This document shows, piece after piece, positions 1-38,503 of a stretch of 38,503 nt of DNA. A model generated the notes under the pieces. The model did not search any database. It worked only from the letters and a program-made list of their open reading frames with translations, and was not told the DNA's origin. The DNA is from Thermoproteota archaeon. GTDB lineage: Archaea; Thermoproteota; Methanomethylicia; Culexarchaeales; B10-G16. The stretch is taken from positions 1 to 38,503 of the forward strand of contig QMRB01000006.1 of the NCBI GenBank assembly GCA_003649185.1, given 5' to 3'. How positions within the stretch are numbered: the stretch's first letter is position 1; each line of letters begins with the position of its first letter. The position numbers were made by a program, and so were the translations under genes.

Positions 1-7
1 GATCACC
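1..7 (-). promoter_or_regulatory. Shine-Dalgarno of a gene beyond the left edge
   Basis: Read on the minus strand the last seven bases are GGTGATC, a strong match to the archaeal anti-Shine-Dalgarno (the 16S 3' end GAUCACC). It lies about 40 nt after the nusA stop, on the same strand. The next gene of the operon therefore starts just outside the window. By the usual archaeal order it should be rps12, but this is inference. Confidence 0.5.
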
Positions 8-48
8 GTAGAAGAGAAGGTGAGAAGAGATAATTATAAATTTCTGGT

Positions 49-453
49 TTAAACAACTACAACATGATCTATATCGAAGTATCTTTTCGCTATAAGTCTA
101 GCCCTAGCAATATTTTTACCCTCCCTGCCTATAGCTATACCCTTATCGTTGGGTTCTATTGTGACATATGCTATTCTCCTCCCATCAGGAGCATTGGTAA
201 TTTTGACTGAACGAACCCTTGCAGGGGAAAGTGAATGCTTAATAAACTCTTCTGGAATTTCCGAGAATTCCACAACCTCAATATTTTTACCCAACATACG
301 TTTCAACCTTTTAACGTTTATTCCACCTTTACCTATAGCCAATCCCATGTCTCCAGGTTTAACTATAAAGATCAGCCTATTCCATCGTTCATCTACAATG
401 CAATCCCTTGTAGTGGCACCAGTTAGACTCTCGAAGAGAGTTATGAAATGCAT
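49..453 (-). CDS. nusA: NusA-like KH-domain transcription factor
   Basis: Short archaeal NusA homologue of 134 aa made only of two KH RNA-binding domains. The bacterial S1 and N-terminal polymerase-binding domains are absent, as is normal for archaea. The GxxG loops are visible as GKGG (residues 41-44) and GREG (109-112), each in the usual hydrophobic KH context. It lies 32 nt downstream of rpl30e at the distal end of the RNA polymerase operon, where archaea normally carry it before rps12. It is expected to bind RNA and act in transcription elongation or termination; that role is inferred from the family. The start is ATG with no clear Shine-Dalgarno, so translation may be coupled to rpl30e. 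Confidence 0.93.
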   Translation of the reverse strand: MHFITLFESLTGATTRDCIVDERWNRLIFIVKPGDMGLAIGKGGINVKRLKRMLGKNIEVVEFSEIPEEFIKHSLSPARVRSVKITNAPDGRRIAYVTIEPNDKGIAIGREGKNIARARLIAKRYFDIDHVVVV

Positions 454-472
454 TTCAACTGAAGTTAATTTA

Positions 473-500
473 ATTGAGGGTATAATTATCCCTCCTCAAT
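473..500 (-). other. Stem-loop at the rpl30e/nusA junction
   Basis: ATTGAGG (473-479) and CCTCAAT (494-500) form a perfect 7-bp inverted repeat. A nested GAGGG/CCCTC pair (476-480/490-494) gives an alternative stem. The rpl30e stop codon lies inside it. It could affect coupling or mRNA processing, or be chance. Confidence 0.3.
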
Positions 501-794
501 CAATTTGAGGATTTCAGAATCTCCGGGTTCAAATATTGTTAGAGCTGCTACCATGAAAGGTTTCCCGCAGAGAGAACCTAACTCCCAGCTTGAACCTTGA
601 AAAACATAGATGGGAATATTTGAAAGCCTCGAATAGTAGAATATATCGTTCTTCAATTCTTCAGGTATATTTGAAGCTAAGATTATCAGTTTACCCTTAC
701 CAAGCTTTGCATTTTTAACAGCTGATTTAGAGCCGAAATCAACTTTACCTGTCCTTATCACGATACGCAACTCTCTTTCAAAGTCGATGGACAC
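486..794 (-). CDS. rpl30e: Ribosomal protein eL30 (L30e)
   Basis: 102-aa 50S ribosomal protein of the L30e/L7Ae/Gadd45 fold, at the family's usual length. Features typical of archaeal L30e are the N-terminal ELRIVIRTGKVDFGS segment, a lysine-rich stretch followed by IILASN, and the SWELGSLCGKP segment near residues 69-79 that binds rRNA. It lies between rpoA2 and nusA, the standard archaeal synteny. The start is GTG at 794, with a GGAG about 9 nt upstream. A 78-nt gap with a TATA-like box separates it from rpoA2, so it can probably also be transcribed independently of the polymerase genes. Confidence 0.95.
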   Translation of the reverse strand: MSIDFERELRIVIRTGKVDFGSKSAVKNAKLGKGKLIILASNIPEELKNDIFYYSRLSNIPIYVFQGSSWELGSLCGKPFMVAALTIFEPGDSEILKLIEEG

Positions 795-825
795 GCTTTC
801 ACACTCCAGAGACCACCGTCAACCG

Positions 826-838
826 CATATTTAAACTT
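826..838 (-). promoter_or_regulatory. TATA-like promoter for rpl30e-nusA
   Basis: On the minus strand an AGTTTAAATATG box lies about 39 nt upstream of the rpl30e GTG, preceded by A-rich sequence. A start site about 25 nt downstream would leave a short leader. This would let ribosomal and NusA genes be expressed separately from rpoHBA. Confidence 0.4.
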
Positions 839-872
839 TAATATATTGAAAACGAAAGTGATAAATAAATTT

Positions 873-4696
<3,824 letters not shown>

Positions 4697-4707
4697 GAAT
4701 TTCACCT

Positions 4708-7700
4708 CTAAAATTTCTCCTCCAATATAAGTTTGGGAGCTATACAGAGACTCATAAGCTCTTGGAGAAGCAGTTTGAAAGCATAGGACATAACTACAGG
4801 GGATATCTTTGCCTTATCGCCGCAAATTCTGCATACATAGGTATCCCTGTTTCTATCATAATAAGCTATGAAACCGCAGTTTTCACATACATAAACCTCT
4901 GTTTTATCCGATTCCTCCAGCAATCTCTCCTTTAAAAGTAAAGCTGCTCCATGCCCTATTAGGCAATCCCTCTCCATCTCACCGAATCTTAATCCACCCT
5001 CTCTAGCCCTACCCTCAGTAGGTTGCCTAGTTAATATTTGAACTGGCCCTCTAGCCCTCGCATGTATCTTATCAGCCACCATATGATGAAGCTTCTGATA
5101 ATAGACTATACCGATGAAGATCTCGGCTTTAAGCATCTTACCTGTTCTTCCATCATACATGACCTCGCAGCCATTAGATTTGAAACCCAACTTTTTAAGC
5201 GCCTCTCTTAAACTCTCTTCTGATTCACCGCTAAATGGAGTTCCATCTATGAATCTTCCCTCTAATGCTCCAACCTTACCGGCAATGCTCTCTATTAATT
5301 GTCCAACAGTCATTCTTGAAGGTATTGCATGTGGATTTATTATGAGATCCGGCACTATTCCATCCTCAGTGAAAGGCATATCCTCCTGTGGAACGAGAAG
5401 ACCTATAACTCCTTTCTGTCCATGCCTTGAAGCAAACTTGTCACCAAGCTCCGGAACTCTATTATCTCTAACTCTAACCTTTACCAATTTGTCACCTTCT
5501 GAAGTTTTAGTGAATAATACTCGGTCAACAACTCCTTTCTCTCCATGCCTCATGCTGAGGGAAGTTTCACGTCTAGTTCTCTCTCCAACCCTGAGACCTG
5601 TAGATTCTTCGAGAAATCTTGGAGGACTTGTTCTCCCTACAAGTACAACTCCACCTGAAACTTCAACTTCCGGTTCAATTATTCCATCCTCACCGAGAAA
5701 TCTATATGCTTCAGCAGTCCTATATCCTCTAACGCCTGGTTCAGGAATCTCTATAGAATCCATTTCTCCTCCCGGATACTTTTTCTCCTCGATCTCGTAG
5801 CATCTGAAAAATGTTGAATGTCCAAGCCCCCTCTCCACAGAAGATTTATTCATTATTAGGGCATCCTCAATGTTATATCCGGCATATGAGAGAATTGCAA
5901 CCACGAAATTTTGGCCTGCTGGACGATCATCATACCTTATTACTTCAGTTGCCTTAGTTTTAACTATGGGCTTCTGCGGATAGTGGAGGAGATGAGCTCT
6001 AGAATCCATTCGTAACGGATAATTGATAGCGTAGAGTCCTAATGCCTGTTTAGCCATGGCAGCTTCATATGAATTTCTAGGCGACTGATTATGCTCTGCG
6101 AAGGGTATTATCGAAGCACAGATTCCGAGTATTGTGGCAGGGGCAATCTCGAGATGAGTATGTTCGGAAGTTACATCTTCAGGATTTAAGGCTATATAGG
6201 CATTCTCCTCCTCTTCAGCATCAAGATATTCTATGAGACCCTTGTCGATGAGATCGCTCCACGACCACTCGCCTCGTCTAAGCTTTTCAATATGATCCTT
6301 CTTCAGCTTTATCTCTCCATTCTCAACGATTATTAATAGGCGTCTAACACGTCCCCTATCGCAGTTCACGTAAACCTCATCTATATGTTTATCCTTGTAA
6401 TGGGCTACATTGACTTCACTGCTTATATCCCCCTCTCTTCTCATACGTCTAATCTCAGAGCAGAAGGCTTCAGGATCTGGATGTATACCTAATAGTCGAC
6501 CGTTGAGGAAGACTTTAGCACCTTTAACCATGGATTTTCTTGCACGTTCTATCGAGATTACTCCTAAACGATGTAATGTTCTCTCTACAATGCTCTCATC
6601 GAAACCGACTGAAATTATAGCCATTAATGCAAGGTTTTTAACGAGACCGCAGTTCGGCCCTTCAGGAGTCTCATTTGGACAGAGTCTACCCCATTGAGTG
6701 GAATGGAGATCTCTTGCTTCAAAGTGTGGTTGACTTCTACTTAGAGGGGAAACTACCCTTCTCAGATGGCTTAAAGTGGACATATAGTTGGTTCGGTCGA
6801 GAAGTTGACTGACTCCAGCTTTGCCTCCAACCCAATTTCCCGTGGCTAGGGCATGTCTCAGCCGCTCAGTTATAACATCGGCTCTAACGAGATTTGTGAC
6901 GTTAACTCTTCTTCCCCTACTTCTAGCCCGCTCCAACTGATATTTAACATCTCTACAGAAACTTCTGAAGGCAACTCTGAAGAGACTCATTAAAAGGTCG
7001 CCTGCAAGTTTAAGCCTTTTATTAGCGTAGTGATCTTTATCGTCAGGCCCTCTCCTATTTAAAACCAGTTCGAGAAGTTTTTCGGCCATCTGGCCGAGAA
7101 AATATGCTTTTCTCCTTCTATCCTTTGGAAGATTTCCAAGATGTGGGAGAAAATATTTGTCAAGAATTTGTTCTGCTCTTTGAATTCTATATTCACGTGT
7201 CTGGCCTATGGCAACTCTATTCCCAATATAATCTAATGCATCTGAAACTCTAGCCACTGCTGAAGCCTGTTCCAATGTGGGTATGAGAAGTTGCTGGATT
7301 TCAGGATCATCTGAAACTGCCTCAACAATCTCCTTATCGGTCCTTAGACCTAGAGCTCTCATCAAGATTCCGAGAGGTATCTTACCTGGAACGGATGGAA
7401 ATGAAACGTGGAGAGTTCCATCCTTAACTCTATCCATGGTGACTGGAACTCTATATCCTGAGGCCACTGAGAATACCTTTGCTGTATGAGTAGCAGATGA
7501 ACCGGGACTTCCATAATCTACAAGAATCCTGTTTATTGCAAGATCTTCTTGGGCTACAAGAACCCTTTCAGAGCCATTTATTATAAAGTAGCCTCCAGGA
7601 TCATCGGGATCTTCACCGTGAGCGAGAAGTTCATCTCTGTCGAGCCCGTGAAGCATACATTTAACCGATTTAACCATGATGGGCATTCTACCTATAAAAA

Positions 7701-8034
7701 CTCTGACAGGTTCACCTTCAATTCCATCCTCCACTGGAATCATAGTTAGATACATAGATGAAGCATAAGTGAGATTTCTCAGACGAGCTTCCATGGGATA
7801 AACCTTCTCTTCGGAGCCGTCAGCCTCCCTTACAGTTGGATCCTTAATTTCTATAACGCCAAATTTGACGCTTAATCCAGGTATATCCGTTTCAATTCCA
7901 CCTTGCTCATCGACAATCCTCTGTAAACCGCGGGTTATGAACTCGTTGAAGGAGTCTAAATGTTGTCTAACTAAACCCTTCTCCTTAAAGAATGCATCTA
8001 CAAGCAGCCATCTATCTTCATGAGATAAGGACAA
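4708..8034 (-). CDS. rpoB: DNA-directed RNA polymerase subunit B (Rpo2, undivided)
   Basis: Second-largest polymerase subunit in one piece, 1108 aa, unlike the split B'/B'' of many methanogens and halophiles. Visible landmarks are [19 protein letters not shown], the [18 protein letters not shown] segment, [33 protein letters not shown] (active-site lysines) and the C-terminal zinc ribbon CENCGF...CRICGD. The start is TTG, with GGAGG about 9 nt upstream. It follows rpoH by only 17 nt and precedes rpoA1, the universal archaeal order. No interruption or unusual insertion was noticed. Confidence 0.98.
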
Positions 8035-8051
8035 AATTCTCAGCCTCCAAT

Positions 8052-8294
8052 TCAGCTAGGAATAACATATCTATAGATTATGGAGATCCCGGCAGTCTTA
8101 CTTTTCCTAACGATCTTCACAATATCTCCGGGCTTTGCACCTATCGCCCTAACGGCAGGATCAGTTGATCTGATTAATGGAAGCTGGTTGCATTTAACGC
8201 CGAGCCTCATCAAAACCTTCTCAGCCTCCTCTTTGCTTAGAAGTATATGTTCAGGGACAAGTTCATGGTCAAAAATATTAAATTTACTCCCCAT
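8052..8294 (-). CDS. rpoH: DNA-directed RNA polymerase subunit H (Rpo5)
   Basis: Small archaeal/eukaryotic-specific polymerase subunit, homologous to the C-terminal domain of eukaryotic RPB5, about 80 aa as usual. [19 protein letters not shown] at the N-terminus and [20 protein letters not shown] and IVKIVRKS near the C-terminus are diagnostic. The second ATG (8294) is preferred: a GGTG lies 7 nt upstream of it, but only one base from the first ATG at 8300. It is the first gene of the polymerase operon, with a TATA-like box about 60 nt upstream. Confidence 0.96.
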
Positions 8295-8353
8295 AGCCAT
8301 ACACCCAAAATATAAGAAAATAAGCTAAACCTTTACCATCCATCTCTAACCAA

Positions 8354-8362
8354 TAAATATTT
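8354..8362 (-). promoter_or_regulatory. Probable promoter of the rpoH-rpoB-rpoA operon
   Basis: The minus-strand sequence CGAAATATTTATT at about 8353-8364 looks like a purine-rich BRE plus TATA box. It would place transcription start near 8332, leaving a leader of about 35 nt before rpoH. No alternative is clearly better, although a second AT-rich run lies a little further upstream. Confidence 0.4.
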
Positions 8363-8414
8363 CGCTAAAGTGTAAATTAAAGTTTAAATGAATATTTAAC
8401 TAAAGTGGGAGGTT

Positions 8415-8492
<78 letters not shown>

Positions 8493-8525
8493 AAAGACCT
8501 CAACCAGAAAATAGAATAAAGGATA

Positions 8526-8537
8526 CTTATATTTTTC
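8526..8537 (-). promoter_or_regulatory. TATA/BRE box for tRNA-Lys
   Basis: The minus-strand 12-mer GAAAAATATAAG lies centred about 39 nt upstream of the mature tRNA 5' end, which implies a 5' leader of about 10-13 nt. The identical 12-mer precedes tRNA-Glu at 22033, which supports a promoter function. Confidence 0.55.
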
Positions 8538-8600
8538 ACTCAGCACAAGATAAACCGACAAATGAAATATATCAGCTTTTCCATATTTTCCATATATTTA

Positions 8601-8648
8601 ATGGTGAGATGTAAAACATTTTTTCATCATTGACGGTCAATCTCACAT
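8601..8648. repeat. Inverted repeat with nested palindrome
   Basis: GTGAGAT (8604-8610) and ATCTCAC (8640-8646) are perfect complements. Next to the right arm lies a 13-nt palindrome, ATTGAC-G-GTCAAT (8629-8641). This could be an RNA hairpin or a protein-binding site. Nothing here matches a known RNA family that I recognise. Confidence 0.4.
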
Positions 8649-8885
8649 ATCGTAACGTTATAATTCATGTTAGTTGCTTAGCTGAAAGGCATGTTTACAG
8701 GAAAATATAGCGGCTACTTTGCTTTGAATCATAATGCTACAGTTAAAGGCTAGGAAATCGTTAATGGATTTATAATTTTCTCCTCAACACATTTAAGTTT
8801 TGAATTTCTCTCATAAATTAACATCTCCTAAATGGATTGAATATGGGAATGTAAAATTCCTTTCAATTATGAATTATTTAGTATG

Positions 8886-10337
8886 CTACCGTTTCACTTT
8901 TGACTTCAAACTTAACTTTGACGGTTTCTTAGCTTTCACCATGGTCCTCCAATACTTAATGTTTCTTATACATCCAGGATCAGGCGCCAAAATGTATCCA
9001 TAATATGAAAATGCTCTTGCTCTACATCCGCCGCATATGTATCTATATGGACATATACCGCAATTGGCTTGGAGAATATCTTTACTTCTAAATGCTTTTA
9101 ATATGGGAGTATTCTCCCAAATCTCGCTGAAACTTTTCTCCCTAATGTTTCCGAGGGGAAGTTGAGGGATGAAAACGCAGGGGGTTATGGTTCCATCTGG
9201 TTGAAGAGCACAATAAATTCTTCCAGCACCGCATCCACCTATAAAATTAGCTAGATCGCTAAGTCCACTTATAGAGGGGCCGGCATAGAAGTGGGTTGGA
9301 CTCATCATGGTTCCTCCAGATTTTTCGAGAACAACTCTAGCATATTGTGGAGCTGTGGATAAAATTTCTATGTCTCCAACCTTCAACTCTTCATAAAGCA
9401 TGTTTAGAAAAGCTTCCCTCTCGGTAGGTGTAAGATCCATTTCAACTATTTTTTCACCTCGCCCTACTGGGATAAAGTTGAAGAAAATCACTCTTGAAAC
9501 ACCCAGTCTCCTCGCCAACCCTATAATTTTCTTGGCTTCAAGATAATTGTATTTTGTAACTGTAGTCGCTATTCCTGTAAATAGTCCTCTCTTCACACAG
9601 TTTCTTATGCCTCTTACAGCGCTTCTCCAAGATCCCTTAACACCTCTAAACATATCATGTTTTTCAGGATCCGCAGAATCTATGCTTATCTCCACATAGT
9701 TTACACCTTTAGTTTTAAGCTTTTCAGCTACTCTTTCGGTGATCAATGTTCCATTGGTTGCTACAGCCACATAGAAATTTTTTCTTACAGCCCTTTCAAC
9801 TACAGGCCAGAAATCTTGATGTATAAGTGGTTCTCCTCCGGAAAAAGCTATAGCGGCAACTCCCGCCTCCTCTAATTGATCTAGTACTTTAAATTTTTCC
9901 TCTAATGAAAGCTCGTTTGGAAGGGGTTTTTCAGCTCTTTGATAGCAATGTTTACATCTCAAATTACATGCATTTGTGAAATTCCACACTACTAAAAATG
10001 GAGCGTCAAGCATTTGCGGGATGGTGATTCCATATTTTCCTATACTTCTCAAAATAGTTTCTATCCCTCTTCTTACACCTCGCTCCTTAAAGAACTTTCT
10101 AGTTGATTCAGATTTAACATCCAATATGTGAGCACTAAAATCGATTATGAAGGATAATAGGAGAGAGGAGAGATATGGGGTGAATTTTCTTGGAGCCTCT
10201 TCACCGGAATATATTGAGAGAGCATGATAGAGGAGGGATTTATCTTCAACTTTCTTGTTTGACAAGTATTTTACAGCGGCTCTAACTATTGGATTGCCGA
10301 ATACTCTTTTTATAAATTTGACTGTTTCGAGAACCAT
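8886..10337 (-). CDS. Radical SAM/SPASM domain protein with N-terminal helical extension
   Basis: Protein of about 483 aa. The radical SAM signature CNLRCKHC places the [4Fe-4S] ligands at C124, C128 and C131 (counted from ATG 10337). It is followed by FSGGEPL (SAM binding) and an EISIDS strand. The C-terminal third has a cysteine-rich SPASM region (CGAGRIYC, CGICPYRYICGGCRA, and a last Cys near the end) that should hold auxiliary Fe-S clusters. Members modify peptides, cofactors or haem precursors; the substrate cannot be read here. About 115 residues, mostly helical, precede the core and are not part of the standard fold. ATG 10337 is chosen because GGTGA lies 5 nt upstream; the earlier TTG lies upstream of that site. 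It is monocistronic, with no small peptide gene seen beside it. Confidence 0.85.
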   Translation of the reverse strand: MVLETVKFIKRVFGNPIVRAAVKYLSNKKVEDKSLLYHALSIYSGEEAPRKFTPYLSSLLLSFIIDFSAHILDVKSESTRKFFKERGVRRGIETILRSIGKYGITIPQMLDAPFLVVWNFTNACNLRCKHCYQRAEKPLPNELSLEEKFKVLDQLEEAGVAAIAFSGGEPLIHQDFWPVVERAVRKNFYVAVATNGTLITERVAEKLKTKGVNYVEISIDSADPEKHDMFRGVKGSWRSAVRGIRNCVKRGLFTGIATTVTKYNYLEAKKIIGLARRLGVSRVIFFNFIPVGRGEKIVEMDLTPTEREAFLNMLYEELKVGDIEILSTAPQYARVVLEKSGGTMMSPTHFYAGPSISGLSDLANFIGGCGAGRIYCALQPDGTITPCVFIPQLPLGNIREKSFSEIWENTPILKAFRSKDILQANCGICPYRYICGGCRARAFSYYGYILAPDPGCIRNIKYWRTMVKAKKPSKLSLKSKVKR

Positions 10338-10465
10338 GTAGGTCACCTTCAATCAATGCTAAAAACGAAGTTTAATATAAAGTTTTATCTATAATATTAT
10401 AGGAAAAATTAAATCATCAATGTTATTAAAAATGAGGTTAAATTTTCAAGTTAAAAAAATAAAAT

Positions 10466-11638
10466 TTATTTTCGTGTATAAACGATTTCTCCGTTAATTA
10501 TCACCATCTCCACCTTTGTCATAATGTTTAGAGGATCACCGCTTAAAATCCTAATATCAGCATCTTTACCTTTCTCAATGCTTCCAACTCTGTCTGCAAC
10601 ACCAAGTATTTCAGCAGGATTTATAGTTATAGCTTTCAAGGCCTCTTCATATGGAAGTCCATGCTTAGCGGCTAGAGCTGCACATATAGGTAGGAATGCG
10701 ATTGTCTGACCTACAGCATCCGTTTGAATGGCAAGTTTCACTCCTGCTTTCCAGAGGATTCTTGGAGTATCAAAGTTGAGCTCTCTCATCTCCCATTTAC
10801 CTCTACCTAGAAGGCTTGGCCCCCAAACTGCTGGAACACCTTTAGAGGCAATCCAATGGGCTATTCTATGTCCTTCAGTAGCATGCTCCCATGAAAGTTT
10901 AACTCCGAATTCTTCAGCAATTCTGATAGCTGTGGCTATGTCATCAGCCCTATGGGCATGGGCTCTAAATGGAATTTCACCTCGCAGAACCCGCTCTAAA
11001 GCTTCCAACTTTAAATCTACATCAGGCATCTTGCTGGGATCATCTTTTGCACGCTCCTTCTTCTTCATATAATTTTTCGTTTTTTGAAGCCATTCTCTCA
11101 GGAGAGCTGCAACACCCATACGTGTGCTCGGCATCCGTTTACGTTCAACACCATAGACTCTTCTAGGATTTTCGCCGAAGGCTATTTTCATACCTGAAGG
11201 TTCCTTTAAGATCATCTCATCTACAACAACTTTTGGAGCTGTTTTTAGAACGACTCCCATACCGCCAATAACATTGGCGCTGCCTGGCAGTATCTGAACG
11301 GTGGTGACTCCTGTTTCTAGGGCAGCTCTCAACCCTTTCTCATCAGCATTTGCTTTAATTGCATCGATAGCTCTGAGATGGGGAGTGATAGGATCTGTTG
11401 CCTCGTTGCCGTCACTTCCAAACCATCCTACAGTCTCCTCGAAAATGCCGATATGACAGTGAGCATCGATTAAACCCGGCATAACTACTTTACCGTTTGC
11501 ATCGATAACTTCAGCATCGTCAGGAATTTTCAGATCTACACCAACATCGATGATTTTACCTTTATCGATAAGCACTGTACCACGTTTAATAACGCCTCTT
11601 GTAATGGTCATGATCTTCCCATCTTTAATGGCCAACAT
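10466..11638 (-). CDS. Amidohydrolase-family metal-dependent hydrolase
   Basis: A 390-aa TIM-barrel amidohydrolase. It begins with the small beta-sandwich (AIKDGKIMTI...GTVLIDKGKI), then GLIDAHCHIG carrying the HxH metal ligands near residue 63. Later come an AHAHRADDI segment, WEHATEGHRI and IQTDAV with further ligands. It ends with the family's GSIEKGKDADIRIL return to the sandwich. The closest general group is imidazolonepropionase/prolidase-like amidohydrolases, but the substrate is unknown. The start is ATG 11638, with GGTG six bases upstream; the in-frame GTG three codons earlier belongs to that site. It stands alone between the SPASM gene and tRNA-Asp. Confidence 0.9.
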   Translation of the reverse strand: MLAIKDGKIMTITRGVIKRGTVLIDKGKIIDVGVDLKIPDDAEVIDANGKVVMPGLIDAHCHIGIFEETVGWFGSDGNEATDPITPHLRAIDAIKANADEKGLRAALETGVTTVQILPGSANVIGGMGVVLKTAPKVVVDEMILKEPSGMKIAFGENPRRVYGVERKRMPSTRMGVAALLREWLQKTKNYMKKKERAKDDPSKMPDVDLKLEALERVLRGEIPFRAHAHRADDIATAIRIAEEFGVKLSWEHATEGHRIAHWIASKGVPAVWGPSLLGRGKWEMRELNFDTPRILWKAGVKLAIQTDAVGQTIAFLPICAALAAKHGLPYEEALKAITINPAEILGVADRVGSIEKGKDADIRILSGDPLNIMTKVEMVIINGEIVYTRK

Positions 11639-11704
11639 AGAGGACACCTAAAAGAAATATGAAGATTGAATAACTTAAAGTTAACCGGTCAAGAAGATTT
11701 AATG

Positions 11705-11782
11705 TGGCGCCGAGGCCGGGATTTGAACCCGGGTCCCGGGCTCGACAGGCCCGGATGATAGACCGGACTACACCACCTCGGC
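11705..11782 (-). tRNA. tRNA-Asp (anticodon GTC)
   Basis: A 78-nt intronless cloverleaf with encoded CCA. The acceptor stem is GCCGAGG/CCTCGGC with discriminator G. The anticodon stem CGGGC/GCCCG encloses CTGTCGA, so the anticodon is GTC. The T arm is CCGGG-TTCAAAT-CCCGG. It is transcribed in the same direction as the amidohydrolase gene downstream. Confidence 0.96.
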
Positions 11783-11820
11783 AGCTACTGTTTCAAGTTT
11801 CATCGACTCTTCAGTCTTCC

Positions 11821-11830
11821 TAAAATATGC
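11821..11830 (-). promoter_or_regulatory. Possible TATA box for tRNA-Asp
   Basis: The minus-strand GCATATTTTA is centred about 43 nt upstream of the mature 5' end, which would imply a leader of about 17 nt. The match is weaker than the box shared by tRNA-Lys and tRNA-Glu. Confidence 0.3.
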
Positions 11831-11904
11831 TATTTCGCTTGTAAAATTTTTGTCTAATTATATAAGGTTTTTCATGGGTGGCTGATTAAAATATAGATGA
11901 AAGG

Positions 11905-12282
11905 TTAACATGTGACGTGAATTATCGATGCTACTCGTCTCCCTTCTTTCAGAAAAGTGTTTAAAATCTTTATCGCTTCAGGCGTTTTAGCCTTGATAAA
12001 TGATACGCCGTGATTCTCCATATACTTCACGGTTTCTTCAAGTATGGGTAACGCCCCATACTGTCCTGTACCTATTATGATGATCTCCGGATTTTCCTCT
12101 AATAGGTGAGCTATCTCCAACCATGAGAGTGGAGTGTGAATGCCTCTCTTAAAGGGTTTTGACAATTCCTTCTTCCTCTTGGAAATTTTTCCATCAACAT
12201 GTATTACTATATCGTGACGATATTTTCTGCCATCCACTACAATATATCCGAAACCAGTCTCTTCAATTTTTAACATTGCCAT
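11905..12282 (-). CDS. Mth938-like (DUF498) domain protein
   Basis: A single-domain protein of about 125 aa. It has the family's opening GFGYIVVDGRKYRHDIVI, the central LLEENPEIIIIGTGQYG loop and the closing EGRRVASIIHVTC. Relatives include archaeal Mth938 and the eukaryotic AAMDC and NDUFAF3 proteins. The archaeal function is unknown, and no catalytic residues are recognised. ATG 12282 is favoured because GGAG lies five bases upstream; an in-frame GTG at 12306 is the alternative. It follows the beta-propeller gene by about 78 nt, and co-transcription is possible. Confidence 0.85.
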   Translation of the reverse strand: MAMLKIEETGFGYIVVDGRKYRHDIVIHVDGKISKRKKELSKPFKRGIHTPLSWLEIAHLLEENPEIIIIGTGQYGALPILEETVKYMENHGVSFIKAKTPEAIKILNTFLKEGRRVASIIHVTC

Positions 12283-12360
12283 TTCAACTCCACGAAGAAT
12301 TAACACTATGAAAATTGGTACTGTAAGCTTGATTCCATTCTAAAAATATAAAAGTAGAGG

Positions 12361-14235
12361 TTAATTTGCTATAATTACCGTAGTTATTTCTCTGAGAGTC
12401 TGAAGATCATTCGCCTTCACCAATCTATCTGAAATAGTATATAAAACATTGCCAATATATATGGCTCTCTTAACAGCATATTGAGAATTGAAGCAACATC
12501 CACTCTTCATAATGTCCCCTCGATCCTTTAAATGTGTTATCCGACCTCTAAATGTGATTGCAGTTCCATTAATATTGAACACGTATAGTCCTTGCCATAC
12601 ATATTCTCCCTGAACATATGGCGGTACACCGCTCGGATATTTATTAGGATCTATCTTGGCGAGAAGGATTGGCAATGCCAATAGATTCTTCTCCTTACTG
12701 AACAGTAGGGCATGATGATCTCTAAGGATGGGGGAATCCGTTCCACGATCACCTATAATGTATTTTGCCAATAGTTTTGGATTTTCTGGATTTGACACAT
12801 CAAATAGAGCTATTTTCACACCTTGATACCATGCAAAATCTCCTTTCTCAGCCTCTACAGTTTCCTTTCCTATTCCAATTATATGGGAACCGTCATATGG
12901 GTGTATATAGTCTGAGAAGCCTGGAATCTTGAGTCTGCCTAGAAGTTTCGGTTTTTCGGGGTTGCTGAGATCTATGACGAAAAGCGGGTCAACCTTTCTG
13001 AATGTTACAAGGTAACACCTCGCTCCCATAAATCTTGCAGCATATATTCTCTCTCCCGGAGCTAGATTTTCAATCTTTCCAACCATTTCGAGATTGCCAT
13101 TTAAAATGTATATGTGGTTGCTGGATGTGGCTTCTGCTAATGATCTGGCTACGTGACCTGTAGTGGTTGCTATTCTAAAGAATCCTTTATACTCATCCAT
13201 GGAGAATTGATTTAACACTCTTCCAGGAACTTTTCCCGAAGCTGCTGGATGGATCTCGTCGCCATGAATCCGTATTTTATGTATAACTGTAACTGTACCA
13301 TTTTCACTCCAATTGGACATGGACACGTAAAGGTTTTCATATGACATGTAGATGCATGAAGCTGGCCCTGTAAGAATTGCTTTAAAATTGGGAAAACTAT
13401 TTTCATCTGCAACATTTAAGGCCATCACTATGGTATACTGTGTAAATATATCGGAAATATTTGAGTAGTATATTTCGTTTGGGCGGATGGGTTGCAATGC
13501 ATTGTCCACATAGATTTCAGGCGTAACCACCTTAAACTTTTCTCCGTCAGTTCTTAAAGGCAGGATGGCCGGTGTGGAAGCCACCAAATACAAATAGTTG
13601 TCGATCATTCTGGAGTTAATATACCAACCTTTCAATGATATATCTCTCCAAATCTTTGGATTAGCCTTATCTTGTACATCAAATATTTTTATATATGTTC
13701 TCCATTCAATGACGTTTTTATTCGAATTTGTTTCTCTTTGAAATAGTATGAAAAGAGTCTCCTGCCCTATAACTATTAACAGGTCACCATAAACATATAG
13801 GCCTATAACGGTTCCACTCAGAGTAAAAGTTGATTTAACATTTGCTTCCTCAGGGGGATAGGCTTTAACGATACATATTTCATTTCTTCCTCTAACAAAA
13901 TATAGGTATTCTCCATCAGTTTTAACTATGTCGGCTTCACCTATCCCCTCTACTTGCACATTGGTCTTAGAGTAGCTGGGAACATTTAGATTGAATGTAG
14001 ATTTCTCTGCAACCCGACAGGTTAATATGTTGAAGCCGCCTAAACCTAGTGGGAAAAAATATCTCGACGCCAATTCAATTTTGGAGAGAATGAAGCTTTC
14101 CAATTGATCCATAGATTTAAAGCTTTTAAGTGAAAGCTGAACAGGTTCTATGGAGTTTTCTATGAAAATAGATGAGAGAGTACTGTTCACTACGATGCCG
14201 ATGAAGATCAAAGTTAAAAATATTAGACGCTTCAA
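12361..14235 (-). CDS. Secreted beta-propeller protein (COG4880/Beta_propel type)
   Basis: A 624-aa protein with an N-terminal signal peptide or anchor (hydrophobic residues 4-21 after MKR). The IGEADIVKTDGEYLYFVRG segment near residue 100 is the hallmark of the archaeal/bacterial 'C-terminal beta-propeller distantly related to WD-40' group. Repeating beta-strand blades follow, for example ISLKGWYINSRMIDNYLYLV, then MGARCYLVTF with DPLFVIDLSNPEKPKLLGRL, and FDVSNPENPKLLAKY. It is probably extracellular or on the cell surface, with a binding or scaffolding role; no catalytic site is evident. The start is TTG with a close GGTGAT. It is divergent from the winged-helix gene at 14371, separated by 135 nt that may hold both promoters. 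Confidence 0.85.
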   Translation of the reverse strand: MKRLIFLTLIFIGIVVNSTLSSIFIENSIEPVQLSLKSFKSMDQLESFILSKIELASRYFFPLGLGGFNILTCRVAEKSTFNLNVPSYSKTNVQVEGIGEADIVKTDGEYLYFVRGRNEICIVKAYPPEEANVKSTFTLSGTVIGLYVYGDLLIVIGQETLFILFQRETNSNKNVIEWRTYIKIFDVQDKANPKIWRDISLKGWYINSRMIDNYLYLVASTPAILPLRTDGEKFKVVTPEIYVDNALQPIRPNEIYYSNISDIFTQYTIVMALNVADENSFPNFKAILTGPASCIYMSYENLYVSMSNWSENGTVTVIHKIRIHGDEIHPAASGKVPGRVLNQFSMDEYKGFFRIATTTGHVARSLAEATSSNHIYILNGNLEMVGKIENLAPGERIYAARFMGARCYLVTFRKVDPLFVIDLSNPEKPKLLGRLKIPGFSDYIHPYDGSHIIGIGKETVEAEKGDFAWYQGVKIALFDVSNPENPKLLAKYIIGDRGTDSPILRDHHALLFSKEKNLLALPILLAKIDPNKYPSGVPPYVQGEYVWQGLYVFNINGTAITFRGRITHLKDRGDIMKSGCCFNSQYAVKRAIYIGNVLYTISDRLVKANDLQTLREITTVIIAN

Positions 14236-14370
14236 GATATCACCAAGCTAAAATAATTATAGTTATGATATTATGCTATGCTTTAGAACATTAAGTTAAA
14301 AAATCTAGAACACCCATAATAATCGTAATTAATGTAGTTAAGTGAAGCTTAATGTAAGGATGGGAAAGAA

Positions 14371-14811
14371 GTGAAGGAGGAGGCTTCAATAGAAGCAGAG
14401 CTTAAGGGAAAAACTCTGCTCACATATCTCTACTTGTTGAGGAGAGGGGGAGGACCGGTGGGAGTTAGAGAGCTTCAGAGAGCATTAAAATTTTCAAGTC
14501 CAAGCATAGCAGCATACCATTTAAATAAACTCTTAAACCTTGGATTAGTAGAGAAAAATAGAAGCGGAGAATATTATCTGAAAAGGGAGATAAAAATAGG
14601 AATTCTAACATTATTCACGAGGATAGGAAGCATCATTATACCGAGATACCTCTTCTATTCAGTTCTATTCACCACCATGCTAATACTATACGTACTATTA
14701 TATCCACAGGTCGGAACTATACATAACATTATAGCTTTAATTTTCATATCATTAGCAAGCGCTATTTTTTGGTATGAGACAATAAGATTATGGAGGAGAA
14801 AACCGTTCTAA
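14371..14811 (+). CDS. Membrane-anchored winged-helix regulator
   Basis: A 146-aa protein. Residues 15-70 form an ArsR/MarR-like winged helix (YLYLLRRGGGPVGVREL, then SPSIAAYHLNKLLNLGLVEK and a wing ending in EYYLKRE). Two hydrophobic helices follow, at about 90-110 and 118-135, with a charged RLWRRKPF tail. This is the layout of archaeal one-component regulators tethered to the membrane. The start is GTG, with GGATGGGA upstream. The next gene overlaps its last 22 nt, so the two form an operon. The ligand and target are unknown. The divergent beta-propeller gene is a plausible target, though only because of its position. Confidence 0.75.
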   Translation: MKEEASIEAELKGKTLLTYLYLLRRGGGPVGVRELQRALKFSSPSIAAYHLNKLLNLGLVEKNRSGEYYLKREIKIGILTLFTRIGSIIIPRYLFYSVLFTTMLILYVLLYPQVGTIHNIIALIFISLASAIFWYETIRLWRRKPF

Positions 14812-15194
14812 AGAATAGAACTAAAAATGTAGTTTACAGGATTATTTGTGAGGAAGGCAAGTTGAAGAGAATCATTATACCGGTGATATTAGGGATAATT
14901 CTAGGAGCAACCATCATGATATCACCAGCTCCAATATATTATGCTAAGATTAAAAATCATCGAGGAGAATGTACGAATAAGACTGAAACTGCATTTTCAC
15001 CGCAACGTAGAACAAATAATACGATAATAGACGCATTGAACAGTATAAAGGAGAGTTTTAAGTATACAACTGAAGCTATGAAAACGGAAGAAAAAACACC
15101 CATCGGAAGCTTAGAGATAGTTAAGCTTGCATTGATGATTTTAATAAGCATCATACTCTCACTAGCAATATACCTTAAAGTAAAAATTATGTGA
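14790..15194 (+). CDS. Small membrane protein of unknown function
   Basis: A 134-aa protein with a hydrophobic segment near residues 29-50 (IIIPVILGIILGATIMISPAPI), a polar extracytoplasmic loop of about 55 residues, and a second segment at 108-128 ending in a short KVKIM tail. I do not recognise the family. Its start lies inside the 3' end of the winged-helix gene, so the pair is translationally coupled and the products may work together, perhaps as sensor and regulator. It ends 28 nt before the convergent pyrophosphatase gene. Confidence 0.6.
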   Translation: MEEKTVLKNRTKNVVYRIICEEGKLKRIIIPVILGIILGATIMISPAPIYYAKIKNHRGECTNKTETAFSPQRRTNNTIIDALNSIKESFKYTTEAMKTEEKTPIGSLEIVKLALMILISIILSLAIYLKVKIM

Positions 15195-15222
15195 AAAATG
15201 GAAACCTAAGTTTAAAGGAGAA

Positions 15223-17199
15223 TTAAAAACCTAGAAGAGAGAACGATACGATGAGAGGGGCGAAAACCGAAGCCACCAAGGACATAACCGTTATAAGCGT
15301 ATTTAATGAAGGGCCGGCAGTATCTTTGAAGGGATCCCCGACAGTGTCACCTACAACAGCTGACTTATGCGCCTCCGATCCAGGGCCTCCTAAATGTCCA
15401 GCCTCAATATATTTTTTAGCGTTATCCCATGCTCCTCCAGAATTAGCCATAAGTATGGCGAGAATGAAGCCCGTTACTATGCTTCCGGCTAAAAGGCCGC
15501 CCAAAGCATCCTTTCCAAGAAACAAGCCAACCATTAATGGAACAATTATAGCTAAAATTCCGGGGGGCATAAGCTCCTTCAAAGCACCAATTGTGGCTAT
15601 ATCAACGCATCTAGCATAATCGGGTTTAACTTTTCCTTCAAGAATTCCAGGGTTCTCTCTGAACTGCCGTCTAACTTCTTCAATCATTCTGAAAGCATTC
15701 TTACAGACTCCTAGAATAGTTAAGGCTGAAAATAGAGGAGGCATCATCGCCCCGATAAATACTCCAGCTATGACAAATGGATTCATAAGATCTAGGGTTG
15801 AAAGATTAACTATCTCAGCGTAAGCGGAGAAGAGGGCTAAAACCGTTAGAGCTGCAGCACCTATTGCAAAACCTTTCGTAATGGCTTTGGCAGTGTTTCC
15901 AACAGCGTCGAGAACATCCGTTCGAGAGATTACTTCATCGCTGAGACCGGCCTGTTCAGCTATACCTTTAGCATTATCCACTATCGGACCATAAGCATCA
16001 GAGGAAACTATCATTCCAGTAATGGAAAGCATACCTAAAGCTGCGATACCGATGCCAAATAAACCGCCAAAATGCCAGGCAAGAATAGTGGCAGCAGATA
16101 TTCCTATTATCGGTGGAACAACGCTTAAGAGACCATATGAAAATCCTGAAAGAATATTTAAAGCTGAACCAGTCTTGGACATTTCAGCTATCTTAAGAAC
16201 TGGAGTTTTATCAATGGCAGTGTAATAATCGGTGGTTAACCCTATAAGTACTCCTGCAACCAATCCTACAAGGTTAGAATAAAATATGTTAAGATCGAAA
16301 TTGAGAGATATAGTGGCCATATAGGAGAATATTAAGAAGAGTCCTCCAGTTGTTAATGTGCCTAAATTTAAAGCGAAACCAGGATTCTCAACTTTAATTT
16401 CACGGACAATTAATGCGCCAATAATGGAGGCAATTATCCCTGCAGTTGCATAGGAGAGGGATAAAAATATTCCGGAAGAACCATAATATGCGTATCCTAA
16501 AACCATGGCAGCTATAACGCTGCCAACATAAGAATCGAACAGATCTGCCCCCATGCCTGCAACATCGCCGACATTATCCCCCACATTATCCGCTATAACA
16601 GCAGGATTTCTCGGATCATCTTCAGGAATCCCCATCTCCACTTTACCAACCAAATCAGCTGCAATATCCGCAGTTTTAGTGAAAATTCCGCCTCCAGCCT
16701 TAGCGAACAATGCAACAGCACTTGCACCGAAACTGAACCCTAAAATAACGTTTAAATCATGATAAATATAATATAAAACGCTTATACCTAGAAGAGCCAT
16801 ACCCACCACGGATAAACCCATAACAGCTCCACCTGAAAAAGCCACTTTAAAGGCTTGAACAATACTGGATTTAGCAGCATTGGCAGTTCTAGAATTAGCT
16901 CTCAGAGCTGCAGCCATTCCTAAAAACCCGGCCAAACCGGAACAGAAGGATCCAACAATATAGGTTAAACCAATATTGGGATCTAAGAAAACGGCGATTA
17001 GAAAAGCTACAGTTAAAACGAAAATGGCAAGCGTCTTATACTGCCTCTTCAAATAGGCGTCCGCACCCTCCTTAATGGCATCAGCTATCTCCCGCATTCT
17101 AGGTGAACCTTCATCTAATTTGGAAACGTAAAATTGCATGAAAAGTGCGGTTAATATTGAAAGAATTGAGCAAAGAATTGCGAAAAGCAGCAGATCCAT
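15223..17199 (-). CDS. hppA: Membrane-bound proton-translocating pyrophosphatase, K+-independent type
   Basis: A 658-aa integral membrane protein with about 16 transmembrane helices. It couples pyrophosphate hydrolysis to ion export. The catalytic motifs are evident: [38 protein letters not shown] (Mg-PPi ligands), [15 protein letters not shown], and near the C-terminus [12 protein letters not shown] plus [18 protein letters not shown]. The segment [10 protein letters not shown] (about residue 435) has Lys and Thr where K+-dependent enzymes carry Ala and Gly/Ala. By the established rule this marks the K+-independent, H+-pumping subclass. The start is ATG with a G-rich stretch upstream. The gene is monocistronic. 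Confidence 0.97.
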
Positions 17200-17302
17200 A
17201 AGGCGAATACCCCCAAAATAAAATAGGAATAAAGATTATTAATTTAACCGCTTAGAGGGAATGGAGAACATTTTAACGTTAAGTTAACATTAATATTTTA
17301 TC

Positions 17303-17380
17303 GGGCCCGTAGCTCAGCATGGATAGAGCGCTGGCCTTCGGAGCCAGAGAACGTGGGTTCGAATCCCACCGGGCCCGCCA
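17303..17380 (+). tRNA. tRNA-Arg (anticodon TCG)
   Basis: A 78-nt intronless tRNA with encoded CCA and acceptor stem GGGCCCG/CGGGCCC. The anticodon stem CTGGC/GCCAG closes CTTCGGA, so the anticodon is TCG. The T arm is GTGGG-TTCGAAT-CCCAC. It is the first of three tandem tRNA genes on this strand. Confidence 0.96.
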
Positions 17381-17401
17381 CAACATAATGTTCAAATTGG
17401 G

Positions 17402-17415
17402 AAAAAATTTAAACA
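17402..17415 (+). promoter_or_regulatory. BRE/TATA box for tRNA-Tyr
   Basis: AAAAAATTTAAACA is centred about 32 nt upstream of the tRNA-Tyr 5' end, at the expected spacing for an archaeal promoter with a few-base leader. Confidence 0.5.
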
Positions 17416-17440
17416 TAAAAGATGATTATTAGTTTAGAAG

Positions 17441-17573
17441 CCCGCCGTAGCTTAGTGGTAGAGCATCCGGCTGTAGCATCTGCACGCATGCTACAGGACG
17501 TATAGTCCGGGATGAGCATGCGTCAGCCGTGGAAACCGGAGGGTCGCCGGTTCAAATCCGGCCGGCGGGACCA
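17441..17573 (+). tRNA. tRNA-Tyr (anticodon GTA) with 58-nt intron
   Basis: Acceptor stem CCCGCCG/CGGCGGG with the C1-G72 pair and discriminator A typical of archaeal tRNA-Tyr, followed by encoded CCA. The anticodon stem TCCGG (17466-17470) pairs with CCGGA (17536-17540). The spliced loop reads CTGTAGA, so the anticodon is GTA. The predicted intron is 17477-17534, at the canonical 37/38 position, leaving a 75-nt mature tRNA. The T arm is GCCGG-TTCAAAT-CCGGC. Confidence 0.93.
17477..17534 (+). other. Archaeal tRNA-Tyr intron
   Basis: The ends fit splicing between positions 37 and 38 with three-base bulges AG^C and AA^A. The central four pairs (17471-17474 with 17529-17532) include three wobble pairs, so the bulge-helix-bulge is weak. 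Inside is a perfect 9-bp stem, ACGCATGCT (17484-17492) with AGCATGCGT (17515-17523), capped by a GGAC-GTATA-GTCC hairpin. Confidence 0.8.
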
Positions 17574-17628
17574 CTACAATCAATAATAAAGATTAAATCG
17601 GTTTATCATTCAATATAGATTGAGAGAG

Positions 17629-17750
17629 GCGGGGGTGGCCGAGTCAGGACAAAGGCGCGGGACTTAAGATCAAACCTGAAATGGGAGGGCTAGATAAGTT
17701 AAATCCCGTGGCGTAGGCCTGCGTGGGTTCGAATCCCACCCCCCGCACCA
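17629..17750 (+). tRNA. tRNA-Leu (anticodon TAA) with 34-nt intron
   Basis: Class II tRNA with acceptor stem GCGGGGG/CCCCCGC, discriminator A and encoded CCA. It has a long variable arm (TGGC-GTA-GGCC) and T arm GTGGG-TTCGAAT-CCCAC. The anticodon stem is CGGGA (17658-17662) with TCCCG (17704-17708). The spliced loop CTTAAGA gives anticodon TAA. The mature tRNA would be 88 nt. It is the last of the Arg-Tyr-Leu tandem. Confidence 0.93.
17669..17702 (+). other. Archaeal tRNA-Leu intron
   Basis: The boundaries are set by the need for a 7-nt anticodon loop. CTTA (17663-17666) pairs perfectly with TAAG (17695-17698), but this leaves a five-base 3' bulge instead of three, so the motif is relaxed and the exact cut sites are less certain than in tRNA-Glu. 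Confidence 0.7.
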
Positions 17751-17956
17751 AGCATTTTCAGCTAAGACGTTAAACGGTAAATGTGACAAGTTAAGTGTTT
17801 CATGGCGAACCATCCATATAAGCAATAATTATAATTTCATGTTTCGAAAGGAAAGAGAAGAATTATGAAGAGAGCTGTAAGGTGACGTTAAAAGGAAAAT
17901 TTAATGCAGTAAAAGTTGATTTATATTCAAGAGTATGAAAATAATTTTATCAATAT
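17751..17956. other. Intergenic region after tRNA-Leu
   Basis: About 200 AT-rich bases with no gene that I can support. If the pseudogene to the right was once complete, its first half would have lain here, but no recognisable coding trace remains. Confidence 0.4.
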
Positions 17957-18220
17957 TGTTTGTTAAGAATAGTTAGGCTTGCTACAAACGGCATATACTC
18001 AAAAATAAGACATCCAATATATTCTGGATTTATATTCGTCAATTTTGGGTTAAGCCCGCTCTTCTTCAATTATGCAATGTTCATCTTATCCGTGATATTT
18101 GTACTGTTATGATATATTGTAAGCGTATATGAAGAAAGAATTTTAATAGACAAGTTCGGTGAAGAATACCTCAATTATAAAGAAAAAGTTAAATGGAAAT
18201 TTATTCCAAAAATCTTTTAA
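17957..18220 (+). pseudogene. Remnant of an isoprenylcysteine/phospholipid methyltransferase-like gene
   Basis: One frame encodes the C-terminal half of an ICMT-family membrane methyltransferase: ATNGIYSKIRHPIYSGF (the SAM-binding NGIY..xRHPxYxG signature), a hydrophobic helix, then after an in-frame TGA at 18110 the continuation YEERILIDKFGEEYLNYKEK and FIPKIF with a TAA stop at 18218. The E-E-x-x-L-x-x-x-F-G-x-x-Y motif is characteristic of the family. No start codon or N-terminal membrane segments remain, and a stop lies in frame at 17942. Truncation plus a nonsense codon indicate decay, and the copy is presumably not functional. Confidence 0.75.
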
Positions 18221-18257
18221 CTTAAGGCTTTACATTGGTTGAAAGCATTTTAACCAT

Positions 18258-19238
18258 TTATCTCAACTTAACGTAGGCTAATAGATCGATTATTGAAGCT
18301 TTGAAGATTAAGGATATTCCGGTTGTACAGGTTAGCCAGCAACCTTTACATGAAGCTATTGCAGCCTTAACTTGCTCATCCTCAACTTTAAGGATCTCGT
18401 CTAAAGGGGTTTCCAGGATGTTTCCGATCACTAAATCTTCTCTTGGACTACAAGCCGTAACCATTCCGTTTGGCTGAACCATAAAGTATAGTTTGGCGGC
18501 ATGACATATCTTCTCAGCCCTATGAAGGAGGTAGTCTCCCATTCCAGTAATATATGAGACTGGTAGGGGAACTAGGGATTTCGACTTTTTCTTGAAGGCA
18601 AGTATTGATGAGATGAAGGTTCTTACATTCTCTTCTTTAAAATTGGAGGAAGGTGGATTTATGGGCTGTATTGTAAAGAAATCGACTTTTTCTTCCAGGC
18701 TTCTCCAAAGGGGAATTATGGAGTTCATATTTTCTCTAGAAACCACAGTGTTCACGCCTATCTTTACTCCATTTTTTCTCAACAGTTTTATGGCTTCAAC
18801 TGCCTTTTCATATGCTCCTATAACACCTCTAAACTTATCATGTAATTTGGGGGGACCGTCAATTGAGATTATGATATAATCGAAAACCTTTGCAAGTTTT
18901 TCAGCGACATGGGAATTTATCAAATACCCATTCGAATTCATGGAGACTATGCATCCATAATCTTTAGCTTCTAAAGCCAAATTGTATATGTCACGTCTCA
19001 GAAGTGGTTCTCCGCCGCTGAAGCTGATTGCAGGCACACCGAAATCGCCGATTCTTTTAATGACCTTTAATGCGTCAGCTTCACTTAGCTCATTAATGCT
19101 TCTCTTCCAATTATTGCAGAAACTGCATTTAAAGTTGCATCGGAAAGTCACATTGTAGAAAGCGGTTAAAGGTTTATATTTGCCAAGCTTTGAAATTATA
19201 AATGTTTTAATTAGCCGTCGATATGTGGAAAAGTTCAC
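18258..19238 (-). CDS. Radical SAM protein with C-terminal SPASM/twitch-like cysteines
   Basis: A 326-aa protein. The cluster motif CNFKCSFC gives ligands C34, C38 and C41, followed by FSGGEPLLRRD and a DYIIISIDGPP strand. Four cysteines near the C-terminus (CKGCWLTC plus an upstream Cys in MVTACSP) suggest at least one auxiliary Fe-S cluster of the SPASM/twitch type. The organisation resembles MoaA/PqqE-like maturases; the substrate is unknown. The start is GTG with no Shine-Dalgarno and an AT-rich box about 25 nt upstream, so the mRNA may be leaderless. It stands alone on its strand except for the DUF167 gene 79 nt upstream. Confidence 0.85.
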   Translation of the reverse strand: MNFSTYRRLIKTFIISKLGKYKPLTAFYNVTFRCNFKCSFCNNWKRSINELSEADALKVIKRIGDFGVPAISFSGGEPLLRRDIYNLALEAKDYGCIVSMNSNGYLINSHVAEKLAKVFDYIIISIDGPPKLHDKFRGVIGAYEKAVEAIKLLRKNGVKIGVNTVVSRENMNSIIPLWRSLEEKVDFFTIQPINPPSSNFKEENVRTFISSILAFKKKSKSLVPLPVSYITGMGDYLLHRAEKICHAAKLYFMVQPNGMVTACSPREDLVIGNILETPLDEILKVEDEQVKAAIASCKGCWLTCTTGISLIFKASIIDLLAYVKLR

Positions 19239-19317
19239 GTTAAAATTTTTATTAAAAAATTAATTTAAAAATTATGTGAGATGAGAAATGAAAATTATGT
19301 TTTCTCAAATTTTAAAT

Positions 19318-19578
19318 TCAATTGCCCACGCTATGAAATTTATCATTCAGCAACACCTCAACCACTTTCCTTCTAGATTTAAAGCCAGAGACTATTCTAA
19401 CTCTATCTCTAGAAACTTTGAAATATTTGGAAAGTTTGCGGATGAGTTCAAGATTCGCCTTCCCTCTTAAAGGTTTAGAAGTTAAACCTATAATTATCTC
19501 GTCTCCTTCAACTTTGATGAAGTTCTTTCCAAATACGACTTTAACGTGGAAGAGCATTTCATAGTATAAATTGGCCAT
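19318..19578 (-). CDS. DUF167 (YggU/UPF0235) family protein
   Basis: An 86-aa single-domain protein of normal family length. GLTSKPLRGKANLELIRKLS and the following SRDRVRIVSGFKSRRKVV are the conserved family core. The function is unproven in all domains of life. The ATG is preceded by AT-rich sequence and no Shine-Dalgarno, so it may be a leaderless transcript. It is divergent from the actin operon, with 109 nt between the starts holding both promoters. Confidence 0.9.
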   Translation of the reverse strand: MANLYYEMLFHVKVVFGKNFIKVEGDEIIIGLTSKPLRGKANLELIRKLSKYFKVSRDRVRIVSGFKSRRKVVEVLLNDKFHSVGN

Positions 19579-19616
19579 GTTAAATTTTAAATTTATTTAT
19601 GCTTCAACTCAAATCA

Positions 19617-19628
19617 GGTATAAAATAC
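19617..19628 (+). promoter_or_regulatory. Probable promoter of the actin operon
   Basis: GGTATAAAATAC, extended by TTTAATATA, lies about 65 nt upstream of ATG 19688. A start site about 26 nt downstream would leave a leader of about 40 nt that includes the AAAGGTG ribosome-binding site. Confidence 0.4.
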
Positions 19629-19687
19629 TTTAATATAGCTTTGAAAGTAATGGAATAATTGGTAGAAAAATGTGAAAGGTGCAATTT

Positions 19688-20959
19688 ATGAGTGAAAAGT
19701 ATAAGAGAAAATATACTTTCGGAGAGGATTATGGGACGAGCTTCTATAAGTTTGGACCGATAACTTTAGGGGAGAAGCCGAGGCTCATTGAGAATAGAGG
19801 ATACTTTCCAGACAAATCTTCAGTGATTTACAAGTTGATGGGAATAACTAGGGAGGTAATAGTGGGAGAAAAATTGCCTTCATATTTAGAGTCAAAGGAG
19901 GATCTTGCATCTAGACTGATATATCCGATGAGAAATGGAGTGGTAGATAAGGATGATGAGAAGGCTTGGAGAGTCATAGAGGAGATCACTGGATACGGAT
20001 TGAAAGCGTTCAGGTCTGTTGGATCGGATTTTAAGGGATACTTCGTTACGGCGGCATTATCTTCAATAGCTCCGAGATACATGTATGAGAAGATTATCGA
20101 AATACATAGAAAAGTCGATTGGGAAACTGGACTTATAAGAGCGGTGACTATAATTCCGCAACCATTAGCTGTGGCGATAGCACATAAAGCTCCAACATGC
20201 ATTGTAATTGAAAGTGGACATGGAAATACACAGATATGTCCAATATCGAGATATCCAATTAGAAGTGCCATAATAGCGCTTAACAGGGGGGGAAGCGATG
20301 CGGATATAATTACAAGCCAAATACTATATGATGCTGGATATGGAGACATAGCCAAGGAAGAAGCAATAGTTAGAAGAATTAAGGAGGCTATAGGCCTCAT
20401 ACCTAAAAGGTTGAATGAGGCAATAAGGGAGGCAAAGAGAAACTATGAGAAATACCATGTAAAGTATAAAATTGCAGGAACAAGAATAGAGGTGGACTTG
20501 GGAAAAGATTCTTGGACAAGATTTTTAATAGGAGAATACATATTCAATCCGAAAGATGAAATGTTTGAAAGCTATTTTAAAAGGGGGATGCGGAGACCTA
20601 GAGACATGAAGATAGGGGAGATAACATTTAGAGGAATGATGGATCTTGGGGAAGCAATAATAGAATCTGTTGAAAAATGCCCTATAGAATTACAGCCATA
20701 TCTTTATAATAGGATAATACTTTCCGGGGGAAATCTTCAATGGAAAGCTCCTCCACAATTTAAAGATGTAGCTGTAGATTCAGCTACAAAGATAAAGATA
20801 CTGTTACAAGAGAAAGGTGTTGAAGGCATTATAGTTGAAACTGCACCTGAACCAAAATACAGCGTGTGGAGAGGTTGCATAGTATATGGATATGCTCTTC
20901 CAAAAGACTATAAGTGGACTTGGGAGAACATGGAAGGTTGGATAGATCTCCATGCATGA
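19688..20959 (+). CDS. Actin family protein (crenactin-like)
   Basis: A 423-aa actin homologue, similar in length to crenactin (about 430) and longer than eukaryotic actin (375). The phosphate-1 loop is visible as DYGTS (residues 14-18). LIYPMRNGVVDKDDEKAW aligns with actin's RYPIEHGIVTNWDDMEKIW. PQPLAVAIA carries the equivalent of Gln137, ESGHGNTQICPI is phosphate-2, and ILSGG is the adenosine motif. It should bind ATP and polymerise into filaments. ATG 19688 follows AAAGGTG by six bases; the GTG at 19679 is part of that site. Its stop overlaps the next gene by 8 nt. Compared with eukaryotic actin, Asp154, Asp157 and His161 read Glu, His and Gln. Confidence in the actin fold is high; its cellular role is inferred. 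Confidence 0.93.
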   Translation: MSEKYKRKYTFGEDYGTSFYKFGPITLGEKPRLIENRGYFPDKSSVIYKLMGITREVIVGEKLPSYLESKEDLASRLIYPMRNGVVDKDDEKAWRVIEEITGYGLKAFRSVGSDFKGYFVTAALSSIAPRYMYEKIIEIHRKVDWETGLIRAVTIIPQPLAVAIAHKAPTCIVIESGHGNTQICPISRYPIRSAIIALNRGGSDADIITSQILYDAGYGDIAKEEAIVRRIKEAIGLIPKRLNEAIREAKRNYEKYHVKYKIAGTRIEVDLGKDSWTRFLIGEYIFNPKDEMFESYFKRGMRRPRDMKIGEITFRGMMDLGEAIIESVEKCPIELQPYLYNRIILSGGNLQWKAPPQFKDVAVDSATKIKILLQEKGVEGIIVETAPEPKYSVWRGCIVYGYALPKDYKWTWENMEGWIDLHA

Positions 20960-21701
20960 AGACGTAACTCAAAAGATTAAAGTATATTTTACAGCTGAAG
21001 GCTATAAGGAGCTGAACTTGGAAAATCTACATGAAAGTTTAAAGCCAGACTTAGCATTCAAAATGGGAGAAAAAACGATTTTCATAAACATAATAGATTT
21101 AGAAGTTGTGAAAGATAGAAGCAGATTCCTTAAAAAATTGATGGGAACAGTCGCCATGTCGGATATTTGTGAAGAAGTTTATGTGGCGATTCCAAAAATA
21201 TTGGCAACATCGATAGATACCGCAGCCTTTAAGGAGCATGGCATAGGAATGCTAATCATTGATAAAACTGTAAGAAAAGTTTTAGAAGCAGAACGGAGAA
21301 AGATCGCAGCTAAAGAAGATTTGAACAGAAAGTTTGAAACTATAGAGACTAGACTTAACCATTTAGAGAAAGCTGTTGCAAACTTGGAAACCGAGTTGAT
21401 AAGACTTGAAAATTTGAAGCATATACAAGTAAATCCTCCTGAAGATGCTAGGATAAACCTGCTTGAAAGCGAAGTTCAAGATCTTAGGAGAAATATGGAG
21501 AGAATAGTGGAAAAGTTGGCTGAAATAGAGAGAAAACTTCTGGGAACTAAGAAAATAAAGGAAGAAGTGAAAATTGGAAGACTGCCCATAACTGAGGGGA
21601 AAATGAAGATACCTTCAGGAGAACTGCCTTCATATCTGCAGGAGAATCCATGGCTTGAGATCTTATCGTCTAAGAGGGGAAAGAGTGATGAGATTAAATG
21701 A
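20952..21701 (+). CDS. Nuclease-fold-like plus coiled-coil protein of the actin operon
   Basis: A 249-aa protein of unknown function. Residues 1-110 alternate strands and helices in an order resembling the PD-(D/E)XK endonuclease fold: KPDLAF at 31-36, a strand KTIFINIIDLE where active enzymes have E-x-K, then ICEEVYVAIPK and HGIGMLIID. The catalytic Glu-Lys pair is missing, so it is probably inactive and used for binding. Residues 122-200 are strongly heptad-like (two coiled-coil segments split by NPPEDAR). The tail 226-241, PSYLQENPWLEILSSK, is hydrophobic and could dock on a partner. It overlaps the actin gene by 8 nt and the next gene by 14 nt, so a physical partnership with the actin is likely. 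I do not recognise it as a known arcadin. Confidence 0.75.
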   Translation: MHEDVTQKIKVYFTAEGYKELNLENLHESLKPDLAFKMGEKTIFINIIDLEVVKDRSRFLKKLMGTVAMSDICEEVYVAIPKILATSIDTAAFKEHGIGMLIIDKTVRKVLEAERRKIAAKEDLNRKFETIETRLNHLEKAVANLETELIRLENLKHIQVNPPEDARINLLESEVQDLRRNMERIVEKLAEIERKLLGTKKIKEEVKIGRLPITEGKMKIPSGELPSYLQENPWLEILSSKRGKSDEIK

Positions 21702-21963
21702 AGGGATAAGAGCCACTCCGATAAGGAGAATAGAGGTAGTTATAGATGTTGATGATCCACTGACACCGATACTTTCAATCGGAGAGTATAGGAGATTATT
21801 TAAAAATGAGCCTAAACCACCCAGATATAGGATAGCGATAATAGAAGTGTTAACATGCCCTGAGGATGGACATGTGGTGCTTGTAAGTGAGTGTGGAGAA
21901 TGCCCGAGATTTATAAAGAGATATGAAAACATGATTTTCTGCTCGATAAAACCGATAAAGTAA
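21688..21963 (+). CDS. Small four-cysteine protein of the actin operon
   Basis: A 91-aa protein. The N-terminal half contains RRIEVVIDVDDPLTPIL. The C-terminal half has Cys57, Cys69, Cys72 and Cys85 (CPEDGH, ECGECPRF, IFCSIK), a spacing that could bind zinc or an Fe-S cluster. I do not recognise the family. The start is ATG 21688, just inside the 3' end of the preceding gene, with a GGGGAAAG site upstream, so it is coupled to the operon. A conserved function with the actin homologue is inferred only from the gene packing. Confidence 0.65.
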   Translation: MRLNEGIRATPIRRIEVVIDVDDPLTPILSIGEYRRLFKNEPKPPRYRIAIIEVLTCPEDGHVVLVSECGECPRFIKRYENMIFCSIKPIK

Positions 21964-22032
21964 AATCGTCATAACTATTCGAAAGATTTTATTCACAATG
22001 TACATTAAGGAAATGTGAATATAAAGTGGAGA

Positions 22033-22044
22033 GAAAAATATAAG
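22033..22044 (+). promoter_or_regulatory. TATA/BRE box for tRNA-Glu
   Basis: GAAAAATATAAG is centred about 32 nt upstream of the mature tRNA. It is identical to the 12-mer upstream of tRNA-Lys, which supports the assignment. Confidence 0.6.
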
Positions 22045-22070
22045 AAAATGGAGATATACATAAAATCCGA

Positions 22071-22164
22071 GCCTCGGTAGTATAGTCCGGCCAAGTATGC
22101 AGGCCTTTCGAGCTTTATGCGAAGGGAGCCTGCGACCCGGGTTCAAATCCCGGCCGAGGCACCA
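22071..22164 (+). tRNA. tRNA-Glu (anticodon TTC) with 16-nt intron
   Basis: Acceptor stem GCCTCGG/CCGAGGC, discriminator A, encoded CCA, and the D-arm sequence TAGTATAGTCCGGCCAA typical of archaeal tRNA-Glu. The anticodon stem CAGGC (22100-22104) pairs with GCCTG (22128-22132). The spliced loop CTTTCGA gives anticodon TTC. The T arm is CCGGG-TTCAAAT-CCCGG. The mature tRNA is 78 nt. Confidence 0.95.
22111..22126 (+). other. Minimal archaeal tRNA-Glu intron
   Basis: A 16-nt intron at 37/38 with a textbook bulge-helix-bulge: CTTT (22105-22108) pairs with GAAG (22121-22124), with three-base bulges CG^A and GG^A. The intron then closes on itself with only GC/GC (22112-22113 with 22119-22120) and a five-base loop. 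Confidence 0.88.
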
Positions 22165-22289
22165 CAAATCTCAACATTCCATAATGATAAAATGGAAACA
22201 AATAATTTAATATTCATTCATTTATTAACCACATTATTTGAAAAGGGATTAAAGGTGTTAAAGGGATGGATTAAAAAGAAAGAATAATA

Positions 22290-22496
22290 TTGGAAGCTAT
22301 GGAGAAGGTTGGAAAGCCTAGAGATCTAGCGAAGATCACTAGACTTGAAAGCCAAAAGATCTCTAAGATAATTAAAAAGTTGAAGAAGGAAGGAAAGATA
22401 ATTTCGCCTAAAAGATGCCATTATACTGTAAATAGGAGAATTCAATCGCAACGAATGGAAGCAAATTTCCTATCATTGTTATTTATCTATCTGTAG
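22290..22496 (+). CDS. Small winged-helix protein with suspect 5' end
   Basis: A short DNA-binding domain. RDLAKITRLESQKISKIIKKL reads as a helix-turn-helix and KKEGKIISPKRCHYTV as the wing; this resembles the roughly 60-aa archaeal regulators that end in SPKRCYY. The best ribosome-binding site (GGTG at 22254-22257) sits before an ATG at 22266 in the same frame, but a TAA at 22272 stops it after two codons. The frame then continues with KERII into the annotated part. Either translation begins at TTG 22290 or ATG 22299, or the gene has been broken by a nonsense mutation. The last 18 or so residues do not look like the family and may be a second sign of decay. Confidence 0.55.
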   Translation: MEAMEKVGKPRDLAKITRLESQKISKIIKKLKKEGKIISPKRCHYTVNRRIQSQRMEANFLSLLFIYL

Positions 22497-22546
22497 GTTA
22501 ATGTAAAAATAGGTGTAAAATCCGATTTTATAATAGGGGGATTCAA

Positions 22547-23920
22547 TTGGGTAAACTCTTCGGGACGAATGGTATCAGAGGGAGGGTGGGAACTGAACTA
22601 ACACCTGAATTCACAGTTAAAGTAGCTCTGGCTGTGGGAACATACTTTAACGGAGGAAAACTATTGGTTGGATGTGACGGAAGAACAAGCAGTCCAGCGA
22701 TTAAAAGAGCAGTTATAAGTGGATTGTTGGCATCAGGATGCGACGTCGCTGATGCCGGATTTATTCCAACACCAGCATTGCAATATGGAGTGAAGAAGTT
22801 TAAATTTGATGGAGGAGTTATGATAACTGCAAGCCATAATCCACCTGAATTTAACGGTATAAAAGTTATTGGGGAAGATGGAATAGAAATTTCAAGGGAA
22901 AGAGAAACAGAGATCGAAGAGATCTTCTTTCAAGGGAAATTTAGGAGAGCAGTTTGGAATGAACTTGGAAAAATTATAGAGACGCCGAATATAATTGAAG
23001 AATATATTAATGGGATAAAAAGAAATGTGAATTATAAGCGTATATCTTCAAAAGAGTTTAAAGTGCTCATAGATCCTGGAAACGGTGTCTCAACGCTTAC
23101 AATTCCAAAATTGTTAGATGAACTTAACTGCAAGATCAATTTAATAAATGACACTATAGATGGAAGATTCCCTGGCAGAGGAGCTGAACCTACACCGAAG
23201 ACTTTGAAAGAAGTTGCAAAAACCGTGAAGGCTCTTAAATGCGACTTAGGGGTTTCATATGATGGAGATGGGGACAGAGCAATATTCACCGATGAACTGG
23301 GAGTCACCCATTGGGGGGATAAAACAGGAGCAATTATAGAAGAATACTTATTGAAGAAGAGAAGAGGAATAATAGTGACACCTGTAAGCTCTTCAAAGCT
23401 AATAGAAAAAATAGCGGAGAAATATGGGGGAAAAGTCATATGGACTAGGGTTGGAAGTGTAAATGTATCTCACGAATTGAAAAGAGTGAAAGGGTTAATG
23501 GGTATGGAGGAGAATGGGGGGATCATCTATCCAAAACATCAATATGTGAGGGATGGAGGAATGGCTACAGCATTAATTTTAGAAATCCTCTCAGAAGAGA
23601 ATAAAACGCTCTCAGAGCTCATCAGAGAACTACCCAAATATTACAACTTTAAGGAGAAGGTGAAATGTCCAAATAACTTGAAGAGCAAGGTTATGGAAAA
23701 AGTTATGAAAGAAGTTGGAAGGGGGATGGAGAGAAGAATTGAAACTATAGATGGAGTAAAATTATGGATTGATGATGATACATGGATTTTGATAAGGGCT
23801 TCTGGAACAGAGCCCATAATAAGAATATACTCTGAGGCAAAAGAGGAAAGGAAAGCTAGAAGAAATGTGGAGGAATATAAGAGAAAAGTTAGAGAAATTA
23901 TAAAGCAGATTGGAGGATAA
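22547..23920 (+). CDS. glmM: Phosphoglucosamine mutase / phosphohexomutase
   Basis: A 457-aa alpha-D-phosphohexomutase. The phosphoserine loop is TASHNPPEFNG with Ser96, the metal loop is YDGDGDRAIF near residue 243, the sugar-binding loop is GMEENGG near 325, and the phosphate-binding loop is RASGTEPIIRIY near 418. It starts FGTNGIRG like archaeal GlmM. It interconverts glucosamine-6-P and glucosamine-1-P, or mannose/glucose phosphates; motif reading alone cannot settle the specificity. The start is TTG with a GGGGG run 6 nt upstream. It leads a four-gene operon with two bases before the next start. Confidence 0.93.
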   Translation: MGKLFGTNGIRGRVGTELTPEFTVKVALAVGTYFNGGKLLVGCDGRTSSPAIKRAVISGLLASGCDVADAGFIPTPALQYGVKKFKFDGGVMITASHNPPEFNGIKVIGEDGIEISRERETEIEEIFFQGKFRRAVWNELGKIIETPNIIEEYINGIKRNVNYKRISSKEFKVLIDPGNGVSTLTIPKLLDELNCKINLINDTIDGRFPGRGAEPTPKTLKEVAKTVKALKCDLGVSYDGDGDRAIFTDELGVTHWGDKTGAIIEEYLLKKRRGIIVTPVSSSKLIEKIAEKYGGKVIWTRVGSVNVSHELKRVKGLMGMEENGGIIYPKHQYVRDGGMATALILEILSEENKTLSELIRELPKYYNFKEKVKCPNNLKSKVMEKVMKEVGRGMERRIETIDGVKLWIDDDTWILIRASGTEPIIRIYSEAKEERKARRNVEEYKRKVREIIKQIGG

Positions 23921-23922
23921 AT

Positions 23923-24846
23923 TTGAATCTGAAAGAAGCAGTCGAGAAAAGTATGAAGGTAAACATCGGCAGAATCATAGATACATTATGTATGGAGAGT
24001 AATATCAATTTTCTAGCTGAGGGATGCGGATATGAAGCTATAAGAAACAGTCCATTCATATTTAAAGCATTAACAGGGAAAAATATCGGATACTATTCTA
24101 TCATGGAGTATGCTAGGTATATTGCACCATATTGTGATGAAAATGAGAAGATAATAGTTATTACTAGGGGAGGAAGAAAATTAGATCCAAAAGTTAAAAT
24201 GATCATGGAAATATGCAGTTTAATGGGCATAGAATATCAATTAATAGTCACGGGAAGAGTAGGAGAAGTAACGGATGTTAGAGGCAAATTTGAACCTATT
24301 GAAATTGGATTAGAAAATGAACTATCTAACCCTATACACTTTTTAGCGGCAAACACCATTACTGTGAGAATAGCAGCAGAGATGGGAAGAAGAGAGGGAT
24401 GGACGAAGAGAGCAGGAAATATTATAATGGACATAGAAGAGATTATCAATGAACCTTTAAAAGTGGGAGAAGAATTTGAAGAATTACTTAAAAAGATATT
24501 TGAAGGAGATGTGGTTATTATAGCAGATCCTATAATTTATGGGCTTGCAAGGGAAATATGCTGGGAACTGAACATAAACATAAGAACTCGCTTACAAACC
24601 TACATGATAGGTGAAGATATACGTATGTTTAAAGGAAAAAAGACGGGAGAATACATAATCTTCACAACTGAAATTCAAGAAGATTTAGCAAGACAAATTG
24701 GAAACTATTATAAATTGAGAGGGGAAAAGGTGATGATGATAACTGTAAAAGGAGAACCTTTAACAGCCACACTAAAATTAGGGATACCGATATTTACAGA
24801 GATACTCAGAAAGTTAAAAGTAGAAAGAAAAGAGAAGAAATGGTAG
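23923..24846 (+). CDS. SIS-like (sugar isomerase fold) protein, unassigned
   Basis: A 307-aa protein. The first half looks like a SIS domain: LAEGCGYEAIRNSPFIFKAL at the first strand-helix, then YYSIMEYARYIAP, then KIIVITRGGRKLDPKVKMIM where GlmS and related isomerases have ISRSGET. A second half (VVIIADPIIYGLAREICWEL, then KTGEYIIFTTEIQEDLARQI) repeats this weakly, as in double-SIS proteins. The usual catalytic glutamine amidotransferase domain is absent. It sits 2 nt after glmM and 7 nt before uppS, so a role in amino-sugar phosphate metabolism is plausible but inferred. The start is TTG. Confidence 0.55.
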   Translation: MNLKEAVEKSMKVNIGRIIDTLCMESNINFLAEGCGYEAIRNSPFIFKALTGKNIGYYSIMEYARYIAPYCDENEKIIVITRGGRKLDPKVKMIMEICSLMGIEYQLIVTGRVGEVTDVRGKFEPIEIGLENELSNPIHFLAANTITVRIAAEMGRREGWTKRAGNIIMDIEEIINEPLKVGEEFEELLKKIFEGDVVIIADPIIYGLAREICWELNINIRTRLQTYMIGEDIRMFKGKKTGEYIIFTTEIQEDLARQIGNYYKLRGEKVMMITVKGEPLTATLKLGIPIFTEILRKLKVERKEKKW

Positions 24847-24853
24847 GAGGAAG

Positions 24854-25636
24854 ATGCTTAGAAGAATCTTCGAAATTTTAGGCATATATAAATTATATGA
24901 GAAATGGCTTTGGAGGCAGATAAGAAAAGGTAACAAACCAGAGCATATAGGGATAATTTTGGATGGAAATAGAAGATGGGCTATGAAAAGGGGATTACCG
25001 CCATGGGAGGGCCATAAAATTGGAGCGGAAAAAGTTGAGAAAGTTATAAAGTGGTGTTATGAAGCTGGAGTGAAAACGCTAACCCTATATGTTTTCTCAA
25101 CGGAAAATTTTCAGAGGAGAAGGAGAGAAGTGGAGGAAATAATGAAACTTATAGAATGCTACTTGGAGAGAGCCTTAAAGGATAACATGATCCATGAGAA
25201 AAGGATTAAAGTGAAGGCTCTTGGAAAGAGAGAGCTACTTCCAGAAAACGTGAGAAAGAAAGTGGAAAAATTAGAAGATGCTACTAAAAACTATGAAAAT
25301 TATTATTTAAATATTGCAATGGCATATGGAGGACGCTGTGAAATCATAGATGCTGTAAGAAAAATAGCTGAAAAAGTCGAAAGAAACGAGATTAAACCTG
25401 AAGATATAAATGAGAGGATCTTTGAAAAATTCCTTTACACCGCTCATTTACCAAATCCGAATCCAGATCTAATAATAAGGACGAGTGGAGAGGAAAGGCT
25501 TAGCGGATTTCTCTTGTGGCAGTCAGCATATAGTGAACTAATATTTTTAGATGTATATTGGCCGGACTTCAGAAAGATAGATCTCTGGAGAGCAATAAGA
25601 ACTTATCAGAAGAGGGAGAGGAGATTTGGAAGATGA
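24854..25636 (+). CDS. uppS: cis-Prenyltransferase (polyprenyl diphosphate synthase)
   Basis: A 260-aa enzyme that extends isoprenyl diphosphate chains in cis, making the lipid carrier (dolichol type in archaea) for glycan assembly. IGIILDGNRRWA holds the catalytic Asp37 and the P-loop-like motif. LTLYVFSTENF is the second conserved region, PDLIIRTSGEERLSGFLLWQ the substrate-phosphate arginine motif, and YSELIFLDVYWPDF the C-terminal block. It is preceded by GGAGGA. The gene overlaps the glycosyltransferase gene at ATGA. The first 30 residues are basic and amphipathic, consistent with peripheral membrane binding. Confidence 0.96.
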   Translation: MLRRIFEILGIYKLYEKWLWRQIRKGNKPEHIGIILDGNRRWAMKRGLPPWEGHKIGAEKVEKVIKWCYEAGVKTLTLYVFSTENFQRRRREVEEIMKLIECYLERALKDNMIHEKRIKVKALGKRELLPENVRKKVEKLEDATKNYENYYLNIAMAYGGRCEIIDAVRKIAEKVERNEIKPEDINERIFEKFLYTAHLPNPNPDLIIRTSGEERLSGFLLWQSAYSELIFLDVYWPDFRKIDLWRAIRTYQKRERRFGR

Positions 25637-26637
25637 ATAAGCCCGATGAAGAGCCTAAAACCAGCATTATCATACCTGTGAAAAACGTGGAGAACACCAT
25701 AGAGGAATTATTAGAATCCATCTTTAACGCAGATTATCCGAAAGAGAAAATAGAGGTTATAATTGTTGATGGAAGATCTACAGATAAAACGGTTCAAAAA
25801 GCTTTGAAATACCCTGTGAAGATTTTTTATGAAGATGGATTGGGACCTAACAATGCCAGAAAAATAGGAGTTGAAAAAGCTACAGGCGACATTCTAATCT
25901 TCACAGATGGAGATTGCAGGGTTCCGAAAAATTGGATAAGAAAAATTGTTGAAGAGATTAAGGATTCTGAAGTTGGATGTGTGGGAGGAAGTGTATTTAC
26001 GGATCCTGCCTTGGAGAAAAATCTATTGGCAAAATATGCGGATTTATCGGTGATGAGAATAATGCCCCTTGTGAAGGAAAGGGAGAAAGTTGATAGAATA
26101 AGAGTTTTCCATCACTTAGCATTCTGCAACATGGCGATAAAAAGGGAAGTTATAGAGGAAATTGGAGGGTTAGATGAAAACATGAAAACTTTTGAGGATG
26201 TTGACACTGTGGTCTCCATATGTGAACATGGATACAAAGTGTTGAGAACGCCAAAAATCTATGTGTGGCATAAACATAGGCATAGGGTAAAAGAGATCTT
26301 GAAACAAACATATAATTATGGGAAGGGAGGCCCTAAATTTAGAAGGAAGCATCCGAAATCTATAATTGCTAAATTTTATAGAAGGGGACTTGCAGCATTC
26401 ACATTATATATGGCTATTTTAGCCATGGGAATTCTAGTTGGATTGGTTGAACGTACTGCTACTCCAATTATAATACTTATATCTCCTATGGCTATTGGAC
26501 TTGTATTAGGATTTATATATTATCTCTTTAAATTGAAGAGTTTAATGGCTGCAGTTTTATATCCAATATTAGATATGCTTAGAATATTCGCCTTTTGCAT
26601 TGGAGATCTGTCGGAGCAGTTAAGAAAGAAAATTTAA
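25633..26637 (+). CDS. Family 2 glycosyltransferase with C-terminal membrane helices
   Basis: About 334 aa. The GT-A fold starts TSIIIPVKNVENTIEELLESI, with EVIIVDGRSTDKT and the metal-binding FTDGDCR (Asp92 and Asp94). After the catalytic domain, FEDVDTVVSICEHGYKV and WHKHRHRVKEILKQTYNYGKG are typical of lipid-linked-sugar transferases. Two or three hydrophobic helices from about residue 255 anchor it to the membrane. ATG 25633 overlaps the uppS stop. With the prenyltransferase it probably loads or extends sugars on a polyprenyl carrier at the cytoplasmic face. Its stop shares a TTAA with the convergent gene. Confidence 0.9.
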   Translation: MNKPDEEPKTSIIIPVKNVENTIEELLESIFNADYPKEKIEVIIVDGRSTDKTVQKALKYPVKIFYEDGLGPNNARKIGVEKATGDILIFTDGDCRVPKNWIRKIVEEIKDSEVGCVGGSVFTDPALEKNLLAKYADLSVMRIMPLVKEREKVDRIRVFHHLAFCNMAIKREVIEEIGGLDENMKTFEDVDTVVSICEHGYKVLRTPKIYVWHKHRHRVKEILKQTYNYGKGGPKFRRKHPKSIIAKFYRRGLAAFTLYMAILAMGILVGLVERTATPIIILISPMAIGLVLGFIYYLFKLKSLMAAVLYPILDMLRIFAFCIGDLSEQLRKKI

Positions 26638-27032
26638 TTAGATTCAGAAAGGTTCCAAGGTTTACCTTCCAATAAGACTTTTCTCGGTATTTTCTCCCTG
26701 TATTTTCTTAGAAAAGCGAGATCTTCATCTTTATCTCTTAATTCATCTGGAAGCATATGCGGTATCTCCTCTATGATAGGATACCATCGATTACATTGGG
26801 GACAGACAAGTAATCCTTCATTAACCTCTCTTTCGAGGCAGGCTTTGCAGTTAAGTTTCGCCGGGTCGAGATCTCTAATGAACTTGTAATTTAGACCGCA
26901 ATATTCCTCGCATAGAACTTTCTTCTCCAATTTTATATTGTAAGAATATTTCTTTTCATCAAAAACATATAGTTCCAGTGGGAAATGTTTGCATATTGGA
27001 CATGCAAGAATATCCATTAGCCGATATTTCAT
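26634..27032 (-). CDS. Trm112-like zinc protein with extra cysteine pairs
   Basis: About 132 aa. The ends match the Trm112p-like family: KYRLMDILACPICKHFPLEL at the start and GLLVCPQCNRWYPIIEEIPHMLP near residues 73-95. Usual members have four cysteines (here C11, C14, C77 and C80). This one inserts C41, C45, C62 and C65, suggesting a second metal site. Trm112 proteins activate RNA- and protein-modifying methyltransferases; no methyltransferase lies beside it, so the partner is unknown. ATG 27032 has GAGGT seven bases upstream and is preferred over TTG 27062. It is the last gene of a three-gene minus-strand group. Confidence 0.85.
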   Translation of the reverse strand: MKYRLMDILACPICKHFPLELYVFDEKKYSYNIKLEKKVLCEEYCGLNYKFIRDLDPAKLNCKACLEREVNEGLLVCPQCNRWYPIIEEIPHMLPDELRDKDEDLAFLRKYREKIPRKVLLEGKPWNLSESN

Positions 27033-27058
27033 TTCGGTTACCTCGAAGTATATTTTAG

Positions 27059-27481
27059 TCAAAGAAGTATTAATATTGTTCTTGTCTCATTTGACTTTAA
27101 GGTAAGAGGAATCCTTAATATATGATCTCCTTCCACGTCATAATTTAAATGTTTCCCCTTCGATTTGTCATATACTCCTACAACATCTGAAATGTTGATC
27201 TTTCTTCCTCCAAGATCAGCTTTGTTTAAATCGATCACTACAATAACATTTACACTTGTATGTTTAGGATTTACCACTTCATATACTAGGCAAAGTCTAT
27301 ATGAGTTTTGGGATAAATAAAGAGATATCTGTTTAAACTTTGCTTCCACCTCTATAGGTTTAGAAGAAAGCATGGAGAAAGCATAGAATGCCACTTCTAT
27401 AACTATTAAGCTTAAAATGAACAGTGAGATAACCTTTAAAGTTAACCTGCTTTTACTGTTAGCTTTTCCACGTTTAACCAT
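27059..27481 (-). CDS. Membrane-anchored protein of unknown function
   Basis: About 140 aa. A lysine-rich N-terminus is followed by one hydrophobic helix (about residues 15-38, LKVISLFILSLIVIEVAFYAF). The rest is a soluble domain with beta-rich stretches (YRLCLVYEVVNPKHTSVNVIVVIDL, HILRIPLTLKSNETRTILIL), so it is an N-in, C-out single-span protein. The sandwich-like pattern may be an extracellular binding domain. I do not recognise the family. ATG 27481 follows GGAAGGGG and lies 18 nt after the upstream gene's stop. An earlier in-frame GTG at 27517 would overlap that gene. Confidence 0.55.
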   Translation of the reverse strand: MVKRGKANSKSRLTLKVISLFILSLIVIEVAFYAFSMLSSKPIEVEAKFKQISLYLSQNSYRLCLVYEVVNPKHTSVNVIVVIDLNKADLGGRKINISDVVGVYDKSKGKHLNYDVEGDHILRIPLTLKSNETRTILILL

Positions 27482-27498
27482 TAGCTTTCCCCTTCCAC

Positions 27499-27903
27499 TC
27501 ATATATATTTTATACACTGAGATAAATGTCTGGCTAATTTTATTGCTTCAATTGGAATGGAAAAGATCTTTCCTTTCTCGATAACATAATGATTTATGGG
27601 AATGGATACTCCGAGAGCTCTTTTAAAATGCTCACCTAGAAAATGTAACTGAATGCAGTGAGGTGAACCGTCAATAGTTAAAATGTTGAGTTCCACTATT
27701 TCAGATAATTTTATAATGTTAAAAAGTTTAAAGCCGACTTTATTTATGTGAGTACGCTCCATACATACGCTTAGAGAAAGATTTTCATCTTGGAAGAATC
27801 TTAGAATTTCCGGATACTCATCCTTCAAACATTCACTATAAACTAAAAGTTTAGAGCCTCTTAAAGAGCCGCTTTTAACACTTGTTGAGAGGAGACTGCC
27901 CAT
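27499..27903 (-). CDS. Conserved cysteine protein of unknown function
   Basis: A 134-aa soluble protein. The motif CMERTHINKVGFKL (C47) and the motif LTIDGSPHCIQLHFLGE (C83) look strongly conserved, and further cysteines are C25 and C130. The style resembles small archaeal redox or Fe-S-associated proteins, but the cysteines do not form a standard ferredoxin pattern, so no function is claimed. The ATG is preceded by GGTG at the right spacing. It is the first of the minus-strand trio and has an upstream region of about 300 nt shared with the divergent PflX-like gene. Confidence 0.65.
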   Translation of the reverse strand: MGSLLSTSVKSGSLRGSKLLVYSECLKDEYPEILRFFQDENLSLSVCMERTHINKVGFKLFNIIKLSEIVELNILTIDGSPHCIQLHFLGEHFKRALGVSIPINHYVIEKGKIFSIPIEAIKLARHLSQCIKYI

Positions 27904-28206
27904 TTAAACACCAAGTTGAATTATGCTTCATCAAGCTATTAAGCATTACACGTCGAGATAACATTGCATGTAGAGAGACTAATCAAAATTATTCATTATG
28001 AGAACTTATGAAATAAAGCTTTAGAGGAAAACTCGAAGAAAAGGAATAATGATTAGCTAATAGATAATTGCGAAGAAATTGGAATTAAAAGGTAGAAGAA
28101 TAATTGAAGGAGGAGGTACCATTATTTTACAGAAAGGAAGAGAAAGCATCCGAATATAACTATAAAAGATGTGGAGGAAAATTGAATCAATGGAAGGAGG
28201 GTGAAA
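27904..28206. other. Divergent intergenic region
   Basis: About 300 AT- and purine-rich bases between two divergent genes. I can support only the promoter-like box at 28158-28168. A strong GGAGGAGGT at about 28109-28117 has no good start codon behind it; only an ATT followed by 12 codons. Confidence 0.4.
28158..28168 (+). promoter_or_regulatory. Probable promoter of the PflX-like gene
   Basis: AACTATAAAAG is centred about 44 nt upstream of ATG 28207. Transcription would start near 28189, just before the GGAAGGAGG ribosome-binding site. Confidence 0.4.
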
Positions 28207-29316
28207 ATGCATTTCATGATTAGGCCGGATGCGATAACCGTTTGGAAAAGTAGAGAAGTAAATGAAAGACTTTCATGGTATAGAGATGTAATGTTAAATC
28301 ATAAACCTGCAAAATATTTGATCTGTAAACATATACCCATCGAGATAGACTTAAGGGAAGATGAAGAAGAATTATGGAGAGAACATGATGTTAAGGCAGA
28401 AGAATTCAGAGAGCTTCATGACAAGATAATAGGAGAAACAATTAAACTTGATAGAATCAGCAAACCCAAAAAGAGTTTCTTGGATTTAAAAATAGAATTA
28501 ACTAGAAGGATGATTGCACATTGCAATCTCTGTGAGAGAAAATGCAACGTGAATAGGATGAAAGGTAAAATTGGATTCTGTAGGTTGAATTCAAAAGCCT
28601 ATGTTTCATCATGGTTTCAACATTGGGGAGAAGAAGCCCCATTAGTTCCCAGCGGCACTATCTTTTTCAATTCCTGTAATTTCAGATGCGTTTTCTGCCA
28701 GAATTATGATATAAGCCAATTGAATCCACATGGAGGAATGGAAGTTGACGAAAGAAAGCTTGCAAAAATTGAGAGAGCATTAAGAGAAGGAGGAGCAAGA
28801 AACATAAACTATGTGGGAGGAGAACCTACACCAAATTTACATGTAATAGTTGGTTCATTGAAATTTCTAGATGTAAATGTTCCCCTTCTCTGGAACAGCA
28901 ACATGTATTGTAGCTTGGAAACATTGAAGATTCTTTTGGAGATAATAGATATCGCCTTGCCAGATTTCAAGTATGGTAACAATGAATGTGGTAGAAGACT
29001 TTCAAAGGTTGAAAAATATTTTGAAATTGTCTCTAGAAACCATAGAATCATGTATAACTACGGTATTAATATGATAATCAGACATCTAGTAATGCCGAAT
29101 CACATAGAATGCTGTACCAAGCCCATTTTAAAGTGGATTGCAAAGAACACGCCAAAAGTATTGGTTAATATTATGGGGCAATATCGACCAGAATATTTAG
29201 TGTATCGCAGGCCGCAGGATTATCCGGACATAAATAGAAGACCGAGAAGAAAAGAGATGGAAGAGGCCTTCAGATATGCTGATAAACTTGGAATCTGTTA
29301 TAGGCCGGTATCATAA
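28207..29316 (+). CDS. PflX-like radical SAM protein (COG1313)
   Basis: About 369 aa. The radical SAM cluster is CNFRCVFC (C157, C161 and C164), preceded by a four-cysteine segment, CNLCERKCNVNRMKGKIGFC (C106 to C125), as in pyruvate-formate-lyase-activase-related PflX proteins. INYVGGEPTPNLHVI replaces the usual GGEP helix, and IIRHLVMPNH and the C-terminal MGQYRPEYL are family motifs. Members are thought to be glycyl-radical activases or RNA/protein modifiers; the target here is unknown, and no glycyl-radical enzyme is in the window. The ATG at codon three (28207) is chosen because GGAGG is six bases upstream; the GTG at 28201 touches that site. Confidence 0.88.
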   Translation: MHFMIRPDAITVWKSREVNERLSWYRDVMLNHKPAKYLICKHIPIEIDLREDEEELWREHDVKAEEFRELHDKIIGETIKLDRISKPKKSFLDLKIELTRRMIAHCNLCERKCNVNRMKGKIGFCRLNSKAYVSSWFQHWGEEAPLVPSGTIFFNSCNFRCVFCQNYDISQLNPHGGMEVDERKLAKIERALREGGARNINYVGGEPTPNLHVIVGSLKFLDVNVPLLWNSNMYCSLETLKILLEIIDIALPDFKYGNNECGRRLSKVEKYFEIVSRNHRIMYNYGINMIIRHLVMPNHIECCTKPILKWIAKNTPKVLVNIMGQYRPEYLVYRRPQDYPDINRRPRRKEMEEAFRYADKLGICYRPVS

Positions 29317-29350
29317 AAGGTAAGGTTTGATAATTGGCTGCACATAGGGA

Positions 29351-29376
29351 TATACTTTTGAAATAATTGAAGTATA
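29351..29376. repeat. Inverted repeat downstream of the PflX-like gene
   Basis: TATACTT (29351-29357) and AAGTATA (29370-29376) are perfect complements around a 12-base loop, about 35 nt after the stop codon. It may be a transcript-end hairpin or a binding site. It has no T-tract, so it is not a classical terminator. Confidence 0.3.
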
Positions 29377-29480
29377 ATGGTGATTTCAAAATACTGCTAA
29401 TATACAGTAAATTAAAGAAGTATCGTTCAGAGAGATCTTTAATGAAACTTCTTCACAAGTAGCTAACATGAACACGGCAA

Positions 29481-29494
29481 TAATTTATATAATA
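29481..29494 (+). promoter_or_regulatory. Probable promoter of the zinc-ribbon/CinA operon
   Basis: TAATTTATATAATA lies about 65 nt upstream of the TTG start of the zinc-ribbon gene, which would give a leader of about 40 nt. Confidence 0.4.
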
Positions 29495-29552
29495 GTTAAT
29501 CGATTAGCTTGGATTGGAACAAAATTAAAGCAAATATGTAACGGGGATAAAG

Positions 29553-29744
29553 TTGGCTAGAACATGCCCTGAATGCGGCGGAGAAATGGTATATGATAGA
29601 AGGAGAAGCATATATGTCTGCAGGGTCTGTGGCTTAGCCTTCTCAAGATTCGAATTAGATAGAGAAAAAAGAAGGAAAAAGAGAGAGGAGAAAGATTCCT
29701 GGAAACGGGAATATCTTAAATGGTGGTTAAGCTCAAAGAAATGA
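29553..29744 (+). CDS. Small zinc-ribbon protein
   Basis: A 63-aa protein. CPECGGEMVYDRRRSIYVCRVC (positions 5-26) is a complete CxxC...CxxC zinc ribbon of the TFIIB/TFIIS type. A highly basic helical tail follows (RFELDREKRRKKREEKDSWK) and suits nucleic-acid or ribosome binding. The function is unknown. The start is TTG. It ends 10 nt before cinA and is probably the first gene of a long plus-strand run to 34813. Confidence 0.75.
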   Translation: MARTCPECGGEMVYDRRRSIYVCRVCGLAFSRFELDREKRRKKREEKDSWKREYLKWWLSSKK

Positions 29745-29754
29745 AGGGATTGAA

Positions 29755-30540
29755 ATGCCACAGAACCCTAAAATAGTTGAGATTATAAGCATTGGAGAGG
29801 AGCTGCTGATAGGAAAAGTTGTTAACACTAATGCTTCTTGGCTTGCAAAAGAAATAACGAAGAGAGGTGGAAGAGTTAGGAGAATAATTACAGTTGGAGA
29901 TAAAATAGATGAAATAAGGGATGTAATAGTAAGTTCAATAAGCCGGGGCGCCGATGTGATAATTACAACAGGCGGATTGGGACCAACATTTGATGATAAA
30001 ACTATGGAAGCTATATCCAGAGCACTTGATAAGCCACTTAAACTTAATGAAGAAGCGTTTACAATGCTTAAAGAAAGTTTGAGGAGGAGGGGATTAACTC
30101 TAACTGAAAGCAGAAGGAAGATGGCATATCTCCCTGAAGGAGGCAGAGCTATTCCAAACTATGTGGGAACAGCACCCGGCCTATTGATTAAACAGGGTAA
30201 AACAACGTTAGTTGCCTTGCCTGGAGTACCTCAAGAAATGAAGGAGATGTTCATAAAACATGTCTCTAACATAGTATCCTCAGAAATGAAAATAGTTGAA
30301 AATGAACTTCTAATTGAAGGAATCTATGAAGCTGAACTCGCACCGTTAATAGAGGAATTAATGAAGAAGAAGCAGGGAATATACATTAAATCGCATCCAA
30401 AAATGCAAGAAGAAAAACCTAGAATAAGATTACATATATACAGTTCACAGTACACTCAGCAAGAATTGAATGAAATATGTAGAGAAATTGAAAGAATAAT
30501 AAAGGACAAATTGAAATGCAAAATAACTTGGATAGAATAA
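29755..30540 (+). CDS. CinA-like molybdopterin-binding-domain protein
   Basis: A 261-aa protein. The MoCF/CinA N-terminal domain is clear: EIISIGEELLIGKVVNTNAS, then VIITTGGLGPTFDD (residues 68-81), then GTAPGLLI and LPGVPQEMKEMF. The bacterial C-terminal NMN-deamidase domain is absent, as in other archaeal members. Related enzymes hydrolyse ADP-ribose or act in pyridine-nucleotide recycling; the archaeal role is unproven. The ATG follows GGGATTG. It precedes the GPN GTPase by 18 nt. Confidence 0.9.
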   Translation: MPQNPKIVEIISIGEELLIGKVVNTNASWLAKEITKRGGRVRRIITVGDKIDEIRDVIVSSISRGADVIITTGGLGPTFDDKTMEAISRALDKPLKLNEEAFTMLKESLRRRGLTLTESRRKMAYLPEGGRAIPNYVGTAPGLLIKQGKTTLVALPGVPQEMKEMFIKHVSNIVSSEMKIVENELLIEGIYEAELAPLIEELMKKKQGIYIKSHPKMQEEKPRIRLHIYSSQYTQQELNEICREIERIIKDKLKCKITWIE

Positions 30541-30558
30541 ATAGACTGGTGAATTTAA

Positions 30559-31302
30559 ATGAACATGATAATGCTTGTGGGCACTGCAGGTTCAGGTAAA
30601 AGCACATTGGCAGCAGCATTCTCCGAATGGCTTAAAGATCATGATAAGAGTATAGGACTTGTCAACTTGGATCCAGGTGTAAGATGGTTACCTTACTCGC
30701 CGGACATAGATGTAAGGGACTATATAGATTTAGAAAAGATCATGATGAAATATGAGTTAGGGCCAAATGGAGCGCTAATAGCATCCATGGATATGATGGT
30801 TGAATATTTGCCTCAAATAAGGGGAGAGATCGCCGAGATGAATTATGAATATTTAATAGTGGATACTCCAGGGCAGATGGAGATCTTTGCATTCAGATCT
30901 ACAGGACCTTACATAACATCCAACATTACTGAGGAAAAAATGATAATTCTATGTTTAATTGACGCCATATTCACGAAGCAACTAAGCAATTTCGTATCTG
31001 CACTGCTTTTAGCAACATCGGTTCAGTATAGGTTTCTAAAGCCACAAATAAACGTCATTTCAAAATCGGATATGTTATCATTAAATGAAAAACGGAGAAT
31101 AGAGAAGTGGATAGAAAATCCGGAGATTCTTGAAATTGAAGTAACTGTAGAACCCTATGTAATGCGCCGTGAATTAGGTAGAAAAATAATACATGCCATA
31201 AAGGATGAAATTCTGTCGGATATAGTATTCACATCTTCAACAACTTATGAAGGATTCGACGAGCTATATGCATTAGTAGAGCGGATAGTGGCGGAAACAT
31301 AA
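30559..31302 (+). CDS. GPN-loop GTPase
   Basis: A 247-aa P-loop GTPase of the archaeal Pab0955 type, homologous to eukaryotic Gpn1/Npa3, which is needed for RNA polymerase II assembly and nuclear import. Walker A is GTAGSGKST (residues 8-16) and LDPG is switch I. The defining GPN motif is residues 68-70 inside LGPNGAL. DTPGQMEIF is switch II, and the guanine motif reads SKSD (VISKSDMLS). It should form a homodimer. The ATG has GGTGA six bases upstream. Confidence 0.95.
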   Translation: MNMIMLVGTAGSGKSTLAAAFSEWLKDHDKSIGLVNLDPGVRWLPYSPDIDVRDYIDLEKIMMKYELGPNGALIASMDMMVEYLPQIRGEIAEMNYEYLIVDTPGQMEIFAFRSTGPYITSNITEEKMIILCLIDAIFTKQLSNFVSALLLATSVQYRFLKPQINVISKSDMLSLNEKRRIEKWIENPEILEIEVTVEPYVMRRELGRKIIHAIKDEILSDIVFTSSTTYEGFDELYALVERIVAET

Positions 31303-31307
31303 AGAGC

Positions 31308-31320
31308 AAAAATATTTAAC
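31308..31320 (+). promoter_or_regulatory. Probable promoter before the acyl-CoA synthetase gene
   Basis: AAAAATATTTAAC is centred about 49 nt upstream of TTG 31363. It lies in the only sizeable gap (60 nt) within this gene run, so it probably starts a second transcript for acdB and the genes after it. Confidence 0.4.
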
Positions 31321-31362
31321 CAAGGATGGAATAATGAGTTACTGCGAAGAAGGTGATATGTA

Positions 31363-32058
31363 TTGAAGAACGCGGAACACATAATCGAAAAAGCGCTGAA
31401 AGAAAATAGAAAGTTTCTATTGGAAAGTGAATCGAAGGATATCTGTAAATTATATGGAATTCCAGTAACGAAATTCAAAGTGGCGGAAAATTTGGAAGAG
31501 GCATTAGAATATGCTGAAGAGATAGGTTATCCAGTAGTGTTCAAGATAGTTTCCCCTGATATAATACATAAAAGCGATGTGGGAGGGGTTATAATAAATA
31601 TAAAAAACAGAGAAGATGCTGAAAAAGCATATCACAAAATAATTGAAAATGTGAAGAAAAATAAGCCAGATGCAAGAATTAAAGGAATCTTCGTCCAGGA
31701 AATGGCGCCTGAAGGATTAGAAGTCATAGTTGGTGCAATAAAAGATCCACAGTTTGGACCTGCCATAATGTTCGGGCTTGGAGGAATATTCGTGGAAATA
31801 TTAAAGGATGTAACTTTCAGAATTGCGCCAATAACGAGGAAGGATGCTGAAGAAATGTTGAGAGAAATAAGGGGATATCCATTATTGAAAGGATTTAGGG
31901 GAAGCCCTCCCAGCGATGAGGAAGCGATCATAGACATCATGATGAAGGTCTCTAAACTCATAGTCGATCTTCCACAGATCAACCAGTTGGATCTGAATCC
32001 CATATTTGTTTATGAGAAAGGCGCGAAAGTTGTAGATGCGAGGATAATTTTAGAATGA
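31363..32058 (+). CDS. acdB: ADP-forming acyl-CoA synthetase, beta subunit
   Basis: A 231-aa ATP-grasp subunit. The N-terminus ESKDICKLYGIPVTKFKV, the lysine motif YPVVFKIVSPDIIHKSDVGG and the FGPAIMFGLGGIFVEILKDV segment are diagnostic. QLDLNPIFVYEKG ends the fold. It couples CoA-thioester cleavage to ATP synthesis from ADP and phosphate, a substrate-level phosphorylation step in fermentative archaea. It requires an alpha subunit carrying the CoA-binding domain and the phosphorylated histidine, which is not in this window. The start is TTG with GGTGAT upstream. Its stop overlaps the next start (ATGA). Confidence 0.93.
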   Translation: MKNAEHIIEKALKENRKFLLESESKDICKLYGIPVTKFKVAENLEEALEYAEEIGYPVVFKIVSPDIIHKSDVGGVIINIKNREDAEKAYHKIIENVKKNKPDARIKGIFVQEMAPEGLEVIVGAIKDPQFGPAIMFGLGGIFVEILKDVTFRIAPITRKDAEEMLREIRGYPLLKGFRGSPPSDEEAIIDIMMKVSKLIVDLPQINQLDLNPIFVYEKGAKVVDARIILE

Positions 32059-32933
32059 AAATCACCGATGAAATAGCGGAGATCAAAAGGAAGATTCAAA
32101 AGTTAAAAGAAGAGAGCGTTAGACTTGAAAAAGAGAAAGGAAAGCTAAGAGATAAGTTAATGGAAAATTTAACCGAAATAAGGAAGATAAAGATAAAGTT
32201 AAATGAATTTTTTTCTGAAGAAAAGAGAATTAAAGGAGAAATAATAGAAAAAGTGAAGGAAAAAAGAAAACTTGTCGAAGAGGCAAGGAAGATAAGAGAC
32301 GAACTAAAGAAGAAGAGAGAAGAAATGGAGAAACTTAAGGAACAATATTTGAAGAAGAGAGGAGAGATAAGAGGAACTGTGAAAAAAGTGGAGGAGGAGA
32401 TAAACAAGCTGGAATGGTATTATCAGACAACACCGCTAAGCAAGGAAGAAGAAAGGGAAGTTGTGGAGAAAATAGCGAAGCTTAATAGAAGAAAGAAGGC
32501 TTTAGAAAATTTAAGAAAGATGAGAGATAGAATATTAGAGGTTCAAATAGATAGGCAAGCTATCCTCGCAAAATATAAAAGTATAAAGGAGAAGATTGAC
32601 GAAATAAACGAAAGTATAAGGGAATTAGATGAAGAAAAGAAGGAAATAATTCAGAGAATTATCGAACTTAAGAAGAATAAAGACGACTTGGGAAGAGGAA
32701 TAGATGAGATTAAGAAGAAACTCAGCGAAATTTATTTGAGAATACGAAGAATAAATGACGATCTGATAAATCTGCAAGCTAAAAGGAAAGCGATAACATT
32801 GCTGAGCATGAAGAAAAGGGAGAGAGAAGTAAAAATAAAGTTGGCTGAAATAGCTAAAGAAAAAATGAGGAGAGGAGAGAAGCTAAGTTTCGAAGAATTC
32901 AAGGCATTAATGGAAATAGATAAGAAACTCTAA
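32055..32933 (+). CDS. Archaeal coiled-coil protein (COG1340 type)
   Basis: A 292-aa protein that is almost wholly charged helix, rich in Lys, Glu, Arg and Ile. Long heptad stretches run over residues 5-130 and 150-250, with one short break near NKLEWYYQTTPLSKEEE (about 118-134) that is a landmark of this archaeal family. A shorter segment, RRGEKLSFEEFKALMEID, ends the protein. The function is unknown; related proteins are proposed to act in translation or RNA binding. The ATG overlaps the acdB stop. Confidence 0.8.
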   Translation: MKITDEIAEIKRKIQKLKEESVRLEKEKGKLRDKLMENLTEIRKIKIKLNEFFSEEKRIKGEIIEKVKEKRKLVEEARKIRDELKKKREEMEKLKEQYLKKRGEIRGTVKKVEEEINKLEWYYQTTPLSKEEEREVVEKIAKLNRRKKALENLRKMRDRILEVQIDRQAILAKYKSIKEKIDEINESIRELDEEKKEIIQRIIELKKNKDDLGRGIDEIKKKLSEIYLRIRRINDDLINLQAKRKAITLLSMKKREREVKIKLAEIAKEKMRRGEKLSFEEFKALMEIDKKL

Positions 32934-32973
32934 AATAAATATTCAAGTGGAATGCCATTTCAAGTGAGAGAGA

Positions 32974-34092
32974 ATGGAAGATAAAAATGAAGGAAAGAAG
33001 ATATTAATTCTCTGTGTGGATCGAGATAACGATATAGGGCGAATAACAGGAGAGAATACGCCTATAATAGGTAAGGAACGAAACTTAAAAGTTGCTGTGA
33101 AATTTGCCGTAAACTCTCCTGAAGATTCCGATGTAAACGCCATTTTTGCTGCAATAGGAGTTTACAATAAATTAAGGGCTGAGGGAATCAACTGTGAAGT
33201 GGCAACTATAGCAGGTTCACCTGAAGGTGGATTGAAGGCTGATATGAAGATCTTGGAGGAACTGGAAGAAGTTATCAATCATTTTTCAGCTTCTGGAGTA
33301 ATACTTGTAAGTGATGGAGCAGCAGATGAAGCGGTGATTCCAATAATACAATCGAAACTGCCAATAATATCGGTTAAGAGAATATTAATTCAACAGGAGA
33401 GAAGCGTAGAGGAAACATACATAGTCATTGCAAGATATCTTAGGAAGATCGTTGAGGAACCTCAATATGCAAGGATCTTTCTAGGAATACCTGGAGCAAT
33501 ATTTCTTCTATTAGCTATTTTAAGTATTAGTGGTTATGCTCAATATACGATGATAGGGGCGCTGATAATAATAGGTTCAGCATTTACAATTAGAGGCTTC
33601 TCAATAGATAAAGTTATTATGCAATGGTGGAAATCATCACCAATAATATTCTTTTCAGGGCTTATGACTTCCATTACCATAATAGTCTCATTATATGAAG
33701 GGGCTAGAAGAGTGCTCTCAGAGTTAAGCATAGAACCTGCTATAATCACAAATATACCTAAAATGATAGGACTCTTTCTCATTCAATCCATGGATATATT
33801 CTTAATAGGAATAGGAATTCTCATAGTGGGCAGAATGATAGATAAATACTTGGGGGAAAAAAGGAAAATTTGGCATGATTTTGTGGGTTTGGTCTTTCTA
33901 ATAACGGTGAGACCCCTACTCCAAAATATAGCTTTACTTTTCACGGTAGCGGAATTCAACCAGCAGATCCTAATATATTCTATAATAACCACCGCAGGAA
34001 TAAATTCCAGTCTAATAGTAATCTTCACATTGATAGATAAAATAAGAGAGAGGAGAGCTCGGAGGGAAGAGAAAAGTGAAGAAAGAAGTTAA
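32974..34092 (+). CDS. DUF373 family membrane protein
   Basis: A 372-aa protein. The cytoplasmic domain (about residues 8-160) opens KILILCVDRDNDIGR and contains EDSDVNAIFAAIGVYNKL, AGSPEGGLKADMKI and VSDGAADEAVIPIIQ, all typical of DUF373. The rest holds about six hydrophobic helices ending in a basic tail, [15 protein letters not shown]. The family is archaeal and uncharacterised. The acidic conserved residues could bind metal, but no activity is known. The next gene starts inside its last 17 nt. Confidence 0.88.
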   Translation: MEDKNEGKKILILCVDRDNDIGRITGENTPIIGKERNLKVAVKFAVNSPEDSDVNAIFAAIGVYNKLRAEGINCEVATIAGSPEGGLKADMKILEELEEVINHFSASGVILVSDGAADEAVIPIIQSKLPIISVKRILIQQERSVEETYIVIARYLRKIVEEPQYARIFLGIPGAIFLLLAILSISGYAQYTMIGALIIIGSAFTIRGFSIDKVIMQWWKSSPIIFFSGLMTSITIIVSLYEGARRVLSELSIEPAIITNIPKMIGLFLIQSMDIFLIGIGILIVGRMIDKYLGEKRKIWHDFVGLVFLITVRPLLQNIALLFTVAEFNQQILIYSIITTAGINSSLIVIFTLIDKIRERRARREEKSEERS

Positions 34093-34813
34093 GGTAGGTG
34101 TTATAGGCGGATCTGGACTGGAGAAACTTGTAGAGGGGAGGGAGCTAAATGTTATTACACCATATGGAAATGTGAGGTTAATTCTCGGAAAGCTAGGAGA
34201 ATGCCCCATAGCTTTCATAGCGAGACATGGTTTAAAACATGAAATACCACCTCACAGAGTAAATTATAGGGGAAATATTTGGGCTTTAAAAAAGGTAGGA
34301 GTGAAATATATTATTGCTTCCAATGCTGTAGGCGGTATAAGGGAAGGTTTAAAGCCTGGGGATCTCATTGTTCCACATGACTTCATAGATTTTACGAAGA
34401 AACGACCTTTAACTTTCTATGAAGGGCCTAAAGTGAAACATGTAGATATGACGTTGCCTTACTGTCCAAAATTAAGAAAAATCTTGATAGAAAGTGCAGA
34501 AAAACATTTTAAAAGAGTTTGGAGGGAGGGAATTTATGTTTGTACGGAGGGACCTAGATTTGAAACTCCGGCAGAGATTAAGATGTTCAGACTGTTAGGT
34601 GCGGATGTCGTGGGTATGACAACGGTGCCGGAAACCATTCTAGCGAAAGAAATGAGTATCTGTTATGCCACTCTATGTGTAATTACAAATTATGCTGCTG
34701 GAATGCAGGATAAGATATCTGCAGAGGAAGTATCGGAAATTATGGAAAAAAGGATTCCCATAATAGCGGAGATCTTTAAGGATTGTGCGGCGAGACTGCT
34801 AATTGAAGAATAA
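34076..34813 (+). CDS. MTA/purine nucleoside phosphorylase family, 6-oxopurine type
   Basis: A 245-aa member of the PNP/MTAP family. [11 protein letters not shown] is the phosphate-binding loop, [20 protein letters not shown] and SNAVGGI are ribose and phosphate contacts, and [12 protein letters not shown] and MTTVPE complete the active site. The base-recognition segment reads ITNYAAG (Asn near residue 204). Methylthioadenosine phosphorylases carry TDYD there, and 6-oxopurine enzymes such as PNP and methylthioinosine phosphorylase have TNxAAG. The substrate is therefore more likely inosine/guanosine or 5'-methylthioinosine than MTA. The start is GTG with GGAGGG upstream, inside the DUF373 gene. 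Confidence 0.88.
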
Positions 34814-34825
34814 AGCTTCTAGAAA

Positions 34826-35914
34826 TTATTGGAGAATTCGAGGTATAGAATTTAGGACTTTGCATCCGCTACTTGTCACTAAAACCATCTCCTCTATTCT
34901 TACACCGCCGAAACCAGGAATATATATTCCTGGTTCAACAGTCACCACATTACCTTTCTCCAATATATCCCCGCTTTGAGAAGAAAGGCTGGGTGCTTCA
35001 TGGACGGAGAGTCCTACACCATGCCCTAAACCATGGTTAAAATATTTTCCATATCCATAGTGCTCAATAATTTTCCTAGCAGCCATATCAATGTTTGAGG
35101 CAGGGATACCTTCACATATTTCATCTACAGCTATACTTATAGCTTCTACAATACAATCAAATATTTCTTTAAATCTGCCTTGAATCCCGTTTCCCACCAC
35201 TCCGCTTCTAGTAATGTCAGAGCAATATCCACAATATTTTGCGCCGAGATCAATTATAACTGTTTCATTTTTATGTAAGGGTTTACTTGTGGGGGTGCCA
35301 TGAGGATATGCTGATCTAGTACCTGAGGCAACTAGGGTTCCGAAGGAAAATGCTTCTGCGCCGGCCTTTCTCATCGCATATTCCGCTTCACCTGCAAGTT
35401 CAATTTCGGAGACACCTTCATTAAGATTTTGAAATGCTGCTTCAACCCCTTTCTCAGCAATTCTCAAGGATTTTTGTATAAGATTTATTTCCTCCTCGTC
35501 CTTCACCATTCTTAACTTTCTAACTAGATTTGAACAGTCAACCAGCTCTTTGGAGATTTTCCCTTTAAAGTTTAAATATGAATTATAGGGTATGGTGGAG
35601 AGTTCTAACGCGATTTTCCCTTTAATTTCAATTCTTCTAATACACTGTAATATTAAATTTGCAAGTTCACCTCTCCGTTTCAGGGAGACTATTTCACCAA
35701 GCTTAAAGATGCTCTTAGCCTCCTCATATTCGAGTTCGGGAACTATGAGAATAGGTGCTGAAGAGGACGATACTATTAGTGCGCGGCCCCTAGGAAAACC
35801 TGTCAGATAATATATATTGGTGGCTTGAAGTATTATTGAAAGGTCTATGTTCTCTTCATCCATAAGCCCCTCTAATTTAGAAAACCTTTTTTTGAAAGAA
35901 AGGCTAGTAAGCAT
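34826..35914 (-). CDS. pepQ: M24 family Xaa-Pro dipeptidase/aminopeptidase
   Basis: A 362-aa metallopeptidase with a creatinase-like N-terminal domain (residues 1-125) and a pita-bread catalytic domain. Metal ligands are visible as [20 protein letters not shown] (two Asp), the His of [10 protein letters not shown], and the Glu residues of [14 protein letters not shown] and [10 protein letters not shown]. It removes or cleaves residues next to proline. GGTG lies 8 nt upstream of the ATG. It is divergent, 30 nt apart, from the PP-loop gene. Confidence 0.94.
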
Positions 35915-35944
35915 GTTAAGAACACCGCCTAAAAGTGATCAATA

Positions 35945-36970
35945 TTGATTAGTATGGAAGACATTTTAAATATTATTGTTAAAGTTAGAAAAGAACTGGG
36001 ATATTATTACAAGAATATGCCCAAGATAATTTCAGTTAGACATGATGAACAGGAGAATAGATTATATATTTTATGTGGTGATCGTCCCGATAAGGCTGTG
36101 TTGATGGGGCCTGGTGGAAGGGTGTTATTTGAGCTGACGAGAAGGCTAAGTGTAGACTTTATAGTTGTTCGAACATACACTGATCTTTTAGTTAGAGAGG
36201 AGAGGATGGTTCAAGCTATTCGAAAAGCTAAAAGAATTGCTGAAAAATGTAAGTCTAAGAAAATTTCAAAATATATTTGGAATAGGCTTATACCGTTGGC
36301 GGAGGAGGAGCTAGCCGACTTATTGAGGAGGAAAATTCGGAAAAGAAATGTGATCGATGTTAAAACCATCGTGGCATATTCAGGTGGAATTGACAGTTCA
36401 GCCACAATCGTATATGCGAAGAACTTGGGAGGCGAGGTTATCCCTGTAACTGTTGATCCAGGACCTTTTATAATACCTAGAAGACTCAAAGAAAAGATAA
36501 TTTCCTTTACTAATAGTAACGATTTGAAGGCATTTTTCATTAAGCCATCAAATGATTTCAAAGAGATAATCGAGAACTCTATGGATGGGAGATACGCTCC
36601 CTGTAAGAGGTGCCATAACATTATAGTTGAGACTACGTATAGAGCGGCTGGAAAATTTCAAAGCGAAATAGTGTTTTTCGGCGATCTTTTACCCACAGGA
36701 AGCCACTCCATAAAAATTGAGAATGAATTGTTGCATGTCAATCTTCCAGCATATCTAGCTTTGTCTAAGAGTGACACTATAATAATCTCCAAGTTAAATG
36801 GTTATAATGTGGGAAAACTTAAATATGGATGTCCACTCTTCAGAGCTGTTGTAAGGAGGAATAAGCATCTCAAATTAGCAGCATATCAGAGAGTATTGAG
36901 AGAGACAAGGGCAGGGGTGCTTGAACCAAACCAAGCGTTAAAATTGATAAGAAGCATTGAGAAGCTTTAA
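35945..36970 (+). CDS. PP-loop ATPase with N-terminal KH-like domain
   Basis: A 341-aa protein. The PP-loop ATP-pyrophosphatase signature is AYSGGIDSSATI (about residues 142-153), with DPGPFIIPRR next. Cysteines CKRC (about 219-222) and one in KYGCPLF (about 298) match those used for sulfur transfer or Fe-S binding in tRNA thiolases such as TtcA/TtuA. Residues 28-80 look like a KH fold with VLMGPGGRVLFEL as the GxxG loop. Together they suggest an RNA-modifying (thiolating) enzyme; this is inference. The TTG start has GTGAT 5 nt upstream; ATG 35954 is the alternative. It ends in a TTAA shared with hypE. Confidence 0.8.
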   Translation: MISMEDILNIIVKVRKELGYYYKNMPKIISVRHDEQENRLYILCGDRPDKAVLMGPGGRVLFELTRRLSVDFIVVRTYTDLLVREERMVQAIRKAKRIAEKCKSKKISKYIWNRLIPLAEEELADLLRRKIRKRNVIDVKTIVAYSGGIDSSATIVYAKNLGGEVIPVTVDPGPFIIPRRLKEKIISFTNSNDLKAFFIKPSNDFKEIIENSMDGRYAPCKRCHNIIVETTYRAAGKFQSEIVFFGDLLPTGSHSIKIENELLHVNLPAYLALSKSDTIIISKLNGYNVGKLKYGCPLFRAVVRRNKHLKLAAYQRVLRETRAGVLEPNQALKLIRSIEKL

Positions 36971-37995
36971 CAGATTCTGGGCAAAGGCATACCTACAGGA
37001 GATTCCAATATTCTCTTTCCACCAATAGAAGTTTCTAAGACTACATATCCGGGATTTTCGGATCGAACTTCACCAATTATAGCTGAAGTTCTAGCGATTT
37101 CAAAGTTGCGAATAGCCTTTAGAATTTCATCTGCACGTTCACAATCAACTCCTAGGATAGCTCTACCTTCACAGGCCAAGTAGAGTGGATCTAAACCGAG
37201 CATTTCACATGCAGCTTTAACCTCAGGTTTTATTGGAATATTTTCTTCATAGATCCAGATGCTTACATTTGATTTTCTAGCCATCTCGTTTAGAGCTGCA
37301 GCGAGACCTCCTCTGGTAGGATCTTTCGCTGCTCGGAGACCACCAATCTTCATAGAAGTTTCGATAAGAGGCCATATGGGAGCAACGTCAGAAGCTATTG
37401 GGCTTTCAAATGACAATCCTTCTCTTACTGAGATTAATGAAAGTTCATGTTCACCTATGGTTCCAGTAACTATTATTTTATCGCCGGGCTTTAACCCTGA
37501 ATCTGTAATTATCGAATTCTTCTTGGCGATACCGATACCGGAGGTGGAAATTATTATCTTATCCATTTTCCCCTTAGGCATAACTTTGAAATCTCCACCC
37601 ACAATGGCAACATTATTCATAGAGGTAACCTCAACTAGAGACTCAATTATTTCGTTGAGTTTAGATATTGGAAATCCCTCTTCAACAATTATGGAATCCA
37701 TGAGCGCTAGAGGTTTGGCACCCATAACCGCAAGATCGTTGATAGTGCCACATGCTGCCAACACTCCTATGTTTCCTCCAGGAAAGAATAACGGTTCAAC
37801 CGTATAGCTGTCTGATGTGAAGACTAGTTCTAAATCTCCAAGTGGAATAGAGGCCCCATCATCCATATCCTTTAATCCTATGCCCCCAAATACATTGCCC
37901 AACTTTACTTTTTTAACTATGAGAAAGTCTATTAGTTCATTCATGGCTTGACCGCCACTTCCATGGATAAGTTCAACCTTATTCTTGATGAACAT
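36967..37995 (-). CDS. hypE: Hydrogenase maturation protein HypE
   Basis: A 342-aa AIR-synthase-like enzyme. It opens VELIHGSGGQAMNELI and has the ATP-binding segment FTSDSYTVEPLFFPGGNIG. It also has CGTINDLAVMGAKP, DPTRGGLAAALNEMA and the C-terminal PRIC, whose last cysteine carries the carbamoyl group that HypE dehydrates to the cyanide ligand of [NiFe] hydrogenases. All key features are present, so it should be active. No other hyp or hydrogenase gene lies within the window. It is convergent with the PP-loop gene. Confidence 0.96.
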   Translation of the reverse strand: MFIKNKVELIHGSGGQAMNELIDFLIVKKVKLGNVFGGIGLKDMDDGASIPLGDLELVFTSDSYTVEPLFFPGGNIGVLAACGTINDLAVMGAKPLALMDSIIVEEGFPISKLNEIIESLVEVTSMNNVAIVGGDFKVMPKGKMDKIIISTSGIGIAKKNSIITDSGLKPGDKIIVTGTIGEHELSLISVREGLSFESPIASDVAPIWPLIETSMKIGGLRAAKDPTRGGLAAALNEMARKSNVSIWIYEENIPIKPEVKAACEMLGLDPLYLACEGRAILGVDCERADEILKAIRNFEIARTSAIIGEVRSENPGYVVLETSIGGKRILESPVGMPLPRIC

Positions 37996-38077
37996 TTATC
38001 GAACCCCAAGACCATAATGTTTAATAGTAAGCGATAAAACTACCGTTTTGAATATTCGGATAAAAAGGTGAAAGGAT

Positions 38078-38473
38078 GTGAGCTATTATCAGGGTAGAGA
38101 TCTACGTAAACCTAGTGGGGGAAGGATAAGGCCATATAGAAAGAAGAGAAAATATGAGCTTGGTAGACCTCCAACAGAAACCATTCTCGGCAGAGAGGAA
38201 GTGAGGAAAGTTCAGAGAGTGAGGGGAGGAAATATCAAAGTCAGAGTGAAATATGCAACATTTGCCAACGTATTTGATCCTGAAACTAAGAAAACTCAAA
38301 GAGTGGAGATTTTAAGGGTTAAGGGTAATCCAGCAAACCCCGACTATTCGAGAAGAGGAGTTATAACTAGGGGGGCTATCATAGAGACCCCGCTTGGAGA
38401 GGCAAGAATCACATCTAGACCAGGCCAAAATGGAATAATAAATGCGATATTAGTAAAGGGGAAGAAAAGTTAA
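38078..38473 (+). CDS. rps8e: Ribosomal protein eS8 (S8e)
   Basis: A 131-aa small-subunit protein of the usual archaeal length. YYQGRDLRKPSGGRIRPYRK at the start, KYELGRPPTETILG, VRGGNIKVRVKYATFANVFD, and the C-terminal GAIIETPLGEARITSRPGQ are diagnostic. The start is GTG, with GGTGA six bases upstream. It is apparently transcribed alone from the 82-nt gap shared with divergent hypE. Confidence 0.97.
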   Translation: MSYYQGRDLRKPSGGRIRPYRKKRKYELGRPPTETILGREEVRKVQRVRGGNIKVRVKYATFANVFDPETKKTQRVEILRVKGNPANPDYSRRGVITRGAIIETPLGEARITSRPGQNGIINAILVKGKKS

Positions 38474-38503
38474 CGGCGAGACAATTGAAGAAAGAAAAAT
38501 CGA

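Follow-up and report, generated by a model that had tools for sequence, protein, structure and literature searches.

A probable lineage-specific arcade operon in an archaeon of the Culexmicrobium order, with a divergent arcadin-2 and a candidate accessory protein

What do two overlapping genes of unfamiliar sequence contribute to the archaeal actin gene that they follow? An earlier note, made by reading the letters of this DNA, had claimed a three-gene actin operon in which an actin homologue is accompanied by a nuclease-fold-like/coiled-coil protein and a four-cysteine protein, and had regarded these two partners as unlike the arcadins. The window, i.e., the whole stretch of DNA that was analysed, is a 38.5-kb contig from a genome of 76% completeness. 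The closest crenactin genome of the same order (G001) is that of Candidatus Culexmicrobium profundum.

The operon and its actin

The layout had been read correctly. The coordinates are exact, all three genes lie on the forward strand, and the overlaps are 8 nt between genes 1 and 2 (20952-20959) and 14 nt between genes 2 and 3 (21688-21701). The features are listed below.

19688-20959, forward strand: gene 1, assigned as crenactin (archaeal actin), 423 aa; ATG at 19688, TGA at 20957-20959
20952-21701, forward strand: gene 2, assigned as a divergent arcadin-2, 249 aa; ATG at 20952, TGA at 21699-21701
20952-21296, forward strand: arcadin-2 N-terminal domain, residues 1-115, PD-(D/E)XK-like fold (AlphaFold, Foldseek)
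21306-21560, forward strand: coiled coil of arcadin-2, residues 119-203, modelled as two long helices; weak coiled-coil-type Pfam matches
21624-21677, forward strand: predicted crenactin-binding C-terminal tail, residues 225-242, LPSYLQENPWLEILSSKR
21688-21963, forward strand: gene 3, four-cysteine protein, 91 aa; ATG at 21688, TAA at 21961-21963
22071-22164, forward strand: tRNA-Glu (ARAGORN), the downstream bound of the operon

Alignments of homologues favour the ATG starts over longer GTG (19679) and TTG (21655) starts. A short ORF upstream (19318-19578) is directed away from the operon; the tRNA-Glu gene on its other side is 94 nt long, and a small intron would fit. In about 18 species (distinct loci counted), crenactin, arcadin-2 and gene 3 are neighbours with the same strand orientation, and the arrangement is therefore not a matter of chance. 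Very probably, the three genes constitute an arcade (crenactin) operon that is lineage-specific and comes from a member of the Culexmicrobium order; in it, arcadin-2 is joined by a probable accessory gene, gene 3.

The identity of gene 1 as crenactin, claimed in the earlier note in the more general form of an archaeal actin homologue, is well supported by similarity searches. Gene 1 matches the NCBIfam crenactin model NF053560 with E=4.6e-174 and 579 bits (5-419/1-422), the Pfam Actin family with E=8.8e-16 and the crenactin structures 4cj7/5ly3 in the PDB with E=3e-115 (4cj7, E=2.9e-115). The score under the curated NF053560 cut-off of 630 fits a divergent lineage; identity to other Thermoproteota crenactins is 44-72%. 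By analogy with the Pyrobaculum protein, gene 1 crenactin would polymerise with ATP into F-actin-like double filaments. Thermoproteales have neither FtsZ nor ESCRT, and roles in shape and division have been proposed for crenactin (PMC7617429, PMC7613921).

Gene 2, its N-terminal domain and its tail

Gene 2 is not recognisable to a reader because, taken alone, it matches NCBIfam arcadin-2 (NF053561) only weakly, with E=0.0043 and a score of 16.8 bits where the cut-off is 290; a direct PDB sequence search with gene 2 returned coiled-coil noise only. The family tells more. The gene 2 homologues found next to crenactin elsewhere belong to a single family, and profile-profile comparison (hhalign) of its 46 members with Thermoproteaceae arcadin-2 gave 99.1% (E=1.4e-18) across 187 columns, which span the N-terminal domain, helical middle, linker and C-terminal tail. 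NF053561 (Rkd2) itself matches seven of the 11 family members scanned, with a best E=2.6e-95, and arcadin-2 adjoins crenactin in 57 of 80 named loci, in four of them as a membrane form. These comparisons identify gene 2 as a divergent arcadin-2. The view that the partners are unlike arcadins consequently fails for gene 2, a clear match to one of arcadin-1 to -4, and holds for gene 3, which falls outside the known arcadins. Nonetheless, gene 2 differs from known arcadin-2 in its identity of about 20%, in its longer coiled coil and in the tail of its family, which reads DNPW or ENPW where known arcadin-2 has (D/E)NEW.

The resemblance to the arcade cluster of Pyrobaculum (arcadin-1 to -4) extends to gene order, crenactin being followed in both by an arcadin-2 with a groove-binding C-terminal helix, known in Pyrobaculum and predicted in the window. 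However, the window operon is devoid of arcadin-3 and -4 and has the four-cysteine protein after arcadin-2 instead, and arcadin-1 is unlinked, with its homologue on another contig of the same genome (G000:C1:58614-58919, L126; 43% identity, E=1.1e-18). The presence of crenactin and arcadin-2 in Culexarchaeia is already known: PMC9723716 reports both, by arCOG, from marine Culexarchaeia of the same order as the window, and its passages on these proteins describe neither the operon nor the third gene.

In the AlphaFold model of gene 2, a confident N-terminal domain (pLDDT mostly >90) is followed by long helices, and a disordered linker leads to the helix of the tail. Most leading Foldseek matches of the N-terminal domain are PD-(D/E)XK proteins (Hjc, OkrAI, BamHI; E 0.05-0.3), and both parts of the earlier description, nuclease-fold-like and coiled-coil, are borne out by the model. 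With Hjc and restriction enzymes among its matches, gene 2 might be taken for an active nuclease, and the operon for a DNA-processing or defence system. However, the Foldseek likeness is weak (nothing at E<=0.001; a protein of unknown function ranks first, with E=0.016), and the catalytic E-x-K is not conserved, as the E position is acidic in 0% of the 46 homologues. The candidate catalytic Asp columns are acidic in 36-47% of these homologues and hold no conserved Asp, and the core of conservation sits in the predicted actin-binding tail. On residue conservation the active nuclease was rejected, and we regard it as extremely improbable. Because the catalytic E-x-K is absent, the N-terminal domain of arcadin-2 is predicted to be at most a pseudonuclease fold.

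Nearly all gene 2 homologues end in P[SDE][FY]...[DNE]NPW[LVI].[ILV]L, and N232, W234 and L238 are invariant in all 46; in the window, the C-terminal peptide containing W234 is LPSYLQENPWLEILSSKRGKSDEIK. Sequence comparison places tail residues 225-242 opposite residues 187-203 of Pyrobaculum arcadin-2. In P. calidifontis, these residues bind the hydrophobic groove of crenactin in a crystallographically defined manner and depolymerise filaments; the arcadin-2 complex there has a Kd of 31 nM, and the tail and the D-loop of the next subunit are competitors (PMC5173319). Since the tail is conserved, it is reasonable to assume that the window arcadin-2 acts in the same way. The dead nuclease-like domain and the coiled coil would then hold a flexible linker ending in the amphipathic helix LPSYLQENPWLEILSSKR, which would plug the groove in competition with the D-loop and thereby lead to monomer sequestration or to filament depolymerisation and capping. 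In one arcadin-2 from another genome (L152, G135:C2), two tail motifs stand in tandem, recalling tandem WH2.

The four-cysteine protein downstream

Gene 3 carries the motif C-x11-C-x2-C-x12-C, whose four cysteines, as the earlier note had read them, are invariant in a 13-member alignment. Their spacing is zinc-ribbon-like, and gene 3 is probably a zinc-binding protein of an unnamed family. Its AlphaFold model is confident (pLDDT 92.9); Foldseek found no fold match in the PDB at E<=0.001, and Pfam, NCBIfam and PDB sequence searches with gene 3 gave none above chance. Each of the remaining arcadins was rejected as a counterpart. The arcadin-1 homologue of the window genome lies on the other contig mentioned above, the ORF taken as arcadin-3 in L023 is Cys-free, 56 aa long and located between arcadin-2 and -4, and arcadin-4 of the same locus is an SMC-like protein of 798 aa.

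Of 398 Thermoproteota genomes, 13 encode a strong homologue of gene 3. All 13 also have crenactin, which is present in 128 of the 398 (hypergeometric p=3e-7, with genomes counted without regard to phylogeny). The homologues span 11 families of archaea. In 12 of the 13 genomes the gene is directly downstream of arcadin-2, the exception being genome G118, in which it is away from the crenactin/arcadin-2 locus; 11 named GTDB loci have the same gene order, with neighbouring genes overlapping or separated by a few nt. Mapped on the crenactin tree, the trait requires 1-2 changes compared with 10.7 for shuffled labels, fitting one gain followed by inheritance and later loss.

It could be objected that gene 3 simply travels with the operon: as a passenger from a generic four-cysteine family, it would lie downstream of arcadin-2 by accident and play no part in actin function. 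Small Thermoproteota proteins with a similar CPx..CxxCPxFxRR..C pattern do occur unlinked to actin, and the G118 copy is unlinked as well. Nonetheless, full-length homologues are found only in crenactin genomes, and adjacency in nearly all of them, across that many families, is linkage of a kind that seldom survives without function. We therefore consider a passenger unlikely. Gene 3 is best read, from its sequence and distribution, as a new, lineage-specific arcade component. As synteny suggests, it would most likely serve the arcadin-2/crenactin complex as an accessory subunit, with the N-terminal domain or the coiled coil of arcadin-2 as a possible docking site.

The gene 3 profile also gave weak matches across whole genomes (E 1e-6 to 1e-3), most of them confined to positions 53-90; these were set aside as a wider four-cysteine motif and not as orthologues. 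Proteins of this kind (L119-L125) are roughly 80-120 aa long, carry CP..C..CPNFIRR...C and are unlinked to actin; none of three tested belongs to a Pfam family.

The arcadin-2 tail across Thermoproteota

A profile of the arcadin-2 tail, comprising 20 positions, was searched in the 398 Thermoproteota genomes. It matches 119 of them, 115 with crenactin, compared with only four of the 270 crenactin-negative genomes (Fisher p=4e-79, again counting genomes without regard to phylogeny). One of these four matches is marginal (E=0.0088), and the other three come from drafts of 79-90% completeness. Crenactin genomes that lack a match are mostly of the Thermoproteaceae type (family f18), in which the arcadin-2 tail has NEW and not NPW. 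Among the tail matches listed, 67 of 150 are not beside crenactin, and several families have two to five matches per genome.

We examined 40 stretches with tail matches, nearly all unlinked to crenactin, and a few more (L127-L166, L180, L198, L200, L203, L204). In nearly all, a small, separate protein carries the tail at its C-terminal end; at the unlinked loci, the tail lies 3-12 residues from the C-terminus. About half of these proteins have a sigma70-region-4-like HTH, in several cases above the Pfam cut-off, and others have C2H2 fingers (two above the cut-off) or weaker AbrB, RHH and winged-helix signals. The arcadin-2 tail of Thermoproteaceae reads NEWV, and a genome with such a tail also encodes an HTH-like protein (L180) that has DNEWVRLLRARG at its end. 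More generally, a tail is closer to the arcadin-2 tail of the same genome than to those of other genomes; only 3 of 20000 shuffles were as good, and 1 of 20000 when the Thermoproteaceae pair was included, a resemblance that relatedness of the genomes could partly cause. Crenactin is accompanied at four loci (L087, L088, L096, L103), which belong to Methanomethylicus and two further lineages, by an integral membrane protein that combines a coiled coil with an arcadin-2-type DNPW tail. In contrast, the survey PMC9723716 found no arcadins in Methanomethylicia.

Taken together, the sequence evidence tips the balance slightly towards the C-terminal helix of arcadin-2 being a portable crenactin-binding motif, shared by arcadin-2, the membrane forms and several predicted DNA-binding proteins per genome. 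The odds are even that the system couples actin to DNA and is not a shape/division cytoskeleton; in that case, tail proteins with DNA-binding domains would tie crenactin to the chromosome, and the arcadin-2 of the window would be the core member of the set. Such coupling is favoured by the near-restriction of the tail to crenactin genomes, by the matches away from crenactin and their HTH, C2H2 and weaker AbrB, RHH or winged-helix domains, and by the likeness of tails within a genome, including the Thermoproteaceae pair. On the other hand, the window genome has a single tail protein, arcadin-2, whose slightly acidic N-terminal domain (mean net charge -2.8) speaks against DNA binding by that domain. 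Several N-terminal domain assignments among the tail proteins score under the Pfam cut-offs. Moreover, part of the unlinked set is, or may be, arcadin-2 that has been relocated. If coupling does occur, the tail-bearing DNA-binding and membrane proteins would bring crenactin to DNA or to the membrane.

In RPEL/MRTF systems, short helices in the actin groove control polymerisation, and MRTF links actin to transcription. The tail proteins recall these systems, as well as ParM-ParR and WH2/thymosin, in the use of short groove helices to control polymerisation, and ParR and MRTF further resemble them in joining actin to DNA or transcription; the likeness, however, comes with no demonstrated sequence relationship. 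Because a bound tail blocks the groove, tail proteins can bind monomers or the exposed end of a filament, and two roles therefore fit: ParR-like segregation adaptors that would cap filaments, or RPEL/MRTF-like regulators that would sense free actin. Indeed, ParR likewise occupies the groove of its actin (PMC5173319), which counts in favour of coupling.

Searches of open-licence papers turned up no account of gene 3, and none of DNA-binding proteins that bear the tail. A conserved third operon member offers a new handle on the role of crenactin in uncultured lineages. In addition, crenactin-binding proteins across TACK archaea, many of them with DNA-binding domains, become predictable from a short motif, which makes a link between archaeal actin and the chromosome testable. 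If this link is true, TACK archaea would possess an actin-to-DNA adaptor system comparable to ParR in segregation or to actin-sensing transcription factors.

Follow-up and report, generated by a model that had tools for sequence, protein, structure and literature searches.

A small archaeal protein family joining a predicted KH domain to a three-cysteine PP-loop core, with a possible role in RNA sulfur transfer

Analyzing a 38,503-nucleotide stretch of a Thermoproteota archaeon (contig QMRB01000006.1, assembly GCA_003649185.1; hereafter the window), we found a gene that joins a predicted N-terminal KH domain to a PP-loop core with three invariant cysteines, and that together with its relatives constitutes a small new family, separate from NcsA/TtuA, ThiI, LarE and WbuX. 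For the function of these KH-PP proteins we favor an Fe-S-dependent, ATP-activating sulfurtransferase that would act on an RNA and use the KH domain as its substrate-binding module, a reading to which we give even chances. No description of a fusion between a KH domain and a PP-loop core was found in the literature searched, outside of which lay subscription papers and the arCOG tables; in the accessible text of PMC4390880 and PMC4048286 the term "KH domain" occurs only in the reference list, and it is absent from that of PMC2948915. The gene and its parts are as follows.

35945 to 36970, plus strand: the KH-PP-loop gene, 341 amino acids plus stop, with a TTG start
35945 to 36175, plus strand: type II KH domain, residues 1-77, from the predicted fold and structural matches to NusA KH domains
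36107 to 36118, plus strand: GxxG loop of the KH domain, GPGG, residues 55-58 (9 of the 10 members have GxGG and L011 has GPGA)
36176 to 36316, plus strand: two long helices joining the KH domain to the catalytic core, residues 78-124
36380 to 36397, plus strand: PP-loop SGGIDS, residues 146-151, the ATP pyrophosphatase motif
36602 to 36613, plus strand: C220-x-x-C223, the first two of the three invariant cysteines
36680 to 36700, plus strand: GDLLPTG family motif, residues 246-252
36827 to 36832, plus strand: G295-C296, with the third invariant cysteine
36890 to 36928, plus strand: C-terminal family motif, residues R316 to P328

Judged from its conservation, this open reading frame is a real gene, because full-length relatives share 32-50% identity with the window protein and because a close pair (G085 and G194) has a dN of 0.012 against a dS of 0.095. 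An in-frame ATG lies at 35954, three codons downstream of the TTG start, and the gene is present in a single copy in the host assembly, which is fragmented (118 contigs totaling 1.38 Mb, with 76% completeness). The nearest named relative, at 50% identity, comes from Candidatus Culexmicrobium profundum (L007), and the full-length predicted model of the window protein has a pLDDT of 90.1 and a pTM of 0.87.

When 200 genomes of the phylum were searched with the single window protein, six of them, the window's own among these, gave a match at E ≤ 1e-5. A profile built from six sequences and run on 398 genomes of the phylum recovered members at E ≤ 1e-95 in nine of them (G000, G085, G194, G005, G007, G240, G368, G372 and G035), with the G035 copy cut by a contig end; the best non-member followed at 1.9e-22 and the others at 9e-13 and weaker, and at the 1e-5 limit the same profile matched 300 of the 398 genomes, catching other PP-loop enzymes as well. 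Scanning genome_contigs with the single window protein gave no relative, and scanning it with one peptide pattern gave six loci, two of which (L008 and L009) represent additional genomes and four of which are contigs of G240, G005, G007 and G035; this pattern misfits the G368 and G372 sequences and so undercounts the family in genome_contigs. The family thus counted comprises 10 full-length members and one cut by a contig end, spread over 11 genomes that all belong to one archaeal phylum, and the alignment used for conservation (A3) holds the 10 full-length proteins. Within the window's own order, two of seven genomes carry the gene. A further, broken copy in G091 (L082, about 1600-2100, contig 23), whose KH and CxxC parts lie in different frames, could reflect gene decay or else a fault in the assembly.

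Evaluating the catalytic core across these proteins, we found SGGxDS in all 10 full-length members (11 of 11 with the truncated L012), many core residues invariant in 10 of 10, and C220, C223 and C296 equally invariant with no other cysteine so conserved. The first-pass annotation had read an SGGIDSS PP-loop and a CxxC with a distal cysteine from the window protein alone and had named non-conserved cysteines as the result that would count against it; loop and cysteines are present, and all three cysteines hold across the 10 full-length members. It had also called the protein uncharacterized, and this stands, as the window protein reaches the cut-off of no family in Pfam or NCBIfam. From the loop serine to the first cysteine there are 73-75 residues and from the second to the third 72-77 (10 of 10 members), compared with 70 and 77 in one LarE-like protein, 76-78 and 80 in two archaeal ThiI proteins, and 84-88 and 89-90 in three NcsA/TtuA proteins, so that the spacings of the family lie near those of LarE and ThiI and are shorter than those of NcsA/TtuA. 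Against PDB sequences, the top matches of the family profile were 8cnz (titled mmLarE-[4Fe-4S]; 2.1e-9), TtuA (1.2e-7) and NcsA (3.7e-6). With the whole model, Foldseek placed TtuA first (3.2e-6), and the VIA-align matches included MnmA-tRNA 2deu (Z 12.8, 4.0 A, 169 residues aligned), ThiI-RNA 4kr6 (Z 12.2, 3.3 A, 165 aligned) and TtuA 5ztb (Z 11.9, 4.3 A, 202 aligned), their Z-scores tied within 1; among the matches listed, those of either program were PP-loop-type enzymes. The SGGxDS loop and these matches together assign the family to the PP-loop ATP pyrophosphatase superfamily, whose nucleotide-binding core is alpha/beta/alpha.

Turning to the N-terminus, residues 1-77 of the full model fold as alpha-beta-beta-alpha-alpha-beta, and residues 1-100 predicted alone (pLDDT 94.3) give a helix at 4-18, strands at 28-34 and 39-44, helices at 49-54 and 56-67, and a strand at 72-77, with GxGG between the two middle helices as in type II KH topology. 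The KH-like N-terminus and GPGG loop proposed in the first-pass annotation are thus borne out by structure prediction, the very check on which it had let the KH fold stand or fall. Searching with the KH region alone, Foldseek returned NusA KH domains first, though weakly (best 3.2e-3, none below 0.001), and VIA-align matched it best to archaeal NusA 2cxc (Z 9.0, with 63 residues aligned at 1.8 A), FttA and KH-CPSF scoring near Z 8. In sequence comparison, the KH profile also placed archaeal NusA 2cxc first (6e-4 for the whole chain, 0.21 for the best single stretch), and each Pfam KH model reached just one of the 10 KH regions (NusA-like KH_5 at 0.028, KH_1 at 0.15), so it is chiefly the predicted fold that carries the KH assignment. 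The family shares this type II fold and GxGG loop with NusA and FttA (KH-CPSF), and differs from them in having only one KH domain, joined to a PP-loop enzyme, and no basic residue in the middle of the loop. A basic residue in the GxxG loop is typical of RNA-binding KH domains, and archaeal NusA loops in the profile alignment read GRGG and GKGG, whereas the two middle positions are never basic in the 10 members (GPGG, GMGG, GYGG, GHGG or GPGA); because of this difference from NusA, RNA binding by the predicted KH domain is not assured. All 10 members are net positively charged over their first 100 residues, and the linker residues D80, R87 and E122 are invariant in all of them.

Among known systems, the NcsA/TtuA/TtcA proteins (TIGR00269) share with the family the SGGxDS PP-loop, the CxxC, the distal cysteine and a similar core fold, with a proline after the distal cysteine in most (GCP in the KH-PP family, DCP or ECP in the others), and profile comparison with the NcsA/TtuA proteins of the member genomes gave 2.5e-13 over 109 columns. 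They differ in that the KH-PP family has no N- and C-terminal zinc fingers, carrying an N-terminal KH domain instead, and has its own GDLLPTG and C-terminal LEPxxAL motifs. Three cysteines and no others are conserved in the family, and in two members (L009 and L045) these three are the only cysteines; even with E allowed up to 1, the C-terminal domain of TIGR00269 did not match the window protein, and TIGR00269 is not among the 20 families matched by any of the 10 members at 0.001. Archaeal ThiI, the s4U8 synthase, likewise sets an RNA-binding-type module before the PP-loop core and has a CxxC and distal cysteine at similar spacing (profile comparison 5.9e-9 over 148 columns, core only), but where ThiI has NFLD-THUMP the family has a KH domain, and Pfam matched no THUMP domain in the window protein or the family. 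Because the NcsA/TtuA and ThiI alignments end before the third cysteine, its equivalence to theirs rests on spacing and the surrounding motif.

By profile comparison, the closest single relative of the family is a WbuX-like protein, L048 (hhalign 3.9e-19 over 197 columns), in an alignment that covers the CxxC, the third cysteine, GxxLPxG and the C-terminal motif. This protein, encoded at 1115-1996 on the minus strand of contig 95 of genome G005, has an N-terminal tetracysteine, a CxxC-C set after its PP-loop and the sequence GHELPFGH; among 151 genomes of the phylum it has a strong match in its own genome only, two other matches being a KH-PP member and a WbuX-like protein. A WbuX-like protein of G077 (L071), in contrast, combines that tetracysteine with a PP-loop that no CxxC follows. 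As far as two sequences can show, CxxC-C may be the mark of a sulfur-transfer branch close to NASAT, and L048 perhaps represents a second sulfur-transfer family without a name.

To place the family beside the thiolases of its hosts, we surveyed the nine member genomes recovered by the profile. TIGR00269 (NcsA/TtuA) was matched in all nine and over its cut-off in eight, and PF02568 (ThiI) was over its cut-off in all nine, although the G035 match is weak (4.0e-10) and probably represents another PP-loop protein, leaving a clear ThiI in eight of nine. With replacement of QueC also considered, PF06508 (QueC) was matched in nine of nine, weakly (best 2.0e-9), with several of these matches falling on ThiI or KH-PP genes themselves. 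Since member genomes also carry NcsA/TtuA-type and ThiI proteins, the KH-PP enzyme probably contributes a further reaction instead of taking over an existing one. It is unlikely to stand in for a missing thiolase, with G035 as a possible exception.

The genes around the KH-PP gene in the window are these.

32974 to 34092, plus strand: DUF373 protein, a neighbor in the same synteny block
34076 to 34813, plus strand: S-methyl-5'-thioadenosine (MTA) phosphorylase, a neighbor in the same synteny block
34826 to 35914, minus strand: M24 (Xaa-Pro type) peptidase, the divergent neighbor
36967 to 37995, minus strand: HypE, the convergent neighbor, with a 4-base overlap at the end of the KH-PP gene

Homologs of DUF373, MTA phosphorylase and M24 lie near the KH-PP gene in 5 of 11 loci (the window, L007, L008, L009 and L011), with the M24 homolog adjoining the gene in L007, L008 and L009 and one gene away in L011. 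Elsewhere, in G368 and G372 (2 of 11 loci), a threonyl-tRNA synthetase (ThrRS) gene stands directly upstream on the same strand, the KH-PP gene starting 79 and 82 bases, respectively, past its last sense codon, and we take this adjacency as a weak hint at tRNA. In a sister family, f2 (L079, L080 and L081; genomes G062, G133 and G246), DUF373, MTA phosphorylase and M24 are followed by S8e and the KH-PP gene is missing in 3 of 3 regions; HypE follows M24 in G062 and G133, and none was seen between M24 and S8e in the G246 region. Other genes at these loci are what we take to be a CinA-like gene, a GTPase and a coiled-coil protein. An incomplete assembly was rejected as the cause of this absence, as the flanking block is intact without the gene in all three regions. 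The simplest reading is an old gene passed on by vertical descent and lost in places, because the adjacency recurs in distant lineages; three of the seven inner branches of the family tree are well supported, and since the deep branches are weak, horizontal transfer of the gene is also possible. As for a mobile gene, no relative was found in viral_contigs, where 43 stretches matched a pattern and none was a relative, nor in plasmids.

Further genes in the window include an RNA polymerase Rpb1 split into two genes beside Rpb2 (873-8034, minus strand), an arrangement ordinary for archaea, a radical SAM protein with a SPASM domain (8886-10352, minus strand), an actin-family protein with a Pfam Actin match of 9.1e-16 over its second half (19679-20959, plus strand), and a 307-aa open reading frame with no Pfam match at 1e-4 (23923-24846, plus strand).

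In the sulfurtransferase reading, an RNA, most likely a tRNA, would be bound by the KH domain at the N-terminus together with the pair of linker helices; the SGGIDS PP-loop would bind ATP, and a carbonyl oxygen of the target base would be adenylated with release of PPi; C220, C223 and C296 would ligate a [4Fe-4S] cluster whose one free iron carries a sulfide; and this sulfide would displace AMP to yield a thiolated base. Each of these elements (adenylation, cluster, sulfur transfer and RNA substrate) is drawn by analogy from relatives, and RNA thiolation or a related modification, which the first-pass annotation had suggested, is supported at the level of computation by the CxxC-C set common to ThiI, LarE and NcsA/TtuA together with the predicted KH fold. 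The accessible texts on these relatives describe, for NcsA, a required [4Fe-4S] cluster held by three cysteines (Cys142, Cys145 and Cys233) whose free iron site is proposed to bind hydrogenosulfide (PMC10067955); for T. maritima LarE, a required three-cysteine [4Fe-4S] cluster (PMC9283937); and for M. maripaludis ThiI, a CxxC and an essential [3Fe-4S] cluster (PMC8584467). The RNA part of the proposal is less secure than the sulfur part, because the KH loop is non-basic and the best core match is an amidotransferase-like protein. Against an RNA sulfurtransferase, moreover, stand a closest relative that is WbuX-like and a best NCBIfam family that is TIGR03573, main neighbors (M24 peptidase, MTA phosphorylase, DUF373 and HypE) that are uninformative on RNA, and a gene as sparse as 9 of 398 genomes. 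N-acetyl sugar amidotransferase-type enzymes do not move sulfur.

Alternatively, the protein could be an amidotransferase or ligase of the WbuX (NASAT) or TilS kind directed at RNA, in which an adenylated carbonyl would receive ammonia or an amine and the cysteines would bind zinc or be structural; we judge this improbable. It would fit L048 as the best match over the whole core and C-terminal motif, TIGR03573 as the best NCBIfam match to the window protein (1.1e-5) and a match to 10 of 10 members (best 6.7e-13), and NASAT 8wex as the longest of the VIA-align matches listed (222 residues, Z 11.8, 4.4 A). The window protein, however, scores 25.1 bits against a TIGR03573 cut-off of 203.2, and the NASAT tetracysteine, as defined in the accessible part of PMC10607449, has no counterpart in the family, where no cysteine before the PP-loop is conserved in the 10 members and a KH domain stands instead. 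The family and L048 also share a CxxC-C set that the tetracysteine protein of G077 does not have, and no glutaminase gene was recognized beside the KH-PP gene in the 11 loci compared.

An ATP-dependent sulfurtransferase of the LarE kind, thiolating a small molecule or cofactor and using its KH fold as a scaffold rather than for RNA, would keep the sulfur chemistry and dispense with the RNA, and would suit a GxxG loop that has no basic residue. The core and CxxC-C spacing resemble [4Fe-4S] LarE, the spacing matching LarE roughly as well as it does ThiI, 8cnz heads the PDB sequence matches, and TIGR00268 matches 10 of 10 members (best 7.5e-9). We nonetheless think it unlikely, given that the window protein reaches 22.1 bits against a TIGR00268 cut-off of 150, that KH domains without a nucleic acid partner are uncommon, and that no cofactor-biosynthesis cluster was recognized in the 11 loci compared. 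To our knowledge, LarE has no KH domain. Its substrate, unlike that proposed here, is a nicotinate-derived nucleotide, according to the accessible text of PMC9283937. The sparse distribution, the clean absence at the syntenic locus in sister genomes and the one broken copy would all suit a protein that is no longer an enzyme, namely an RNA-binding protein whose PP-loop core serves as a nucleotide or Fe-S sensor, but decay of an active site would not leave SGGxDS, all three cysteines and numerous core positions invariant across the 10 members, which makes this very unlikely.

Returning to an RNA sulfurtransferase, we raise a tentative and more specific possibility, that the family is a KH-guided Fe-S thiolase of scattered TACK archaea making a thionucleoside or RNA thiolation that no known enzyme makes, with L048 representing another branch of that GxxLPxG/CxxC-C group, one with a zinc ribbon. 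It would then be the first sulfurtransferase we know of to recognize RNA through a KH domain. Should an RNA sulfurtransferase be the right reading, KH would join THUMP and zinc fingers as a third means of delivering RNA to a PP-loop core for sulfur transfer, and the family would point to archaeal RNA thiolation beyond the reactions of the NcsA/TtuA and ThiI families, which the member genomes also have.
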